From Anaeromyxobacter terrae (GTDB lineage Bacteria; Myxococcota; Myxococcia; Myxococcales; Anaeromyxobacteraceae), in contig NZ_JALCYY010000011.1 of NCBI RefSeq assembly GCF_022690685.1, forward strand, positions 62,001 to 126,000: a stretch of DNA of 64,000 bases, given 5' to 3'. Under the pieces are notes generated by a model, which was not told the DNA's origin, made no database searches, and saw nothing but the letters and a program-made list of their open reading frames with translations. Positions 1 through 64,000 of this stretch are shown in pieces. Positions within the stretch are counted from its first letter, which is position 1, and each line of letters starts with the position of its first letter. Made by a program: the position numbers and the translations under genes.

Positions 1-267
1 CGCCGACCGCGAGGCCGCGCTCGTGAACCAGGAGCAGAGCGCGACGTGCGGCGCCGACTCCCGGTCGAGGTACGCGTCGGTGAGGGTGTGCTGCTGGTGC
101 ACGACGACGCCGGAGAGCTCGTGCTTGCGCGCGCCGAGCGCCTTCACGAACAGCGTCGGCTCCGCCGCGCAGATGGGGAGGACGAGCTGGTCGCCCGAGC
201 GCACGATCGCGGCCGCCTCCGCGGGGGTGCAGCGCCTCTCCCGGTACAGCTCCGCGACCGTCGCCAT
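1..267 (-). CDS. CoA-transferase / acetyl-CoA hydrolase family protein, N-terminal part only
   Basis: Only the first 89 codons are inside the window; the frame is open to base 1, so the rest lies to the left. The product begins MATVAELYRERR and shows the N-terminal pattern of the acetyl-CoA hydrolase / 4-hydroxybutyrate CoA-transferase family: a helix-turn around EAAAIVRSGDQL, then the strand LVLPICAAEPTLFVKAL, then WFTSAASR. These enzymes move or hydrolyse CoA on short acyl groups. It starts 9 bases after the stop of the biotin-carboxylase gene, so it is very likely the last visible gene of the branched-chain catabolic operon, perhaps recycling CoA from the acyl-CoA end products. The substrate cannot be read from this fragment. 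Confidence 0.75.
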   Translation of the reverse strand, partial: MATVAELYRERRCTPAEAAAIVRSGDQLVLPICAAEPTLFVKALGARKHELSGVVVHQQHTLTDAYLDRESAPHVALCSWFTSAASRSA

Positions 268-276
268 CGCGCCCCC

Positions 277-2280
277 TCACCCGTCGTGGACCGCGAGCGC
301 GAGGAGCTGCGCGCCCTCCTCCACGATCGCCCCCACCCCGTAGTGGAGCTCCGCCACCGTCCCGTCGCGCGGCGAGGTGATGGTGTGCTCCATCTTCATC
401 GCCTCGAGCACCATGAGCGGCGCCCCCTTCTTCACCTCGGCGCCCGGCTCCACCATCACCGCGACGATCTTCCCGGGCATGGGGGCGGTGAGCCGGCCCG
501 CGTCCACGTCCCGGTCCGCCGCCGCGGCGCCCGGGTCGAAGAGGCCGAGCCGGTGCGCGTGGCCGGGCGTCAAGATCGTGAGCCCGTCCCCGCCGCGGAC
601 GACGGTCGCCCTCACCCGCGCGCCGTCGAGGTCGGCGACGAGATCGCCCGCCGGGTCGCGCTCGGCGCGCGCGAGGAGCGCACCGCCGGGGAGCTCGAGG
701 AGGTGCCCGCCGGCGCGGTAGTGCGCGACGACGCCGACGCGCCGCTCGCCGTCCTCGAAGGTGAGCACGTGGTGGGCGTCGGCGTTGAGCAGCCACCCGT
801 CGGTCCGGTTCCACGGCGAGTGGGGATCGGACGAGTCGCGCGCCGCGGCCTCCGCCTCCTCGCTCCGCGCGAGGAGGACGTCGAGCGCGGCGAGCGCGAG
901 GACCGTGTCGGGCGCCGGCGCCGCCCCCGAGACGAGCCCCGCGCGGTGGCGCTCGAGGAAGCGGGTGTCGAGGTCCCCCGCGGCGTAGGCCGGGTGGGCG
1001 GCCACCGCGGAGAGGAACGCGAGGTTCGTCGTGACGCCGACGATCTGGTACTCGGCGAGCGCGGCGCGCAGGCGGCGCAGCGCGGCGGGCCGATCGACGT
1101 CCCAGACCACGAGCTTCGCGATCATCGGGTCGTAGTGGACGCTGACCGCGTCGCCCTGCCGGACGCCCGTCTCGATCCGGACGTGGGCGCTCTCGGTGGG
1201 CGCGCGCAGGTGCGTGAGCGTGCCGGTCGCGGGGAGGAACTCGCGCGCCGGGTCCTCCGCGTAGATGCGCGCCTCGATCGCGTGCCCGGCGGTGACGAGG
1301 TCCTCCTGCGTGCAGGGGAGCGGCTCGCCGGCGGCGACGCGGAGCTGCCACTCGACGAGGTCCTGCGCGGTGACGAGCTCCGTGACCGGGTGCTCCACCT
1401 GCAACCGGGTGTTCATCTCCATGAAGTAGAACTGACCGTCCTCGTCGAGGAGGAACTCGATCGTGCCCGCGCCCACGTAGCCGATGGCGCGTGCGGCCGT
1501 GACCGCCGCCCGGCCCATCCGCTCCCGCAGGCCCGCGCCGAGCCCCGGCGCGGGCGCCTCCTCGAGCACCTTCTGGTGGCGGCGCTGGATGGAGCAGTCG
1601 CGCTCGAACAGGTGCACCACGCCGCCGTGCGCGTCCCCGAACACCTGGATCTCGACGTGGCGCGGCTTCGCGAGGTAGCGCTCGAGGAGGACGCGGTCGT
1701 CGCCGAACGCCGCGAGCGCCTCGCGCCGGGCGCCCGCGAGCGCGGCCTCGAACGCCGCCGGCTCGGTCACGGCGCGCATGCCCTTGCCGCCGCCGCCGGC
1801 GGTCGCCTTGATGAGCACCGGATAGCCGATGCGCTCCGCCTGCGCGGCGAGCGCCTCGGGGCGCTGATCGTCGCCGTGGTAGCCCGGGACGAGCGGGACG
1901 CCGGCGCCGCCCATGATCTTCTTGGCGGCGCTCTTCGAGCCCATGGCGCGGATGGCCGCCGGCGGGGGACCGATGAAGACGAGGCCCGCCGCCGCGCACG
2001 CCTCCGCGAAGTCGGCGTTCTCGGAGAGGAAGCCGTAGCCGGGGTGGATCGCGCGCGCCCCGCTCTTGCGGGCGGCCTCGAGGATCGCGGCGCCGTCGAG
2101 GTAGCTCTCGCGCGCGGGGGCGGGGCCGATGCGGTACGCCTCGTCCGCCATCGCGACGTGCAGGGCGCGCGCGTCGGCGTCGGAGTAGACGGCCACCGTC
2201 CGTACGCCGAGCCGCCGCGCGGTGCGCATCACCCGGCAGGCGATCTCCCCGCGGTTGGCGACCAGGATCTTCTCGAACAT
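277..2280 (-). CDS. liuD: Methylcrotonyl-CoA carboxylase biotin-containing (alpha) subunit
   Basis: This 667-residue protein joins a biotin carboxylase domain (about 1-450, starting MFEKILVANRGEIACRVMRT, with ATP-grasp loop KATAGGGGKGMR and the motif EMNTRLQVEHPVTE) to a C-terminal biotinyl domain (about 595-665). The biotin attachment Lys is about residue 629 in LEAMKMEHT. Length and domain order fit the alpha subunit of 3-methylcrotonyl-CoA carboxylase. The family also includes propionyl- and geranyl-CoA carboxylases. The neighbouring isovaleryl-CoA dehydrogenase and a beta subunit of MCC type make the leucine pathway the best reading. The gene begins 17 bases after the beta subunit stop. 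Substrate specificity is inferred from context. Confidence 0.88.
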   Translation of the reverse strand: MFEKILVANRGEIACRVMRTARRLGVRTVAVYSDADARALHVAMADEAYRIGPAPARESYLDGAAILEAARKSGARAIHPGYGFLSENADFAEACAAAGLVFIGPPPAAIRAMGSKSAAKKIMGGAGVPLVPGYHGDDQRPEALAAQAERIGYPVLIKATAGGGGKGMRAVTEPAAFEAALAGARREALAAFGDDRVLLERYLAKPRHVEIQVFGDAHGGVVHLFERDCSIQRRHQKVLEEAPAPGLGAGLRERMGRAAVTAARAIGYVGAGTIEFLLDEDGQFYFMEMNTRLQVEHPVTELVTAQDLVEWQLRVAAGEPLPCTQEDLVTAGHAIEARIYAEDPAREFLPATGTLTHLRAPTESAHVRIETGVRQGDAVSVHYDPMIAKLVVWDVDRPAALRRLRAALAEYQIVGVTTNLAFLSAVAAHPAYAAGDLDTRFLERHRAGLVSGAAPAPDTVLALAALDVLLARSEEAEAAARDSSDPHSPWNRTDGWLLNADAHHVLTFEDGERRVGVVAHYRAGGHLLELPGGALLARAERDPAGDLVADLDGARVRATVVRGGDGLTILTPGHAHRLGLFDPGAAAADRDVDAGRLTAPMPGKIVAVMVEPGAEVKKGAPLMVLEAMKMEHTITSPRDGTVAELHYGVGAIVEEGAQLLALAVHDG

Positions 2281-2297
2281 GCCGTGGACCTCCAGGG

Positions 2298-3905
2298 TCA
2301 CATCCGGAAGACGCCGAACGTGGTCGCCTCGATGGGCGCGTTGAGCGCGGTGGAGAGGCCGAGCCCGAGGACGGTGCGGGTCTCGGCCGGATCGATGATC
2401 CCGTCGTCCCAGAGCCGGGCGCTCGCGTAGTAGGGGTGGCCCTGCGTCTCGTACTGCTCGCGGATGGGGGCCTTGAAGGCCTCCTCCTCCTCCGCGCTCC
2501 ACCGCCCGCCGCGCGCCTCCAGCGCGTCGCGCTTCACCTGGGCGAGGACGCTCGCCGCCTGCTCCCCGCCCATCACCGAGATGCGCGCGTTGGGCCAGCT
2601 CCACAGGAAGCGCGGGGAGTACGCGCGCCCGCACATGCCGTAGTTGCCGGCGCCGAAGCTCCCGCCGATGAGCACGGTGAACTTCGGCACCCGCGCGCAG
2701 GCGACGGCCGTCACCATCTTGGCCCCGTCCTTCGCGATGCCGCCCGCCTCGTACTTGCTGCCCACCATGAAGCCGGTGATGTTCTGCAGGAAGACGAGCG
2801 GCACGCCGCGCTGGGCGCAGAGCTCGATGAAGTGCGCGCCCTTCAGCGCCGACTCGGAGAACAGGATCCCGTTGTTCGCGACGATGCCCACCGGGTAGCC
2901 GAAGACGTGCGCGAAGCCGCAGACGAGGGTCGTGCCGTAGAGCCGCTTGAACTCGTCGAGCTCGGAGCCGTCCACGATGCGCGCGATCACCTCGCGCACG
3001 TCGTAGGGCTTGCGGGTGTCGGTGGGGATGACGCCGTACAGCTCCGCCGGATCGTGGCGCGGCTCGGCCGGCCGCCGCAGCGCGAGGCCCGGGTGCTTCA
3101 CGACGTTCAGGTTCGAGACGATCCGCCGCGCGATGCGCAGCGCGTGCGCGTCGTCCACCGCGTAGTGGTCGGTGACGCCGGAGGTGCGGCAGTGGACGTC
3201 GGCGCCCCCGAGGTCCTCCGCGGTCACCACCTCGCCCGTCGCGGCCTTCACGAGCGGCGGCCCGCCGAGGAAGATCGTCCCCTGCTTGCGCACGATGACG
3301 CTCTCGTCGGACATGGCCGGCACGTACGCGCCGCCCGCCGTGCACGAGCCCATCACCACCGCGATCTGCGGGATGCCCGCCGCCGAGAGGTTCGCCTGGT
3401 TGTAGAAGATGCGCCCGAAGTGATCGCGGTCCGGGAACACCTCGTCCTGCTGCGGGAGATTCGCGCCGCCCGAGTCGACGAGGTACACGCAGGGCAGCCG
3501 GTTCTCGCGGGCGATCTCCTGCGCGCGGAGGTGCTTCTTCACGGTGATCGGGTAGTAGGTGCCGCCCTTCACGGTGGCGTCGTTCGCGACCACCACGCAC
3601 TCGCGCCCGCTCACCCGCCCGACGCCGGCGATGATTCCCGCCGACGCGACCTCGCCGCCGTACATCCCCCACGCCGCGAGCTGCGACAGCTCGAGGAAGG
3701 GGGCGCCGACGTCGAGGAGCTGGCGGATCCGCTCGCGCGGCAGGAGCTTGCCGCGCTCCAGGTGCCGCGCGCGCGCCCGCTCGCCGCCGCCCTGCTCGAC
3801 CGCCGCCACCTTCTCGCGCAGGTCGGCGACGAGCCCGCGCATCGCCTCGGCGTTGCGCCGGAACTCCGCGGACCTCGCGTCCACCGCGCTCTCGAGCACG
3901 CTCAT
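2298..3905 (-). CDS. liuB: Methylcrotonyl-CoA carboxylase carboxyltransferase (beta) subunit
   Basis: The 535-residue product starts [20 protein letters not shown] and has the crotonase-fold carboxyltransferase halves of biotin-dependent acyl-CoA carboxylases. Visible signatures are [19 protein letters not shown] in the N half, [11 protein letters not shown], and [20 protein letters not shown] in the C half; these are the versions found in MCC beta subunits rather than in propionyl-CoA carboxylase. It transfers CO2 from carboxybiotin to 3-methylcrotonyl-CoA in leucine/isovalerate breakdown. It lies 56 bases after the isovaleryl-CoA dehydrogenase gene and just before the biotin subunit, giving the usual liu gene grouping. 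Confidence 0.9.
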
Positions 3906-3961
3906 GCGAACCGTCTCCCGAAGGGTTGCGCGCCGTTCTTGCCGCGGGGTGAATGCCGCCG

Positions 3962-5131
3962 CTACGCGGCGGTCTCCTCGAAGAGCTCGCGGCCGATGAG
4001 CATACGGCGGATCTCGCTCGTGCCCGCCCCGATCTCGTAGAGCTTCGCGTCCCGCAGGAGCCGCCCGGTGGGGAACTCGTTGATGTAACCGTTCCCGCCG
4101 AGGCACTGGATCGCGTCGAGCGCCATCCGGGTCGCCCGCTCCGACGCGTAGAGGATCGCGCCGGCGGCGTCCTTGCGGCTCGTCCTGCCGGCGCCGCAGG
4201 CCCGCGCGACCGCGTAGACGTAGGCCCGGCAGGCGGAGAGCGTCGTGTACATGTCGGCGAGCTTCCCCTGGATGAGCTGGAACGTGCCGATGGGCTGGCC
4301 GAACTGCTCCCGCTCGTGAACGTAGGGGAGGACCACGTCGAGGCAGGCCTGCATGATCCCGAGCGGCCCGCCCGCGAGGACCGCCCGCTCGTAGTCGAGG
4401 CCGCTCATGAGCACGTTCACGCCGCGCCCGACCTCGCCGAGCACGTTCTCCGCCGGCACCTCGCAGTCGGCGAAGAGCAGCTCGCAGGTGTCGGAGCCGC
4501 GCATGCCGAGCTTGTCGAGCTTCTGGGCGGTCGAGAAGCCGGGGAAGCCCTTCTCCACGAGGAAGGCGGTGATCCCGCGCGCCCCGGCGGCGGGATCCGT
4601 CTTCGCGTACACCACGACCACGTCGGCGTGCGGGCCGTTCGTGATCCACATCTTGGTGCCGTTCAGGACGTAGCGATCGCCCCTCCGCTCGGCGCGGAGC
4701 CGCATGCTCACCACGTCCGAGCCGGCGTTGGGCTCGCTCATCGCGAGCGCGCCGACGTGCTCGCCCGAGACGAGCCTCGGCAGGTAGCGCCGCCGCTGCG
4801 CCTCGCTCCCGTTCCGGAAGATCTGGTTCACGCACAGGTTCGAGTGGGCGCCGTAGGCGAGCCCCACCGAGGCGGACGCGCGGCTCACCTCCTCCATCGC
4901 GACCACGTGCTCGAGGTAGCTCATCCCGGCGCCGCCGTACTCGGGCGACACCGTGATCCCGAGGAGCCCGAGCGCGCCCATCTTGGGCCACAGGTCCATC
5001 GGGAAGTGGTTCGAGCGGTCGATCTCCGCCGCGCGCGGCGCGAGCTCGCGCGCGGCGAAGTCGCGGACGGTCTGGCGCAGGAGCTCGGCGGTCTCGCCGA
5101 GGCCGAGGTCGAGCGAGGGATGCGTCTTCAT
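3962..5131 (-). CDS. liuA: Isovaleryl-CoA dehydrogenase
   Basis: A 389-residue acyl-CoA dehydrogenase. The ATG at 5131 is preferred to in-frame starts upstream because GGAGG lies seven bases before it. The N-terminal helical domain is followed by the substrate/FAD loop [18 protein letters not shown] and the ITNGPHAD segment. The C-terminal part carries [30 protein letters not shown], including the YEIGAGT segment shared by isovaleryl-CoA dehydrogenases. It oxidises isovaleryl-CoA to 3-methylcrotonyl-CoA, passing electrons to ETF. The immediately following carboxylase genes use that product, which supports the specificity. Confidence 0.87.
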
Positions 5132-5189
5132 GGTCTGGCCTCCGCCGCCGGAGCGGCGCACGTGCGGCGCGGGGCGGAAAGAGCGCGCC

Positions 5190-6347
5190 TCACGCGAGCT
5201 CCTTCAGGATCTCCCCCGCGATGATCACCCGCTGGAGCTCGTTCGCCCCGGCGTAGATCGAGGTGAGGCGCGCGTCGCGCGCGTAGCGCTCGATGGGGAA
5301 CGCGCGCGTGTAGCCGGCGCCGCCCATCATCTGCATGGCGGTGTAGCAGGCGCGGTTCGCGGCGTCGGTCGCGAAGAGCTTCGCCATCGAGGCCGCCTTC
5401 GCGAACGGCTGGCCGCGCTCCTTCCGCCAGGCGGCGCTCATGAGCAGGAGCCGCGCCGCCTCGAGGTCGGTGTACGCGTCCGCGATCATCCACTGGACGC
5501 CCTGGAGCGCGGTGAGGCTCTCGTCGAACTGCACCCGCCGCGAGGCGTAGCGCGTGGCGAAGTCCATGGCGGACAGGCCGATGCCGAGCGCGAGCGAGCC
5601 GATGCCGATGCGGGCCCTCGCGAGCTCGGTGACCGCCATGCGGAACCCGTCGTTCTGCCGCCCGACGAGCGCGCCGCGGGGGACGCGGCAGTCGTGGAAC
5701 TCGAGCTCGGTCGTCGCGGTGGCGCGCTGGCCGAGCTTGTCCTCCGGCCGCCCGACGCGGAGCCCCCGCGTCCCGGCCTCGACGAGGAAGCAGCTCATGC
5801 CCTTCCCCTTCGGCGCGGCCCGGTCGGTGACCGCCCACACGAGGAAGACGCCCGCGAACGGCGCGTTCATGGTGAAGCGCTTCGCCCCGTTCAGGATCCA
5901 GCCGTCGCCGTCGGGCGCCGCGGTCGTCGCCACGGCGGCGGCGTCGGAGCCGGCGCCCGCCTCGGTGAGCGCGAAGCTCGCGGCGGGGTACTCGCCGGCG
6001 CAGAGCCTCGGCAGGTGGAGCGCCTTCTGCTCCGGCGAGCCGATGTCCTGGATGACCTCCGCCACCATGTCGTTCAGGACCAGGGTCGTGGCGGTGGAGG
6101 CGCAGACGCGCCCGATCTCGGTCATCGCCACGCTGAAGGCGATCGCCCCCGCCTCCGACCCGCCGTGCTCGCGCTTCACCTCGAGGCCGGTGAGGCCGAG
6201 GTCGGCGAGCTTCTTGAGGTTCGCGAGGAAGACGCGGCGGTCGAACTCCCGATCGAGCTGCGCGGCGACCGGCTCCAGCTCGGCCTGCGCGAACTCCCGC
6301 GCGGTCGTCTGGATCGCCTTCTGCGCCGCGGAGAGCTCGAGCTCCAT
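5190..6347 (-). CDS. Acyl-CoA dehydrogenase, first gene of the liu-type operon
   Basis: The 385-residue protein begins [13 protein letters not shown] and is a full-length FAD-dependent acyl-CoA dehydrogenase: [15 protein letters not shown] in the middle domain, a VGRQNDGF segment near 225, and [22 protein letters not shown] plus [11 protein letters not shown] at the C end. It differs from the downstream isovaleryl-CoA dehydrogenase and most resembles short or branched-chain acyl-CoA dehydrogenases, so it may handle isobutyryl- or 2-methylbutyryl-CoA; this is inference. The start is the first Met in family register; I see no good Shine-Dalgarno before it. It is the promoter-proximal gene of the minus-strand operon, divergent from the PrpR-like activator. 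Confidence 0.82.
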
Positions 6348-6657
6348 GCCACGACGGTGTGCATCGGGTGGACCGCGGCCTTGTCCCGAGCCAAGGTCCG
6401 CGTGCATCCCCCCGGCACGACGAGGCTTTCGGCCGCCTGGCGACGCCGAGGCGGCGGCCGGATGGACGAGCGCCTGCCTCGTGGATGAAACAGGCTTCCG
6501 CTGGGGTGACACAGGCCGCCGTTCGTGCCGGGGCGTCTGCACGCGAGGGCGAATGGCTCAGCGCGGGCGCTGATTCTCATCAGGAGCGCGCGCGAGCCTA
6601 TCTGTTCCAGGTTGACACAGCTATGCTTCGCTACCGAAACAGCGCGACGGAGACGCG
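6348..6657. other. Divergent intergenic region between the liu-type operon and its putative activator
   Basis: About 310 bases separate the two start codons. I see no convincing gene. The region must hold the promoter of the catabolic operon and that of the activator. A TTGACA hexamer sits at 6612-6617 but no matching -10 follows at 16-18 bases. A weak GG-N10-GC pair (TGGCTCAGCGCGGGC, 6554-6568) faces the activator gene. No good -24/-12 element was found facing the operon, although the neighbouring regulator is of sigma-54 type. Confidence 0.4.
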
Positions 6658-8643
<1,986 letters not shown>

Positions 8644-8791
8644 GCTCGAGGTATCGCGGCGAGCCTCGACCCCTCCTCCCGAGCGCGGCCACCTCCCCTC
8701 GAGCTGGCGCTCGAACGCTCTGGCATGGGCCGGCCGCTCGTCCTCCGAGCGGGTGAGCGACCGCTTCGTCCAGGTCCGCGCAGGCAGTGAT

Positions 8792-8817
8792 CGGTTCACT
8801 TGAATTTTCTTCAACCG
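8792..8817 (+). promoter_or_regulatory. AT-rich inverted repeat / candidate heat-shock-type promoter before the sigma factor gene
   Basis: TTGAA-TTTTC-TTCAA (8800-8814) is a perfect inverted repeat, extended outward by CGGTT and AACCG, and is strikingly AT-rich against the background. The left half also reads CTTGAA, the -35 of sigma-32 promoters, with CCGACAT about ten bases further on as a loose -10. It lies just upstream of the RpoH-like gene at 8837, so autoregulation or a repressor site are both possible. Function is inferred from sequence only. Confidence 0.4.
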
Positions 8818-8836
8818 ACATGTGTTCCAATGAACG

Positions 8837-9574
8837 ATGAAAGGAACGACGAAGAATCGGGAGCTGGATACGCTGACGCCTTACCTCGAGGCGTCGCGCC
8901 GTCAGGGGCCGCTGTCGCGCGAGGCGGAGCGCCAGCTCGCGCTCCGCGCGCGGCGCGGGGACGCGCGAGCGAAGGACGAGCTCGTGCGCAGGAACCTGGC
9001 GCTCGTGGTGATGATCGCCCGCAAGCAGATGCGCGGCACACTGCGCCTCGACGAGCTCGTGCAGGAGGGAAACCTCGGCCTGCTGCGGGCGATCGAGAAG
9101 TTCGACCCCGACGCCGGGACGCGGTTCTCGACGTACGCGGTCTGGTGGATCCGGGCGTACGTCTGGAAGTACCTGAAGCAGGGGCGCTCCGCCGTGCGCC
9201 CGAAGAGCGGCACCGTCGCGATGGCCGATCTCTCGCTCGACCGCACGGTCGACGAGGAGGGTGACGTCTCGCACCTCGACCGCCTGGAGGACGAGGGGCC
9301 CGGACCGGACGAGCTGTACGCGGCGGCGGAGCACGACCGCAAGCTCCGCTCGGCGCTCGAGCGGGTGCGCGGACGGATCGGCGAGGTCGGCTGGGACATC
9401 GTCCAGACGCGGCTCAAGCAGGACCCGCCCGACACCCTCGAGACGATCGGCAAGCGCTGGGGCGTGTCGCGCGAGCGCGTGCGGCAGCTGGAGCTGCAGA
9501 CGAAGCGGTTCCTGCACGGCTACCTGAGCTCGATCCGCGAGGCGGAAGGCGAAGGCGATCGCGAGGCCGCGTAG
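8837..9574 (+). CDS. RNA polymerase sigma factor, RpoH (sigma-32)-like
   Basis: A 245-residue group of the sigma-70 family without region 1.1. Region 1.2/2 is clear: LTPYLEASRRQGPLS, then RNLALVVMIARK, ELVQEGNLGLLRAIEKFDPD and RFSTYAVWWIRAYVWKYL, with the tryptophans of the -10 melting region. The SAVRPKSG stretch resembles RpoH proteins. Region 4 ends in a helix-turn-helix (ETIGKRWGVSRERVRQLE). It directs core polymerase to a stress or alternative promoter set. The chosen ATG fits the family N-terminus, but no strong ribosome site is visible; an out-of-frame ATG lies seven bases upstream. The AT-rich inverted repeat in front suggests self-control. Confidence 0.85.
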   Translation: MKGTTKNRELDTLTPYLEASRRQGPLSREAERQLALRARRGDARAKDELVRRNLALVVMIARKQMRGTLRLDELVQEGNLGLLRAIEKFDPDAGTRFSTYAVWWIRAYVWKYLKQGRSAVRPKSGTVAMADLSLDRTVDEEGDVSHLDRLEDEGPGPDELYAAAEHDRKLRSALERVRGRIGEVGWDIVQTRLKQDPPDTLETIGKRWGVSRERVRQLELQTKRFLHGYLSSIREAEGEGDREAA

Positions 9575-9604
9575 CCCCGAGCTCCAGAGCGGGGAGAGGT
9601 CCGG

Positions 9605-10081
9605 ATGGCGGGCGACGGCGAGAGGCGCTGCAGGCGGTGCGGGGACGGCGAGCTGCGGGAGGAGACCGAGACGCTCTCGGTCGAGCTCCCGCGCTCGGCG
9701 GTGACCGCCTCGGTCTCCGTCCCCGTCCGCCGCTGCGCCGCCTGCGACGACGTCCAGCTGGACGCGTCGCTGCGCGAGCGCTTCCGCCTCGCCACCTGCT
9801 GCGAGCTCGCCGACGCCGGCGTGGACACGGGAGAGGCGCTCCGCCACATGCGCAAGGCCCTCGGCCTTCGCGCCGCGGAGCTCGCGCGCCTGCTCGACCT
9901 CACGCCCGAGACGATCTCGCACTGGGAGACGGGCCGCGCCGCCCCGAACCGCGCCGCGTTCATCGCCGTGTGCGCCATGGTGCAGGACGCGCTCGACGGC
10001 CGGACCACGACGCGCGACCGGCTCGCGCGGCTCGCGAGCCCCGAGGACTACCCGCACGCGCTCGCGGTGAAGCTCCGCTGA
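9605..10081 (+). CDS. MqsA/YgiT-type zinc-finger and helix-turn-helix protein, no toxin partner
   Basis: 158 residues. Two Cys pairs (C9-x2-C12 and C44-x2-C47) form a YgiT-type zinc ribbon, followed at about 75-135 by an HTH_3/Xre-like domain containing TPETISHWETGRAAPNR. This is the layout of the MqsA antitoxin, a DNA-binding repressor. The usual MqsR toxin gene is not adjacent on either side: upstream is a sigma factor gene 30 bases away, downstream a small unknown. It may therefore be a stand-alone regulator derived from an antitoxin. GAGAGG lies six bases before the ATG, next to a small GC hairpin (9575-9594). Confidence 0.8.
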   Translation: MAGDGERRCRRCGDGELREETETLSVELPRSAVTASVSVPVRRCAACDDVQLDASLRERFRLATCCELADAGVDTGEALRHMRKALGLRAAELARLLDLTPETISHWETGRAAPNRAAFIAVCAMVQDALDGRTTTRDRLARLASPEDYPHALAVKLR

Positions 10082-10243
10082 GGACCGGGTTCGCCCGCGG
10101 CGATCGCAGGACGTCCCTCGTCGTGCTCCAGCTCGGGAGCAGCCCCGGCGGGCGCCCGCCCGCACCCCATCGTCGCGCGATGGTCACGCAGACTTCGCCG
10201 GCGCGCCGCCCAGCGCCACGCGGCTCCGGTCAGACTCACGGGC

Positions 10244-10552
10244 ATGAACGACCAGCGAACCGTCTACTGCGGAAACAGGCACCGCCGCGCCGACGGCGTC
10301 CCCATCGGGCACTCCTGCCGGATCCTCGCGCCCGAGTACCTTCGCGCCGAGCGGCTCGAGGAGTACGGGTGGGCAGCCACCTTGCTCGAGCGGATGCCCC
10401 TCGTGCTCCACCCGGGGGCGGCCGACCTGCGCCAGGCTCGCGGCGAGCCGCCTGAGCAGGAGCGAGCGGCCGTGGGGGCGTTCGGGCAGCGCTGCGGCCC
10501 TTCCGGCCGGCTCACGACGCGGAGCGCCGCGGCTCCGCCTCGCGCGCGGTGA
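10244..10552 (+). CDS. Small hypothetical protein
   Basis: A 102-residue open frame starting MNDQRTVYCGNRH. The first 60 residues look protein-like (GHSCRILAPEYLRAERLEEYGW, then LLERMPLVLHPGA); the tail is Arg/Ala/Pro-rich and runs 41 bases into the convergent CruF-HpnG gene. The ribosome site is weak. I recognise no family. It could be a real small gene or a chance frame; the amino-terminal composition favours a real one slightly. Confidence 0.4.
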   Translation: MNDQRTVYCGNRHRRADGVPIGHSCRILAPEYLRAERLEEYGWAATLLERMPLVLHPGAADLRQARGEPPEQERAAVGAFGQRCGPSGRLTTRSAAAPPRAR

Positions 10553-12005
10553 CCGCGAGGAGCGGCGCGATCGCGCGCCAGGTCTCGCGCAGCCGCCGGC
10601 ACCAGCCGAGCGAGGCGCGGACGAAGGCGATCGCCTCGGCCGGCCTGCGGAGCGCGGCCGAGAGCGTGCGGGCGAGGTGGCCGCCGCGGGCGAGCCCGCG
10701 CGCCGAGAGCGCGGCCGCGATGCATCGGGCGACGGGCGGGAGCGGCGCCGCCGGCGTGTCGGTCACGACGCGGAGCACCGAGAACGGGAGGCCCGCCTCC
10801 GCGGCGATGCGGGCGAGCGCGGCGGACTCCATGTCGCCCACGACGGGCGGCTGGAGCCCCTGGCCGGCCGCGGCGAGCACCTCCGCAGCGGAGAGGAGCT
10901 CGACCGGACGCGCCGCGGGCGCGAGCCGCAGCAGCTCCGGAGGCAGCTCCAGCGGCGCGCGCTCCCCGTCGGCGAGCCGGTGCAGCGCCCGCGCGGTCAC
11001 GACCGCGCCCACCTCGAGCCCCAGCGAGAGCGCGCCCGCGAACCCGGACGACACGACGAGCGAAGGCCGGGGCCCGCGCGCGAGCCGCGCGGCGAGCGCC
11101 GCCGCGGCGCGCTCCGGTCCGACGCCGGTGCGGAGCACCTCGATCCCGCTCGCGCCCGCGTCCGCGCTCCCGCGGCGGCAGGCCGCCGCCTCGGCGAAGG
11201 TCGCGGCGCAGACGACGATGCCCGCCGCGCGGGGGCGCGCGCGGAGCCGCAGCGCCACCGCAGCGAGGGTGATGGCGGACACCGCCCCGCTCGCCGCCGC
11301 GAGCCGGAGATCGCGGATCGCGATCGTCACCGCCAGGTTGAAGCCGAGGATCCCCGCGTACACCGCGTAGATCCCCGCGGTGAAGCGCGGGTGCAGCGGT
11401 CGGAACGGCCCGCGGCACCCCGGCAGCCGCGCGACGCCGCGCTGGAACACCCACGCGCTCGCCGCGCCGACGACGAACCAGCCCGCGAAGTTGGCGGCGG
11501 TCACGCCGAAGTAGAACCCGCGGTGCGGGTACTCGTAGATGCGCCCGAGGAACCACTTCTCGCCCTGCAGCGTCACGGGATCGATGACGACGTCGAGGAG
11601 CGTCATGAGGACGCCGGCGAGGAGCGGCGCCAGCGGGTGGAGGAGGCCCGGGGCGCGGCCGCGGTCGCGCTCGTCCGCGGGCGACAGGAGCGCCCCGGCG
11701 AGCGCGAGCGCGAAGTAGGAGAGGAACACGAACGAGAGCGAGTCCCAGAACGGCACGTTCGAGATCCAGAGCTCGCGCGTCCGCGTCTCGTCGAAGTAGC
11801 GGTAGGGCCCGAAGGGGAAGCCGTTGCGGGTGGAGCTGTACTCCGCGCCGAACGCCAGGAGCCAGGACGTGACCGCGAAGGCGAGCGTCCGCCGCGCGCC
11901 GAGCTGGTGGAGCGCGAACGCGAGGAAGCACGCGAAGAACGCGTACACGTAGGGGCGGTGAACGACCGTGCCCCAGAGCAGCGCCGCCGCGTCCGCGAGC
12001 GCCAT
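10512..12005 (-). CDS. Fusion of CruF-type carotenoid hydratase domain and HpnG-type nucleoside phosphorylase domain
   Basis: A single 497-residue frame with two unrelated halves. Residues 1-255 form a polytopic membrane domain of the carotenoid biosynthesis family (CruF, formerly DUF422): ALHQLGARRTLAF, GAEYSSTRNGFPFGPYRYF, MTLLDVVIDPVTL and FYFGVTAANFAGWFVVG. Residues about 260-497 resemble the hopanoid-associated phosphorylase HpnG: IVVCAATFAEAAA, VVSSGFAGALSLGLEVGAVV and VVGDMESAALARIAAEAGLP. HpnG releases adenine from adenosylhopane, the product of HpnH, whose gene is in the same operon. CruF enzymes hydrate carotenoid ends. The gene starts seven bases after the shc stop and is last in the operon. 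No frameshift or stop lies at the junction. Confidence 0.82.
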   Translation of the reverse strand: MALADAAALLWGTVVHRPYVYAFFACFLAFALHQLGARRTLAFAVTSWLLAFGAEYSSTRNGFPFGPYRYFDETRTRELWISNVPFWDSLSFVFLSYFALALAGALLSPADERDRGRAPGLLHPLAPLLAGVLMTLLDVVIDPVTLQGEKWFLGRIYEYPHRGFYFGVTAANFAGWFVVGAASAWVFQRGVARLPGCRGPFRPLHPRFTAGIYAVYAGILGFNLAVTIAIRDLRLAAASGAVSAITLAAVALRLRARPRAAGIVVCAATFAEAAACRRGSADAGASGIEVLRTGVGPERAAAALAARLARGPRPSLVVSSGFAGALSLGLEVGAVVTARALHRLADGERAPLELPPELLRLAPAARPVELLSAAEVLAAAGQGLQPPVVGDMESAALARIAAEAGLPFSVLRVVTDTPAAPLPPVARCIAAALSARGLARGGHLARTLSAALRRPAEAIAFVRASLGWCRRLRETWRAIAPLLAVTAREAEPRRSAS

Positions 12006-12012
12006 GGACGGC

Positions 12013-13977
12013 CTAGAGGCGCTCCACGAACCGGCCCAGCGCCATGAGCGGGAAGTAGTGCCGGTAGAGGTGGTAGCGCAGGTAGAAGTGGCGCGGGAAC
12101 CCGGTGCCCGTGAACGCCTCCTCGCTCCACGAGCCGACCTCCTCGCCGCCGGCGAGCTGCCGCTCCACGAGCCACGCGATGCCGCGCCGGACGGCAGCGT
12201 CCTCGCCGGAGCGGTAGGCGAGGAGCCCGATGAGTCCCCACGCCGTCTGCGAGGCGGTGGACGGGCCGCGCCCCATGGCGGCGCGGTCCGCGTAGGACTC
12301 GAGCCCCTCGCCCCAGCCGCCGTCGGCGTTCTGCACCGAGTCGAGCCAGCGGAGGGCGCGCGCGACCATCGCGTCCGAGGCGGGGACGCCCTGGCGCGCG
12401 AGGCCGGCGAGGACGTTCGACGTCCCGTACACGTAGTTCACCCCCCAGCGCCCGTAGAAGCTGCCCTCGGGCTCCTGCGCGCGCCGGAGGTAGGCGACGC
12501 CGCGCCGGCAGGCGCCGCGCAGGCGCGTGTCGTCGAGGAGGCCGAACGCCTCGAGCACCCGCCCAGTCACGTCGGGGCTCGAGGGGTCGCAGAGCGAGTC
12601 CATGTCCGAGAACGGGATCTCGTTCAGGAACAGCCTGTCGTTGTCGCGATCGAACGCGGCCCAGCCGCCGTCCCGGTTCTGCATGCTCGCGACCCAGGCC
12701 GCCGCGCGACGGACGGCGTCGCCCTCCCCCGAGGCGGGGTCCTGCTTCAGGAAGCCGATGATCACCGCGGCGGTGTCGTCCACGTCCGGATACCAGCTGT
12801 TGGCGTACTCGAACGCCCAGCCGCCCGGCGTGCCGTGCGGATCGTAGACCCTCCAGTCGCCCCAGTCGTTCGTGAGCTGCTTCCCCTCGATCCAGCGCCG
12901 CGCGGCGACGAGCCGGGGATCGGCGGGATCGGCGCCCGAGTCGAGGAGGCCGACGAGCGCGAGGATGCTGTCCCAGACCGGCGACTGACACGCCTCCACG
13001 CGGAGCCCCTCGGCGTCCGAGAAGGTGAACCGCTCGATGGCCTCGAGCCCGCGCCGGACCGGGTCCGAGTCGAGCCCGTGGCCCGCCGCGTGGAGCGCGA
13101 GGACGCCGTTCAGCATGGGCGGGAAGATGCCGGCCCAGTCCCCGCTGGCCTCCTGCCGCGCCAGGATCCACTCCTCGCAGGCGCGGAGCGCCTCCCCCCG
13201 CAGCCGCGAGAGCGGCGGCAGCCGGCGCGCGCGCTCGTGCGCGCGGAGCAGGACGTCCGCGGTGTTGAAGAGCGCCTTCCAGCCGGGGCCGTGGCGGAGC
13301 ACCGTCGCGAGGACGGACTCGCGGTAGGGCACGCGCTTGTCGGCGGGATCGAGCCAGAGGTGATCGAGCCAGGGGTTCGCGTCGGAGCGGCCGTTCGGGA
13401 GCGCGAAGACCGGCCGGTGGTGGAACAGCACGAAGAGCGGGACCATCGTCGAGCGCGCCCAGCTCGCGAGCCGGTAGGCGTTCACCGGCGCCCAGCGCGG
13501 CAGGAAGATGACCTCCGCGGGGACGATGGGGACGGCCTCCCAGGGGAAGAGCCCGAAGAGCGCGAGGTTGATGCGCGTGAAGACGCGCACCCGGGCGAGG
13601 CCCCCCGCGGCGCGGATCGCCCGCTCCGCCGCGCGGAGCCGCTCGTCCTCGCGATCGAGCCCGAGGAGCCGGAGCGCGAGGTACGCCTCGGCGGTGGTGG
13701 AGACGTCGCCGGGAAGGGTCGAGGCGATGCCGAAGCTCCCGTCCGGCTTCTGGCGGGAGCAGAGGTAGCGGACGAGCGGCCCGCGCCGCCCCGAGAGGTC
13801 GAGCCCGAGCGCCTGGCGGAGCAGGACGTACTCCGCCGTGACGGTGACGTTCGACTCGAGCTCGGCCCGCCAGTGATCGCGCCGCTGCGTGCGGTAGAGG
13901 AAGTCCTGGGCGGCGAGGGCGGCGCGCCGCGCCGCGAGCGCGAGGGCGTCCTCCGCCAGCCGGACGTGGCCGCTCAT
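12013..13977 (-). CDS. shc: Squalene-hopene cyclase
   Basis: 654 residues, near the usual length. The catalytic acid motif DVDD is at about 398-401 (within WYPDVDDTAA). QW repeats are visible as QKPDGSFG, QEASGDWAG, QNRDGGWAAF, QEPEGSFYGRWG and QNADGGWGEG. The enzyme cyclises squalene to hopene at the cytoplasmic membrane. Its ATG overlaps the stop of the upstream synthase gene by four bases (ATGA), so the two are translationally coupled. Together with HpnH, HpnA and an HpnG domain in this operon, the organism should make extended hopanoids. Confidence 0.93.
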   Translation of the reverse strand: MSGHVRLAEDALALAARRAALAAQDFLYRTQRRDHWRAELESNVTVTAEYVLLRQALGLDLSGRRGPLVRYLCSRQKPDGSFGIASTLPGDVSTTAEAYLALRLLGLDREDERLRAAERAIRAAGGLARVRVFTRINLALFGLFPWEAVPIVPAEVIFLPRWAPVNAYRLASWARSTMVPLFVLFHHRPVFALPNGRSDANPWLDHLWLDPADKRVPYRESVLATVLRHGPGWKALFNTADVLLRAHERARRLPPLSRLRGEALRACEEWILARQEASGDWAGIFPPMLNGVLALHAAGHGLDSDPVRRGLEAIERFTFSDAEGLRVEACQSPVWDSILALVGLLDSGADPADPRLVAARRWIEGKQLTNDWGDWRVYDPHGTPGGWAFEYANSWYPDVDDTAAVIIGFLKQDPASGEGDAVRRAAAWVASMQNRDGGWAAFDRDNDRLFLNEIPFSDMDSLCDPSSPDVTGRVLEAFGLLDDTRLRGACRRGVAYLRRAQEPEGSFYGRWGVNYVYGTSNVLAGLARQGVPASDAMVARALRWLDSVQNADGGWGEGLESYADRAAMGRGPSTASQTAWGLIGLLAYRSGEDAAVRRGIAWLVERQLAGGEEVGSWSEEAFTGTGFPRHFYLRYHLYRHYFPLMALGRFVERL

Positions 13978-14915
13978 TGCGCGTGGCCGTTGGTGGCGGC
14001 GAGCGAGGCGCGCCAGACCGCGCCGGGCACGAGCGCGAGCTTCTCGCTGCCCGAGAGGCTCGCCCGCCGGCGGAAGACGTCGTAGCCGTTCGCGCGGATC
14101 TTGCCGAGGATGGCGGAGTAGGCGTCCACGGCGAACTGGAACGCGAGGCGCCCGCGCGCGTCGGCGAGGAGCGGGATGAGCCCGAGGCCGCGCTCGTAGA
14201 GGCCGCGCGCCCGCGCGATCTCGAAGTCCATGAGCGCGCGGAAGCGGCCGTCCACCCGCCGCGCGGAGAGGTGGCCCTCGCCGAGGCCGAAGAGCGCCAG
14301 GTCCTCCTCTGGCAGGTAGACCCGCCCGAGCCCGAGGTCCTCGCCGACGTCGCGCAGGATGTTCGTGAGCTGCATCGCGGTGCCGAGCGTCTTCGCGTGC
14401 TCGAGCGCGTCGGTCCCCGCGCGGTAGCCGGCGACCGGGGTGATCATGAGCCCGACCGTCCCGGCGACGCGGTAGCAGTACCGCTCGAGGTCGGCGAACG
14501 TCCGGTAGCGCGCGCCGTCGAGGTCCATGAGCAGCCCGGCGACGAGATCGTCGAACGGCTCGAGGGGGATGCGGTGGCGGCGCACCGTCTCGCCGAGCGC
14601 GACGAAGCGCGGCTGCACGCTCTCCCCGAGCACGGCCCGGCGCAGCTCCTCCAGCATCCCGGCGAGCTTCGCCCGGATGCGGTCGGGCGTGTCGTCCGGC
14701 CCGGGGACGTCCACCGCGTCGTCCGCGACCCGCGCGAAGCCGTACAGCGCGGCGATGTCGCTGCCACGCTCGGGCCCGAGGAGCTTCGCCATCATGTGGA
14801 ACGTCTTCCCGTGGACGCGGAGGATGTCCCAGCACTCCGCGAGCCCGCGACGCCCCAGCTCCGCCGTGTCGGGCGTCTGCCCGCACGGCTCCGCGGTCAC
14901 TCTCACGGTGTCCAT
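13974..14915 (-). CDS. Squalene/phytoene synthase family protein (HpnD/CrtB-like)
   Basis: 313 residues of the trans-isoprenyl head-to-head synthase family. Both Asp-rich metal sites are present: the first as RVADDAVD near 82-89 and the second as LTNILRDVGEDLGLGRVYLP. The enzyme joins two prenyl diphosphates, either farnesyl diphosphate (to presqualene diphosphate or squalene) or geranylgeranyl diphosphate (to phytoene). Placement directly before shc favours a squalene role. Canonical hopanoid loci carry two such synthases (HpnC and HpnD); only one is found here. It overlaps the upstream oxidoreductase gene by 13 bases. Confidence 0.85.
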   Translation of the reverse strand: MDTVRVTAEPCGQTPDTAELGRRGLAECWDILRVHGKTFHMMAKLLGPERGSDIAALYGFARVADDAVDVPGPDDTPDRIRAKLAGMLEELRRAVLGESVQPRFVALGETVRRHRIPLEPFDDLVAGLLMDLDGARYRTFADLERYCYRVAGTVGLMITPVAGYRAGTDALEHAKTLGTAMQLTNILRDVGEDLGLGRVYLPEEDLALFGLGEGHLSARRVDGRFRALMDFEIARARGLYERGLGLIPLLADARGRLAFQFAVDAYSAILGKIRANGYDVFRRRASLSGSEKLALVPGAVWRASLAATNGHAQ

Positions 14916-16624
14916 TCGGTCCCCCCTTCGACGAGTTCCTCGTGCGCCGCGGCCGGCCGCGCGCGCGCGCGCCCGGTCCGCCGGGCGAGCCGCGCGTGGG
15001 CGCGGAGCGCGGCGATCTTCCCGGAGAGCGCGGCCGTCGGCGCCGCGCCCGGCCAGACGGTGAAGTGGCCCGCGGCATGGAAGTTCGCGAGCGGCGTCTC
15101 GACGTGCGCGAGCGGGTTCGAGAACGGGAAGTTCCTGAGGTTGAGCTCGAACCCGCAGGAGCCGCCGAAGGCGTTGCGCGTGAAGCGCACGGTGGACGGC
15201 GGCGCGCCCACGTCGAGGTGGACGACGTGCCCGGCGACCCCGGGGACGAGCCCGTCGAGCTTCTCGAGGAGCTCCGCCGCCGCCTGGCGCTTCAGCGCGC
15301 GGTACGCCGGGGGCCGGGGCGGAGGTCGCGCGGCCTCGCGGGCGGGATCGCCGGAGAGCCCCGTGCGCCAGCCGTCCTGCCAGTCGTGCCGCGTGAACGC
15401 CTGCACCACGAGGGCGGAGCTCCCCTCCGGAGCGAGCGAGGGGTCCCCGATGCCGTGCGCCGTCACCTCGAGGAAGGCGTGCCGGTGCGCGACGGGATCG
15501 GCGGGATCGATCTCGGTCCGGCAGGCGAACGAGGGGAAGTAGAAGACGTGCGGCGTGCGGAGCCGCTCGCGGAGCGCCTCGGGCGGGAGGTCGAGGCCGA
15601 GGTACACGGAGACGAGCGCGTCGGAGGAGCGCGCGCGGTCGAGGCGCGCGAGCGCGGCGGGCGAGAAGCGCTCGCGGCCCACGAGCCGGTGGACCGCGAA
15701 GCGGTAGTCGCCGGTGTACACGACCTCCTCCGCCTCGAGCCGCTCGCCGCGCCCGGTGCGCACCGCGACCGCGCGGTCGCCGCTCACGTCGAGCGCCGTG
15801 ACCGTGCGCCGGAAGAGGAACCGCACGCCGCGCTCCTCGAGCCGCGCCACCCAGCGGTCGAAGAACCCCTGCAGCCCGCCCTCCGGATACCAGTAGTCGC
15901 TCGCCCACAGGTGCCAGAACGCCGACGCCACGAACACGTTCATGCGCGTGTAGCCGCAGCCGGCGAGGAGGTCGCGCACGCCGGAGGGCGGGAGCTCGCG
16001 CTCGTACCAGGCGGCGGAGTCGTCGAGGAGCAGCGTGCGGAGATCGCGGAGGCGCCGGACGAGCACCGCGGGCGAGCGCACCGCCTCGCGCTCCAGCACC
16101 CCGAGCGCCCAGCGCGCCGTGCTCGTGGAGCTCTCGTCGCGCACGTACGGCACGCGCCCGGGGACGAACAGCCGCGAGAGCAGCGCGGAGGTCCGCTCGT
16201 GGAAGGCGAACACCCGCCCGAGCGAGGCCGCGCTCTCCGGGAACGCCCGCTGCAGCGCCCGGCTCACCGCGCCGAGCGACGTCACGTCGACGTCCACGCC
16301 CGGCATGACGAGCCGGTAGTGAGCGCGGTGGAAGCGCGCGAGATCCGCGAGCCCGTACTGCTCGAGGAGCGGGAAGACGATGCCCATGTCCTCGAACGAC
16401 TGGCAGCCGACGTCGAAGTAGAAGCCGCGCCGGCGGATGCCCCCCATGAGCCCGCCCGCCTGGTGGTCGTGCTCGAGGACGAGGACGCGGTGCCCGCGCT
16501 GGCACAGATCGGACGCGGCCACGAGCCCGGCGATCCCCGCCCCGACGACGATCGCGTCGAAGCGGCCCTCCGCCGCCTCGCGCGCCTCCCGGCGCGCGCG
16601 CGCCCTGTCGTCCGGATCGGTCAT
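14903..16624 (-). CDS. FAD-dependent phytoene-desaturase-like oxidoreductase
   Basis: 573 residues with an N-terminal dinucleotide-binding motif at about 23-55 (IVVGAGIAGLVAASDLCQRG, then VLVLEHDHQAGG). The rest follows the CrtI/CrtO/carotene-isomerase family: GFYFDVGCQSFEDMG early, YTRMNVFVASAFWHLW in the middle and a C-terminal FAD contact around NFHAAGHFTVWPGAAP. It is longer than typical hydroxysqualene oxidoreductase HpnE (about 420 residues). It may desaturate or isomerise a carotenoid, or replace HpnE in squalene formation. It sits between fni and the prenyl synthase in a tightly spaced operon. The exact substrate is open. Confidence 0.8.
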   Translation of the reverse strand: MTDPDDRARARREAREAAEGRFDAIVVGAGIAGLVAASDLCQRGHRVLVLEHDHQAGGLMGGIRRRGFYFDVGCQSFEDMGIVFPLLEQYGLADLARFHRAHYRLVMPGVDVDVTSLGAVSRALQRAFPESAASLGRVFAFHERTSALLSRLFVPGRVPYVRDESSTSTARWALGVLEREAVRSPAVLVRRLRDLRTLLLDDSAAWYERELPPSGVRDLLAGCGYTRMNVFVASAFWHLWASDYWYPEGGLQGFFDRWVARLEERGVRFLFRRTVTALDVSGDRAVAVRTGRGERLEAEEVVYTGDYRFAVHRLVGRERFSPAALARLDRARSSDALVSVYLGLDLPPEALRERLRTPHVFYFPSFACRTEIDPADPVAHRHAFLEVTAHGIGDPSLAPEGSSALVVQAFTRHDWQDGWRTGLSGDPAREAARPPPRPPAYRALKRQAAAELLEKLDGLVPGVAGHVVHLDVGAPPSTVRFTRNAFGGSCGFELNLRNFPFSNPLAHVETPLANFHAAGHFTVWPGAAPTAALSGKIAALRAHARLARRTGRARARPAAAHEELVEGGTEWTP

Positions 16625-16625
16625 G

Positions 16626-17672
16626 TCAGGGGAACGCCGTGAGATCGCGGGCGCGGGAGAGCGGGCGGTCGCGCAGCTCGGCGACGCGCGTGCAGCCGGT
16701 GAGGAACATGGCGAGCCGCAGCTCCTGGACGAGCCGCTCGAGCTCCTCGGCCGCCGCCTCGGAGGACCGCTCCGCGGCGCGCAGGAGCGGCAGCGCGAGC
16801 GCCACCGCGTCGGCCCCGAGCGCGAGCGCCTTCGCGATCTCGATCCCGTTCCGGATGCCGCCGGAGGCGATGACCACCCGATCCGGGAGCGCCGCGCGGC
16901 AGGCGGCGATGCTCTCGACGGTCGGGACGCCCCAGCGCGCGAAGGTCTCGCCGAGGCTCTTCCGCGCGGGATCGCCCGCGCGCAGGCTCTCGACCCTGGC
17001 CCAGGAGGTCCCTCCCAGGCCGCCGGTCTCCACCCCCGCCACGGGCAGGGCGGCGATCTTCCGCGCCGTCGTGCGGGAGATCCCCGCCCCGACCTCCTTC
17101 AGCAGCACGGGCACGGAGAGCTCCGGGATCACCGCGGCGAGCCTCGGCGCGAGCGCGGCGAAGCGGGTGTCGCCCTCGGGCTGGATCGCCTCCTGGAGCG
17201 GGTTCAGGTGGAAGTTGAACGCGTCGCAGCCGACCTCGGAGACGAGCCGCCTCACCTCCGGGACGCCCACGCCGAGGTTGAGCTGCACCGCGCCGAGGTT
17301 CCCGAAGAGGAGCCGCAGGTCCGGCGCGGCCTCGCGCACCGCGTAGCTGTCGCGGCTGGCCGGGTCCTGGAGCATGCGCCGCTGCGACCCGAGCGCGAAC
17401 GCGACGCCGCAGCGCTCCGCGGCGCGCGCGAGGCGCCGGTTCACCTCGCCCGCGCGCGGCGTCCCCCCCGTCATCGCGCCGACCACGATGGGCGCGGCGA
17501 GCTTCTTCCCGAGGAGCTCCACGTCCGTCCGCACCGCCGCGAGATCCACCTCCGGCAGCGCGTCGTGATCGAAGCGCAGCGCGGCGAACCCGGTCGCGTC
17601 GCCGCCCGGGAGCTCGACCTCCTCCGAGAGGCACAGGGCGAGGTGACTGTCCTTCCGCTCGGCGATGGACAT
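16626..17672 (-). CDS. fni: Isopentenyl-diphosphate delta-isomerase, type 2
   Basis: 348 residues. It starts at the ATG at 17672, six bases after GAGGGAGG, rather than at a TTG two codons upstream. Type 2 IDI features are seen: RFDHDALPEVDLAAV, APIVVGAMTGG (FMN site), FALGSQRRML, NFHLNPLQEAIQPEGD and the C-terminal glycine region GGIRNGIEIAKALALGA. The flavoenzyme interconverts isopentenyl and dimethylallyl diphosphate, supplying the hopanoid/carotenoid genes that follow one base downstream. Confidence 0.92.
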   Translation of the reverse strand: MSIAERKDSHLALCLSEEVELPGGDATGFAALRFDHDALPEVDLAAVRTDVELLGKKLAAPIVVGAMTGGTPRAGEVNRRLARAAERCGVAFALGSQRRMLQDPASRDSYAVREAAPDLRLLFGNLGAVQLNLGVGVPEVRRLVSEVGCDAFNFHLNPLQEAIQPEGDTRFAALAPRLAAVIPELSVPVLLKEVGAGISRTTARKIAALPVAGVETGGLGGTSWARVESLRAGDPARKSLGETFARWGVPTVESIAACRAALPDRVVIASGGIRNGIEIAKALALGADAVALALPLLRAAERSSEAAAEELERLVQELRLAMFLTGCTRVAELRDRPLSRARDLTAFP

Positions 17673-17691
17673 CCGCAACCTCCCTCAGGTT

Positions 17692-17810
17692 CTGACGGGG
17701 GCTGCGCCCCCGCCCCGCCGAGCCAAGCTCGGCGCGCTCGTGCGCGCGACCGACTGACGCCCCACCCCGTCAGCCGGGTCCCGTGCGCCAACGCGCGCGG
17801 CTTCGCCGCG
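17692..17810. repeat. Cluster of perfect hairpins in the hpnH-fni spacer
   Basis: The 198-base spacer between hpnH and fni contains four perfect short inverted repeats: GGGGGC-TGC-GCCCCC (17697-17711), GCCGAGC-CAA-GCTCGGC (17717-17733), GCGCGC-TCGT-GCGCGC (17732-17747) and CGCGGC-TTC-GCCGCG (17796-17810). The first three are enclosed by CTGAC/GTCAG (17692-17696 and 17769-17773), extendable to CTGACGGGG/CCCCGTCAG. There is no T-tract, so this is not a standard terminator. It could be an RNA-stability or processing element or a dispersed repeat unit. Confidence 0.6.
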
Positions 17811-17870
17811 AACGCGATGGCGCCCCGGCGGACTCGCTTCGCTCGTCGGCTGCTCCCAGACCATGATCCC

Positions 17871-18881
17871 TCAGCGCATGAGCGACCGCACGGAGCGGAC
17901 GACGTTCCCGACGGTCGCCATCGAGTCCTGCACGGCGGAGGGCTCGTAGCCCGAGTGCACCATGCAGTCCGCGCAGCGCGGGTGGCGCCCGGCCCCGAAG
18001 CGCTCCCACTCGGTGGTCTCCATGAGCTCCGCGAAGGTCTTCGCGTGGCCGCCCTCCGCGAACAGGTAGCAGGGGCGCTGCCAGCCGAGGACGCTGTAGT
18101 TCGGGCTGCCCCACGGCGTGCACTGGTAGTCGCGGAGGCCGGCGAGGAAGTCGAGGTAGAACGGCGAGTGGTTGAAGCGCCAGCCGCGCTCGCGCGCGGG
18201 CGCGAGCACGCGGCGGAAGAGCGCGCGCGTCTCGTCACGGCGCAGGAAGTGCTGCTGGTCCGGCGCCCGCTCGTAGCCGTAGCCGGGGGAGACGGTCATC
18301 CCCTCCACCCCGAGCGCCATCACCTCGTCGAAGAACCGGTGCACCTCCTCCGGGTCCTGGCCGACGAAGAGGGTCGAGTTGGTGGTGACGCGGAAGCCGC
18401 GCGCCCGCGCCGCGCGGATCACCGCGACCGCGGTCCGGTGCACGCCCGCGCGCTGCACCGACGCGTCGTGGCGCGCCTCCACGCCGTCGAGGTGCACGTT
18501 GAACGTCAGCCGCTCGTGGGGCTCGAAGAGCGCGAGCTTCTTCTCGAGCAGGATCGCGTTCGTGCACAGGTAGACGAACCGGCCCCGGTCGACGAGCCCG
18601 CGCGCGACGCGGGCGATCTCCGGGTGCAGGAGCGGCTCGCCGCCGGCGATGCTCACGACGGGCGCGCCGCACTCGTCGGACGCCGCCCAGCACTGCTCGG
18701 GCGTGAGCGAGCTCCGCAGCACGGGGTCGGGGTGCTGGATCTTCCCGCACCCGGCGCACTCGAGGTTGCAGCGGAAGAGCGGCTCCAGCATCAGCACGAG
18801 CGGGTAGCGCGTCCGACCGCGCAGCCGCTGGGCGACGATGTACCTGCCGACCGTGAGTGCCTGCTTCAGCGGGATGCCCAT
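17871..18881 (-). CDS. hpnH: Radical SAM adenosyl-hopene transferase HpnH
   Basis: 336 residues, starting [20 protein letters not shown], a close match to the HpnH N-terminus. The radical SAM cluster Cys are C38, C42 and C45 ([14 protein letters not shown]). Further family blocks are [44 protein letters not shown] and the C-terminal [18 protein letters not shown] with additional Cys. HpnH adds 5'-deoxyadenosyl to diploptene, the first step of the bacteriohopane side chain. GGAGGGG precedes the start and the frame overlaps the end of hpnA by 16 bases. The HpnG-like domain needed for the next step is in the last gene of this operon. Confidence 0.94.
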
Positions 18882-19900
18882 GCCGCCTTCCCCTCCCCGG
18901 AGCGGGGGAGGTAGCCCCGCTCCCCGAACCACGCGAGCGCGTCCTCGAAGGCGATCCGCACGGGCGTCTGCGGCAGCCCGAGCTCGCGCACCGCCTTGGC
19001 GGCGTCGAAGAACATTCGCCGGCGGGCCATGCGCACCGCCTCGAGCGCGACCGACGGCGGCCGGTGCGTGACGAGGCGCGACACCGCCGTGTCGAGGGCG
19101 CCGACCGCGAGCGCGGCGAGGTAGGGGAGGCGCACGCGCGGCGCCGGGCGGCCGAGGATCGCGCCGACCTCGGCGAGGATCTCGGCGAGCGTCATGTTCC
19201 GGTGGCCGAGGATGTAGCGCTCGCCGACGCGCCCGCGCTCCGCCGCGAGGAGGTGGCCCTCCGCGACGTCGCGCGCGTGCACCACGTTGAGGCCCGTGTC
19301 GACGAAGGCCGGGAGCCGCCCCCGCGCGAAGTCCACGAGGATCCGCCCGGTCGGGGTCGGCTTCACGTCCCACGCGCCGACCGGGGCGGACGGGTTCACC
19401 ACCACCACCGCGAGCCCGCGCGCGACGTAGGCGAGCGCCGCCCGCTCCCCGGCGAGCTTCGAGCGCTTGTAGTGGCTCGTGAGCTGGCCGCGCGCGAGAG
19501 GCGTCGTCTCGTCGCAGGGGGTGGGGAGCGCGGAGAGCCCGACGGTCCCGACCGTGGAGGTGTGCACGACGCGCTCGACGCCTTCGGCGAGGCACGCGTC
19601 CATGACGTGCACCGTGCCGTCCACGTTCGAGGCGTACAGCTCGCGCGGGTCGCGGGCCCAGAAGCGGTAGTCCGCCGCGACGTGGAACACTCTGCGGCAA
19701 CCGCGCACCGCGCGCCGCACCGCGTCGCGGTCGCGCAGGTCCCCCAGGGCGAGCTCGACCGGAAGTCCGTCGACGTTGGTGCGCGGCGAGCCGGGCCTCA
19801 CGAGCACGCGCACCTCCGCGCCGCGCTCGAGGAGGAGCCGCACGACGTTCGCCCCGACGAAGCCGGTCGCGCCCGTCACGAGCGCACGGCCGGTCATCAT
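18866..19900 (-). CDS. hpnA: Hopanoid-associated sugar epimerase HpnA
   Basis: 344 residues of the extended short-chain dehydrogenase family. The Rossmann glycine motif is [18 protein letters not shown] near residue 10. Other marks are [14 protein letters not shown], the Ser/Tyr-x3-Lys catalytic pair in [16 protein letters not shown], and [18 protein letters not shown], characteristic of HpnA. The ATG at 19900 was chosen because the motif then sits where it does in relatives; an upstream in-frame ATG at 19975 has a better ribosome site (AGGCGGA) but adds a Pro-rich stretch. It is the first gene of the hopanoid operon. Confidence 0.88.
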
Positions 19901-19992
19901 TCTGCGCGGCGGCGGCTCGCGCCCCCCGGGCGCCGGATCTTCCGGTGAGTCGATCCCGTCGCGCAGTCCCGCCATTCCGCCTCGCAGCGCGC

Positions 19993-20043
19993 CGTGAGGC
20001 GCGTTCGCCCGAGAGTGAACCTCCCACCCATCGTGAGGCGTGT
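19993..20043. promoter_or_regulatory. Direct repeat upstream of the hopanoid operon
   Basis: CGTGAGGCGCGT (starting 19993) and CGTGAGGCGTGT (starting 20032) are near-identical and 39 bases apart, close to four helical turns, in the leader of hpnA. The whole 19901-20243 stretch otherwise has no gene I can support and must contain the operon promoter. A regulator-binding role is only a suggestion. Confidence 0.3.
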
Positions 20044-20243
20044 AGGATTCGTACCCCCCGCCGATCGCGCAACGGATCCAGGGTCGTCCGGATGCGGTCG
20101 CGCGAAAGAGTGCGACCGTCAGTAGCGTGCGGAGCCCCGTGCGGGCCTCGCCCTCGAGGGCTCGTGCGCTCGCGCGCGCGTCACGAGGAACGACGAGAGG
20201 CGCGCTCGCGGTGATGAGGGGGGTGCCGGCGGGACGGGCAGCC

Positions 20244-20480
20244 TCAGCCCGGAAGGGCGGCAGCGCCGTGGCGCTCGGCGGCCACCGCGGGGCGGACGTC
20301 GAGCCGGCGATCGCGGCTGTTGCACGGCGCTGCGCGCCCGGAGGTGCCCGCGCACGGTGCGAGCATCAGCCGGTCCGCCAGCGTGAAGGCGGAGGCTCCG
20401 GGCGCGACGAAGCGATCGACGCGTCCGCATCGGCAGCACCGGATCCGCAGCATCACCCACTCGGTCGCCCGCCTGGCCAT
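20244..20480 (-). CDS. Small Cys-containing hypothetical protein
   Basis: A 78-residue frame starting MARRATEWVMLRIRCCRCGR. Support comes mainly from a textbook ribosome site, GGAGGAGATC directly before the ATG. The RCCRCG segment and two later Cys (APCAG, APCNS) could form a small zinc site. The C-terminal third is Arg/Ala-rich. It lies alone between the hopanoid operon leader and the YihY gene, on the same strand as both. No family recognised. Confidence 0.5.
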   Translation of the reverse strand: MARRATEWVMLRIRCCRCGRVDRFVAPGASAFTLADRLMLAPCAGTSGRAAPCNSRDRRLDVRPAVAAERHGAAALPG

Positions 20481-20589
20481 GATCTCCTCCGAGGGGTCTC
20501 CAAAGCATCGGACGTGCCGGTCCGGATCCGCCTGGGCGGCAGACCGTCTCCCCGAAGGTCACGCGGGTACCGCGCGCTCGAGCGAACGT

Positions 20590-22056
20590 TTACGCCGGCG
20601 TCTCCGGCTGCTTCGCGTCGAGCACCTCGGGGCGATCGCCGGCTGGTCCGCCGGGGCGCCCTGCCCCCGCGCCGTCCACGCCGCTCGGCGCGGGCTCGCG
20701 CGCGAGGGCGGCGAGCTCGCGCAGCGTGGCGTTGTGCGGCGAGGAGCGGCGCTCCTCCTCCGCTGCATGGAGGAGCCGCTGCAGCTCGGCCCCGAGGCGG
20801 CGCAGGACCGCGGCGCGCACGTCGTCGGCGCGCGGCTCGCGGCGGAGCGCCTCGCGCAGGTCGCTCACGCGCACGGCGTCGACGTCGCGTCCGGGGACGT
20901 AGCCGACGCGGGGGCCAGCGACGGTGCGGACGAGGAGCCCGGCGCGCGCGAGCGCCTCGAGGATCTCCTCGACCTCCGCCGGCGGGACCTCGAGGAGCTG
21001 GGCGAGCTCGGCGGGCGTGCGCCGCGTCGCGCCGGCGAGATAGTCGCGGGCGACCTGCGCGGCGGTGGCGACCGCCAGCACCTCCTTCAGCGCCTGGTCC
21101 GCGCGCTGGCCTCGCAGCCGCTCCCGCACGACCTGCTCGTTCTGATGGCTCGCCGCGGTCTCCGCGCCGACGAGCACGATGAGCCAGGAGACGTAGGTCC
21201 AGACGAGGAAGATCGGGATCGCGCCGAGGACCGAGTAGAGCGCGTTGTAGTTCGCGACGCCCATCTGCAGCTGCACGTGCAGGACGAGGGAGCCCTGCCA
21301 GCCGATCGCGGCGAGCACCGCCCCGAGGAGCGCCGACAGCGGGCGGACCCGCACGTTGGGGAGGATCACGTACATCGCGAAGAGCGCGAGGGCCACCACC
21401 GCCACCGGGGTGAAGCCGAGCGCGAAGTCGATCGCGGGGCCGAGCCCCAGCCGCTCGCGCAGGAACACGACGACGCTCGAGCTCTGCGCCGCGGTCGACA
21501 GCGTCGCCGCCGCGAAGACCAGGATCGGGGTCGTCACGAGGAGCGTGACGTAGTCGGTGATCTGGCGCAGGAACGGGCGGGTCGTCTTCACGCCGAAGAC
21601 GTCGTTGAGCGCCACCTCGATGCTCGAGACGAGCGACACGCTCGTGTAGACGAGGACGACGAGCCCCACCGCGCCGAGGCGCGACACGTCGGTCCGATCG
21701 ACGAACTCGAGGATCCGCTCGCTCGCCTGGAACAGCGCCGGGTTGGGTCCGAACGTGTCCGCGAGGTAGGGCCGGACGAAGCCGTCGACGAAGGCCCGGT
21801 AGGCGCCGAACCCCTTCAGCACCGCGAACGCGAACGCGAGGAACGGCACCACCGAGAGCACGCTGTAGTAGGTGAGCGCGGCGGCGCGGACGGTGAGCCG
21901 GTTCTCGAAGAACCCGCGGACCGTGGAGTAGGCGAGCCGGCTCGCGCGGAAGAGCGCGGCCTTCGCCCGGGGCAGCTCCGCCGGGCGGACGTCCCAGATG
22001 CGGACCGCGAAGAACTCGCGCAGGCGGTCGAGGGGGTGCGTGGCGACGCCGGTCAC
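20590..22056 (-). CDS. YihY/BrkB family inner-membrane protein with C-terminal regulatory extension
   Basis: 488 residues. The membrane domain spans about 45-320 with six hydrophobic segments and family blocks RAAALTYYSVLSVVPFLAF, LGAVGLVVLVYTSVSLVSSIE and NYNALYSVLGAIPIFLVWTY. Residues 345-420 look like a winged-helix (ELAQLLEVPPAEVEEILEALARAGLL), followed by an acidic/Pro-rich tail. The winged-helix extension is known from some longer YihY proteins. The transport or structural role of the family is not settled. The start is a GTG with GGGGGA abutting it, an unusually short spacing; no better in-frame start was seen. Confidence 0.85.
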   Translation of the reverse strand: MTGVATHPLDRLREFFAVRIWDVRPAELPRAKAALFRASRLAYSTVRGFFENRLTVRAAALTYYSVLSVVPFLAFAFAVLKGFGAYRAFVDGFVRPYLADTFGPNPALFQASERILEFVDRTDVSRLGAVGLVVLVYTSVSLVSSIEVALNDVFGVKTTRPFLRQITDYVTLLVTTPILVFAAATLSTAAQSSSVVVFLRERLGLGPAIDFALGFTPVAVVALALFAMYVILPNVRVRPLSALLGAVLAAIGWQGSLVLHVQLQMGVANYNALYSVLGAIPIFLVWTYVSWLIVLVGAETAASHQNEQVVRERLRGQRADQALKEVLAVATAAQVARDYLAGATRRTPAELAQLLEVPPAEVEEILEALARAGLLVRTVAGPRVGYVPGRDVDAVRVSDLREALRREPRADDVRAAVLRRLGAELQRLLHAAEEERRSSPHNATLRELAALAREPAPSGVDGAGAGRPGGPAGDRPEVLDAKQPETPA

Positions 22057-22239
22057 TCCCCCATGATCCTTCGCCCCGGCGGACCGCGCCGCGCCGGGCG
22101 ATCACCGCCCCGGCCGCTCGGGGGACGCCCGCACGCCCGGCCGGGCCGCGACGGCGAGGGCACCCCTTCTTTTCGCCACCCGAGGGCGATCCATCGCCGG
22201 CGACGCGGGAGGAAGATCGCGCTGGAAACGAGGGGAGCC

Positions 22240-22677
22240 ATGGCCACGTTCAAGCATGTCCTCGCGGCGACCGACTTCAGCGAGGCCTCGGGGCGAGCGC
22301 TCGAGATGGCGTGCACGATCGCCCGCGACTCCGGCGCCCGGCTGACGGTCGCGCACGTCGCCGAGGTCCCGACCTACACCGAGTTCGCCGCCCCGGTCGA
22401 CCTCGTGACGCCCATCACCGACCTGGCGGAGACGAAGCTCGAGGAGCTGCTCAAGTCGGTTCGCGACGTGTGCCCCGGGGTGAAGGGCGCCGTGAGGGTC
22501 GGCGCGCCGTGGGAGCAGATCCTCGCGGCCGCGGCCGAGGTGGGCGCGGACCTCGTCGTGGTGGGCACCCACGGACGTCGCGGCTTCGCCCACGCGTTCA
22601 TGGGCAGCGTCGCCGAGCGCGTCGTGCGTCTCTCGCCGATCCCGGTGCTGACGGTGCGATCGCGCATCCCCTCCTGA
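22240..22677 (+). CDS. Universal stress protein, UspA family
   Basis: 145 residues, single UspA domain. It begins MATFKHVLAATDFSEASGRA, with the ATP-binding loop near the C end as VVVGTHGRRGFAHAFMGSVAERVVR (G-x2-G-x9-G(S/T) pattern) and the final strand SPIPVLTV. Such proteins bind ATP and help survival under stress or growth arrest. GGGGAG lies before the ATG. It is transcribed alone, divergent from the YihY gene. Confidence 0.92.
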   Translation: MATFKHVLAATDFSEASGRALEMACTIARDSGARLTVAHVAEVPTYTEFAAPVDLVTPITDLAETKLEELLKSVRDVCPGVKGAVRVGAPWEQILAAAAEVGADLVVVGTHGRRGFAHAFMGSVAERVVRLSPIPVLTVRSRIPS

Positions 22678-22722
22678 CGCGCGCGCCCGTCAGCCGTCAC
22701 CGCCTCGCGGCGCCTCGCCCGC

Positions 22723-22914
22723 TCAGGCGTCCGTCGCGACGGCCGCGTGGGCGGCGGCCGGCAGCCGGCGCTCGCGGAGGAGCGCGCTGCAGAGCGCGCA
22801 GTTCACCCGGCTTCGGATGGTCCAGTGCGCCCCGGGGTCCACGACGCCGCACAGGATCCGGTGCAGGTCGCGGTCGTAGTAGTGGACGATCTTCTTCTGC
22901 TCGTGCTGCTCCAT
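22723..22914 (-). CDS. Cys-rich microprotein, paralogue of the 23923-24120 gene
   Basis: 63 residues starting MEQHEQKKIVHYYDRD. Conserved features are HYYDRD, ILCG (C22), AHWT and VNCALCS (C39-x2-C42), a pattern suited to metal binding. Over the first 49 positions, 26 are identical in an ungapped comparison with the 65-residue protein encoded at 23923-24120, on the other side of the DUF169 gene. Both run on the minus strand. Function unknown; a small zinc-binding regulator or adaptor is possible. The ribosome site is weak here. Confidence 0.6.
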   Translation of the reverse strand: MEQHEQKKIVHYYDRDLHRILCGVVDPGAHWTIRSRVNCALCSALLRERRLPAAAHAAVATDA

Positions 22915-23107
22915 TGAAGCTCCGTCGAACCCGCGGGCCGGGTGAGGGACCGACCGCCCCAGCACCGGGCCCGCTTGCCAGGGGTTGTAACGCGCGACGG
23001 CGGGGTCTGCAGAGGCCAGGCGGTCCGCTCGTCCCTCGCGGAGCGTCGAGTGGCGCCCCCGGGGCGTGGCATCTTGCGGTACGCCCCACGAGACCGAGGA
23101 GCCCGCC

Positions 23108-23890
23108 ATGGACGCCCCCACGCTCGCGAAACACCTCGAGAAGCACCTCCGCGTCGCCACCTTCCCGGTCGGCATCCGCCCGCTCGCGCCCGGCGAGCCG
23201 ATGCCCGCGAAGGCCAGGCGGCCGTCGAAGGACCTCGGCGCGCAGGTCGCGATCTGCCAGTGCGTCGCGCTCGCGCGGCGCTACGGCTGGACGATCGCCT
23301 TCAGCGGTGAGGATCTCGCCTGCCCCATCGCCAAGGCGGCGTTCGGCTTCGAGGACCGCATCCCATACTACGAGCGCGGCTCGCTCGCCGAGGGGATGTA
23401 CGCGTCGTGCCAGGAGGCGGGCGCGGCGTTCGAGTCGGCGCTGCCGCGCTTCGCTCCTAACGAGGTGTCGGGGGTGGCGCTCGGCCCGCTCGACCGCTTG
23501 ACGTTCGAGCCCGAGACCGTGGTGGTCTACGGCAACTCGGCCCAGGTGCTCCGGCTCGTGAACGCCGCGCTCTACGAGAAGGGCGGCAGCTTCAAGACGG
23601 AGTTCACCGGGCGTGGGGACTGCGCCGACATCGTCATCCGCACGCGCCAGACGAAGGAGCCGCAGCTCATCCTGCCCTGCTACGGCGACCGCGTCTTCGG
23701 CCTCGCCGCGGACGACGAGATGGCGTTCACGTTCCCGTTCGGGATGGCGGAGGCGATCGTCGCCGGGCTCGAGGGAACGAGCCGGGGGGGCATCCGCTAC
23801 CCCATCCCGACGTTCGCGCTGCGCGCGCACCCGGCGTTCCCGCCGAGCTACGTCGAGCTCGAGCGCCGCTGGCGCGCGGGCGAGCAGTAG
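23108..23890 (+). CDS. DUF169 family protein
   Basis: 260 residues. The start is fixed by GAGGAG seven bases before the ATG. It has the DUF169 layout: FPVGIRPL early, then the Cys-containing AICQCVALARRYGWTI and GEDLACPIAKAAFG, LGPLDRLTFEPETVVVYGNSAQVLRLVNA, GRGDCADIVIR and LPCYGDRVFGLAADDEMAFTFPF. Conserved Cys suggest metal or cofactor binding. DUF169 proteins are common in anaerobes and methanogens and have no settled function. The two Cys-rich microproteins on the opposite strand at either side are unusual neighbours. Confidence 0.85.
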   Translation: MDAPTLAKHLEKHLRVATFPVGIRPLAPGEPMPAKARRPSKDLGAQVAICQCVALARRYGWTIAFSGEDLACPIAKAAFGFEDRIPYYERGSLAEGMYASCQEAGAAFESALPRFAPNEVSGVALGPLDRLTFEPETVVVYGNSAQVLRLVNAALYEKGGSFKTEFTGRGDCADIVIRTRQTKEPQLILPCYGDRVFGLAADDEMAFTFPFGMAEAIVAGLEGTSRGGIRYPIPTFALRAHPAFPPSYVELERRWRAGEQ

Positions 23891-23922
23891 GCCTCGCCGC
23901 TGCCGGCGTTCCGCGCGCCGGA

Positions 23923-24120
23923 TCAGCCGGCGTCGGCCGCGTGCGTCGCCTCCGGCGCGGACGGCCGCTGCTCGCGCGCGCGAAGCAGCTCGCTGCAGCG
24001 CGGGCAGTTGACGGTCCTGCGCGTGGTCCAGTGCGCGGTCCGGTCCTCGATGCCGCAGAGGATGCCGGCACGCTCCCGGTCGTAGTGGTGGATCAGCCTG
24101 GCCTTCTCGGGGTGCTCCAT
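23923..24120 (-). CDS. Cys-rich microprotein, paralogue of the 22723-22914 gene
   Basis: 65 residues starting MEHPEKARLIHHYDRERAGI. It shares with its paralogue the HHYDRE, ILCG, AHWT and VNCPRCS segments, so C22 and C39-x2-C42 are retained; the tails diverge. GGAGACGGAG precedes the ATG, a good ribosome site, which strengthens both members as real genes. It ends convergently 32 bases from the DUF169 gene. The pair looks like a duplication bracketing DUF169. No function assigned. Confidence 0.65.
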   Translation of the reverse strand: MEHPEKARLIHHYDRERAGILCGIEDRTAHWTTRRTVNCPRCSELLRAREQRPSAPEATHAADAG

Positions 24121-24370
24121 CTCCGTCTCCCTTCGTGCGGCCGGGGAGGGAGCCACGGCTCCGAGCGACGGCCACACCTTGGATGCTTGTAGCGTCCAGT
24201 GCCCGGCTCCGCAGGCATCGAGCGGCTGCTCGCCTCGCCGAGGCAGGAGCTGCCGCCGCGCGGACGGGGCCGCGGCCACGGTCGCGCGGGCGCCGCCGTT
24301 CGTGGTGCCCCGCGACGCCCGCCGCGCCGTCGAGCGGGAGCGCTACGCTCGCGAGCGAAGGAGAAGCGAC

Positions 24371-24631
24371 ATGGCGACCACGCGAACGACCACCCGCAGC
24401 GCGGCGCGAGCGTCCCGGAAGCCGGCCAGGTCCTCGAACCTGGTCGCGCAAGACCTGGAGGAGCTCGGCCGCGTGCTGCAGGACACCGGGAAGAAGCTCG
24501 CCCGGCTCACGCGGAAGACGGTGACCACGGCGGCCGAGGACACCCTCGGCGCGGCGGCCAACGCGCTCGATCTCGCGCAGGGGAAGCTCAAGAAGATGCG
24601 GACGCAGCTCCGCCGGGCTCCGAGCGCGTAG
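24371..24631 (+). CDS. Small basic helical protein, hypothetical
   Basis: 86 residues, start supported by AAGGAGAAGCGAC before the ATG. The N-terminus is Thr/Arg/Ser-rich (TTRTTTRSAARASRKPARSS), the rest an amphipathic helix (NLVAQDLEELGRVLQDTGKKLARL, then EDTLGAAANALDLAQGKLKKM). Net charge is strongly positive. It recalls short histone H1-like or phasin-like proteins, but the resemblance is only compositional. The gene is upstream of, and convergent with, the pair at 24695-25860. Confidence 0.6.
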   Translation: MATTRTTTRSAARASRKPARSSNLVAQDLEELGRVLQDTGKKLARLTRKTVTTAAEDTLGAAANALDLAQGKLKKMRTQLRRAPSA

Positions 24632-24694
24632 CGCGACCCGGAAAGCTCCGAGGCCAGCGCCCGCCGCCCGACGGACGGTGGCGCGGCAGGCGCG

Positions 24695-24901
24695 TCAGGC
24701 GATCCTGCGCGAGAGGAGCTCCGCGCGCTCGAGCAGCTCGCGCAGCTCCGGGCTCGGCTCGCGCGACCGATCGCCGTGGCGCACCGCGCGCCGCACCCGG
24801 CTCACCGCCTGCGCGAAGTCGACGTCGACGTGGCCGCGGGCGACGAGCAGCTCCTCGAGCTTGCGGATGCGGCCCTTGAGATCCTTGAATCCGTCGTTCA
24901 C
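24695..24901 (-). CDS. Small coiled-coil hypothetical protein
   Basis: 68 residues from a GTG start (24901) with GAGGAGG seven bases upstream. The start overlaps the stop of the preceding gene as GTGA, so the two are translationally coupled. The sequence is helical and charged (GFKDLKGRIRKLEELLVARGHVDV, and ELRELLERAELLSRRIA at the end). No family recognised. Coupling suggests a partner of the 320-residue protein encoded just upstream. Confidence 0.6.
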   Translation of the reverse strand: MNDGFKDLKGRIRKLEELLVARGHVDVDFAQAVSRVRRAVRHGDRSREPSPELRELLERAELLSRRIA

Positions 24902-25860
24902 CGCGTCCTCCTCGGGCGAGCGGTCGCGCTGTCGGCGGCAGCCGCCGCGGGCTGCGGGCGGCGCGCGGCAGCGACGACGTTCAGGAACACCTCGACATCC
25001 ACGAAGTCCTGGGCGCCCAGGGGAGCGAGGCGCTCCCGGAGCTGCGTCGCGAACGCCCTCAAGGACGTGTAGGTCGCCCAGTTGGGCGCCGCGTCGTAGC
25101 GCAGGTCGCAGCCGAGCCGCTCCGCGGCGGCGCGCGTCGACTTGGGCCAGAGGACCACGTGGCGGGAGGGGTCGGCGAGGAGCGGGAACGCGGTGGCGAG
25201 CGCCCAGCTCGAGGCCGGCGCCACGGCGAGCCCCGCGGCGGCCGCGAAGAGCTTGTCGAAGCGGGCGCGCGCGGGGACCGGGACGGAGAGCAGGCTGAAC
25301 AGCGCGTCGAAGAAGCTGCGGGCCGAGGCCTCGTCCTCGAACACCTCCGCGATGCCGTCCTCCTCGAGCACGGGATCGAACAGCGCCGAGAGCGGCGCGC
25401 TGCGCGCGATCCGCTTCACGAGCTCGCCCACCTCGCCCTCGTCGGCGAGCCGGGCGCCCTCCCCGCTCGCGAACGCCTCCTTCCAGGCGGCGCTCGCCGC
25501 GCGCCACCGCGCCGCGCGCTCGCGCTTGCCGCTCGCGGCGTAGGCGGGATCGGCGAAGCCCTGCGGGTAGAGCGCCTGGAACTCCGCGACGGCCTCCTCG
25601 TGGGTGAGGAAGTTCGCGGCGAGCGCGTAGCGGCCGCTCTGGGCGTCGAGCGCGAAGGACGAGAGCCCCTCGAGCCAGGAGTTGCGCTCGAGGCCGTCGG
25701 TCGAGAGCAGCGCCCTCGCCGCGGGCAGGCGGAGCTTCGCCGCGAAGCGCTTCTCGCTGTCCGGGAAGAAGACGTGCACCGCGTTCGGCTCCAGGGCGAC
25801 GACCTTGCCGACCCCGAGCGACGCGTGCTGCACCAGCATTCCTTCCTTCAGATCGGCCAT
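24898..25860 (-). CDS. Hypothetical protein with N-terminal SH3-like (DUF3553/CarD-like) domain
   Basis: 320 residues. The first 45 (LKEGMLVQHASLGVGKVVAL, VHVFFPDSEKRFAAKL) look like the small beta-barrel of CarD/DUF3553-type proteins, which contacts nucleic acid or polymerase. The remaining 270 residues are mostly helical with no recognised domain; WEAF-like aromatic motifs and a Pro/Ala-rich tail are present. The start Met follows AAAGGG. It heads a two-gene unit with the 68-residue coiled-coil protein. Function unknown. Confidence 0.65.
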   Translation of the reverse strand: MADLKEGMLVQHASLGVGKVVALEPNAVHVFFPDSEKRFAAKLRLPAARALLSTDGLERNSWLEGLSSFALDAQSGRYALAANFLTHEEAVAEFQALYPQGFADPAYAASGKRERAARWRAASAAWKEAFASGEGARLADEGEVGELVKRIARSAPLSALFDPVLEEDGIAEVFEDEASARSFFDALFSLLSVPVPARARFDKLFAAAAGLAVAPASSWALATAFPLLADPSRHVVLWPKSTRAAAERLGCDLRYDAAPNWATYTSLRAFATQLRERLAPLGAQDFVDVEVFLNVVAAARRPQPAAAAADSATARPRRTR

Positions 25861-26197
25861 CGACGCCCTTTCGCAAGAAGCCTGAAGCTCGTGTGACGCG
25901 AGAGGACGCGCGAACGCGCCCGACGCGGTGGTGCCTGCGTCGCAGAGCGGGAGAGCGCGGTCTTGGGATCTGCCGTCGAGGAGGGCGCTCGCTCGTTTCC
26001 GGTCGCTACGCCCGATCCGGCCGGCGCGCGTCTCTTGTACGCCCTGCGCCCTCCGCTGTGAAGCCCCGAGCGCCGACCCGCTCGGCACCGACCCGGCTTG
26101 ACCGCTCGTGGAGCGACGTCCGAGCCCCGCGTTCCCGCGCCGCGATCCGGCCCGTCGTGGACGGGCTTTTCACGCCCGGCGCGACTAAGGAGCACGG
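25861..26197. other. Divergent intergenic region, no gene seen
   Basis: About 337 bases between the DUF3553-like gene (minus) and the 65-residue gene (plus). Frames crossing it are Arg-rich and unconvincing. It should contain promoters for both sides, but no clear -35/-10 pair, -24/-12 element or hairpin with T-tract was found. Confidence 0.4.
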
Positions 26198-26395
26198 ATG
26201 AGCGCCGCGCGCATCACCCGGTCCGTTCGCGGGCATCTCGTCGCGATCGAGCGCGTGGATCCGCACCTCTGGCGCGTGACCGTCGACGGCCAGCTGCTCG
26301 CGAGCTTCTGCACCGAGAGCCGGGCGCGCGCCGCGGGGACGGCGGAGGCGCGCCGGCTCGAGCTCGTCGCGGGCGAAGGGCGCCGCCGCCACTGA
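26198..26395 (+). CDS. Small hypothetical protein
   Basis: 65 residues with an excellent ribosome site (AAGGAG, five bases before the ATG). The core VAIERVDPHLWRVTVDGQLL followed by FCTESRARAAGTAEARRLEL reads as a beta-hairpin and helix, typical of a small globular domain. It is a single-gene unit ending 34 bases before a hairpin terminator that serves the convergent carboxylase operon. No family recognised. Confidence 0.6.
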   Translation: MSAARITRSVRGHLVAIERVDPHLWRVTVDGQLLASFCTESRARAAGTAEARRLELVAGEGRRRH

Positions 26396-26428
26396 GGCGC
26401 AGCCGGCCGAGCGAGCCTCCGCATCACG

Positions 26429-26464
26429 GAAAGAGAAGAGCCCCGCCCGATGGGGCGAGGCTCT
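26429..26464 (-). terminator. Intrinsic terminator of the acyl-CoA carboxylase operon
   Basis: On the minus strand AGAGCCTCGCCCC-ATC-GGGCGGGGCTCT forms a 12-base-pair stem with one mismatch, followed by TTCTCTTT. It lies 35 bases after the stop of the biotin carboxylase gene (26499) and stands out as the clearest intrinsic terminator in this part of the window. Confidence 0.8.
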
Positions 26465-26498
26465 CCGAGGTGCCGCGCGGGCTGGACGGCCCGCCCGG

Positions 26499-29474
26499 CT
26501 AGACGGCGAGGACGTAGTCCCCGGCGCGCACGAGGTCGATCTCCACCTCGCGCGGCTCGACGTCGTACAGCTTCTCGTAGGGCGTCATGAGCACCGCCTG
26601 GAGCAGCTCGCTCGTGCGAGCGCGCCGCTCGCGCTCGATCTGCTTGGGATCGACGGCGACGAACTTCTCGTCCGGCGTGATCTTGAAGAGCGGCTGTCCC
26701 TTCTGGACGACCGTCCCGTCCGGCCCGGTCATCAGGATCTTGTCGATCGTGCCCGAGAACTGCGCGCGGACCGTGTTGAACATCTTCATGACCTCGATGA
26801 TGTAGAGCGCCTGCCCCTTCTCGAAGTGGACGCCGTCGCTGACGAACGGGGGCCTCCCCGGCGCCTCCTGCCGGTAGAGCATCCCGCCGAACGGCGCGAC
26901 GAGCTCGTCGGCCTTCGTCGCCGGCGGCGGGACGAGCACCTTCTTCATGCGCGCCTGGAGCTCCGGATCGTTGAGGTGCGCGGGGATCGTGACGTCGAGG
27001 TTCGCCTCGACGCGGAAGTCGAAGAACTTCACCGCCTCGGCGGCCATGAAGAGGAGCCCGAGCAGCTCGTTGCCCGCCTCGTAGCCGAGGTGCGCGGCGC
27101 GGATCTGCGCCCAGGTCTCGGCGTCGTAACCGCCCTGCGGCGCCTCGCTCTTCAGGATCTCGTTCAGCTTGTAGAACTCCTCCTTCTTGAGGCCGAACGT
27201 CTTCCTGAGCGCGACGTAGAACCGGATCGACTTCTGGAGCAGCTCGTGATCGTGCTGCCAGATCACCTCGGCGGCCGGCTTCCTCGGATCCCACCCCATG
27301 TTCAGGTACTCGTACGTGTCGTTGAGCACGCCGAGCGGGTTGCGGATCCAGAACACCTTGCCCTTCTCGAGCCGGTAGTGCTTGCGGTTCAGGCTGAGCC
27401 AGCCGGCGAGGAGGTGCGGCGCCTCGAGCAGCCGGTCCATCACGCGCGTGAGCAGGGTGAGCTTCCGGTCGATCACCTCCGCCATCGCCTTCGTGACCGA
27501 CGGGTCGCCCGGGCTCTCCTTCGCGATCTGCGCCGCGTAGTGCTTCTTCATCTCGGCGAAGGCGAACCCGGTGTCGAGCTTGCCCCCCTCCTCGGCGAGG
27601 AGCCCCACGAGCGTCAGGTACGGCACGACGAAGCGGGTGGTCGGCTTCGCCATGACGTTCTGGCCGAGGAACCAGTTGACCAGGCCGTAGTGGAACTCGA
27701 GGTTCGTCGCGAGGTTCACCCCGCGCAGGCTCGTCTTGCGCAGCACCTTGGCGAGGTGGAGGTAGCTGTCGAGGCGGTCCTCGCCCTTCGTGAGGAGGAG
27801 CGCGATGTTGGAGTCGTACGCGCCCGCCACGTGGTAGCGCATGAACATGCCGGTGTCGGGGTTCGGCATGCTGATGCCCTGGTCATCGCGGATCTCGCCC
27901 TCGATGGGCTTCGACCAGAACCGGATGAGGCCGCCCGCGTGCGGCGAGAGCGAGGCGTCGGTCGCGTTGAGGCGCGCCTCGGCCGCGGCGGGGAAGCGCG
28001 GGATCCGCGTGGGCTTCGGGAGCCGCTCCTTGTGCCGCGCGAGGAGCGCCATCGCCTCGACGAGCGACTCGACCACGAAGGCGTCGCTCGGGTCGTCCGG
28101 GTTCGCGAAGCGCAGCGAGTAGCAGAGCTCCGTCACCCGGTGCTCGACCTGGATGCGGGTGTTGACCTCCATGAAGTAGTAGCGATCGCGGTCGACGATG
28201 CACTCGAACGTCGAGGCGGAGTCGAGCCCCACGGCGGCGCCGAAGCGGGCGGCGTCGTCCTCCATCCGCTTCAGGATCTCGAGGTCGGTCGCGAGCGCGC
28301 GGGCCTCGTCCTTGCGGCCCGCCTTCTCGGCCCGCGCGATGGCGGCGGCGAGCCCCTCCTGCGTGACGGAGATCTCGAGCAGCTTCTGCTCGTGCATCTG
28401 CAGGGAGCAGTCGCGGCCGCCGAGCGACACGCACCAGCGCCCGTTGCCGAGGAGCTGGATCTCGTTGTGGCGGGTCTGCTCGATGTTGAGCTCGATGAGG
28501 ACGTTCTTGTTGTCGCCGACGCCGGTCGCCTTGACCTCGTTCAGCACCTCGCGCACGAGCGTCGGGGCCTCGGCGGCCGCCTCCTCGATGAGCTTCGCGT
28601 CGGCCGCCTTCGCGGTCAGGAGCGCGCCCCCGAGGATGCGCTGCCCCTTGCCGCCGCCGCCGCCGATCGCCTTGAGGCGCACGCGGGTGCCGGGGTGCTT
28701 CTTGAACATCTCGGCGACCTCGCGCTGCACCTGCCAGCCGAGCTCGTCGATGGTGTAGAGGTCGATCCCCTTGGCGTAGGAGGCCATGAGGACGTGGTCG
28801 GCGAGCTCCTCGAGGGGGAGCTTCTCGTTCGCGAGCACCTTCGGATCACAGCCGAGCTCCTCCGCCTCCACGAGCGCGAGGAGCGCCTTGCGCGTCTTGT
28901 GCTTCGTGAGGAGCGTGCGCGCGGTGACGTTGTTCACGCCGGGCGTCACGGAGACGCCCACCTCGAGCGCCGTGCGCTTCGCCTCGTCCTTCTTGCCGGC
29001 GCGCGCCTGCGTCACCGAGTTCGGGCCGATGAACTCGAGGCCCGCCCGCTCGATCGTCGCGACGAACTCCTCGTCCTCGGCCATGAAGCCGTAGCCGGCG
29101 AACACCGAGTCGTAGCCGTTGTCGCGCGCGATCCGCACGATCTGGTTCATCCGCTCGACGCGCTCCTCCTTCGTCGCGCCGGTGTAGTCCGGGACCCGGT
29201 GCACGCGGCTCGTGTCGGTGAGCTGGCGGAGCTCGGGGGCGAGCGCGTTCGCGTAGACGATGGAGTCCTTCTCGGAGAGGAGGATGCCGTAGTGGCGGAT
29301 CCCCATCTCCTCGAAGACGTCCATCGCCTCCTTGCGGATCGGGCCGCGGCAGACGATGAGCGGCTTCAGGTCCTCGCAGGCGAAGGAGCGGACCCACGCG
29401 GAGCCCGCCTTGCCGAGGCGGCGGTCGCGGTGAACGAGCGGGTTCGTCTTGTAGTAGTCGGCGGTCGGAGCCAT
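26499..29474 (-). CDS. Large biotin carboxylase / biotin carrier subunit of an acyl-CoA carboxylase
   Basis: 991 residues, much longer than the 667-residue MCC subunit in this window. It has an N-terminal biotin carboxylase region (about 15-560) with ATP-grasp loop KAIGGGGGKGQR and EVNTRIQVEHRVTE. A roughly 300-residue helical middle part (RLLEAPHLLAGWL, LNMGWDPRKPAAEVIW) is unlike classical PCC or ACC. The biotinyl domain near the C end holds IIEVMKMFNTV, with the biotin Lys at about 897; a Val replaces the Ala of the usual AMKM. Start ATG 29474 is chosen over an upstream TTG. It pairs with the carboxyltransferase gene 43 bases upstream. Substrate (acetyl-, propionyl- or another acyl-CoA) is not decided by sequence. 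Confidence 0.85.
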   Translation of the reverse strand: MAPTADYYKTNPLVHRDRRLGKAGSAWVRSFACEDLKPLIVCRGPIRKEAMDVFEEMGIRHYGILLSEKDSIVYANALAPELRQLTDTSRVHRVPDYTGATKEERVERMNQIVRIARDNGYDSVFAGYGFMAEDEEFVATIERAGLEFIGPNSVTQARAGKKDEAKRTALEVGVSVTPGVNNVTARTLLTKHKTRKALLALVEAEELGCDPKVLANEKLPLEELADHVLMASYAKGIDLYTIDELGWQVQREVAEMFKKHPGTRVRLKAIGGGGGKGQRILGGALLTAKAADAKLIEEAAAEAPTLVREVLNEVKATGVGDNKNVLIELNIEQTRHNEIQLLGNGRWCVSLGGRDCSLQMHEQKLLEISVTQEGLAAAIARAEKAGRKDEARALATDLEILKRMEDDAARFGAAVGLDSASTFECIVDRDRYYFMEVNTRIQVEHRVTELCYSLRFANPDDPSDAFVVESLVEAMALLARHKERLPKPTRIPRFPAAAEARLNATDASLSPHAGGLIRFWSKPIEGEIRDDQGISMPNPDTGMFMRYHVAGAYDSNIALLLTKGEDRLDSYLHLAKVLRKTSLRGVNLATNLEFHYGLVNWFLGQNVMAKPTTRFVVPYLTLVGLLAEEGGKLDTGFAFAEMKKHYAAQIAKESPGDPSVTKAMAEVIDRKLTLLTRVMDRLLEAPHLLAGWLSLNRKHYRLEKGKVFWIRNPLGVLNDTYEYLNMGWDPRKPAAEVIWQHDHELLQKSIRFYVALRKTFGLKKEEFYKLNEILKSEAPQGGYDAETWAQIRAAHLGYEAGNELLGLLFMAAEAVKFFDFRVEANLDVTIPAHLNDPELQARMKKVLVPPPATKADELVAPFGGMLYRQEAPGRPPFVSDGVHFEKGQALYIIEVMKMFNTVRAQFSGTIDKILMTGPDGTVVQKGQPLFKITPDEKFVAVDPKQIERERRARTSELLQAVLMTPYEKLYDVEPREVEIDLVRAGDYVLAV

Positions 29475-29517
29475 CGGTCTCAAGTCTCCAGTCTGGATTC
29501 GGGGTCGAGCCGCGGAC

Positions 29518-31242
29518 CTAGTGGAACTCGCGCTGCGGGCCGGACATCGGGGACGGCTTGTAGTGGCGGAGCAGGAAGCCCATGTTCTCGCCGAGCACCT
29601 TGCGCAGCTCGGTGGGCATCACGAGCGAGGAGATGGAGCCGAGCGCGAGCCCTTCCTTCGGGTTCATGAGCTCCTTCTCGTAGCGCCGGTTGAGCGCGGC
29701 CTCCTGCTGCTTCAGCCACTCCGCCGCCTCCTTCTCCGCGTCCTTCTTGGCGGCGGGGCCCTCCATGCCGGCGGCGGTGCGCTGCTCGACGCCCTTCTTC
29801 ACCATCTCGGCCGCCGCGCCGCGGACCTTGCGCAGCTCGTCCTTGTAGACGAACTCCTTGCCCGCCGGCCCCATCACCGCGAGCCGCGTCGTCGGGAGCG
29901 CGAGCACGAGGTCCGCGCCGGTCGGGTAGTTGTTGTACGAGGCGTACGCGCCGCCGAAGGCGTTGCGCAGGATGAGGAGGATGCGCGGCGTGCGCACGTC
30001 CACGATCGCGTCGAGCATCGAGCGGCCCGCCTGCACGATGCCGCGCGCCTCCTGCTCGCGGCCGGGGAGGAAGCCGGTCGTGTCCTCCATGAAGATGATG
30101 GGGATGTTGTAGATGTTGCAGAAGCGCACGAACCTCGCGATCTTCAGCGCGGTGTCGCAGTCGATCTGCCCGGAGCCGACGGCGCTGTTGTTCGCGACGA
30201 AGCCGACGACGTTGCCGCCGAGCCGGCCGAACGCGGTCACGACCTCGCGGGCGCGCTCCGGCTGGATCTCGAAGTAGTCGCCGTAGTCGCACACCTGCTG
30301 GATGATGATCGACACGTCGAACGGCGTGTTGAAGCCGGTCGGCGAGTTGAACGCCTTCTTGAGCAGCGTGTTGATCTCCCAGGTCTTCCGGTCGAGCGGA
30401 TCGCTCGTCGGCTGGAACGGCGCGGCCACGCCGTTGTTGTCCGGGAGGTAGGCGAGCAGACGCACCGACTGGCGGAGCGCGGCGAGCTCGTCCGCCACCG
30501 TGAGGTCGGCCACGCCGGAGGCGCCGTGCACCTTGGGGCCGCCCAGCTCCTCGGGCGTGATGTCCTCGCCGAGCACCGACTTCACGACGCCCGGGCCGGT
30601 GAGGCCGAAGAAGGTGTCGTTCGGCTGGATGACGAAGCTGCCCTGGCGCGGCAGGTACGAGCCGCCGCCGGCGTTGAAGCCGAACATGCACATGATGGAC
30701 GGCACGACGCCGCTGATCTTGCGCAGCGCGGTGAACGCCTCGGCGTAGCCGTCGAGGCCGCCGACGCCGGCCGGCACGTACGCGCCGGCGCTGTCGTTCA
30801 TGCCGATGAGCGGCATGCCCTTCTCGCCCGCGAGCCGGAAGAGGCGCGCGAGCTTCGAGCCGTTCGTCGCGTCCATCGAGCCCGCGCGCACGGTGAAGTC
30901 GTGGCCGTAGCAGGCCACGTCACGCCCCTTGATGTTGAGCACCGCCGTGACGAGCGAGGCGCCGTCGAGGTTCTTGCCCCAGTTCTGGTAGAGGACGATC
31001 GGATCCTTCTCCGTGAGGACGCGGATCCGCTCCCAGACCGTCATGCGCCGCTTGGCGTGCTGCTTCTCGATCTGCTCGATGCTGACCGAGCGGACGGGGC
31101 GCTGGACGAGGTCGTGCCCCTCCTTCATCGCCTCCTCGTAGCCGCCGGTCTCGCGGGCGATCTCGCCGGGGATGTTGAACTCGACCTTCTCGACGGGATC
31201 GAGCGGGTTCGTCAGGATCGGTTTGATCGCCTTCGTGGCCAT
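29518..31242 (-). CDS. Acyl-CoA carboxylase carboxyltransferase subunit
   Basis: 574 residues, starting [20 protein letters not shown]. Carboxyltransferase halves are marked by [52 protein letters not shown], and in the C half [19 protein letters not shown] with [16 protein letters not shown]. The glycine-rich pockets bind biotin and acyl-CoA. A lysine/alanine-rich helical insert near 480-530 is unusual. With the 991-residue biotin subunit downstream it forms a two-gene carboxylase unit, separate from the liu-type MCC. A 13-base palindrome lies about 100 bases before its start. Confidence 0.88.
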
Positions 31243-31344
31243 GGGCGGCTCGGTCCTCTGAACGACGGGTGTGAGTGCAAAGCGTGCCGATCGCTCCGGT
31301 CAGCCTGGCGGCGAACCGCTCTCGGGGCTTCGTCGGAAAAAGTG

Positions 31345-31357
31345 TGTGATTCTCACA
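31345..31357. promoter_or_regulatory. Palindromic operator candidate upstream of the carboxylase operon
   Basis: TGTGA-TTC-TCACA is a perfect palindrome about 100 bases before the start of the carboxyltransferase gene, in a locally AT-richer stretch. The half sites resemble CRP/FNR-type or GntR-type recognition, but the three-base spacer is too short for CRP (six). The binding protein is unknown. Confidence 0.4.
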
Positions 31358-31480
31358 AAGGCCCGCGCGCCCGGGCAAGGGGTCTCGCAGGCTTTGCGCC
31401 CCCGATCGCGCAATCCGGGCGGCACTTCGTGGACCGGTGCAGGCGGACCGCCGCACCGCGTCAGAGCGTGGGCCCCGCCG

Positions 31481-31753
31481 TTCTTCACCCCCGCCGGCTC
31501 GATCACGCAGTTGCTGCAGAACTGCGGCGGCGAGGCCTCCATCGTCGAGGCGCGGTTCATCGATGGCCTCTCCGACGATCAGGTGATCGCGCTCTTCCAG
31601 GCGGCTCGCGAGGCCGACTACCGAGGGCTCGCCGGGCAGGTGCGCACGGTCGCCGCGCTGTTCCCGAAGCGCGGCGCCGTCCCCCAGGACCGCCGCGTCG
31701 AGCTGACCTCGCAGCTCGCCAGGCTGCGCCAGCGCGCGGCCGGGGTCGCCGGT
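31481..31753 (+). pseudogene. Remnant of a ChrB N-terminal-domain-like gene
   Basis: This stretch has clear coding character in one frame: FFTPAGSITQLLQNCGGEAS, then VEARFIDGLSDDQVIALFQAAREADYRGLAGQV and, near the end, RRVELTSQLARLRQRAAGVAG. It resembles the second half of the N-terminal domain of chromate-resistance protein ChrB (the GGEA, EADY and RRxxLxxxLxRLRxR region). There is no plausible start codon or N-terminal part, and the frame runs on into the antisense of the methyltransferase gene without the C-terminal domain. I read it as a truncated relic. The family match is by eye. Confidence 0.45.
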
Positions 31754-31792
31754 GGCCCTCTGCGGTCGGGATCGCGACGCGAAGCGGCCTCG

Positions 31793-32350
31793 TCAGCCCT
31801 TCACGAGCACCGCCGCGTGGCTTCGCCAGACCTCTGGCCGGGCTGCGACGAGGAGCCCGGCGTCCGCGGCGGCGACGAGCTCGCGCTCGAGCTCCGCCGC
31901 CGAGACGTGGCCGCTCGGCTCGCCCAGGAGGAGCCTTCCGCCGGGCCGGAGCGCCGCGGCGGCCTCGGCGAAGAACCGCGCCGCGCTCGGCAGCTCGTGC
32001 ACGAGCGCGAACGCGACCACCACGTCGACCTTGCCGGCGAGGTCCTCGACTCCGAGCGTGTCGGCGTCGGCGAGCCGGAGGTCGATCCGCTCGGCCAGGC
32101 CGGCGCGGCGGGCGCGACGGCGGAGCGCCTCGAGCATCTTCGGCTGGAGCTCGACCGCGACGACGCGCCCGGAGGGCCCGACGAGCCTCGCGAGATCGAG
32201 CGTGAAGAAGCCCATGCCCGGACCGGGCTCGAGCACCGTCATCCCCTCCGCCACGTACGGCCGCAGGAGCGCGAGCGGGTTCTGGACGAGCCGCCGGAAC
32301 GGGTTCACCAGCAGGTAACCGAGCCACCAGGGGCACACGCGATGGGACAT
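31793..32350 (-). CDS. SAM-dependent methyltransferase, class I
   Basis: 185 residues from MSHRVCPWWLGYLLVNPFRR. The SAM-binding motif I is VLEPGPGMGFFTLDLARLVG, motif II VVAVELQPKMLEALRRRA, and the later LRPGGRLLLGEP is the post-III strand. It resembles small methyltransferases of unknown substrate. GGAGG sits two bases before the ATG, a short spacing; the upstream frame is open but without family resemblance. It lies convergent to the ChrB-like remnant. Substrate unknown. Confidence 0.78.
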   Translation of the reverse strand: MSHRVCPWWLGYLLVNPFRRLVQNPLALLRPYVAEGMTVLEPGPGMGFFTLDLARLVGPSGRVVAVELQPKMLEALRRRARRAGLAERIDLRLADADTLGVEDLAGKVDVVVAFALVHELPSAARFFAEAAAALRPGGRLLLGEPSGHVSAAELERELVAAADAGLLVAARPEVWRSHAAVLVKG

Positions 32351-32627
32351 GGCCTCCGGGATCGCCCATCCGGCGCGGCACCGGAAGCGCGACGTTGGGG
32401 CTCGTGGGCAGCGCGAGCGCAGGCACAGCCGGATGAGGCTGCGCCGCAGCGATCCAGGGTCCGGGGACGCGTCGTTTCCGTCCCCCGCGCAGGCTGACGG
32501 CCCGCCCACGGCGAAAGATCCCGTGATGCGGGGCTCGCTTGGCCTCTCCGTCTTGATCTCCATCAAGCTGCGCGCACTGCGGGTCCGTTGATCGGCTCAC
32601 TGAGACCGCGTATCGTCCGGCTCGAAG

Positions 32628-32644
32628 TTGATAATGATTCGCAA
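32628..32644. promoter_or_regulatory. Fur box upstream of the ferrous-iron transport cluster
   Basis: TTGATAATGATTCGCAA contains a perfect left heptamer and a partial right heptamer of the 7-1-7 Fur motif (TGATAAT-x-ATTATCA). It is an AT-rich island about 80 bases before the outer-membrane protein gene that heads the feo genes. Iron repression of the 32724-36501 genes through Fur is therefore likely. The rest of the 32351-32723 gap shows no gene. Confidence 0.7.
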
Positions 32645-32723
32645 GATTGGTGGCCAGAGGACCCCGAGCCCAGCGCCCCGCCAGCGGAGCCCGCACGCAG
32701 GCTCCCGCCCGAGGTGAACCGAC

Positions 32724-33524
32724 ATGAGCTCCACGCCCTCCTGCTGCTCCCCGCGCTCCCGCCGCCACCGCCGCGCCGCCCTCCTCGTCCTCGCCGCGCT
32801 CGCCGTCGTCGCGCCGCTGCTCGCGCGCTCGCAGGAGCTCGAGCTCCACGCCGCGCCCGCCGCCGCGGAGGAGCCCGAGGTCGTGGCCGAGGCGCTCTTC
32901 CTCTGCGACACGCTCCCTCCGGGCGGGCGCGACCTGAACCTCTCCCTGGCGCTCGCCGAGGGCGAGCCGGATCCCGTCAGCGGGGAGGCCGCGCTGCAGG
33001 CCTCGCCGCGCGTCCAGCTCGCGATGGGGCTCGGCGAGCGCGTCGGCTTCACCGCGGACGTGGGGCTCGGCACCGGGGGCGCCGTGGCGCTCGAGGCCCC
33101 CGGCGCGTCGCTCAAGCTCCTCCTCCGCGCCCCCGACGCGCACCGGACCGGCCTCTCCGCCTCGCTCGACCTCTTCGGCTCGACCCACGCGCTCCACGAG
33201 TCGGAGGCCGGGCTCGGGCTCGGCGCCATCCGCGCGCTCGGCCGCGTGGCGCTGCGCGCGAGCGCGAGCGTCGCGAGCGGCGTCTCCTCCTGGTCGCCGC
33301 ACCTGCACTTCGGCACGTCGGCCGCGATCGCGCTGGGGGCCCGCTGGCGCGCGCTCGCCGAGGTGGTGTCCGAGGTCGCCGCCGGCGAGGTGGCGGTCTC
33401 CGCGGGGCCGACCTTGAAGGTCGCGCTCGCGGAGAACAGCGCGCTCATGGCCGGCGCGCTCTTCCCGGTCTCGCAGGGCGGCGCCCTGCCGGTCTTCACC
33501 TTCCAGCTCACGCAGTCGATGTGA
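32724..33524 (+). CDS. Exported, probably outer-membrane beta-barrel protein of the feo cluster
   Basis: 266 residues. The N-terminus has Arg residues then a hydrophobic stretch ALLVLAALAVVAPLLARS, a signal peptide. The body alternates short hydrophobic strands and turns (RVQLAMGLGERVGFTADVGL, LGAIRALGRVALRASASVA) and ends in FTFQLTQSM, compatible with a small barrel. No family is recognised with confidence. It is the first gene after the Fur box and 25 bases before feoA, so it may take part in iron passage across the outer membrane; that is inference from position. Confidence 0.65.
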   Translation: MSSTPSCCSPRSRRHRRAALLVLAALAVVAPLLARSQELELHAAPAAAEEPEVVAEALFLCDTLPPGGRDLNLSLALAEGEPDPVSGEAALQASPRVQLAMGLGERVGFTADVGLGTGGAVALEAPGASLKLLLRAPDAHRTGLSASLDLFGSTHALHESEAGLGLGAIRALGRVALRASASVASGVSSWSPHLHFGTSAAIALGARWRALAEVVSEVAAGEVAVSAGPTLKVALAENSALMAGALFPVSQGGALPVFTFQLTQSM

Positions 33525-33549
33525 CCCTCGCCGTCGGAGAACGCTCCAC

Positions 33550-33825
33550 ATGCCTCGTTCCAGCAGCACCGCGGCGGAGGGATCGCCCCCGCCGCGCCCC
33601 GCGATGCCCCTCGGCCTCCTCGGCGACGGAGAGTCCGCGGAGATCGTCGCCGTCGCCGTCGCCGCCCGCGGCGGGTGCGAGGCGCGTGCGGAGGAGATGG
33701 GCCTCCGCATCGGGAAGCGCGTGGTGATGCTCAGCAACGGCGCGGGCCCGGTGCTCGTCAAGGTGGACGAGTCGCGCATCGCGGTCGATCGCGGCGTCGC
33801 CATGAAGATCAAGGTCACGAGGTGA
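33550..33825 (+). CDS. feoA: FeoA family protein (first copy)
   Basis: 91 residues. After a Pro/Ser-rich leader of about 18 residues comes a FeoA SH3-like domain: MPLGLLGDGESAEIVAV, CEARAEEMGLRIGKRVVML, VLVKVDESRIAVDRGVAMKI. FeoA binds FeoB and modulates its activity. The ATG at 33550 may be too far upstream; ATG 33604 would give a protein of usual size. It lies six bases before a second FeoA gene. Confidence 0.85.
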   Translation: MPRSSSTAAEGSPPPRPAMPLGLLGDGESAEIVAVAVAARGGCEARAEEMGLRIGKRVVMLSNGAGPVLVKVDESRIAVDRGVAMKIKVTR

Positions 33826-33830
33826 CGGAC

Positions 33831-34058
33831 ATGAACCTGGCAAAGCTCGCGCCCGGCGAGAAGGGGCGCATCACGGCGATCGGGGCGATCGGTCCCATGC
33901 GGCGGCGGCTCATGGACATGGGGCTCCTGCCCGGCGAGGAGGTGCGGGTGGAGAAGGTCGCCCCGCTCGGAGATCCCATCGAGGTGCGGATCCGCAGCTA
34001 CCACCTCTCCCTCCGCAAGAAGGAGGCGGAGGGGATCGCGGTGGAGGTGACGCCGTGA
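33831..34058 (+). CDS. feoA: FeoA family protein (second copy)
   Basis: 75 residues, a standard FeoA: MNLAKLAPGEKGRITAIG, then MRRRLMDMGLLPGEEVRVEKVAPLGDP and RSYHLSLRKKEAEGIAVEV. GAGGTGACGGAC precedes the ATG. Its stop overlaps the GTG start of feoB (GTGA), indicating translational coupling and a direct FeoB partner role. Paired FeoA genes occur in several delta-group bacteria. Confidence 0.92.
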   Translation: MNLAKLAPGEKGRITAIGAIGPMRRRLMDMGLLPGEEVRVEKVAPLGDPIEVRIRSYHLSLRKKEAEGIAVEVTP

Positions 34059-36268
34059 GCGCGGCCCCGAAGCTCCCCCCGTTCTCGGCGGCGCACCCCG
34101 CGGCGGCGCGGACCATCACCGTCGCCGTCGCCGGCAACCCGAACTCAGGCAAGTCGACGCTCATCAACGCGATCGCGGGCAGCCGCCTCCACGTCGGCAA
34201 CTGGCCCGGCGTGACGGTCGAGAAGAAGGAGGCCGCCTTCGAGCACGAGGGGCGGCGCATCCGGCTCGTCGATCTGCCGGGGACCTACTCCCTCTCGCCC
34301 TACTCGCAGGAGGAGATCGTCGCGCGCGACTACCTCGCCCACGAGCGGCCGGACGTCATCGTGAACGTCGTGGACTCGACGAACCTCGAGCGGAACCTGT
34401 ACCTCACGGTGCAGCTCCTCGAGCTCGGCATCCCGGTGGTGATGGCGCTCAACGTCTACGACGAGGCGCAGGCGAAGGGCCACCGCATCGACGTGCGCGG
34501 GATCGAGGCGCGGCTCGGCGTGCCCGTGGTGCCGACCTCGGCGACGCGCAAGGAAGGCCTCGCCGAGCTGCTCGGGACCGTCGTCGCCACGGCCGATCGC
34601 CGCCAGGTGCGGACCCCCGCCCCGCTCTCGTACGGCCCGGACCTCGACGCCGCGACCGGGGGCGTGGCGCGTGCGCTCGAGGAGCGCCACCCCGAGCTCA
34701 CGGCGCACTTCCCGGCCCGCTGGCTCGCGCTGAAGCTCATCGAGGGCGACGCGCGCGTGCTCGAGGAGACCGCGCTCGACCGGGGCGCGCTCGTCGCGAG
34801 GCCGCTCGAGCACCTCGTCGCCGCCCACGGCGACGACGTCGAGGCGATCGTCGCCGAGGCGCGCTACGGCCTCGCGGCCGGGCTCACCCGCGAGGTGCTC
34901 GAGAAGCCGCGCCTCCAGAAGACCGAGCTCACCGAGCGGATCGACCGCGTGGTCCTGAACCGCTTCCTCGGGATCCCGATCTTCCTCGCCGCGATGTGGA
35001 TCGTCTTCAAGCTCACCTTCGATCTCTCCGCCCCGTTCGGCGACTGGATCGACGCCATGACGAGCGGGCCGGTGAAGCGCTGGGCGGCGGCGCTGCTCGG
35101 GATGATCGGCGCGCCGGGCTGGACGGTGTCGCTCGTGAACGACGGGATCATCGCGGGCGTCGGGTTCGTCCTCGTCTTCGTCCCCGTCATCTTCGCGATG
35201 ATGTTCTTCATCACCTTCCTCGAGGGCTCGGGCTACATGGCCCGCGCCGCCTTCGTGATGGACAAGGCGATGCACGCGATGGGGCTCCACGGGAAGTCGT
35301 TCATCCCGATGGTCCTCGGCTTCGGCTGCAACGTCCCGGGCGTCTACGCCACCCGCACGCTCGAGAGCGGGCGCGACCGCATCCTCACCGCGCTCCTCAT
35401 CCCGCTCATGTCCTGCGGCGCGCGGCTCCCGGTGTACGTGCTCTTCGTCGGAGTGTTCTTCCCGAACCGCCCCGGCACGGTGATCTGGTCGCTGTACGTC
35501 ATCGGCATCGCGCTCGCGATCACCATGGGCGTCGTCTTCAAGAAGACGCTGTTCCGCGGCGAGGCGCCCGCGTTCATCATGGAGCTGCCGCCCTACCGCA
35601 TGCCGTCCCTGCGCAGCCTCTGCCTCCACACCTGGGAGAAGGGGAAGCACTTCCTCACCAAGGCCGGCACGTACATCCTCGCGGTGTCGGTCATCGTCTG
35701 GTTCATGCTGAACCTGCCGTGGGGCGTGCAGGACAAGAAGGACTCGTACCTCGGCAAGGCGGGCCAGGTGATGGCGCCCGCGCTCGCGCCGCTCGGGTTC
35801 GGGACCTGGGAGGCGGCGTCCTCGCTCATCACCGGCGTCATCGCCAAGGAGATCGTGGTCGGGACGATGTCGGAGATCTACGCGCCGAAGCCCGCCCACG
35901 AGGAGCAGGCGCCGACGTTCGCCGAGGACCTGCGCGAGATCGGCACCTCGTTCGCGGGCGCGGCGCGGGAGGCGCTCTCGAACGTGGTCTCCACCGCGGG
36001 GCTCTCCTCCATCTCCATCGACAAGGCCGACGAGGCGCCCTCCCCGCTCAAGGACGCCGTGCGCGGCGCGTTCACACCGCTCACCGCGCTCGGCTTCATG
36101 GTGTTCGTGCTGCTCTACATGCCCTGCGTGGTGGTCGCCATCGCGATGCGCCAGGAGTTCGGCGGCTGGAAGTGGTTCGGCGTCGCGTTCGCCTACCAGA
36201 CCGCGCTCGCCTGGGGGATGGCGCTCCTCATCTACCAGGGCGGCCGGCTCCTCGGGCTGGGGGCCTGA
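34055..36268 (+). CDS. feoB: Ferrous iron transport GTPase FeoB
   Basis: 737 residues, GTG start coupled to feoA. The N-terminal G domain has G1 GNPNSGKST (27-35), G3 LVDLPGTYSL and G4 as ALNVYDEA. A helical guanine-dissociation inhibitor region follows to about 280. The membrane part begins near 310 and contains the Gate motifs, e.g. FVMDKAMHAMGLHGKSFIPMVLGFGCNVPG with a conserved Cys, and IPLMSCGARLPVYVLFV. It imports Fe2+ across the inner membrane. Two FeoA genes lie before it and a small Cys-containing membrane protein gene follows two bases later. Confidence 0.95.
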   Translation: MSAAPKLPPFSAAHPAAARTITVAVAGNPNSGKSTLINAIAGSRLHVGNWPGVTVEKKEAAFEHEGRRIRLVDLPGTYSLSPYSQEEIVARDYLAHERPDVIVNVVDSTNLERNLYLTVQLLELGIPVVMALNVYDEAQAKGHRIDVRGIEARLGVPVVPTSATRKEGLAELLGTVVATADRRQVRTPAPLSYGPDLDAATGGVARALEERHPELTAHFPARWLALKLIEGDARVLEETALDRGALVARPLEHLVAAHGDDVEAIVAEARYGLAAGLTREVLEKPRLQKTELTERIDRVVLNRFLGIPIFLAAMWIVFKLTFDLSAPFGDWIDAMTSGPVKRWAAALLGMIGAPGWTVSLVNDGIIAGVGFVLVFVPVIFAMMFFITFLEGSGYMARAAFVMDKAMHAMGLHGKSFIPMVLGFGCNVPGVYATRTLESGRDRILTALLIPLMSCGARLPVYVLFVGVFFPNRPGTVIWSLYVIGIALAITMGVVFKKTLFRGEAPAFIMELPPYRMPSLRSLCLHTWEKGKHFLTKAGTYILAVSVIVWFMLNLPWGVQDKKDSYLGKAGQVMAPALAPLGFGTWEAASSLITGVIAKEIVVGTMSEIYAPKPAHEEQAPTFAEDLREIGTSFAGAAREALSNVVSTAGLSSISIDKADEAPSPLKDAVRGAFTPLTALGFMVFVLLYMPCVVVAIAMRQEFGGWKWFGVAFAYQTALAWGMALLIYQGGRLLGLGA

Positions 36269-36270
36269 CC

Positions 36271-36501
36271 ATGGGGCTCGCCGACGCCGTCATCGCCGGG
36301 CTCGTCCTCGCGGGTGCGCTGTACCTCCTCTACCGCTCGCTCTGGAAGGGCGGCGGCTCCTGCCACGGTTGCTCATCTGGAGCGGGGGGCGCGTGCAGCG
36401 CGCGGGCACGCGCGCCCGCTCCGCTGGTGCGGCTCGGACATCGGCCTGAGCGGGCCGATCGGCCACCGCGTGTCCACGGTGAGGGAACGCGAAGCCGATG
36501 A
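36271..36501 (+). CDS. FeoB-associated small Cys-rich membrane protein
   Basis: 76 residues immediately after feoB. One membrane helix (VIAGLVLAGALYLLYRSLW) is followed by KGGGSCHGCSSGAGGACS, the Cys-rich tail typical of the short FeoB-associated membrane proteins. Those are usually 50-60 residues; here an Arg/Pro-rich tail of about 30 residues is added. The Cys could bind iron on the cytoplasmic side. Family assignment is by pattern and position. Confidence 0.7.
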   Translation: MGLADAVIAGLVLAGALYLLYRSLWKGGGSCHGCSSGAGGACSARARAPAPLVRLGHRPERADRPPRVHGEGTRSR

Positions 36502-36622
36502 GCCTCCCCGCCGCGATCGCTCCACCGCACACGTCCTCGCAGCTCCACTCGACCCCCACCTCGCAGCATGAACCCCTCGCCCCGGACCGGACCCCCGGAC
36601 CGGCTCGAATCGCCGGAGCACG

Positions 36623-37492
36623 ATGATGTCCCCGAACCGCCTCCTCGCCCTGCTCACCTCCGTCGCCGCGCTCGCGGCACCCGCCCTCGCCTTCGGTGAC
36701 GGCGACCTCCCGATCCAGGACAACAGCTTCCTGATCGAGGAGGCCTACAACCAGGAGCCGGGCGTCATCCAGCACATCAGCACGTTCAGCCGCGTCGGCG
36801 GCACGGGCGCGTGGCTCTACTCCTTCACCGAGGAGTGGCCGGTGCTCGGGCAGACCCACCAGGCGAGCGTCACGCTCAACTACGCCGGCCTCGAGAAGCG
36901 CGGCCCGACCGGGATCGGCGACCTCGCGCTCAACTACCGCTGGCAGGCGGTCGGGAGCGGCGAGACCGAGGTCGCGCTGGCGCCGCGCCTCTCGGTCCTC
37001 GTCCCCACCGGCGACGCGAGCCGTGGGCTCGGGCTGGGCGGCGCGGGGATCCAGGTGAACCTGCCGCTCTCCGCGATGCTCGGCCGCCACTTCGTCACGC
37101 ACGTGAACTTCGGCGGAACGTACGTTCCGTCCGCGCTCGCCTCCGACGGCGGGCACGGGCCGCTCGGCTCGTTCTCGGCCGGGGAGAGCCTCATCTGGCT
37201 GGCGCACTCGCGCTTCAACGTCCTGACGGAGGTGCTCTACACGCGCTCCGAGACGGCGCGTCCCGGCGCGAACGACCGCGCCGAGACGTTCACCGTCAAC
37301 CCGGGCGTGCGAGGCGCCATCGACTTCCCGAGCGGGCTGCAGATCGTCCCGGGCGTCAGCGTCCCGCTCGGCGTCGGGCCGAGCCGCGGCGAGCGCGCCG
37401 TCTTCCTGTACCTGAGCTTCGAGCACCCGTTCCGCCTCGCGGGTCCGACGGTCGAGGCGTCGGCGAAGGCGGGCGCGGACGGGCAGGGGTAG
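36623..37492 (+). CDS. Putative outer-membrane barrel / transporter protein
   Basis: 289 residues with a signal peptide (NRLLALLTSVAALAAPALAFG). The mature part resembles the MetA-pathway-of-phenol-degradation type of barrel protein: TFSRVGGTGAWLYSFTEEWP, GIGDLALNYRWQAVG, LAPRLSVLVPTGDASRGLGLGG, VTHVNFGGTYVPSA, ending near YLSFEHPFRL. Substrate unknown. It begins 121 bases after the feo genes and may or may not share their transcript; a large hairpin follows it. CGGAG precedes the ATG. Confidence 0.7.
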   Translation: MMSPNRLLALLTSVAALAAPALAFGDGDLPIQDNSFLIEEAYNQEPGVIQHISTFSRVGGTGAWLYSFTEEWPVLGQTHQASVTLNYAGLEKRGPTGIGDLALNYRWQAVGSGETEVALAPRLSVLVPTGDASRGLGLGGAGIQVNLPLSAMLGRHFVTHVNFGGTYVPSALASDGGHGPLGSFSAGESLIWLAHSRFNVLTEVLYTRSETARPGANDRAETFTVNPGVRGAIDFPSGLQIVPGVSVPLGVGPSRGERAVFLYLSFEHPFRLAGPTVEASAKAGADGQG

Positions 37493-37526
37493 CCCGGCGC
37501 CGGCGCGGTGCTCCGAAAATGCCGAG

Positions 37527-37556
37527 GATTCGCGTCACCGAAGGTGAGCGCGAATC
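37527..37556. terminator. Hairpin between convergent genes
   Basis: GATTCGCGTCACC-GAA-GGTGAGCGCGAATC forms a 13-base-pair stem with one bulged base and a three-base loop. It lies between the barrel gene (plus, ends 37492) and the NrfD gene (minus, ends 37569), so it can act for both. A TTTT run follows about ten bases away on the minus strand; there is no immediate T-tract. Confidence 0.6.
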
Positions 37557-37568
37557 GCGAGGCGTCGT

Positions 37569-38504
37569 TCAGGCCTGGCCCGCCACCACCAGGATCCAGC
37601 GCAGCGCGAGCCCTCCCGCGAGGACCAGCGCGGGCGCGATCCGGGTCGCGCCGAGGTGCAGGCGGGACTCGAGCGTCTCCATGAGGAGCGGCACCGCGAG
37701 GCCGGCGACGACCACGAGGGCGAAGAACTCCGCCGTGAAGGGGCCGCCCAGCAGGAGCCCGGCGGCGGCGTGGCCCGCCGCGCCGCTCGTCGAGAGCCCG
37801 ACGAGGAACAGCACGAGCAGCGCCGCCTCGACCGCGATCGCCGCCCGGTCCCAGCGCGTCACGAGCCGCCGCTCCTCGGCGTCGAGCGCGAAGAGGAGCA
37901 GGAACGCCGCCCCGGTGGAGAGGCCCGAGACGAGGAAGATCGGGCCGAGCAGCGCGGAGCTCCAGAGAGCGCGCGCGCCGAGGGTGGAGAGGAGGACGCC
38001 GGTGTACACGCCGAGCGCGACGCCCACCCACAGGTTCGCGCGGAGGAGGGCCGGCGCGTGGCGGAGCGCGTAGGCTCGCGCGGCGCGGACGAGGCCGCCC
38101 AGCCCGGCGCGGCCCGCGAGCGCCGCGACCCGCTCCGCCTGCGCGTCGTCGAGCCCGGCGAGCGCGACGAGCAGGCTCATCGGGTAGACGGCGACGAGGA
38201 TCCACGCGCCCCACGACATGGGCGAGGTCGGGCGGAGCGCGAGGTAGAAGCGCGCGACGTGGATCTTGTGGGCGAGGTCCAGGAAGAGCGCGCCCATGCC
38301 GACCGACACGAGCAACGGCGCGGCGAAGCCGAGCCAGCGCGCGGCGGCGGAGCGCTCCGGCCGCCGCGCGGCGAGGAGCGAGGTCACGATCATGAGCCCC
38401 GCCGCCATCCCGCCGAGGAAGAGGTAGACCGGGATCTCCCAGCCCCAGATGTGCAGCTGCGGATCGATGAGCCGGCTGTGCCGCGCGATGTCGAGCTCGG
38501 TCAT
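37569..38504 (-). CDS. psrC: NrfD/PsrC-type membrane quinone-interacting subunit
   Basis: 311 residues with about eight membrane helices. It starts MTELDIARHSRLIDPQLHIW and contains EIPVYLFLGGMAAGLMIVTS, VSVGMGALFLDLAHKIHVARF and SWGAWILVAVYPMSLLV, blocks shared by PsrC/NrfD proteins that exchange electrons between the quinone pool and an iron-sulfur subunit. It is the last gene of the sulfur operon, 17 bases after the transporter-rhodanese fusion. GGGAGACACC precedes the ATG. Confidence 0.9.
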   Translation of the reverse strand: MTELDIARHSRLIDPQLHIWGWEIPVYLFLGGMAAGLMIVTSLLAARRPERSAAARWLGFAAPLLVSVGMGALFLDLAHKIHVARFYLALRPTSPMSWGAWILVAVYPMSLLVALAGLDDAQAERVAALAGRAGLGGLVRAARAYALRHAPALLRANLWVGVALGVYTGVLLSTLGARALWSSALLGPIFLVSGLSTGAAFLLLFALDAEERRLVTRWDRAAIAVEAALLVLFLVGLSTSGAAGHAAAGLLLGGPFTAEFFALVVVAGLAVPLLMETLESRLHLGATRIAPALVLAGGLALRWILVVAGQA

Positions 38505-38521
38505 GGTGTCTCCCTTCGCGG

Positions 38522-39721
38522 TTAGCCGCTGCAGCCGCCGCCGCCCGCCTTGCGCGGCGCGCCCGGCGCGGCGGCGGGCACGGGGGGTGGCGGCGCGGCC
38601 TTCATGCCGGTCATCGCCGCGTGGATCCCGGCGCGCAGCCGGTACGCCTCGAGCTCGGCGGCGGGCGCGCCCGCCGTGGGCGGCGCCGGCGGGGTGAGCG
38701 CGAACGCCTCCCACGCCGCCCAGCCGCCCTCGAGCGCGAGCACCCGGCCTCGATACGAGGCGGCGGCCGCGGGCACCCCGTCGAGCGCGGTGTCCGAAAC
38801 GAGCACGAGGTCGCGCCCCGGGCTCGCGTCGGCGAGCCCGAGCGAGCCGAGCCTGTCCTGCGGCACGCACTCGGCGCCGGGGATCCGCTTCGCCGAGCAG
38901 GCCTCGAGCGACCGCAAGTCGACGATCCGGAGCTTCCAGGGCTCGTCGAACACGCGCCGGGCCAGCGCGAGCGGCGCGAGACCGGTCGCCACGCGCCCGC
39001 TCTCGCGCGCCCCGGTCGGCGTCGCGAGGCCCACGAGGCCGAGGGCCGCCGCGGCGGCGAGCCCCGCGAACACGAAGCGCCCGGGCCGCCCCGCCGGCGT
39101 CGGCATCGCGCTCGGGTCGGAGCGGCCGGCGAGGACGCGCTCCAGCTTCTCGGCGCCCACGAAGCACCCGACGGCCATGACGGTGACGGCGAGCGCGACG
39201 ACGTACGGGCCGGACCGCGCCGGCAGGCGGAAGAGCTCCCACAGGTAGAAGTTGCCGAGATCGCCCGCGCCGTGGAACCTCGCAAACCCGGGCCGCCACT
39301 CGAGCTCGGCCCAGAGCACCTGCCCGACGATGACGCCGAGCACGGTCATGAGCCCGTCGAGCTTGCCGGACGCCATCGCCACGAAGGACGTGCCGGGGCA
39401 GTAGCCCGAGACGATGAAGCCCGCGCCGAGCAGGAACCCGCCGGCGATCATCGGCACGAGGTAGGTGCCGCTCGTCGCGTGATCGGCGAGCGCGCGGAAA
39501 TCGGCGAGCCCGAGCGCGGAGGCGAGCACGACCCCGAGCATCGCCGTCACGATCGCGCTGAACATGACCTTGAAGACGGTCATGTCGTGCCCGTAGAACT
39601 GGGCGGCGAGCTTGTTCGCGCGCCCGAAGCCGGCGCGCTCGAGCACGAAGCCGAAGCCGAAGCCGATGAGGACCGCGGCGACGAGCCCGAGCTCGAGGGG
39701 CGGCAGGACGGGGAAGGTCAT
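38522..39721 (-). CDS. YeeE/YedE thiosulfate-type transporter half fused to a Cys-less rhodanese domain with GGGGC tail
   Basis: 399 residues. Residues 1-205 are a YeeE/YedE (Sulf_transp) half with the signature IVSGYCPGTSFVAMASGKLDG; that Cys is thought to handle sulfur. A further hydrophobic helix (about 214-236) leads to a rhodanese-like domain (about 250-345: LRIVDLRSLEACSAKRIPGA, then LALEGGWAAWEAF). At the catalytic position the family Cys is replaced: LVLVSDTALDG. The end is a Pro/Ala-rich linker and KAGGGGCSG, placing one Cys three residues from the C-terminus. ATG 39721 overlaps the preceding stop (ATGA). Likely role: moving sulfur or thiosulfate-type substrate for the PsrABC enzyme; the tail Cys may carry persulfide (inference). 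Confidence 0.82.
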   Translation of the reverse strand: MTFPVLPPLELGLVAAVLIGFGFGFVLERAGFGRANKLAAQFYGHDMTVFKVMFSAIVTAMLGVVLASALGLADFRALADHATSGTYLVPMIAGGFLLGAGFIVSGYCPGTSFVAMASGKLDGLMTVLGVIVGQVLWAELEWRPGFARFHGAGDLGNFYLWELFRLPARSGPYVVALAVTVMAVGCFVGAEKLERVLAGRSDPSAMPTPAGRPGRFVFAGLAAAAALGLVGLATPTGARESGRVATGLAPLALARRVFDEPWKLRIVDLRSLEACSAKRIPGAECVPQDRLGSLGLADASPGRDLVLVSDTALDGVPAAAASYRGRVLALEGGWAAWEAFALTPPAPPTAGAPAAELEAYRLRAGIHAAMTGMKAAPPPPVPAAAPGAPRKAGGGGCSG

Positions 39722-40227
39722 CGCCACTCCCTCCTCACGAACCAGGCGAGCGCGTAGCCGCCGCCGAACACCGAGAACATGAAGGCCCAGGCGCCGACGG
39801 AGAGGAGCGCGCCGCCCGAGAGCGCCTGGCCGGAGGTGCAGCCGCGCGTCATCTTGGCGGCCGCGCCCATGAGCACGCCGCCGAGGAGCGCGAGCGCGAG
39901 CCGCGCGCCGTTGCCGATGCGCGGCCCCTTCAGCACCTCACCCCGCAGCCGGCCGGAGGTGTAGGCCGCGACGACGCCGCCGAGCAGCGCGCCGAAGATC
40001 TCGAACACGAGCCAGGTGACGTGCGGGCTCGCCGCGGCGCGCGCGAGCGGCGGCGTGCTCGCGACGTGCCCGGGCGCGAAGAGGTCGAGCGCGGCGATGC
40101 CGGCGCGGAGCGAGGCGCCGGAGGCGCCGAGGCCCGAGCCCATCACCAGGAACGAGGTGAGGAGCACGAGGCCGAGCGCGACGCCGGCGAGGTACGGGTT
40201 CCAGAACTTGTCGGGGTTCCGTTGCAT
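39718..40227 (-). CDS. YeeE/YedE family membrane protein, small half
   Basis: 169 residues with about four membrane helices and the family signature KMTRGCTSGQALSGGALLSVGAW near the C half. It pairs with the larger YeeE half encoded next, with which its stop overlaps (ATGA). Such split pairs correspond to the two repeats of full-length thiosulfate transporters of the TsuA type. Early segment: MQRNPDKFWNPYLAGVALG. It lies nine bases after the PsrB gene. Confidence 0.85.
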   Translation of the reverse strand: MQRNPDKFWNPYLAGVALGLVLLTSFLVMGSGLGASGASLRAGIAALDLFAPGHVASTPPLARAAASPHVTWLVFEIFGALLGGVVAAYTSGRLRGEVLKGPRIGNGARLALALLGGVLMGAAAKMTRGCTSGQALSGGALLSVGAWAFMFSVFGGGYALAWFVRREWR

Positions 40228-40236
40228 CGGCGCCTC

Positions 40237-40776
40237 CTACGTGAGGAAGAAGACGTTCGGCTCGTTGCCCGACCCGGGCTGGAGCACCTTCACGCGCCGC
40301 GAGCGGGTGAGCTCCGCGACGCGGCTCGCGGGATCGGCGAGGTCGCCGAACGTGAGCGCGCGCGTGGGGCAGGTCTCGACGCAGGCGGGGAGCTTCCCCT
40401 CGCGCACGCGGTGCAGGCAGAACGTGCACTTGTCCACGAAGCCCTCCGGGTGGACGTAGCGCGCGCCGTAGGGGCAGGAGGCGACGCAGGCCTTGCAGCC
40501 CGTGCACTTCGCCCGCGTCACCCCCACCACCCCGCCGTCCGCGACGTGGCTCGCGCCCGTCGGGCAGGCGGAGACGCAGGACGGGCGGCTGCACTGGTTG
40601 CAGCGCTCGGAGCGGATCTCCATCGAGAGCGCCGGGAACGCGCCGCGCGTCTCCTCGGCGATCCAGTCGCGGAACCCGCCGCTCGGCAGCGCGTTCTCGG
40701 TCTTGCAGGCGATGACGCAGGCGCTGCAGCCGACGCAGCGGGCGGTGTCGACCGCCATGGCGTAGCGCTTCCTCAT
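40237..40776 (-). CDS. psrB: PsrB/NrfC-type iron-sulfur electron-transfer subunit
   Basis: 179 residues with four [4Fe-4S] binding patterns: CVGCSACVIACK near the start, CNQCSRPSCVSACPTGA, CTGCKACVASCPYGA and CTFCLHRVREGKLPACVETCPTRAL. This is the standard ferredoxin-like subunit that links a molybdopterin catalytic subunit to a NrfD membrane anchor. No signal peptide is seen; it can travel with the Tat-exported PsrA. The start overlaps the psrA stop (ATGA). Confidence 0.93.
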   Translation of the reverse strand: MRKRYAMAVDTARCVGCSACVIACKTENALPSGGFRDWIAEETRGAFPALSMEIRSERCNQCSRPSCVSACPTGASHVADGGVVGVTRAKCTGCKACVASCPYGARYVHPEGFVDKCTFCLHRVREGKLPACVETCPTRALTFGDLADPASRVAELTRSRRVKVLQPGSGNEPNVFFLT

Positions 40777-43007
40777 GCCGCCCTCTCGGCGCGCTCGAGG
40801 CGCACGAAGTTCACGCTCATGCCGGTGCCGCCCATGATCGGGTCGACGGCGTAGCGGGTGACGAGCGCGCTGTCGGAGGCGCCGCGGCCGTACGCGTAGC
40901 CGAGCCGCCTCGCGGTCTGTCCCCAGCCGTGCACGAGGTAGACGCAGTCACCGCGGATCCGCTGCGTCACCTTCGCGCGCACCGGCCCGGAGCGCGCCCC
41001 GTCCTGGTTCACGAGGAACACGCGCTCGCCGTCCTCGAGCGGCTCCGCGAACCCGGGCAGCGCGCGCGCGACGTCCGCGTTCACCCACACCTCGTTCTCC
41101 GGGTAGGGCTCGGCGAGGAGCCGGTTGTTCACGGTGCGGCCGAAGGTGTGGGTCGGGGCGCGCCCCATGAGCAGCCGGAACTGGCCCGGGGGCGGCTCCT
41201 CGTGCGGGTAGTACTGCGGGAGCGGGTCGAACCCCAGCTTCGCGAGCTCCTCGCTGCGCAGCTGGATCTTCCCGGACTCGTGGGACACCTCGACCGCGAG
41301 CCCCTCCTCCTCGCAGGTCGCGACCTCGCGGCCCATCACGACGCCGGTCTCGCGCGCGCGGGCGACGTCGTGACCGCCCGCCCGGAGCCGCGCGTCCACG
41401 TACTCGCGCGCGTCCTTCCACGGGAAGTGCTCCGCGAGCCCGACCCGCCCGGCGAGCTCCTTCGCGATCCACCAGCCGGGCTTCGAGTCGTGGAGCGGCG
41501 GGACCACCTCCTGCCGCACCGCGAGGAACGGCCGCTTGTGCGCCGGCGCGGCGACGTCGTCGTCGCGCTCGAGGTAGGTCGCCTCGGGGAGCACCACGTC
41601 GCTCCACCCGCAGATCTCGGCGGGCAGGACGTCGATCGACACGACGAGCTCGAGCCCCTCGAGCGCCTTCACCGTCTGGCGCCGGTCGGGCAGCGCCTGC
41701 AGGAGGTTGCAGCCGTAGACGATCCAGGCCTTGAGGTCGTAGAGCGCCTGGCCCGAGACGCTCGCGTCGCACAGGCCCGAGGCGATGACCTCGGTCGCGA
41801 CGGGGTAGCCGCCCTTCTTCGGCCGGTCGGCGGCGCCCTTCGCGCCGTGCGGGGCCTCCGCCGCCACCGGGTAGGGCGGGAGCGACAGCTTCGAGTGGCT
41901 CACGTAGCCGCCGCGCCGGCCCCAGCTGCCGAGCAGCGCCGCGAGGATCGCCATCGCCCGGGCGCGCTGCGTGTCGTCGCCGTACCAGGTGGTGTGGCGG
42001 CCCGGGTGGACGAGCGAGGCCGGCCGCGCCGACGCGATGAGCCGCGCGCTGTCGCGGATGAGCTCGGGGCGGATGCCGGTGATGGGATAGGCCCACTCCG
42101 GCGTCTTGTCCGCCACGTGGGCGCGGAGCTCCTCGAGGCCGACCGCGTGCTTCGCGAGGTACTCGGCGTCGTAGGCGTTCTCCGCCAGCATCACGTTCAT
42201 CCAGGCGAGGAGGAGCGCGATGTCGGTGCCGGGCTTGATCGGCAGCCAGTAGCGCGCCTTGCTCGCGGCGACCGAGAAGCGCGGGTCGACCACCACGAGC
42301 TCCGCACCGCGACCGATCGCCTCGGCGAGCTCCTGCACCTGGGTGTTGTGCATGTTCTCGCCGAGGTGGCTGCCGATGAGCGTGATGACCCGCGCGTTCG
42401 CGAGGTCGATCGGCTCCGGCGAGCCGAGCGGCGTGCCGAAGGTGAGGAGGTAGCCCGCCTCGCGCGGCCCGCGGCACTGCGCGTAGGAGGGCGCGCCGAC
42501 GTTGGGCGAGCCCCACGCCTTCATGAAGTGCTTGAACCAGGTCCCGCCCGAGCCGTGCGTGAAGAGCGCCACCGCCTCGGGGCCGTGCCGGCGCTTCACC
42601 TCGAGGAGCCCCTCCCCCACGCGGTTCAGGGCAGCGTCCCAGCTCACCTCCTCGAACACGTCCTCGCCGCGCTTCTGCGTGCGGACGAGCGGCCTCCTCA
42701 GGCGATCGGGATCGTAGAGGAGGCCGGTCGCGCCGGCGCCGCGCGGGCAGAGCATGCCGCGCGAGAGGGGGTGGTCGGGATTGCCGACCACCTTCGTCAC
42801 CCGCCCGTCCTTCACGTGCGCCTTCACCCCGCAGCCCCAGAAGCAGAGCTCGCAGTACGAGGCGACGACGCGGTCGCCCTCGGTGGCGGGATCCTCCACG
42901 CGATCCGCGTCGAGGCCCCACCAGCGCGTGGTGAGCCCGGAGGCGAGGGCCGCGCCGCCGGCCGCGGCGCCGCCGATCTGGATGAACTTCCTGCGGGTGA
43001 GAGTCAT
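40773..43007 (-). CDS. psrA: Molybdopterin oxidoreductase catalytic subunit, polysulfide/thiosulfate reductase type
   Basis: 744 residues. A Tat signal begins the protein (TRRKFIQIGGAAAGGAAL). The [4Fe-4S] ligands are C52, C55, C59 and C87 (YCELCFWGCG, MLCPRGA). The probable Mo-ligating Cys is C178 in SYAQCRGPREAGY, near the position of the Mo-Cys in known PsrA. Further family blocks are VVDPRFSVAASKARYWLPIKPGTD, the VYGCNLLQALPD region and WVNADVARALP. It reduces a sulfur compound (polysulfide, thiosulfate or tetrathionate) in the periplasm; arsenate or other oxyanions cannot be excluded, but YeeE neighbours favour sulfur. Confidence 0.88.
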   Translation of the reverse strand: MTLTRRKFIQIGGAAAGGAALASGLTTRWWGLDADRVEDPATEGDRVVASYCELCFWGCGVKAHVKDGRVTKVVGNPDHPLSRGMLCPRGAGATGLLYDPDRLRRPLVRTQKRGEDVFEEVSWDAALNRVGEGLLEVKRRHGPEAVALFTHGSGGTWFKHFMKAWGSPNVGAPSYAQCRGPREAGYLLTFGTPLGSPEPIDLANARVITLIGSHLGENMHNTQVQELAEAIGRGAELVVVDPRFSVAASKARYWLPIKPGTDIALLLAWMNVMLAENAYDAEYLAKHAVGLEELRAHVADKTPEWAYPITGIRPELIRDSARLIASARPASLVHPGRHTTWYGDDTQRARAMAILAALLGSWGRRGGYVSHSKLSLPPYPVAAEAPHGAKGAADRPKKGGYPVATEVIASGLCDASVSGQALYDLKAWIVYGCNLLQALPDRRQTVKALEGLELVVSIDVLPAEICGWSDVVLPEATYLERDDDVAAPAHKRPFLAVRQEVVPPLHDSKPGWWIAKELAGRVGLAEHFPWKDAREYVDARLRAGGHDVARARETGVVMGREVATCEEEGLAVEVSHESGKIQLRSEELAKLGFDPLPQYYPHEEPPPGQFRLLMGRAPTHTFGRTVNNRLLAEPYPENEVWVNADVARALPGFAEPLEDGERVFLVNQDGARSGPVRAKVTQRIRGDCVYLVHGWGQTARRLGYAYGRGASDSALVTRYAVDPIMGGTGMSVNFVRLERAERAA

Positions 43008-43049
43008 CGCTGACGGCTCCTGGGAAGGAGGTCCTCGCGCGCCGGCGCG

Positions 43050-44324
43050 CTAGAAGTGGTAGGCGAGCCCGACGTCGATCTGGAGCTGCGACATCTCCGT
43101 CGAGTACGCGGCGATGCCCTGGCCGCTGCCCATCGGCGGCGGCGGCGCGGCGTTCGCGCCCTCGAGCTTCGCGTTCAGCGCGTAGACCGCCGCGACGTTC
43201 ACGTTCAGCTTCTCGCCGAGCGCATAGCCCGCGCCCGCGGTGACATGGTGCTCGGAGACGGCCGGGAACGCCATGTTCTCGAACGCCCGGTCCGGGTCGA
43301 GCGGCATCTTCCCGTAGTTGTAGCCCGCGCGGAGCGCGAGCCGCGCCGTCGGCTTCACCTGGGCGCCGACCTTCACGACCCACTGGTCGCTCCAGCGCAT
43401 GTCGAACGGCATCGCGCCGGTGGCGTTCGGATCGCTCGTGTACGCGGGGAGCCCGGCGCCCATGGTGCTCGACCAGTCGATCCACTGGACGTCCACCGCG
43501 ACGAGGAGCGCGTCCACCGGCGTCACGGCGACGCCGATCGTCGCGCTCTGCGGCTGGTCGAACGCGAGCGTGTCGGTGCCGCCCGGGATGGTGGTGCCCG
43601 GCGCCATCGGGTTCGGGCGCGCCGGGACGTCGAAGGAGAAGTCCTGGAACCAGCTGCGCGTCTCGTACGCGGCGCCGAGGGTGACGCGCTTCACCGGCGA
43701 GAACTTGACGCCGAAGGTCGCGCCGCCGCCCACGGTGGTCGAGGTGTCGTGCGCCGCCTGGCCGGCGCCGGAGGCGACGTCGTACTTCATCTGCGCCACC
43801 ATCACGTTCGCGGTGACGCCGAGGGTGAGGCGGTCGTTCACCCGGTAGGACGCGCCCGGCGTGAAGCGGCCCTGCATGTACGAGGTGAGCGTCGGCCCGT
43901 AGTAGAGGTTCGTCGCGTAGTCCACGCCCATCCCGGCGACGCCGAACACGCCGAGCCCGGCGGAGATCCGGTCGGTCACAGGCTGGACGTAGGCGATGAC
44001 CGGGATCGGCGAGGCGCCGCGGCCGGAGTCGAGCGACGCGCCGTCGTTCGCGACGAACATCGCGGGCATGCTCCCCGTCGCGCTGTAGCTGACCGACGGC
44101 TTGAAGTACGAGCCGCCGAGCTCGAGGCACCGGCCCAGGTCGGCGATGCCGGCCGGGTTCGTGAGGAGCGAGGCGCCGTCGAGCGTCGCGCCGACGCCGA
44201 CGCCGCCCATCGAGTCCTGCACGGCGCCGAAGCCGATCATCCGCATGCCGTTCGTGGCGTGCGCCGCGGCCGGCGCCAGGAGCGACAGCGCCGCGAGTAG
44301 CGAGGCGATCCGGTTCTTCTTCAT
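43050..44324 (-). CDS. FadL/OmpP1-family outer-membrane porin
   Basis: 424 residues with a signal peptide (KKNRIASLLAALSLLAPAAAHA) directly followed by the FadL-type N-terminus TNGMRMIGFGAVQDSMGG and then TLDGASLLTNPAGIADL. The body is a predicted long-chain-substrate barrel (YMQGRFTPGASYRVNDRLTLGV, RLALRAGYNYGKMPL) and ends in F. FadL proteins pass hydrophobic molecules; in this operon it could admit hydrophobic sulfur species, though that is inference. It is the first gene, with a sigma-54 element 95 bases upstream. Confidence 0.87.
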   Translation of the reverse strand: MKKNRIASLLAALSLLAPAAAHATNGMRMIGFGAVQDSMGGVGVGATLDGASLLTNPAGIADLGRCLELGGSYFKPSVSYSATGSMPAMFVANDGASLDSGRGASPIPVIAYVQPVTDRISAGLGVFGVAGMGVDYATNLYYGPTLTSYMQGRFTPGASYRVNDRLTLGVTANVMVAQMKYDVASGAGQAAHDTSTTVGGGATFGVKFSPVKRVTLGAAYETRSWFQDFSFDVPARPNPMAPGTTIPGGTDTLAFDQPQSATIGVAVTPVDALLVAVDVQWIDWSSTMGAGLPAYTSDPNATGAMPFDMRWSDQWVVKVGAQVKPTARLALRAGYNYGKMPLDPDRAFENMAFPAVSEHHVTAGAGYALGEKLNVNVAAVYALNAKLEGANAAPPPPMGSGQGIAAYSTEMSQLQIDVGLAYHF

Positions 44325-44418
44325 GGCGGTTCCCTTCCGTTCGTTCGCGCCCGGCCGAGCCGGCGCGCGGTCCGTCGCCAGGCGGCACGCCGTGGCAGGT
44401 CTCGTCGCAGGAGGGCAT

Positions 44419-44434
44419 TGCGCGCCGCGTGCCC
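44419..44434 (-). promoter_or_regulatory. Sigma-54 (-24/-12) promoter of the FadL-psr operon
   Basis: Read on the minus strand: GGGCACGCGGCGCGCA. It keeps GGCACG at -25 to -20 and GCA at -13 to -11 with exact GG-N10-GC spacing; mismatches are the leading T and the TT before GC. Transcription would start near 44408, leaving a leader of about 84 bases before the FadL start codon. A sigma-54 activator gene diverges from this region, which strengthens the call. Confidence 0.6.
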
Positions 44435-44481
44435 ATCCGGGCAGCACGACGAATCGCGGGTTTGGCTCACGGACGCGACTC

Positions 44482-44519
44482 CACGTTTCGCGTGCGACGA
44501 CACACCGCGTTTCAACGTG
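44482..44519. promoter_or_regulatory. Paired palindromes, candidate enhancer site for the sigma-54 activator
   Basis: CACG-TTTCG-CGTG (44482-44494) and CGTT-TC-AACG (44508-44517, continuing to GTG at 44519) share CGTTTC...CGTG and sit about 24 bases apart. They lie roughly 50-85 bases upstream of the -24 element, the usual place for binding of enhancer proteins, and 43 bases before the activator gene itself, so they could also mediate autoregulation. Confidence 0.45.
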
Positions 44520-44561
44520 ACACGCGGCGTGCCAGGGTGTGGCGTCGATACGGAGGTCACG

Positions 44562-46025
44562 ATGAGTCCCGCCGAGAGCCCCACCACCAACCGCGACGTC
44601 GCCTTCGCCGCCGTGAACGCCGCGTTCGGCTCGCTCGGCCGCATCTGCATGGCCCTCGACGGCCAGTTCCGGATCCGCCACGCCTCGGAGCGCGTCGAGG
44701 CGCTCCTCGGGCCGGGCGCGGCCGGCCGCATCTCGGGTGCGCCGGTCGAGACGGTGCTCGGCGCAGAGCTGTTCGGGCCGGAAGGCCCGCTCCGTCAGGC
44801 CCTCCTCGCGGGCGAGCGGCGCGAGGGCTGGCGCGCCTACCTCCAGTGCGAGCGGGGCCCACGCCTCCTGTCGGTCACCGCGGCGCCCCTCCTCCACGAT
44901 CCGCACGGCGTCTGCGACCCCTCCGCCGTCTACCTCGTCATCCTCCGCCCCGCCGACGACGAGACCCCCGACGTCTGCGCGCCCGTCGCCGGGTTCGGCG
45001 TCATGTGCCGCTCGCAGGCGATGACGCGGGTGTTCCGGCTCATCGAGACGCTGCAGCACAGCGAGTCCACCGTGCTCGTCACGGGCGAGAGCGGCACCGG
45101 CAAGGAGGTGATGGCGCGGATCATCCACGCGCACTCCCCGCGCAGGAACGGGCCCTTCGTCGCGGTGAACGCGGCCGCCCTCCCGGCGGAGCTGCTCGAG
45201 AGCGAGCTCTTCGGGCACGTGCGCGGCGCCTTCACCGGCGCGATCCGTGACCGGACCGGGCGGTTCGAGTCGGCCGAGGGCGGGACGCTCTTCCTCGACG
45301 AGATCGGCGACCTGCCGCTGGCGGTGCAGGTGAAGCTCCTGCGCGTCCTGCAGGAGCACACCTACGAGCGCGTCGGCGACGACGCGGTGCGCCGGACGAA
45401 CGCGCGGATCATCGCGGCGACCCACCGCGATCTCCGGCGCGCCGTCGCGGCCGGCACCTTCCGCGAGGACCTCTACTACCGGCTGCGGGTGTTCCCGGTG
45501 GAGCTCCCGCCCCTGCGCGCGCGGCGCGAGGACATCGAGCCCATCGCGCGGGTCCTCCTCGGGCGGGTGGGCGCGCGGACCGCGCGGGCGCTGCGCTTCT
45601 CGCCGGACGCGCTCCGCGTCCTCCTCTCGCACGACTGGCCCGGCAACGTGCGCGAGCTCGAGAACGCGCTCGAGTACGCCGCGACGGTGTGCAAGGGCCA
45701 GACGCTCCAGCCCGAGGACCTGCCGCCCGAGCTCGGCGCGGGCGCCCCGCCCCGCGATCCGGTCGCGGCGCCGCTGGCGCCCTCCGCCACGACGGCGGCC
45801 TTCCTCGCCGCCGCCGCCGGGCACCGCGCCGACGCGCACGACGAGCGCGCCACCCTGCAGGCGACGCTCGACGCCCACCGCTGGAGCCGGGCGGACACCG
45901 CGAAGGCGCTCGGCCTCTCGCGCAGCACGCTCTGGCGGCGGATGCGCGCGCTCGGGCTGCTCGACGCGAGCGCGCCGGCGCACGAGAGCGCCGCGGGCGA
46001 CGCGCCGGCGCCGAGCGCGCTCTGA
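44562..46025 (+). CDS. Sigma-54-dependent activator with PAS sensor, divergent from the sulfur operon
   Basis: 487 residues. An N-terminal PAS-like domain (about 20-140: GRICMALDGQFRIRHASERVEALLG) is followed by the AAA+ domain with Walker A TGESGTGKE, sigma-54 loop GAFTGA, Walker B LFLDEIGDLP and sensor region DWPGNVRELENALEY. A Fis-type HTH ends the protein (RADTAKALGLSRSTLWRRM). There is no response-regulator receiver domain, so it probably senses a ligand or redox state through PAS. CGGAGG lies six bases before the ATG. It faces the FadL-psr operon across a 237-base gap holding a sigma-54 promoter and palindromes. Confidence 0.9.
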   Translation: MSPAESPTTNRDVAFAAVNAAFGSLGRICMALDGQFRIRHASERVEALLGPGAAGRISGAPVETVLGAELFGPEGPLRQALLAGERREGWRAYLQCERGPRLLSVTAAPLLHDPHGVCDPSAVYLVILRPADDETPDVCAPVAGFGVMCRSQAMTRVFRLIETLQHSESTVLVTGESGTGKEVMARIIHAHSPRRNGPFVAVNAAALPAELLESELFGHVRGAFTGAIRDRTGRFESAEGGTLFLDEIGDLPLAVQVKLLRVLQEHTYERVGDDAVRRTNARIIAATHRDLRRAVAAGTFREDLYYRLRVFPVELPPLRARREDIEPIARVLLGRVGARTARALRFSPDALRVLLSHDWPGNVRELENALEYAATVCKGQTLQPEDLPPELGAGAPPRDPVAAPLAPSATTAAFLAAAAGHRADAHDERATLQATLDAHRWSRADTAKALGLSRSTLWRRMRALGLLDASAPAHESAAGDAPAPSAL

Positions 46026-46043
46026 TCCGGCGCGGTGGGTCGA

Positions 46044-47480
46044 CTACCCCGCCCGGCCCCACCCGCGCTCGACGGCGCGGGCGCCTCGCGCGAACGCCTC
46101 GGCGTTCACCCCGACGAGCGCGGGGCGCTTCTGCAGCGCCTGGCGGATCACGGCCAGAACGGTCTCGGCGGGGAAGATCCCGGTCGCACCCAGCAGCGCG
46201 CCGATCGCGACGACGTTCTTCACGAGCGGCTGGCCGAGCTCGGCCGCGATCTCGGAGAGGGGCACGCCCACCGCGCGGACGCCGGGCGGGAGCGCGTGCG
46301 GCTCGCGGATCACCGAGCGGTCGTAGAGGGCGATCCCGCCGGGCGCGACCGACGGCCCGAACTTCGCGAGGCTCGGCGCGTTGAAGGCGACGAGCGCGTG
46401 CGGCGACGGCACGTCGGGCGAGAGCACCTGCGAGCGCGCGATCCGCACGTCGGCGTAGGAGGTCCCGCCGCGCGACTCCGGGCCGTAGCTCGGGATGTGC
46501 GTCGCGTCGAGCCCCTCGTTCACGGCCGCGTGGACCATCAGCATCGCGGCGGTCTGCGCGCCGTCGCCGCCCGACCCGGCGAACTTGAGGCCGAGCTCGT
46601 CGCCGCCGAACGGCGTCTCGGGGAAGCCCTTCGCGAAGCGCTGCGCCTCCGTCTCGCGCGCGTCGATCGCCTCGAGCACCGCGCCCGTCTCGTACGTCGG
46701 CGTGTGCCACGCGCCCCAGCTCGCCGTCGCCGAGACGTCCTTCTTCACCCCGAGCGGGAAGACGGGGACCATCTTCTCCTTCACCCAGCGCTCCGCCTCC
46801 TCGGCGCCCATGCGCAGGTGCGTCGGGCACTCGGCGAGCACCTCCACGAAGGAGAAGCCCTTCCCCTCCGCCTGGAGCTTTAGCCCCTTCTTCACCGCCT
46901 TCGAGGCGCGGACCCGCTGCTTCGCGTCGAAGAGCGCGACGCGCTCCACGTACACCGGCCCGTCGAGCTGGGCCATCAGCTCCGCCATCTTGAGCGGCTG
47001 GCCCATGCTCGCGTCGCGGCCGTACGGCGAGGTGGTGGTCTTCTGGCCGATGAGGGTCGTGGGCGCGGTCTGTCCGCCGGTCATGCCGTAGATCGCGTTG
47101 TTCACGAACACGACCGAGAGCGGCACGCCGAGCTGGGCGGCGTGGAGGATCTCGGTGAGGCCGATGGAGGCGAGGTCGCCGTCGCCCTGGTAGCTCACGA
47201 CCACGCTGTCCGGGTTCGAGAGCTTGTGGCCGAGCGCGACCGCCGGCGCCCGGCCGTGCGCCGCCTGCGTGTGCCCGACGTCCAGGTAGTAGTAGAGGAA
47301 CACGCTGCAGCCGACCGGCGAGACCGCGATGGTCCGGTCCTGGATGCCGAGCTCCTCGATGGCCTCGGCGAGGTAGCGGTGCACGAGGCCATGGCCGCAG
47401 CCGGGGCAGTAGTGGGTGCTGCGGCCCTTGATGCCCTCGGCGTGGTCGTGCCGCTCGAACCGCTCGTAGAAGACGCTCAC
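46044..47480 (-). CDS. 2-oxoacid:ferredoxin oxidoreductase, fused beta and gamma subunits
   Basis: 478 residues. Residues 1-270 are the thiamine-diphosphate beta subunit: HYCPGCGHGLVHRYLAEAI, GDGDLASIGLTEILHAAQLG, VVFVNNAIYGMTGGQ and SFVEVLAECPTHLRM. Residues 290-478 are the gamma subunit (KFAGSGGDGAQTAAMLMVHAA, GPESRGGTSYADVRIA, VAFNAPSLAKFGP). Usually these are separate genes. The GTG start overlaps the upstream stop (GTGA). The enzyme decarboxylates a 2-oxoacid to acyl-CoA and reduces ferredoxin; the beta motifs suit branched-chain (VOR) or 2-oxoglutarate types. It ends 18 bases from the convergent activator gene. Confidence 0.87.
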   Translation of the reverse strand: MSVFYERFERHDHAEGIKGRSTHYCPGCGHGLVHRYLAEAIEELGIQDRTIAVSPVGCSVFLYYYLDVGHTQAAHGRAPAVALGHKLSNPDSVVVSYQGDGDLASIGLTEILHAAQLGVPLSVVFVNNAIYGMTGGQTAPTTLIGQKTTTSPYGRDASMGQPLKMAELMAQLDGPVYVERVALFDAKQRVRASKAVKKGLKLQAEGKGFSFVEVLAECPTHLRMGAEEAERWVKEKMVPVFPLGVKKDVSATASWGAWHTPTYETGAVLEAIDARETEAQRFAKGFPETPFGGDELGLKFAGSGGDGAQTAAMLMVHAAVNEGLDATHIPSYGPESRGGTSYADVRIARSQVLSPDVPSPHALVAFNAPSLAKFGPSVAPGGIALYDRSVIREPHALPPGVRAVGVPLSEIAAELGQPLVKNVVAIGALLGATGIFPAETVLAVIRQALQKRPALVGVNAEAFARGARAVERGWGRAG

Positions 47481-48871
47481 GCCGTCACCCCCCTTCCCGC
47501 GACGGCCTTCCGTACGCCGTCGGCGATCTCGCGCTGCGACGGCAGGATCCCGCCGTGCCGCCGCACGTGAGCGATGGGCACCTCGCCACCGGCGCCCGCA
47601 TGGCTGAGCGCGAGCCGGAGCTCGTCCTCGAGCTGCCCGTCGCTCGCCTCGACCACCACGATGCGGCGCGCCCGCCGGACGAGCGGGAGGAGCGCCGCGA
47701 CGGGGAACGGCCAGACCGTCTGCGGGCGGAAGAGCCCGACCCGCACGCCCTCGGCGCGGAGGGCGGTCACCGCGCCCGCGGCCATGCGCGCCGGCGTCCC
47801 GCACGCGACGACCACGGTGTCGGCGTCCTCGCAGCGGAGCTCCTCGGCGCGCTGCTCCGCGGCGGTCATGCGCGCGTACTTGTCGAAGAGGTGGAGGTTG
47901 TGGGCCTCCTGGTCCGCCTCGCGCAGGAGGATCGAGGAGTGGAGGTTCCCGCGGTGCGCGGCGTCACCCGACACCGCCCAGCCCGGGAGCCCGGGCTTCA
48001 CGAGCGCGCGGGGCAGCTCCACCTTGCCGGTCATCTGGCCGAGGTGCCCGTCGGCCGCGACCACGACCGGGTTCCGGTAGCGGAAGGCGAGCTCGAACGC
48101 GAGCATGGTGAAGTCGAGCATCTCCTGCGGCGTCGCCGGCGCGAGCACGATCGCGTGCGTGCTCCCGTGGCCGAGGCCGCGGCAGACGAGCTTCAGGTCC
48201 GACTGCTCGGGCCCGATGTTCCCGAGCCCGGGCCCGGCGCGCATCACGTTCACGAAGACGGTGGGGAGCTCCGCGCCGACGAGGTACGACACGCCCTCGA
48301 GCATCAGGCTGAAGCCGGGCGACGACGTGAACGTCATCGTGCGCCGCCCCGCGCCCGCCGCGCCGTACATCATGTTGACCGCCGCGACCTCGCTCGGCGC
48401 CTGGACGAAGCTGCCGCCCAGCGCGGGCAGGAGCTTCGCCATGAGCTCGGCGCCCTCGGTGGACGGCGTGATCGGGTAGCCGAAGAAGTGGCGGCAGCCG
48501 GCGAGGAGCGCGCCGATCGCCGACGCGTGCGTGCCCTTCACGACGAGCGGGCGCGCGTGCGGCAGCGGCACCCGCGCGTCGGGAACGTCCGCGGGGGCGA
48601 CGAACCTCGCGCGCGGCGCCACGGCGGCGGCCTCGCGCTCCGCCTCCGGGCCCGCCATCTCGAGCCCGTACGGCTCGGGGCACGCCTCGGCGCACAGCCC
48701 GCAGCCGTTGCAGGCGTCGAGGCTCAGCACGATGGGGACGAGGCCCGAGAGCTCGTTGATGTCGGCGCCGGGCGCGATGCAGCCGCGCGCGCAGGCCTCC
48801 CGACATCGCCCGCAGCCCTTGCAGCACTCCTCGTGGAGCACCGGCTTCTCACGGACGTCGACGTGAGCCAC
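47477..48871 (-). CDS. 2-oxoacid:ferredoxin oxidoreductase, ferredoxin domain fused to alpha subunit
   Basis: 464 residues from a GTG with GGAGGAGG close upstream. Residues 1-75 are a two-cluster ferredoxin (CCKGCGRCREACARGC and CNGCGLCAEACPEPYG), normally the separate delta subunit. The alpha part begins near 105: VVKGTHASAIGALLAGCRHFFGYPITPSTE, APSEVAAVNMMYGAAGAGRRTMTFTSSPG, MLDFTMLAFELAFRYRNPVVV. With the downstream beta-gamma fusion, four usual subunits are packed into two coupled genes. Given the branched-chain operon in this window, 2-oxoisovalerate-type substrates are plausible but unproven. Confidence 0.87.
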   Translation of the reverse strand: MAHVDVREKPVLHEECCKGCGRCREACARGCIAPGADINELSGLVPIVLSLDACNGCGLCAEACPEPYGLEMAGPEAEREAAAVAPRARFVAPADVPDARVPLPHARPLVVKGTHASAIGALLAGCRHFFGYPITPSTEGAELMAKLLPALGGSFVQAPSEVAAVNMMYGAAGAGRRTMTFTSSPGFSLMLEGVSYLVGAELPTVFVNVMRAGPGLGNIGPEQSDLKLVCRGLGHGSTHAIVLAPATPQEMLDFTMLAFELAFRYRNPVVVAADGHLGQMTGKVELPRALVKPGLPGWAVSGDAAHRGNLHSSILLREADQEAHNLHLFDKYARMTAAEQRAEELRCEDADTVVVACGTPARMAAGAVTALRAEGVRVGLFRPQTVWPFPVAALLPLVRRARRIVVVEASDGQLEDELRLALSHAGAGGEVPIAHVRRHGGILPSQREIADGVRKAVAGRGVTA

Positions 48872-49090
48872 GCGACCTCCTCCTGCCGCCCGATCGAGGC
48901 GGCGCCTGCGGAAGACGGCGACACCCTACTCGCGGTCGGGGGCCAAGTCCAAGCGGGTCCGGAGGCGCCGCGCGTTCCCGGCCGGGGCGGGTCCGGCGAA
49001 GACCCCAATCCCTTGGAGGAGCAACGAGATCCGGCCCGGGACGCTCGCTCGCACCGGGCGTGCGTGCGCAGGGCGGCGACGACCGTTCAT

Positions 49091-49109
49091 CGGGCGGCTC
49101 CGCCGCCCG
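49091..49109. terminator. GC hairpin after the cytochrome c peroxidase gene
   Basis: CGGGCGGC-TCC-GCCGCCCG is a perfect eight-base-pair stem ending three bases from the stop of the peroxidase gene on the minus strand. There is no T-tract, so termination strength is uncertain. It separates the peroxidase gene from the oxidoreductase genes downstream. Confidence 0.4.
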
Positions 49110-49112
49110 CGG

Positions 49113-50168
49113 TCACTTCGCGGCGGCCACCTTCAGCTCCGGCCGCGGCGTCGCGTCCGAGCTCGGCGGCAGGACCGGGTGCTCGACGACGGGCTGCCTG
49201 CCGGTGAGCGACTGGAGGAAGGCGGTGATCTTCGCCGCCTCCTCCGCCGAGAGCGCGATGCCGAGCTGGGCCGAGCCCATGATCTTCACGGCGTCCTCGA
49301 GCTTCCACACCGCGCCGGAGTGGAAGTAGGGCTGGGTGATCGCGACGTTCCTGAGCGCAGGCGCGCGGAACACGTAGCGGTCGGCCTCGGTGTTCGTCAC
49401 CTTGAAGCGCCCCACGTCGCCCGCCGGCCGGACCGCCTCCGCCGGCGCCTCCACGACGCCGAACGGGTGGTAGTCCTGCCCGCCGACGTTCACCCCCTCG
49501 TGGCAGGCGACGCAGCCCTTGTCGAGGAAGAGCGCGAGCCCCTCCTGCTCGCTCGCGGAGAGCGCCTTTCGGTCGCCGCGCAGGAAGCGATCGAAGCGCG
49601 AGTCGGGCGTGAGGAGCGTCGCCTCGAAGACCTCGATCGCTCTCGCGACGTCGTCGAAGGTGATGGGGTCCGCCTCGCCCGGGAAGGCCTTCTTGAACGG
49701 CGCCGCGTAGCCGGGGATGCTCTTCAAGGTCTCGAGGAGCCGCGCCGGCGTGTTGTTCATCTCCACCGACGCCTGCACCGGTCCTTTCGCCTGCGCGGCG
49801 AGGTCCTCGGCGCGCCCGTCCCAGAACTGCGCCTTGTTGAACACCGCGTTCAGCACGGTCGGCGCGTTGCGGGGCCCCTTCTGCCAGCCGTGGCCGGTCG
49901 AGGTCTCCTGCAGGTCGGCGCCCGCGAGCCCGACGTTGTGGCAAGTCTGGCAGCTGATGAGCTGCGACGAGGAGAGGCGCGGGTCGAAGTAGAGCATCCG
50001 GCCGAGCTCGACCTTCGCAGGCGTGGACGGGTTGTTCTTCAGGGCCGGCGGCTTCGCGGGGATGGGCTCGAAGCGAGCGCGCGCGGCCTTCAGCAGATCC
50101 TCCTTCGCCGCCCCGGAAGCCGGGCCGAGCGCAACACCGAGCGTGAGCAGCAGTGCGAGCGAGCGCAT
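49113..50168 (-). CDS. Di-heme cytochrome c peroxidase (CcpA/MauG family)
   Basis: 351 residues with a signal peptide (MRSLALLLTLGVALGPASG). Two heme c sites are present: CQTCH at 73-77 and CVACH at 219-223. Family blocks are LGRMLYFDPRLSSSQLISC, QKGPRNAPTVLNAVFNKAQFWDGRAEDL, and FRAPALRNVAITQPYFHSG with a C-terminal axial Met candidate in KIMGSAQLG. It reduces hydrogen peroxide in the periplasm using cytochrome c. GGGAGGAG precedes the ATG. It is transcribed toward the oxidoreductase genes but separated by 241 bases and a hairpin. Confidence 0.93.
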   Translation of the reverse strand: MRSLALLLTLGVALGPASGAAKEDLLKAARARFEPIPAKPPALKNNPSTPAKVELGRMLYFDPRLSSSQLISCQTCHNVGLAGADLQETSTGHGWQKGPRNAPTVLNAVFNKAQFWDGRAEDLAAQAKGPVQASVEMNNTPARLLETLKSIPGYAAPFKKAFPGEADPITFDDVARAIEVFEATLLTPDSRFDRFLRGDRKALSASEQEGLALFLDKGCVACHEGVNVGGQDYHPFGVVEAPAEAVRPAGDVGRFKVTNTEADRYVFRAPALRNVAITQPYFHSGAVWKLEDAVKIMGSAQLGIALSAEEAAKITAFLQSLTGRQPVVEHPVLPPSSDATPRPELKVAAAK

Positions 50169-50335
50169 GTCTCCTCCCTGAGACGTGGTGAGCCGGACCG
50201 CGCCGAGTCTTTCAAAGCGGCCGGGGCGGATCGAGGAACCTTTCGCGGTGCGTCACGATCCGCGTGCCGCGGGACGGGTGCTCCGTCCGTGTCCGCCCGC
50301 CGGCTTACAATGCGCCCTTCGCGGGGGCGCTCCAC

Positions 50336-53104
50336 ATGCTCGGCATCCTGTTGTCACCCACCGACGGCGGCACGGCCTGGCGCCACGCGCTCGCGCCGGG
50401 CGAGGCGCGCGCCGGCTTCGAGCCGGTGGGGCCGCTCGGCCTCGCGAAGCGGCTCGGGCGGATGCTCGGCCTGCGCGCCGAGCCCGCGCCTCAGCCCGAC
50501 CGGCTCGCCGCTTACGGGCGGCGGATCGCGGCGCACGACGACGGCCGCCGCTCGTACTCCGCCTCGCGCGCGGCCGATCCTTTCGGCGTCGCGAGCTTCC
50601 TCCTCGCGCTCCGCGACCGGCTCGCGCTCGCGGGCTGGGACGGCGCGGCCCTCGGCGGCTCGGCGCGCCTCGCCGATCTCTCCGCGCTCGAGGCGCTCGA
50701 GCCGGCGCTGCCGCCGGGCCTCGCCGACGTGCTCGCCGCGCTCGCCGCCGCGGCCTCGGCGCGCACCAGCCTCCCCTGCCCCCTCGCGATCGCGCTCACC
50801 GCGCCGCGCGGGGCCTACGCGCCGCGCCTCCGCGAGCTCCTCGAGTCGCTCGCCCGGCTCGGCGCGGAGGTGCGCGACGCTCCGGCCGACGCTCCCTGCG
50901 CCGCGGAGACGACGGACCTCGGCCGGCTCCAGCGCGCGCTGCTCGCCGGCGGCGAGGCGAAGGCCGCGCTCGCCGGGGACGGCACGGTGCTCGTCCTCGA
51001 GGCGGACACCCCGGTGGAGACGGCCGAGCTCCTGGCGTCCTACGCGCGGACGCGCTCCCTCTCGCGCGCCACCTGCGTCGTCCCCGCCGAGGAGGGCGCG
51101 CTCGACGCGGCCTTCGCCCGGCACGGCCTGCCGACGCTCGGCGCGGGAGCCCCCTCGCGGTTCCGGCCGCAGCTCCAGGTGCTCCCGCTGCGGCTCGCGC
51201 TCGCCTTCGCGCCGCGCGATCCGCACCGCGCCGCGGAGCTGCTCCTCCTCCCCGGCGCGCCGCTCCCCGGCCGCGTCCGGCGCGCCCTGCTCGGCGCGCT
51301 GCGCGAGGAGCCCGGCATCGGAGGTCCGGCGTGGCGCGCGGCGGTGGACGGCGCGGTCGCGAGCGAGGCGCGGCGCGCGTGCGAGGGCGGCGGGGACGGC
51401 ACGGCCGCGGGGGCGGCGCTGCGCGAGCGGATCGACGCGTGGTTCGGCGGTGAGGCCTTCTCGCCGTCGGAGGGGATCCCCGCCCCCCAGGCGGCGCGGA
51501 TCGCGGGCGAGGTCGCGCGCTGGGCGGCCGCCCGCGCGGCCCCTGCGGACGACGACGCCGGCGAGGAGGCCGCCGAGGCGGCCGGGCTGTTCCTCCACGC
51601 CGCCGCGGCGGCGCGCGCGCTCGAGAAGCTCCTCCTCGCCATGGGCCCGGGCGCGCGCCTCCCGCAGCTCGCGCTCGGCCAGCTCCACGACGTCGCGCTC
51701 GGCGACGGCGCCGACCTCGCCCCGTTCGCGGGCGAGGCCGGCCGTGCCGCGCTCTGCCGCCGGCCCGCCGACGTCCTCGCCGGCGCCCACGAGGTCTTCT
51801 GGTGGGGGTTCGTGGCGGGCGCGGACGCGGGCGCGCCGCCGGAGCCCTGGACCGGCCCCGAGCGCGCCGCGCTCGCCGCGGCGCGGATCGTCGTCGCCGC
51901 GCCGGGCGAGGCGCGCGCCCTCGAGGCGCTCGGCTGGCGCCGCCCGTTCCTCGCCGCGCGAGAGCGGGTGGTCCTCGCGCGCTGGCGGCTGGAGGGCACG
52001 GCTCCGGCGCAGCCCCACCCGCTCCTCGACGAGCTGCACACGCGCCTCGCGCCGGGCGCGCTCGAGGCCTGCGTGCACGCCTCCGAGCACGTGCTCGCGG
52101 CCGTCCGGCCGGCGCCGTTCGCCGCAAGGACCGCGCCGCTCGCCGCGGCGGCGCCCGTCCGGCCCCGCCCGATCTGGCGGCTCCCGGCCGCCGCGCTCGC
52201 GCCCACGCGCACGCTCTCCGCCTCGCAGCTCGACGCGCTCCTCGCCTGCCCCATGAAGTGGGCGCTCGAGCACAGGGCGCAGCTCCGCCCCGGCCGCGCG
52301 GTGGACATCCCGCACGCCGACGAGCCGCGGCTCCTCGGCTCCTTCGCGCACCGGCTCCTGCAGGACCTGCTCCTCGGGGACGACCGCATCGACTTCGACC
52401 GCGCCACTCCCGAGGACGCGCGCGCCGCCGCCGCGCGGGCCTTCGACGCGCGGGTCGAGACCGAGGCGGCGCCGCTCGCCGCGCCGGGCCGCGAGGTGGA
52501 GCGCGAGGCGGCGCGCACGCTCGTCGCGGGGGCGGCGGCGTCGCTCCTCGAGGCGCTGCGCGCGGGCGGGTGGCGGCCCCGGGCGGCGGAGCAGCCGGTG
52601 TCGGGCCGGTTCGCGGGGCTCCCGATCGAGGGGAGCGTGGACCTCGTCGTCGAGCGGGAGGGCCGGGAGGCGGTGCTCGACCTCAAGCTCTCCGGCGCGG
52701 GCTACCGCCGCGACGACCTGCGCCGCGGCGCGCTCCAGCTCGCGATCTACCAGGCGCTGCTCCGGAGCGGCGGCGGCGCCTACCCGCCCGCCGCGTACTT
52801 CACGCTCGACGACGGCCAGCTCCTCACGGTGGACGGCGCGGCCTTCCCGGGCGCGACGGTCGTCGCCGGGCCGGACGCTCACGAGACGCTGAAGGACGCC
52901 GAGGCGGGGTTCCTCTACTGGAAGGGCGTCCTCGCGCAGGGGCTCCTGCCGGCGGGCGCGGATCGCGAGCGCTGGCTCGGTGCGATCGGCGCCGCGGCGG
53001 GCGGCGCGCCGCCGGAGAGCGTGCTCGCGCGGAAGGCGCCCTGCCAGTTCTGCAACTTCCCCACCCTCTGCGAGGGCGCGCTCGGCGAGGAGGCCCTGCC
53101 GTGA
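50336..53104 (+). CDS. addB: AddB-like helicase-nuclease subunit with iron-sulfur nuclease domain
   Basis: 922 residues from ATG 50336 (MLGILLSPTDGG); a GTG further upstream is less likely. The N-terminal 600 residues are a degenerate helicase region with no clear Walker A. The C-terminal part is a RecB-type PD-(D/E)xK nuclease: SASQLDALLACPMKWALEHR, GSFAHRLLQDLL, EAVLDLKLSGAGYRRDDL and QLAIYQALLRS. Cys in LLACP and in CQFCNFPTLC near the end match the [4Fe-4S] staple of AddB. It is shorter than Bacillus AddB (about 1,160). It is coupled by GTGA to the helicase gene and acts in double-strand break processing. Confidence 0.85.
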   Translation: MLGILLSPTDGGTAWRHALAPGEARAGFEPVGPLGLAKRLGRMLGLRAEPAPQPDRLAAYGRRIAAHDDGRRSYSASRAADPFGVASFLLALRDRLALAGWDGAALGGSARLADLSALEALEPALPPGLADVLAALAAAASARTSLPCPLAIALTAPRGAYAPRLRELLESLARLGAEVRDAPADAPCAAETTDLGRLQRALLAGGEAKAALAGDGTVLVLEADTPVETAELLASYARTRSLSRATCVVPAEEGALDAAFARHGLPTLGAGAPSRFRPQLQVLPLRLALAFAPRDPHRAAELLLLPGAPLPGRVRRALLGALREEPGIGGPAWRAAVDGAVASEARRACEGGGDGTAAGAALRERIDAWFGGEAFSPSEGIPAPQAARIAGEVARWAAARAAPADDDAGEEAAEAAGLFLHAAAAARALEKLLLAMGPGARLPQLALGQLHDVALGDGADLAPFAGEAGRAALCRRPADVLAGAHEVFWWGFVAGADAGAPPEPWTGPERAALAAARIVVAAPGEARALEALGWRRPFLAARERVVLARWRLEGTAPAQPHPLLDELHTRLAPGALEACVHASEHVLAAVRPAPFAARTAPLAAAAPVRPRPIWRLPAAALAPTRTLSASQLDALLACPMKWALEHRAQLRPGRAVDIPHADEPRLLGSFAHRLLQDLLLGDDRIDFDRATPEDARAAAARAFDARVETEAAPLAAPGREVEREAARTLVAGAAASLLEALRAGGWRPRAAEQPVSGRFAGLPIEGSVDLVVEREGREAVLDLKLSGAGYRRDDLRRGALQLAIYQALLRSGGGAYPPAAYFTLDDGQLLTVDGAAFPGATVVAGPDAHETLKDAEAGFLYWKGVLAQGLLPAGADRERWLGAIGAAAGGAPPESVLARKAPCQFCNFPTLCEGALGEEALP

Positions 53105-56100
53105 AGATCGACGTCGTGAGCGCGAGCGCCGGGAGCGGCAAGACGCACCGGCTCACCCGCGCCGCCTACGAGGCGCTCGCGGACGGGAGCGCCCGCCCGG
53201 AGGGGCTCGTCGCCATCACCTTCACGAAGAAGGCGGCGAGCGAGCTCGAGAGCCGCATCCGCGCGAAGCTCCTCGAGGCGGGTCGGGCCGATCTCGCGGC
53301 GCGCGTGCGGGACGGCTACATCGGGACGATCCACGCCGTCTGCCAGCGGCTCCTGCGCGAGTTCGCGCTCGAGGCCGGCCTGTCGCCCTTCCTCGAGCCC
53401 ATCCCCGACGCGCAGCGGGAGCGGGTGTTCTCGGCGTCGCTCGCCGGCGTCCTCGCCGGGCGCGCGGGGCGGCTCAACGCGCTCGCGCGGCGGCTCGCGA
53501 TCGAGGACTGGCGGGAGCTCCTGCGCCGCATCGTGGACAAGGCGCGCGAGAACGGAATGGACCGGAGCGCCCTCGCGCGCTCCGCCGAGCTGAGCCGCGA
53601 GGGGCTCCTGCGGCTCCTACCGGAGGTCGCGATCGGCGGCGACGCCTACGCGCGCCGCCTGCGCTCCGAGGTGGAGCAGGTGGCGGCCGCGCTGGCGCCG
53701 CTCGCCGCGGAGAGCGGCGCCGCGGAGAAGCGCGCCCGCGCCGCGAGCGCGCTCGCCGCGGAGGCCCGCCGCTCGGGCCTGCCGCCCTGGAAGGACCAGC
53801 TCCAGCTCGCGCGCTCGCTCGGGGTGAAGAAGCTCGCGCCGGTGGTGGGCGAGCTCGTCGCGCTCGTCGAGGACCACCTCCGCGCGGAGCCCTTCCAGAA
53901 GGACCTCCTCGAGCTCCAGGCGGCGCTCTTCCAGCTCGCGGCGGAGGCCCTCGACGCGTTCGCGCGAGCGAAGGCGGCGGCGCGCGTCGTCGACTTCGGC
54001 GACATGCTCGCGCGGGCCCGCGACGTCCTCGCCCTGCCAGCCGTGCAGGAGGCGCTCCGCGCGCGGCTCGACCTCGTCCTCGTGGACGAGTTCCAGGACA
54101 CCTCGCCGCTCCAGCTCGCGGTCGTCACCGCGCTCGGCGCGGTCGCGCGGAGGAGCGTCTGGGTGGGCGATCGCAAGCAGGCGATCTTCGCCTTCCAGGG
54201 CTCGGACCCCGAGCTCATGTCGGCGGCGATGTCGTTCGCCCTCGCCGGCCGGGCGCCCGAGATCCTCGGCGCGTCCTACCGCTCGCGCCCGGCGCTCGTC
54301 GGGCTCGCCTCGAGCCTCTTCGCGCGGGCGCTCGCGCCGCACGGCTTCTCCGAGGCGGAGGTCCGGCTCGCGCCGGCGGTGGTGGATCCGGCCGCGCTCG
54401 CCGGGGAGCCCGCGCTCGAGGCCTGGCGCTGGGCACCCGAGACGGTGGAGCGCGACGGCGAGCGCGTCAAGGCGACGGAGCCGGACGCGATCGCCGCGGG
54501 GGTGGCGGAGCTGCTCGCCTCGCCGCCGCCGGTGCGGGAGCGGGTCGACGGCGCAGAGGAGCGCGTGCGCCCGGCGCGGGCCCGGGACGTGGCCGTGCTC
54601 GCCTTCTCGAACGGGCGCTGCCGGCAGATCGCCGCGGCGCTCGCCGCGCGGGGCATCGCCGCCCGCGTCTCGCTCGAGGGGCTGGGCGCGACGCCGGAGG
54701 CGATCCTCGTCCGCGCCGCCGTGGCGCTCCTCGCGGACGGCGAGGACGGCGTCGCCGCGCTCGAGGTGGGCTGGCTCGGCGGCGCCGCGGCCGCCGACCC
54801 CGACGGCTGGCTCTCGCGCCGGCTCGCCGAGGTGGACGCCTGGCGCGCCGATGCCGACCGCGCCCGCGCCGCCGGCGAGGCCCCTGCGCGGACGCCGCTG
54901 CCGTTCGGCGCCGATCCGCGCGTGCGTGCGCTGCGCGAGGCGGCCGCCGCCGCGGCGGGACGCTCGCCCGCGGAGGCGCTCGATCTCGCGCTGCGGACGG
55001 CGCGTCTTCCCGAGCTCCTCCGCACCTGGCCCGAGCCGGGACAGCGGCTCGCCAACCTCGAGGCGCTCCGGGCGGAGGCGAGCGCGTACGAGGAGCTCTG
55101 CGCCGCGCAGCGGAGCGCCGCGACCGTGCTCGGGCTCGTCGACCACCTCGGCCGCCTCGGGGAGACGAGGGAGACCGGCGCGCAGGCCGTGCCGAGCGCC
55201 GAGGACGCGGTGACGGTCTCCACCTGGCACGCGGCGAAGGGGCTCGAGTGGCCCATCGTCGTGCTCTCCCAGCTCGACCAGGACCTCGACCGCAGCGTCT
55301 TCGAGCCCGCGGTCGAGCCGGCGGCGGCGTTCGATCCGGCCGCGCCCCTCGCCGGCCGCTGGATCCGGCACTGGCCCTGGCCGTACGGCGGGATGACGAG
55401 CTCGCTCGCCCTCGCGGACGCCGCGGAGCACGAGCCGGAGGCGCGAGCCGCCCGGTCGCGGGACGAGCGCGAGCGGCTGCGCCTCCTCTACGTCGGCTTC
55501 AGCCGCGCTCGCGACCGGCTCGTGCTCGTCGCGAAGGTCGATCCGTCGGACGGCGCCGCGACGGCGGCGCTCGGGCCGCTCGAGACGGACGAGGGCGCGC
55601 CCCTCGTCGCGCTGCCGTTCGAGGCCGACGCGGGGCCAGCGGAGGTGTCGGTCGAGGACGAGCGCTGGGCGTGCCGGGTGCGCGCGCTCTCGGGCGTGCC
55701 GCCCATCGCGATCCCGCGCCCCCGCGCGGCGGTCGCCTGGTACGCGGGCGGCGCGCGCGCGGCGCGTCCGCGCGAGCTCCTGAACCCCTCGGTCGAGCCG
55801 CTCGCCGGCGCGGCCCGCCTCGTCGCCGTGACCCGGCTCGCCGGCCGCGCGCCGCTCCTCGCCGGCGCGCGCGACATGGCGCCCGTCGGCGACGCCGTCC
55901 ACGCGTTCCTCGCCGCCGACGACCGCGCCGACGACCCGCCGCGCCTCGCGCTCGCCGAGCGGCTCCTCGCCGCGCACGGCGTCTCCGGCGTCCTCGCCCC
56001 CGCGACCCTCCTCGCCGCCTCGGACGCGCTCGGCGCTCACCTCGCCGCGCGCTTCCCGGGGGCACGCTGGTTCCGGGAGTGGCCGGTGCGCGCGCGCCTC

Positions 56101-56355
56101 GACGGCGATCGCCTCCTCGTCGGCGACGTGGATCTCTTCCTCGAGCTCGACGACGGGTTCGTGCTCGTCGATCACAAGTCGTTCCCGGGCGGCGAGGTGG
56201 AGCGCGACCGGCGGCTCGCGGAGTGGGCGCCGCAGCTGGGCTGGTACGCGCGGGCGCTCGCCGCGGCGCTCCGGAAGCCGCTCCGCGCCGCCTTCATCCA
56301 CCTGCCCGTGCGCGGGGAGCTCGCGGAGCTCGATCTGGCGCCGCTCCTCGCCTGA
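53101..56355 (+). CDS. addA: AddA-like UvrD-family helicase with C-terminal nuclease domain
   Basis: 1,084 residues, GTG start overlapping the addB stop. Helicase motif I is SASAGSGKTHRLTRAAYEAL at the very N-terminus, with Ia ITFTKKAASELESRI, motif II LVLVDEFQDTSPLQL, III VGDRKQAIFAFQGSDP, V TVSTWHAAKGLEWPIVVL and VI RLLYVGFSRARDRLVLV. The C end carries a nuclease core (VGDVDLFLELDDGFVLVDHKSF, then QLGWYARAL). It pairs with AddB to resect DNA ends for RecA loading. A strong hairpin terminator follows. Confidence 0.92.
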   Translation: MKIDVVSASAGSGKTHRLTRAAYEALADGSARPEGLVAITFTKKAASELESRIRAKLLEAGRADLAARVRDGYIGTIHAVCQRLLREFALEAGLSPFLEPIPDAQRERVFSASLAGVLAGRAGRLNALARRLAIEDWRELLRRIVDKARENGMDRSALARSAELSREGLLRLLPEVAIGGDAYARRLRSEVEQVAAALAPLAAESGAAEKRARAASALAAEARRSGLPPWKDQLQLARSLGVKKLAPVVGELVALVEDHLRAEPFQKDLLELQAALFQLAAEALDAFARAKAAARVVDFGDMLARARDVLALPAVQEALRARLDLVLVDEFQDTSPLQLAVVTALGAVARRSVWVGDRKQAIFAFQGSDPELMSAAMSFALAGRAPEILGASYRSRPALVGLASSLFARALAPHGFSEAEVRLAPAVVDPAALAGEPALEAWRWAPETVERDGERVKATEPDAIAAGVAELLASPPPVRERVDGAEERVRPARARDVAVLAFSNGRCRQIAAALAARGIAARVSLEGLGATPEAILVRAAVALLADGEDGVAALEVGWLGGAAAADPDGWLSRRLAEVDAWRADADRARAAGEAPARTPLPFGADPRVRALREAAAAAAGRSPAEALDLALRTARLPELLRTWPEPGQRLANLEALRAEASAYEELCAAQRSAATVLGLVDHLGRLGETRETGAQAVPSAEDAVTVSTWHAAKGLEWPIVVLSQLDQDLDRSVFEPAVEPAAAFDPAAPLAGRWIRHWPWPYGGMTSSLALADAAEHEPEARAARSRDERERLRLLYVGFSRARDRLVLVAKVDPSDGAATAALGPLETDEGAPLVALPFEADAGPAEVSVEDERWACRVRALSGVPPIAIPRPRAAVAWYAGGARAARPRELLNPSVEPLAGAARLVAVTRLAGRAPLLAGARDMAPVGDAVHAFLAADDRADDPPRLALAERLLAAHGVSGVLAPATLLAASDALGAHLAARFPGARWFREWPVRARLDGDRLLVGDVDLFLELDDGFVLVDHKSFPGGEVERDRRLAEWAPQLGWYARALAAALRKPLRAAFIHLPVRGELAELDLAPLLA

Positions 56356-56376
56356 CCTCGGGGCCCCGGACGCACG

Positions 56377-56410
56377 AAAGCCCGGCCCCTCTCGCGAGGA
56401 ACCGGGCTTT
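56377..56410. terminator. Bidirectional intrinsic terminator between addA and the cold-shock gene
   Basis: AAAGCCCGG (56377-56385) pairs with CCGGGCTTT (56402-56410) around a loop that itself contains CTCGCGAG. On the plus strand it is followed by CATTTCGTT; the stem's own AAA/TTT ends give T runs in both directions. It lies 22 bases after addA and 24 bases after the convergent csp gene. Confidence 0.85.
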
Positions 56411-56433
56411 CATTTCGTTCAGACGTGAAGCGG

Positions 56434-56637
56434 CTACAGCGGGCGGACGTTCGCCGCCTGGAGGCCCTTCGGGCCGCGCTGAACGTCGAACTCCACCTTC
56501 TGACCCTCGGCGAGGGTGCGGAACCCCTGCGCCTGGATCGCGGTGTGGTGGCAGAACACGTCCTCGCCACCGCCGTCCTGCGTGATGAACCCGAAGCCCT
56601 TCGCGTCGTTGAACCACTTCACGGTACCGGTCGCCAT
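56434..56637 (-). CDS. Cold-shock protein (CspA family)
   Basis: 67 residues, complete single cold-shock domain. RNP1 is GFGFITQ and RNP2 DVFCHHTAI; the protein opens [16 protein letters not shown] and closes [10 protein letters not shown]. It binds single-stranded RNA/DNA. The Cys in FCHH replaces the usual Val/Phe position, a variant seen in some myxobacterial Csp proteins. A long leader upstream (no gene for about 390 bases) is compatible with the cold-responsive leaders known for this family. Confidence 0.95.
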
Positions 56638-57034
56638 TACTCGTACTCTTTTCTTCTGAATCGGCGGCATTGAGTTGCCGCGTCGATGCGCCTCGAAACG
56701 AGGCCGCCGAGGTTTAACCCACCGCGCGCTCCGCGTCGAGCGTACTTCGCGGGGAGGTATCGGTCGCTCGGAACCCAGCCCTCCGTCCGGGCCGTCGGGC
56801 GCAGGACCCCCCTCCGGCGATATCGCCTCCCGACGCGAACGAGCTCGGTGCCCGTGCGCAGCACCCGAGGCTCGCTCCCCTGACTCCTGGGCGAGCCGGT
56901 CGCGTCGCCGGATCTCCTCGCATTTCCACGCCATTGAGGCCGGCCCCCTCGCCTCGGGCACGACCGCCTGCTTGAATCCGGCTCCTGCCTCCGCCGTCCA
57001 GGCCGCTGGAAGCCACCTCTCGAACGGAGCGGAC
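56638..57034. other. Divergent intergenic region and probable csp leader
   Basis: About 397 bases with no convincing gene. The first 80 bases before the csp start are AT-richer than the surroundings and probably encode its 5' leader. I could not identify a specific cold-shock box or promoter for either the csp gene or the Asp/Arg-rich protein gene. Confidence 0.4.
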
Positions 57035-57664
57035 ATGACCCGAGCCGCACTCGTCGCAGCCCTCGTCCTCGCCCTCCCCGCTGCCGGGCGCGCGCAGCTC
57101 CCCCGCGACCGCGCCGGCCACGCCCCGGAGCCCGCCCCCGAGCGCGCCCAGGACCGGCGCGAGGTCCGCCAGGATCGCCGCGAGCTCGCGCGGGACCGGT
57201 GGGACGTCCGCTGGATGGACGAGCTCCTCTCCCGCTACGACGCCGCGCGCGCCAGGCGCGACCGGCGGGCGTTGCTCGGCGTCGAGCAGGACGTCGCGCG
57301 CACGCTCGCGCGCGCCGAGCACGAGGCGCGGCTCGAGGTGAGGGACGCGCGCGGCGAGCTCAGGCAGGGGCGGGCCGAGGCCGCGTCGGAGCGGCGGGAC
57401 GACTGGCGCGACGATCGACGCGACGCGCGCGACGATCGCCACGACCTCCGCGACGACCGGCGTGACGCGCGCCGGGTGGCCAGGATCCGCGACGACTTCG
57501 CGCGGCTCCAGGGCCGGATGGAGCGCCGCGCCCTCGACCGGAAGCGCGCCATGCTCGTGGAGCTGGGCCACCTGGCGCGCGCCGAGCTGCGCGAGGACCG
57601 CCGCGAGCTCCGCGAGGATCGCGGTGAGCTCCGCGAGAACCGGCGCGACGACCTGCGGCGCTGA
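57035..57664 (+). CDS. Exported Asp/Arg-rich low-complexity protein
   Basis: 209 residues with a signal peptide ([19 protein letters not shown]). Most of the mature chain is made of Arg/Asp/Glu runs: [19 protein letters not shown], then [20 protein letters not shown], and near the end [20 protein letters not shown]. The charge pattern predicts long helices with regular salt bridges or a rod. No family recognised. Similar charged repeats occur in periplasmic or surface proteins of myxobacteria (general impression). GGAG precedes the ATG by five bases. Composition-driven coding in other frames is ignored. Confidence 0.7.
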
Positions 57665-57867
57665 GTGAAGCCTTCGGGTCGGACCCGGGCGGCGCGAGGG
57701 AGCGGCCGCCCGGGTCTGCCACCGGCCGCTGTCCGCCGGACCCGGCCGGGCTCAACACCCCGCGATCTGACCGCGCTCAATCTCGGCCCCCCCGCCTTCG
57801 TGACATCCTCCCGTTCCCCGGATCGTTCGAGCCGCAACGAGCGCGAGCGGCGGCGCGGAGGTACACC

Positions 57868-58269
57868 ATGCTGAAGTGGACGCCGGCCCTGGCCGTGGGC
57901 ATCGACGAGATCGACGAGCAGCACCAGGAGCTGTTCCGGCGCGCCGAGCGGTTCGTCGCGAGCCTCGACACGGCGGATCGCCAGGAGATCGGGATCCTCC
58001 TCTCGTACCTCCGCATGTACTGCGTCACGCACTTCGGCGCGGAGGAGGCCTGGATGCGGGACGTCCGGTACGAGGGCTACGGCGAGCACAAGGCCGAGCA
58101 CGATCGCTTCGTGAAGGACATCCTCCGGATGTCCGACGAGCATGAGCGGCGCGGCGGTCCGGGTCTCGAGGCGATGAAGATCGGGACCTACCTCTCGCGC
58201 TGGCTGAAGGACCACGTGACGCGGACCGACTCGGCGTTCGCGCGCTTCCTCCTGTCCCAGTCCGCCTGA
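57868..58269 (+). CDS. Bacteriohemerythrin
   Basis: 133 residues with all di-iron ligands in place: H19 (EIDEQHQELF), H55 and E59 (THFGAEEAWM), H74 and H78 (YGEHKAEHDRF), H116 and D121 (KDHVTRTDSAF). It binds oxygen, or possibly NO or iron, in the cytoplasm. A single stand-alone domain, preceded by GGAGG. In a microaerobe or anaerobe such proteins are thought to buffer or deliver oxygen. Confidence 0.95.
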   Translation: MLKWTPALAVGIDEIDEQHQELFRRAERFVASLDTADRQEIGILLSYLRMYCVTHFGAEEAWMRDVRYEGYGEHKAEHDRFVKDILRMSDEHERRGGPGLEAMKIGTYLSRWLKDHVTRTDSAFARFLLSQSA

Positions 58270-58446
58270 CGAGCGCGGCGCGCTCCGGCCGCTCCCGGCC
58301 GTGGCCGCCATCCCGGGCGACCCCGCCCTGGGCAGGAGCAGTCCCGACCGGCGGTGCTCTACTCGTGCCGTGACGTGCGGGCGCGAGGCGCCGCGCTCCG
58401 GCTCGCGTGGCGCCGGAGCGGCGCGCGGGCGCCGGGACGGTTCGCG

Positions 58447-59565
58447 ATGACGGCGCTGCACGAGGCGCGGTTCTACGAGCGGCGGCCGGACAACGAGGTT
58501 CGCTGCACCCTCTGCCCTCACGACTGCCACGTCCGCGCCGGCGGGCGCGGCGCCTGCGGCGTCCGCTTCAACGTGCGGGGCACCCTCTACACGCTCGTCT
58601 ACGACCGGGTGGTGTCGCGCGAGATCGATCCCATCGAGAAGAAGCCGCTCTTCCACTTCCTCCCCGGCTCGCGCGCGTACTCGATCGCGACCGTCGGCTG
58701 CAACCTGCGCTGCTCGTTCTGCCAGAACTGGTCGGTGTCGCAGTGGCCGAAGGACCACCTCCCGCGAACGATCGACGCGAACGGGAACCGCGAGGCGACC
58801 GAGTTCGTCTGCCCGCAGCTCGCGGCCGCGGCGCAGGCCGTGGTCGGCGAGGAGGTGACGCCCGACGAGATCGTCGAGCGCGCCGTCGCGAGCGGCTGCC
58901 GCTCGATCGCGTACACGTACACGGAGCCGACCATCTTCTACGAGCTCGCCCACGACACGGCGGTGCGCGCGCGGGCGCGGGGGCTCAAGAACGTCTTCGT
59001 GACGAACGGCTTCATCTCCGAGGCGCCGCTGCGCGAGATCGCGACGGTGCTCGACGCCGCCAACGTCGACCTCAAGTTCTTCGACCCCGAGAGCTATCGC
59101 AGGATCAGCCGCGCCCGGCTCCAGCCGATCCTCGACGCGATCCGGCTGTACCGCGCGCTCGGCGTCTGGGTGGAGGTGACCACGCTCGTCATCCCGGGCG
59201 TGAACGACTCGGACGCGGAGCTGCGCCAGATCGCGGAGTTCGTCCGCTCGGTCGGCCCCGAGGTGCCGTGGCACGTGTCGCAGTTCTACCCGGCGTACAA
59301 GATGCTCGATCGGCCGTTCACGCCGCTCGAGACCCTGGACCGGGCCGCGCGCCTCGGCCGCGCCGCCGGCCTCCGCCACGTCTACGAGGGGAACGTCCCC
59401 GGCTCGGAGGGGGAGACCACGCGCTGCCACCTCTGCAACGCGCTCCTCGTCGAGCGCTACGGGTTCCACGTGCTCCGGAACCGGATCGAGAATGGCTGCT
59501 GCCCGGCCTGCGGGACGCGGGTGGACGGCGTCGAGATGTCGCCCGCGCCGGCGTGGCGCGCGTGA
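58447..59565 (+). CDS. amrS: AmmeMemoRadiSam system radical SAM enzyme AmrS
   Basis: 372 residues. The radical SAM triad is C85, C89, C92 (VGCNLRCSFCQNW). An N-terminal Cys set (C20, C23, C27, C37 in RCTLCPHDCHVRAGGRGACG) and a C-terminal pair (RCHLCN, CCPACG) are typical of AmrS. Other blocks: IDPIEKKPLFHFLPG, YTYTEPTIFYELAHDTA, VNDSDAELRQIAEF and YPAYKMLDRPFTP. Its partners in the named system, MEMO1 and AMMECR1, are not adjacent here. Function of the system is not established. ATG 58447 fits the family start. Confidence 0.93.
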   Translation: MTALHEARFYERRPDNEVRCTLCPHDCHVRAGGRGACGVRFNVRGTLYTLVYDRVVSREIDPIEKKPLFHFLPGSRAYSIATVGCNLRCSFCQNWSVSQWPKDHLPRTIDANGNREATEFVCPQLAAAAQAVVGEEVTPDEIVERAVASGCRSIAYTYTEPTIFYELAHDTAVRARARGLKNVFVTNGFISEAPLREIATVLDAANVDLKFFDPESYRRISRARLQPILDAIRLYRALGVWVEVTTLVIPGVNDSDAELRQIAEFVRSVGPEVPWHVSQFYPAYKMLDRPFTPLETLDRAARLGRAAGLRHVYEGNVPGSEGETTRCHLCNALLVERYGFHVLRNRIENGCCPACGTRVDGVEMSPAPAWRA

Positions 59566-59580
59566 CGGCGGGAGGATGCC

Positions 59581-59916
59581 ATGCGGCTCGCCGCGCGAGC
59601 GGCCGTGGGCGCCGCGGCGCTCGCCCTGGCGGGCGGCCAGTGCGGCGTCGGCGGTGAGGGCGAGCTCGCCTGCCTCGAGGCGGTCGCCCGCCTCGATGCG
59701 TGCTGCCCCGGGCTCGACGCGACCCTCTTCGCCTGCGGGGACGGCGAGGAGCACGCGTCGGGCTGCGTCGTCTCCTACACCTCGCCCGCGCTCGGCCTCG
59801 ACGAGAGCCGCTGCATCTGCGCCCGCTCCTGCGCCGACCTGCGCGACGGCGGGATCTGCTCGCGGGCGAGCCGGACGGCCCCGGGCGGAGCGCACCCGCC
59901 GCCGCTCTGTCCGTGA
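59581..59916 (+). CDS. Small exported Cys-rich protein
   Basis: 111 residues, with GGGAGG before the ATG. The N-terminus (RLAARAAVGAAALALAGGQC) is a signal sequence; the Cys after GGQ could be lipidated, though Gln before it is not typical. The mature part has about ten Cys in pairs (DACCPGL, RCICARSC, GICSRAS), suggesting a disulfide-stabilised periplasmic or secreted domain. No family recognised. It starts 16 bases after amrS and may be co-transcribed with it. Confidence 0.65.
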   Translation: MRLAARAAVGAAALALAGGQCGVGGEGELACLEAVARLDACCPGLDATLFACGDGEEHASGCVVSYTSPALGLDESRCICARSCADLRDGGICSRASRTAPGGAHPPPLCP

Positions 59917-59924
59917 AGCGTCCG

Positions 59925-60656
59925 TCAGCGGCCGCGCCGCATCGGGACGAACTGCACGGGCGCGAGGCGCTCCTCGAGCAGCCCGCCCGGCAGCTTCTTC
60001 ACGACCACCAGCGTCTGGACGCCCCCCGCCGGCCCGGCGGGATAGACGATCCTCCCGCCCTCCGCGAGCTGGGCGAGGAGCGGCGGGGGGAGCCGTTCCA
60101 CGGCGCAGCTCACGACGATCGCGTCGAAGGGCGCCGCCTCCGGCCAGCCCTGGAAGCCATCCCCGGCCCGGAGGTGCACGTTCGCGTAGCCGAGCTGCCG
60201 GAGCGTCTCGACGCTGCGCGCGTGCAGCTCCGGCTCGAGCTCGATCCCGTACACCTCGGCCGCCGCCCGCGAGAGCACCGCGGCCGCGTACCCCGAGCCG
60301 GAGCCGACCTCGAGCACGCGCTCGCCGCCGCGGAGCGCGAGCGCCTGCGCCATGAGCGCGACCACGTAGGGCTGGCTCACGGTCTGGCCGCGCCCGATGG
60401 GGAGCGGCTCGTCCTCGTATGCGTACGCGCGCCACTCGGGCGCGACGAACCGCTCGCGCGGCACCTCCCGCATGGCCGCGAGCACCCGCCCGTCGCGGAT
60501 GCCGCGCGCCGCGAGCTGTTCCTCCACCATCCGCGCGCGCGCCGCCTCCGGGGCCGGCGCGGGACGCTCCGGGCTCGTGCACGCGCCCTCCCGGGCTCCC
60601 GCGGCGAGGAGCAGCGTGAGGACCGAGAGGAGCGCCCGGGCGGTCATGCGAGCCAT
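59925..60656 (-). CDS. Exported protein-L-isoaspartate O-methyltransferase-like protein
   Basis: 243 residues. The catalytic part is a clear Pcm: RMVEEQLAARGIRDGRVLAAM, EVPRERFVAPEWRAYAYEDEPLPIG, GQTVSQPYVVALM, SAM motif I VLEVGSGSGYAAAVLS and VVSCAVERLPPPLLAQL. It repairs isoaspartyl residues using SAM. Unlike cytoplasmic Pcm, it has a signal-like N-terminus (TARALLSVLTLLLAAGAREGAC) and a Pro-rich linker, so it may be exported or membrane-attached. How SAM would reach it outside the cytoplasm is unclear. It ends eight bases from the convergent small Cys-rich gene. Confidence 0.88.
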   Translation of the reverse strand: MARMTARALLSVLTLLLAAGAREGACTSPERPAPAPEAARARMVEEQLAARGIRDGRVLAAMREVPRERFVAPEWRAYAYEDEPLPIGRGQTVSQPYVVALMAQALALRGGERVLEVGSGSGYAAAVLSRAAAEVYGIELEPELHARSVETLRQLGYANVHLRAGDGFQGWPEAAPFDAIVVSCAVERLPPPLLAQLAEGGRIVYPAGPAGGVQTLVVVKKLPGGLLEERLAPVQFVPMRRGR

Positions 60657-60848
60657 CGGCGACGCAGCGCGTCCGGGAGATCACGCCACGATCCTCGCAC
60701 CCCGTCGCGCGGCCTCCAGGGCTCCCCGCAGCGGGGCTCGGCCTGCCCGCTCGGCGGGTCTCACGCCGGCCGGGCGCGAGGCCCCCTCCGGCGGGGCCGC
60801 CCCGCGCGAAGGGCCGCGCCGGCCGCGGCGGAGCGCGAGAATGGGGGT

Positions 60849-61067
60849 GTGAGCCCCTCCTTCGTCACCCGGCTCCTGGCCCTCGCGCTCGTCCTGTTCG
60901 TCGGGATCGCCTCGGCCGTTCTCCTCTGGGACGGCATCTCCGGCCTCGCGCCCGGCAACGGCGCCGCGGCGCACGCGTGGCGCGCACGGGCGCGGCTCGT
61001 GGTGGGCGCCCTCGGGTTCGCCGCGGCGCTCTGGGTCGTCCTCGGGATGCTCACGCACGCGCACTAG
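60849..61067 (+). CDS. Small two-helix membrane protein
   Basis: 72 residues from a GTG start. It has two hydrophobic helices (TRLLALALVLFVGIASAVLLW and VVGALGFAAALWVVLGMLTH) joined by a polar loop. It ends one base before the start of the DUF362 gene, so the two are probably co-transcribed. A GGGG immediately before the GTG is a close-set ribosome site. No family recognised. Confidence 0.55.
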   Translation: MSPSFVTRLLALALVLFVGIASAVLLWDGISGLAPGNGAAAHAWRARARLVVGALGFAAALWVVLGMLTHAH

Positions 61068-61068
61068 G

Positions 61069-62109
61069 ATGGACAGGTCCCTCCATCACCGGCTCGGCCG
61101 GCGCAGGTTCGTGGCGGGCGCTCTCGCCGGCGCCGCGTCGGTGGCTGCGGTGTCCGCGCTCTCGGGGGCGTCGCGCGCGACGCCAGCCGGCGCGCGGTCA
61201 CACGCGCTGCCGGACGCGCCGCGCCCGCCCGCGACGAGCACCGTCGCGGTGGTGCGCCCGTCCGCGTCGCCGAGCCTGCGGGCCGCGGTGGAAGAGGCCA
61301 TCCGCCTCGCCGGAGGGCTCGGGTTCATCCGTCCCGGGGACTCGGTGCTGCTGAAGCCGGCCGTGAACAGCGGGAACCCCTACCCCGCGACGACCGACCC
61401 CGAGGTCGTCCAGATCGTCGCCCGGCTCGTCCTCGAGGCGGGCGGCGCGCCGTTCGTCGCGGATCGCACCATGTTCCTGCACTCGACGCGGGCCGCGCTC
61501 GAGCGGACCGGGATCCGGGACGCCGCCCGCTCGCTCGGGATCCCCTGCATCGCGCTCGAGGACGCGGAGGTCGCCTGGGTGCGCCACCCGCTCGCCGCGC
61601 ACTGGCCGGACCGGACGATCCGGATCTACCGGCCGGTGCTCGCGGCCGACCACGTCATCGGGCTCTGCACGCCGCGGACGCACGTGCGGGGCGACTTCAC
61701 GATGGCGATGAAGAACGCGGTCGGGATCGTCGACGGCGCGGCCCGCGTCCGGATGCACCTCGGGCCGGGGCTGCGCGCTCGTCTCGCGGAGATCTCGCTC
61801 GTCGCCTACCCCGCGCTCGTCCTCCTCGATGCGCGGGAGGGCTTCGCGGACGGCGGGCCCGACGAGGGCGACCGCTGCCGGCCCGACGTCATCGCCGCGA
61901 GCACCGATCCGCTCGCCCTCGACGCGGTGGGCCTCGCGCTCCTGCGCATCGCGGGGACGAACGAGCGGATCCGGCGCGGCTCGATCTGGGACATTCCGAT
62001 GATGCGGCGCGCGGCGGAGATCGGCGTCGGGGCCGCGTCGGGTGAGCGGATCCTCCTCGCCGGGGCGAGCGAGGCCGACGTCGCGCGGCTACGCCGGGAG
62101 CTCGGCTGA
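61069..62109 (+). CDS. Tat-exported DUF362 family protein
   Basis: 346 residues. The N-terminus has a Tat-type signal (GRRRFVAGALAGAASVAAVSAL). The DUF362 domain follows at about 55-340: VAVVRPSASPSLRAAVEEA, GDSVLLKPAVNSGNPYPATTDPEVV, HVIGLCTPRTHVRGDFTMAMKNAVGIVDG and DVIAASTDPLALDAVGLALL. It lacks the ferredoxin Cys motifs that some DUF362 proteins carry. Function of the domain is not established; folding as a periplasmic enzyme with cofactor loaded before export is implied by Tat. The end overlaps the convergent flavodoxin gene by 21 bases. Confidence 0.87.
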   Translation: MDRSLHHRLGRRRFVAGALAGAASVAAVSALSGASRATPAGARSHALPDAPRPPATSTVAVVRPSASPSLRAAVEEAIRLAGGLGFIRPGDSVLLKPAVNSGNPYPATTDPEVVQIVARLVLEAGGAPFVADRTMFLHSTRAALERTGIRDAARSLGIPCIALEDAEVAWVRHPLAAHWPDRTIRIYRPVLAADHVIGLCTPRTHVRGDFTMAMKNAVGIVDGAARVRMHLGPGLRARLAEISLVAYPALVLLDAREGFADGGPDEGDRCRPDVIAASTDPLALDAVGLALLRIAGTNERIRRGSIWDIPMMRRAAEIGVGAASGERILLAGASEADVARLRRELG

Positions 62110-62664
62110 CACCCGGCGCGCCCGTGGGCCGGCCGGCGTGACGCGCGGCGGGCGCGACCGGCGGCGGCGGGCCGGAGTCTTCACGGCGGCGCGCAGCGCG
62201 TCCGCGAAGGCCCGCACGCGCACCGGCGCCACGCCGTCCGCGAGCTCGCCCTCGCGCACCGCGAGGGTCGCGAGCGGCGCCTTGCCGGCGAGCTTGCGCA
62301 TCTGCCCGAACGCGCGGTCGCTGCCGATGCCGCCGAGCGTGACGAAGAAGGCGAGCTTGGGCAGCCGCTCGCGCTCGAGCCACAGGAAGGTCCGCACCGG
62401 CGTGGAGACCGAGGCCATCCAGACCGGACCGCCCACGACGACGAGGTCGTAGCGCGCGGGATCGTGGCGCGGGCGCTCGATGACGTTCGTGACCCCGAGG
62501 ATCGTCTCGAGCTCGCAGCGCACGAAGCCTGTCAGCCCCTGCCGATCCGCGCGGTCGCGGATCTCCTCGAGATCGGCGCCGAGCGCGCGGGCGATCGCGG
62601 CGGCGAGCCGCCTCGTGTGGCCGGATCGCGAGAAGTAGACGACCAGGACGCTGGGTCTCTGCAT
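62089..62664 (-). CDS. Flavodoxin-like protein
   Basis: 191 residues. The FMN phosphate loop is YFSRSGHTRRLA at about 10-21, and the other FMN loops are VVGGPVWMASVSTPVRTFLW and FFVTLGGIGSDRAFGQM. It belongs to the flavodoxin/NAD(P)H-quinone-reductase-like group that includes HemG-type and general flavodoxins. The C-terminal 35 residues are Arg/Pro-rich and extend beyond the fold. Electron partner unknown. It overlaps the DUF362 gene tail to tail. Confidence 0.85.
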   Translation of the reverse strand: MQRPSVLVVYFSRSGHTRRLAAAIARALGADLEEIRDRADRQGLTGFVRCELETILGVTNVIERPRHDPARYDLVVVGGPVWMASVSTPVRTFLWLERERLPKLAFFVTLGGIGSDRAFGQMRKLAGKAPLATLAVREGELADGVAPVRVRAFADALRAAVKTPARRRRSRPPRVTPAGPRARRVSAELPA

Positions 62665-63090
62665 GGCGGGCCTCGCGCGCCTCCGCGCCCGCAGCGGGCG
62701 GGAGGAAGCGCGTCCGAGTATCCGCCTGCGATCCGCGAGGAGCGCCGGGGCTCATGGGGACGGCGGCCGCGCCTGCGGGGCTCCTCCCAACGCGGACGGG
62801 TGACGTCTCGCCGGGCGGGCGCACAGGACGCGTTCCCCTGGACCCCCGCTCGCTCGGCGCAGCAGCTCGGCGCCCCTTCCGGCTGCGCCTGAGCTCCGCG
62901 TCGCACCCGCGTCGCAGGGCTCCGCATCTGCATCGCCCGGTTGCCCGCCGGGGCGATGCCCGCCCGCGCGTCGACCTGGCGCTCGCGCGCGCGGCGCGCG
63001 GCCCCGGGCGGAGCGGCGCGCGGAAGCGCCCGGCGCGCGAAGATCCTGTCGCGGCGCTCGAAGGAGCGGCGGAGCGGAGGCGGAACCGAG
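62665..63090. other. Intergenic region, no gene seen
   Basis: About 426 bases between divergent genes. Frames are Arg/Pro/Ala-rich without recognisable protein features or ribosome sites. It presumably carries promoters for the flavodoxin and the site-2 protease. No clear repeat or hairpin terminator was noticed. Confidence 0.35.
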
Positions 63091-64000
63091 ATGGCGAGGA
63101 CGGGCCTCGAGATCGGCCGGGTGGGAGGCATCCGCATCCGGCTGGACGTGACGCTGCTCCTCGCGCTGCCGTTCCTGGCCTGGATGTTCGCGCGCGCCGT
63201 CCCCGAGCTCGCGGCGCTCGCGGGCGTCGCGCCGGAGCGGATCCCGGGACCGCGCTGGGCCTGGGGCCTCGCGCTCGCCGCCGGCCTCTTCGTCTCGGTG
63301 CTCCTCCACGAGCTCGCGCACTGCCTCGTCCTCGTGCGCCGCGGAGGCCGGGTGCGCGCGATCACGCTCATGGTCATCGGCGGCGTGACCGAGGTGGCCG
63401 AGCCGCCTGCGGACATTCGCGCCGAGGCGGGCGTCGCCGTCGCCGGGCCGGCCGCGAGCCTCGCCCTCGCCCTCGTCGCCTTCGGCCTCTCCGCGGCGGC
63501 GCTGCGCGCCGGGGCCCCCGCGCTGGTGTTCGCGCTCGAGACCCTCGCGCGAGTCAACCTCGCGCTCGGGCTGTTCAACCTCCTTCCCGCGTTCCCGATG
63601 GACGGGGGCCGCGTCCTCCGCGCCGTGCTGGCGCGGCGGCGGAGCGTGGCCGAGGCGACGCGGATCGCCGCGAACGTGGGCAAGGCCTTCGCCGCGTTCT
63701 TCGCGGCGATCGGCTTCGCGTCCGGGAACCCGATCCTCATCCTCGTCGCGTTCTTCGTGTGGGCCGGCGCGCACGCGGAGGAGCACGACGTGCTCGTGCG
63801 CGCGCTGCTCGGCGACCTGCGGGTGAGCGAGATCATGACCCCCTCGCCGAGCGCGGTCGCGCCCGACGAGACGGTGTTCGCCGTGGGGGAGCGGATGCTG
63901 CGCGAGCGGCGGGTCGCGCTGCCGGTGATCGACGGCGGCCGCGCCGCGGGCTTCGTGCGGATCGAGGCGGTGGAGAAGCTGCCCATCGAGGAGCGCCGGC
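63091..64000 (+). CDS. Site-2 protease (M50) with CBS domains, N-terminal part
   Basis: The first 303 codons are present; the gene runs off the right edge. The zinc protease motif HELAH is at 73-77 in a membrane helix (FVSVLLHELAHCLVLV), and the second ligand motif is NLLPAFPMDGGRV (N163, D171). Several hydrophobic helices surround them. From about 245 a CBS domain begins (VSEIMTPSPSAVAPDETVFAVGERML, then ALPVIDGGRAAGFVRIEAVE). Such M50 proteases cut membrane-bound substrates, with CBS domains sensing nucleotides. GGAGG lies upstream of the ATG. Confidence 0.9.
   Translation, partial: MARTGLEIGRVGGIRIRLDVTLLLALPFLAWMFARAVPELAALAGVAPERIPGPRWAWGLALAAGLFVSVLLHELAHCLVLVRRGGRVRAITLMVIGGVTEVAEPPADIRAEAGVAVAGPAASLALALVAFGLSAAALRAGAPALVFALETLARVNLALGLFNLLPAFPMDGGRVLRAVLARRRSVAEATRIAANVGKAFAAFFAAIGFASGNPILILVAFFVWAGAHAEEHDVLVRALLGDLRVSEIMTPSPSAVAPDETVFAVGERMLRERRVALPVIDGGRAAGFVRIEAVEKLPIEERR

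Follow-up and report, generated by a model that had tools for sequence, protein, structure and literature searches.

Gene content of the psr-yeeE locus

The window, a stretch of 64,000 nucleotides from Anaeromyxobacter terrae, carries a minus-strand run of genes encoding, in order, a FadL-type outer membrane channel, a PsrA/PhsA-like molybdoenzyme, a PsrB-like iron-sulfur subunit, the C-terminal half of a YeeE transporter, a fusion of the N-terminal half of YeeE to a rhodanese-fold domain, and an NrfD/PsrC-like membrane subunit. In the Anaeromyxobacter group, the named relative closest to this genome is Anaeromyxobacter soli, at 89%. The molybdoenzyme, which has a Tat-type N-terminus (40773..43007, minus strand), and the iron-sulfur subunit (40237..40776, minus strand) were identified by profile matches, and the membrane subunit (37569..38504, minus strand) by PF03916 (E 2e-35). 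The FadL/TodX-type channel gene that opens the run (43050..44324, minus strand; PF03349, E 2e-24) recurs in related operons, and its product might be the entry route for hydrophobic sulfur species. A divergent gene (44562..46025, plus strand; PF00158, E 4e-70) encodes a sigma-54-dependent activator that is also kept beside related operons and is the likely regulator of the psr-yeeE run. No convincing -24/-12 site for this activator was found; a single two-mismatch site before the FadL gene (44520-44534, minus strand) was rejected, with 20 such sites found against 35 expected by chance, and a scan for sigma-70 promoters returned no site. Genes for ferrous iron transport, FeoA-like and FeoB, are found on the opposite strand immediately downstream of the operon (33824-36268 of the window).

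The fusion gene (38522..39721, minus strand, as are all of its features given below) encodes 399 amino acids from its ATG; an in-frame GTG two codons upstream is an alternative start that would extend the gene to 39727. The product consists of the YeeE N-terminal half, a sixth hydrophobic segment, a rhodanese domain without its catalytic Cys, a Pro/Ala linker, and the terminal sequence GGGGCSG. The initial annotation, made from the DNA without database searches, had the coordinates, the reading frame, and the joining of YeeE to rhodanese all correct, as PF04143 and the rhodanese fold confirm.

Residues 1-206 (39104..39721) form a PmpB-like domain that matches positions 2-196 of the Sulf_transp model PF04143 (Pfam; E 7e-12, 45.9 bits against a cut-off of 27) and contains the pore motif GYCPGTS, whose Cys108 is invariant in an alignment of ten fusions. 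The adjoining partner gene (39718..40227, minus strand) encodes a PmpA-like C-terminal half that matches positions 175-309 of the same model (63.4 bits against 27) and has the motif TRGCTSG, with Cys130. Because fusion and partner between them cover both parts of PF04143, the transporter is split in the style of PmpB and PmpA, each half having a single conserved Cys at the pore, as in that pair (PMC11582611); unlike PmpB, the N-terminal half here adds a hydrophobic segment, a C-terminal rhodanese domain, and a Cys tail. The added segment (residues 216-234; 39020..39076), recognized from hydropathy and loop charges, is retained in paralogs that have no rhodanese. With six hydrophobic segments in all, and with loops 1 and 5 positively charged, everything after residue 234 is placed in the periplasm, so that hydropathy and loop charges predict the rhodanese domain and the tail to lie on the same side of the membrane as the Tat-type PsrA.

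A rhodanese fold without the catalytic cysteine

The domain at residues 246-342 (38696..38986) scores 21.1 bits to PF00581, just below the Pfam cut-off of 22.2. Profile matches to solved structures in the PDB likewise point to rhodanese, and an AlphaFold2 model gives residues 246-371 a pLDDT of about 90-92 and a rhodanese topology, in which a strand ends just before Ser309. When the domain model was submitted to Foldseek, the top solved structures were rhodaneses (E 3e-5). A profile of ten fusions, compared with solved rhodaneses, matches Ser309 (codon 38795..38797) exactly to the catalytic Cys of 3iwh and of domain 4 of 1yt8, a position also supported by the multiple alignment with control rhodaneses. 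The protein thus has the fold of a rhodanese but Ser309 in place of the catalytic Cys of an active sulfurtransferase.

The same loss is seen in nine fused homologs, down to 42% identity, none of which has the rhodanese Cys. The column of Ser309 varies among Ser, Gly, Ala, and Pro in the fusions, and what is constant is the absence of Cys. In the wider set of tail-bearing rhodaneses, made up of 27 in the alignment plus one (L114) initially taken for a control, the catalytic Cys is absent from 28 of 28, while it is present in all five control rhodaneses; one tail-bearing sequence (L030) has a Cys one position before the catalytic column. An active site without Cys, as first read from the DNA, is therefore upheld by the alignment to 1yt8 and 3iwh and by the relatives, among which the initial annotation had asked for homologs that keep the catalytic Cys as counterevidence; the 28 supply none. 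Conservation of the Ser at this site, which it had proposed to check, is not supported, given the Gly, Ala, and Pro found in homologs.

Two further cysteines, Cys275 and Cys285 (38867..38899), had been overlooked. They are invariant in the ten aligned fusions, forming a C-x9-C motif around RIPGAEC, and the remaining tailed rhodaneses do not have them. The pair may form a structural disulfide or act as an additional site for sulfur, and it could be the true reactive site of the fused subfamily.

A conserved Gly-Cys tail

The fusion ends in RKAGGGGCSG. The tail proper, GGGGCSG (residues 393-399; 38525..38545; Cys397 codon at 38531-38533), follows a Pro/Ala linker (residues 372-393; 38543..38608) that varies in sequence and length across the ten fusions. 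In the same alignment GGGC is invariant at the C-terminus, followed by SG, GG, or L. The AlphaFold2 model assigns residues 391-399 a pLDDT below 50, and the tail is predicted to be disordered. The presence of GGGC in all ten aligned fusions excludes a sequencing error at the end of the gene, a concern raised when the tail was first noticed, and all 28 tail-bearing rhodaneses keep the tail Cys. As measured on the predicted genes of the fetched loci, a GGC or GAC tail occurs in 18 of 391 confident genes, and all 18 are fusions or their tailed counterparts; none of the roughly 370 remaining genes of these loci has one, so that the tail is not a product of chance. Selenocysteine at this position was ruled out, since every tail inspected has a Cys codon; flags for an internal TGA on matches in relatives are taken to be matches that run past the ends of genes. 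A search of the open-access literature found no description of the Cys tail or of the transporter-rhodanese fusion, although one may still exist.

The tail occurs on several scaffolds

A census was made of Myxococcota loci with a split YeeE that are complete on the relevant side, with two copies cut by contig ends (both type C, below) omitted. In 31 of these 32 loci the transporter has a Cys-tailed partner, although most of the loci come from one family and are related, so that the counts do not represent independent events. Five arrangements were found, which we designate A, F, B, C, and D. Type A, the fused Cys-less rhodanese in psrABC operons, occurs in nine Anaeromyxobacteraceae genomes and in an unclassified member of the Myxococcales (L033). 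Type F comprises A-like fusions from two other myxobacterial families (L016, L114), with the endings KKKEGC or KKEGC. In type B (six loci), a YeeE half without rhodanese is followed by a separate Cys-less rhodanese that has its own N-terminal hydrophobic segment, ends in KKKISGGCG or KKKIGGGCG, and adjoins PsrA and a fusion of PsrB to cytochrome b561. In type C (eight loci), the rhodanese fused to the YeeE half is longer, again Cys-less, and ends in KGGCG, and the adjoining octahaem cytochrome scores above the cut-off of TIGR04315, the tetrathionate reductase family.

Type D (five loci) dispenses with the rhodanese. Here a YeeE half that has the sixth hydrophobic segment is followed by a small secreted protein, ending in FFKKAGGC or FFKKPGGC, for which no rhodanese match was detected. 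The gene order in one such genome (G012, locus L098) is YeeE1, YeeE2, small tailed protein, psrA, psrB, nrfD, and the small protein therefore occupies the place where a rhodanese is otherwise fused. Its identification as ExtJ (NF040942) was rejected, as one member scored 22.1 bits against a cut-off of 52.5 and two others gave no match.

Tailed rhodaneses also accompany other forms of the transporter. An unsplit YeeE (L025) has an anchored Cys-less rhodanese ending in KAGGGCL. Sampling beyond Myxococcota consists of two plasmid records, the only matches of the fusion in a plasmid collection: in Gemmatirosa kalamazoonensis (Gemmatimonadota; L072, 5496-7097) a YeeE pair is followed by a secreted Cys-less rhodanese that has Ser at the catalytic site and ends in RRRGC, and in Sulfuricella the YeeE pair has no tailed partner. 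The separate rhodanese of type B had no match in the plasmid collection. Within the census, the one exception is a genome (G003; L096, 6026-8213) in which the split YeeE pair is followed directly by an octahaem cytochrome and no tailed protein occurs in the locus.

In a phylogenetic tree of the YeeE halves, types B and C each have a single origin, and D and A fall next to each other within one group, with moderate support (85-91%). This pattern is consistent with the replacement of one scaffold by another while the tail was kept. Judged from these comparisons, the tail Cys is the part kept across scaffolds, the rhodanese Cys and even the rhodanese itself are dispensable, and the rhodanese is only one of several scaffolds for the tail. 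The docking role that had been suggested for the rhodanese domain is not borne out as an essential one, because related operons swap in a different protein bearing the same tail.

Comparison with known sulfur carriers

The closest parallel to the tail is that of SoxY, in which a swinging arm with the C-terminal sequence GGCGG binds sulfur intermediates through its Cys (PMC6067878, PMC5336275). Both have a Gly-rich C-terminus with a single Cys on a flexible arm, the arm of the fusion being predicted to be periplasmic, and several fusions end in GGGCGG. Published gene neighborhoods show partners of the kinds found here: soxY genes adjoin YeeE/D and the octahaem tetrathionate reductase gene otr (PMC11237559), and pmpAB adjoins a SoxYZ fusion (PMC11582611). 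The scaffold differs, however: the tail sits on a rhodanese fold or on a small secreted protein, whereas SoxY has a domain of its own (PF13501); a Pfam scan of the fusion found only Sulf_transp, DUF6691, and Rhodanese, so that the protein has a GGC-type arm but no SoxY domain. There is also no SoxZ here, the context is reductive (Psr or octahaem cytochrome) rather than Sox, and in the fusion the arm is covalently joined to the transporter. SoxY itself was not found in the A. terrae genome by a search that was positive in congeners, where it ends in KVTLGGCGG (L111), and it is therefore not the local carrier.

A second parallel lies on the other side of the membrane. In the characterized YeeE-YeeD pair, the Cys of YeeD serves as a "fourth cysteine" at the transporter's cytoplasmic exit (PMC11073785). 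YeeD/TsuB resembles the present system in having a carrier Cys at one mouth of YeeE, sometimes fused to the transporter (PMC11073785), but YeeD has a TusA fold and serves the cytoplasmic exit, whereas the arm described here is predicted at the periplasmic mouth. The carrier originally invoked for the tail was DsrC. Like LbpA, in which the Cys is often flanked by Gly (PMC6067878), DsrC carries sulfur on a near-C-terminal Cys at a flexible end; however, both proteins are cytoplasmic and have unrelated folds, and DsrC has two cysteines on its arm. A periplasmic C-terminal GGC(G/S)G is far closer to SoxY (PMC6067878), and the DsrC-like arm was dropped as an explanation.

For the rhodanese domain, a relevant comparison is Sud of Wolinella succinogenes, a periplasmic rhodanese-fold protein that passes polysulfide sulfur to PsrA. 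The predicted location, the fold, and the company of PsrA are alike, but Sud holds sulfur on the Cys of its rhodanese loop, while the fusion is without that Cys and has its candidate carrier Cys in the tail. With the sulfur-carrying Cys of the rhodanese lost, the tail would in effect have taken over the carrier thiol from the active-site loop.

A candidate periplasmic carrier arm

Because the tail turns up on further proteins, some of them unrelated, next to nearly all of the related transporters examined, it is probably a periplasmic, SoxY-like sulfur-carrying arm. Building on the SoxY parallel, the published neighbors of soxY and pmpAB, and the Cys of YeeD, we propose, with a probability of roughly 0.6, that the conserved functional element of these loci is a flexible arm of this kind, comparable to GGCGG in SoxY, serving the split YeeE and a co-encoded periplasm-facing sulfur reductase. 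The tail Cys would take up sulfane sulfur, polysulfide, or thiosulfate, becoming a persulfide or S-thiosulfonate; the loaded tail, tethered in the fusion to the transporter through the rhodanese-fold domain, would swing between the PsrA active site and the periplasmic mouth of YeeE, whose pore residues are Cys108 and Cys130; and the Cys would then be released as a thiol. Depending on the locus, the reductase partner would be PsrABC or the octahaem cytochrome, and the tail Cys would be the periplasmic counterpart of the YeeD Cys at the cytoplasmic exit. The loading of sulfur, the direction of transfer, and the docking of the tail are what we infer for such a system. The earlier idea of the tail Cys as a carrier for both transporter and reductase survives in part: it fits the PsrA/B/C operon, the predicted periplasmic topology, and the flexibility of the tail, and the DsrC model attached to it does not. 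Weighing against the carrier-arm proposal are the G003 locus and the Sulfuricella pair, neither of which has a tailed partner, the tailed small proteins in loci without YeeE, and the invariant Cys275/Cys285.

The tail Cys might instead act as a thiol-redox relay in the manner of DsbD, exchanging disulfides with Cys275/Cys285 or with cysteines of the transporter and so keeping a periplasmic partner reduced. The invariance of that pair in the fused subfamily and the pore cysteines of YeeE speak for a relay. A relay is nevertheless unlikely: types B, C, and F and the small secreted protein all keep the tail without Cys275/Cys285, no thioredoxin-like CxxC partner is seen in the operons, and carriers typically have such a lone Cys on a Gly arm.

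Binding of another chalcogen or a metal (products of selenium or tellurium oxyanions, copper, iron), for uptake or detoxification rather than sulfur metabolism, is a quite improbable role for the tail. The YeeE/YedE family does include putative selenium transporters (PMC13188914), but the corresponding match to TIGR04112 lies far under its cut-off (26.5 against 200 bits). One weak ExtJ match of the small tailed protein, which was not reproduced with other members, and the nearby FeoA and FeoB genes would fit such a role, against which the recurrent neighbors are PsrABC or enzymes of the tetrathionate reductase family.

Being short, basic, and C-terminal, the tail also resembles a sorting signal, and might be recognized or attached (as a docking peptide, or as a lipid or covalent anchor) rather than act as a reactive thiol. 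Signals of the GlyGly-CTERM or MYXO-CTERM type need a hydrophobic segment after the motif. None follows the motif here, transmembrane segments already anchor most of the carriers, and the residues after the Cys vary (none, SG, GG, G, or L), so that a signal seems very unlikely. That the domain is a degenerate, functionless pseudo-rhodanese with an incidental tail, in a genome of 74% GC where GGC, GCC, and GGG codons are common, is already refuted by homologs, as the same end recurs in ten aligned fusions and in other proteins and is missing from the surrounding genes.

These proteins may form a previously unrecognized class of periplasmic sulfur carriers, a broader claim to which we give about even odds. 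The class would be defined only by a basic, Gly-rich C-terminal Cys tail borne on several scaffolds, its members would be non-orthologous counterparts of SoxY that supply sulfur to, or take it from, split YeeE and dissimilatory sulfur reductases, and the fusion would have its carrier built into the transporter itself. The manner in which YeeE/SoxT transporters are offered sulfur from the periplasm has yet to be settled (PMC11582611), and a transporter bearing its own carrier arm would make that step directly testable in a single protein. The occurrence of the tail on pseudo-rhodaneses and on an apparently unrelated protein suggests that some "inactive" Cys-less rhodaneses are carriers whose thiol has been relocated to a tail. 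The tail may also serve as a short sequence signature for locating periplasmic sulfur-reduction systems.

Small secreted proteins related to those of type D, ending in YFRKTAGC, were also observed in loci without YeeE (L055, L056, L057, L061, and L067), encoded with a putative porin on one side and an octahaem cytochrome on the other. Tailed small proteins found beside octahaem cytochromes where YeeE is missing suggest that the reductase may accompany the tail more constantly than YeeE does.
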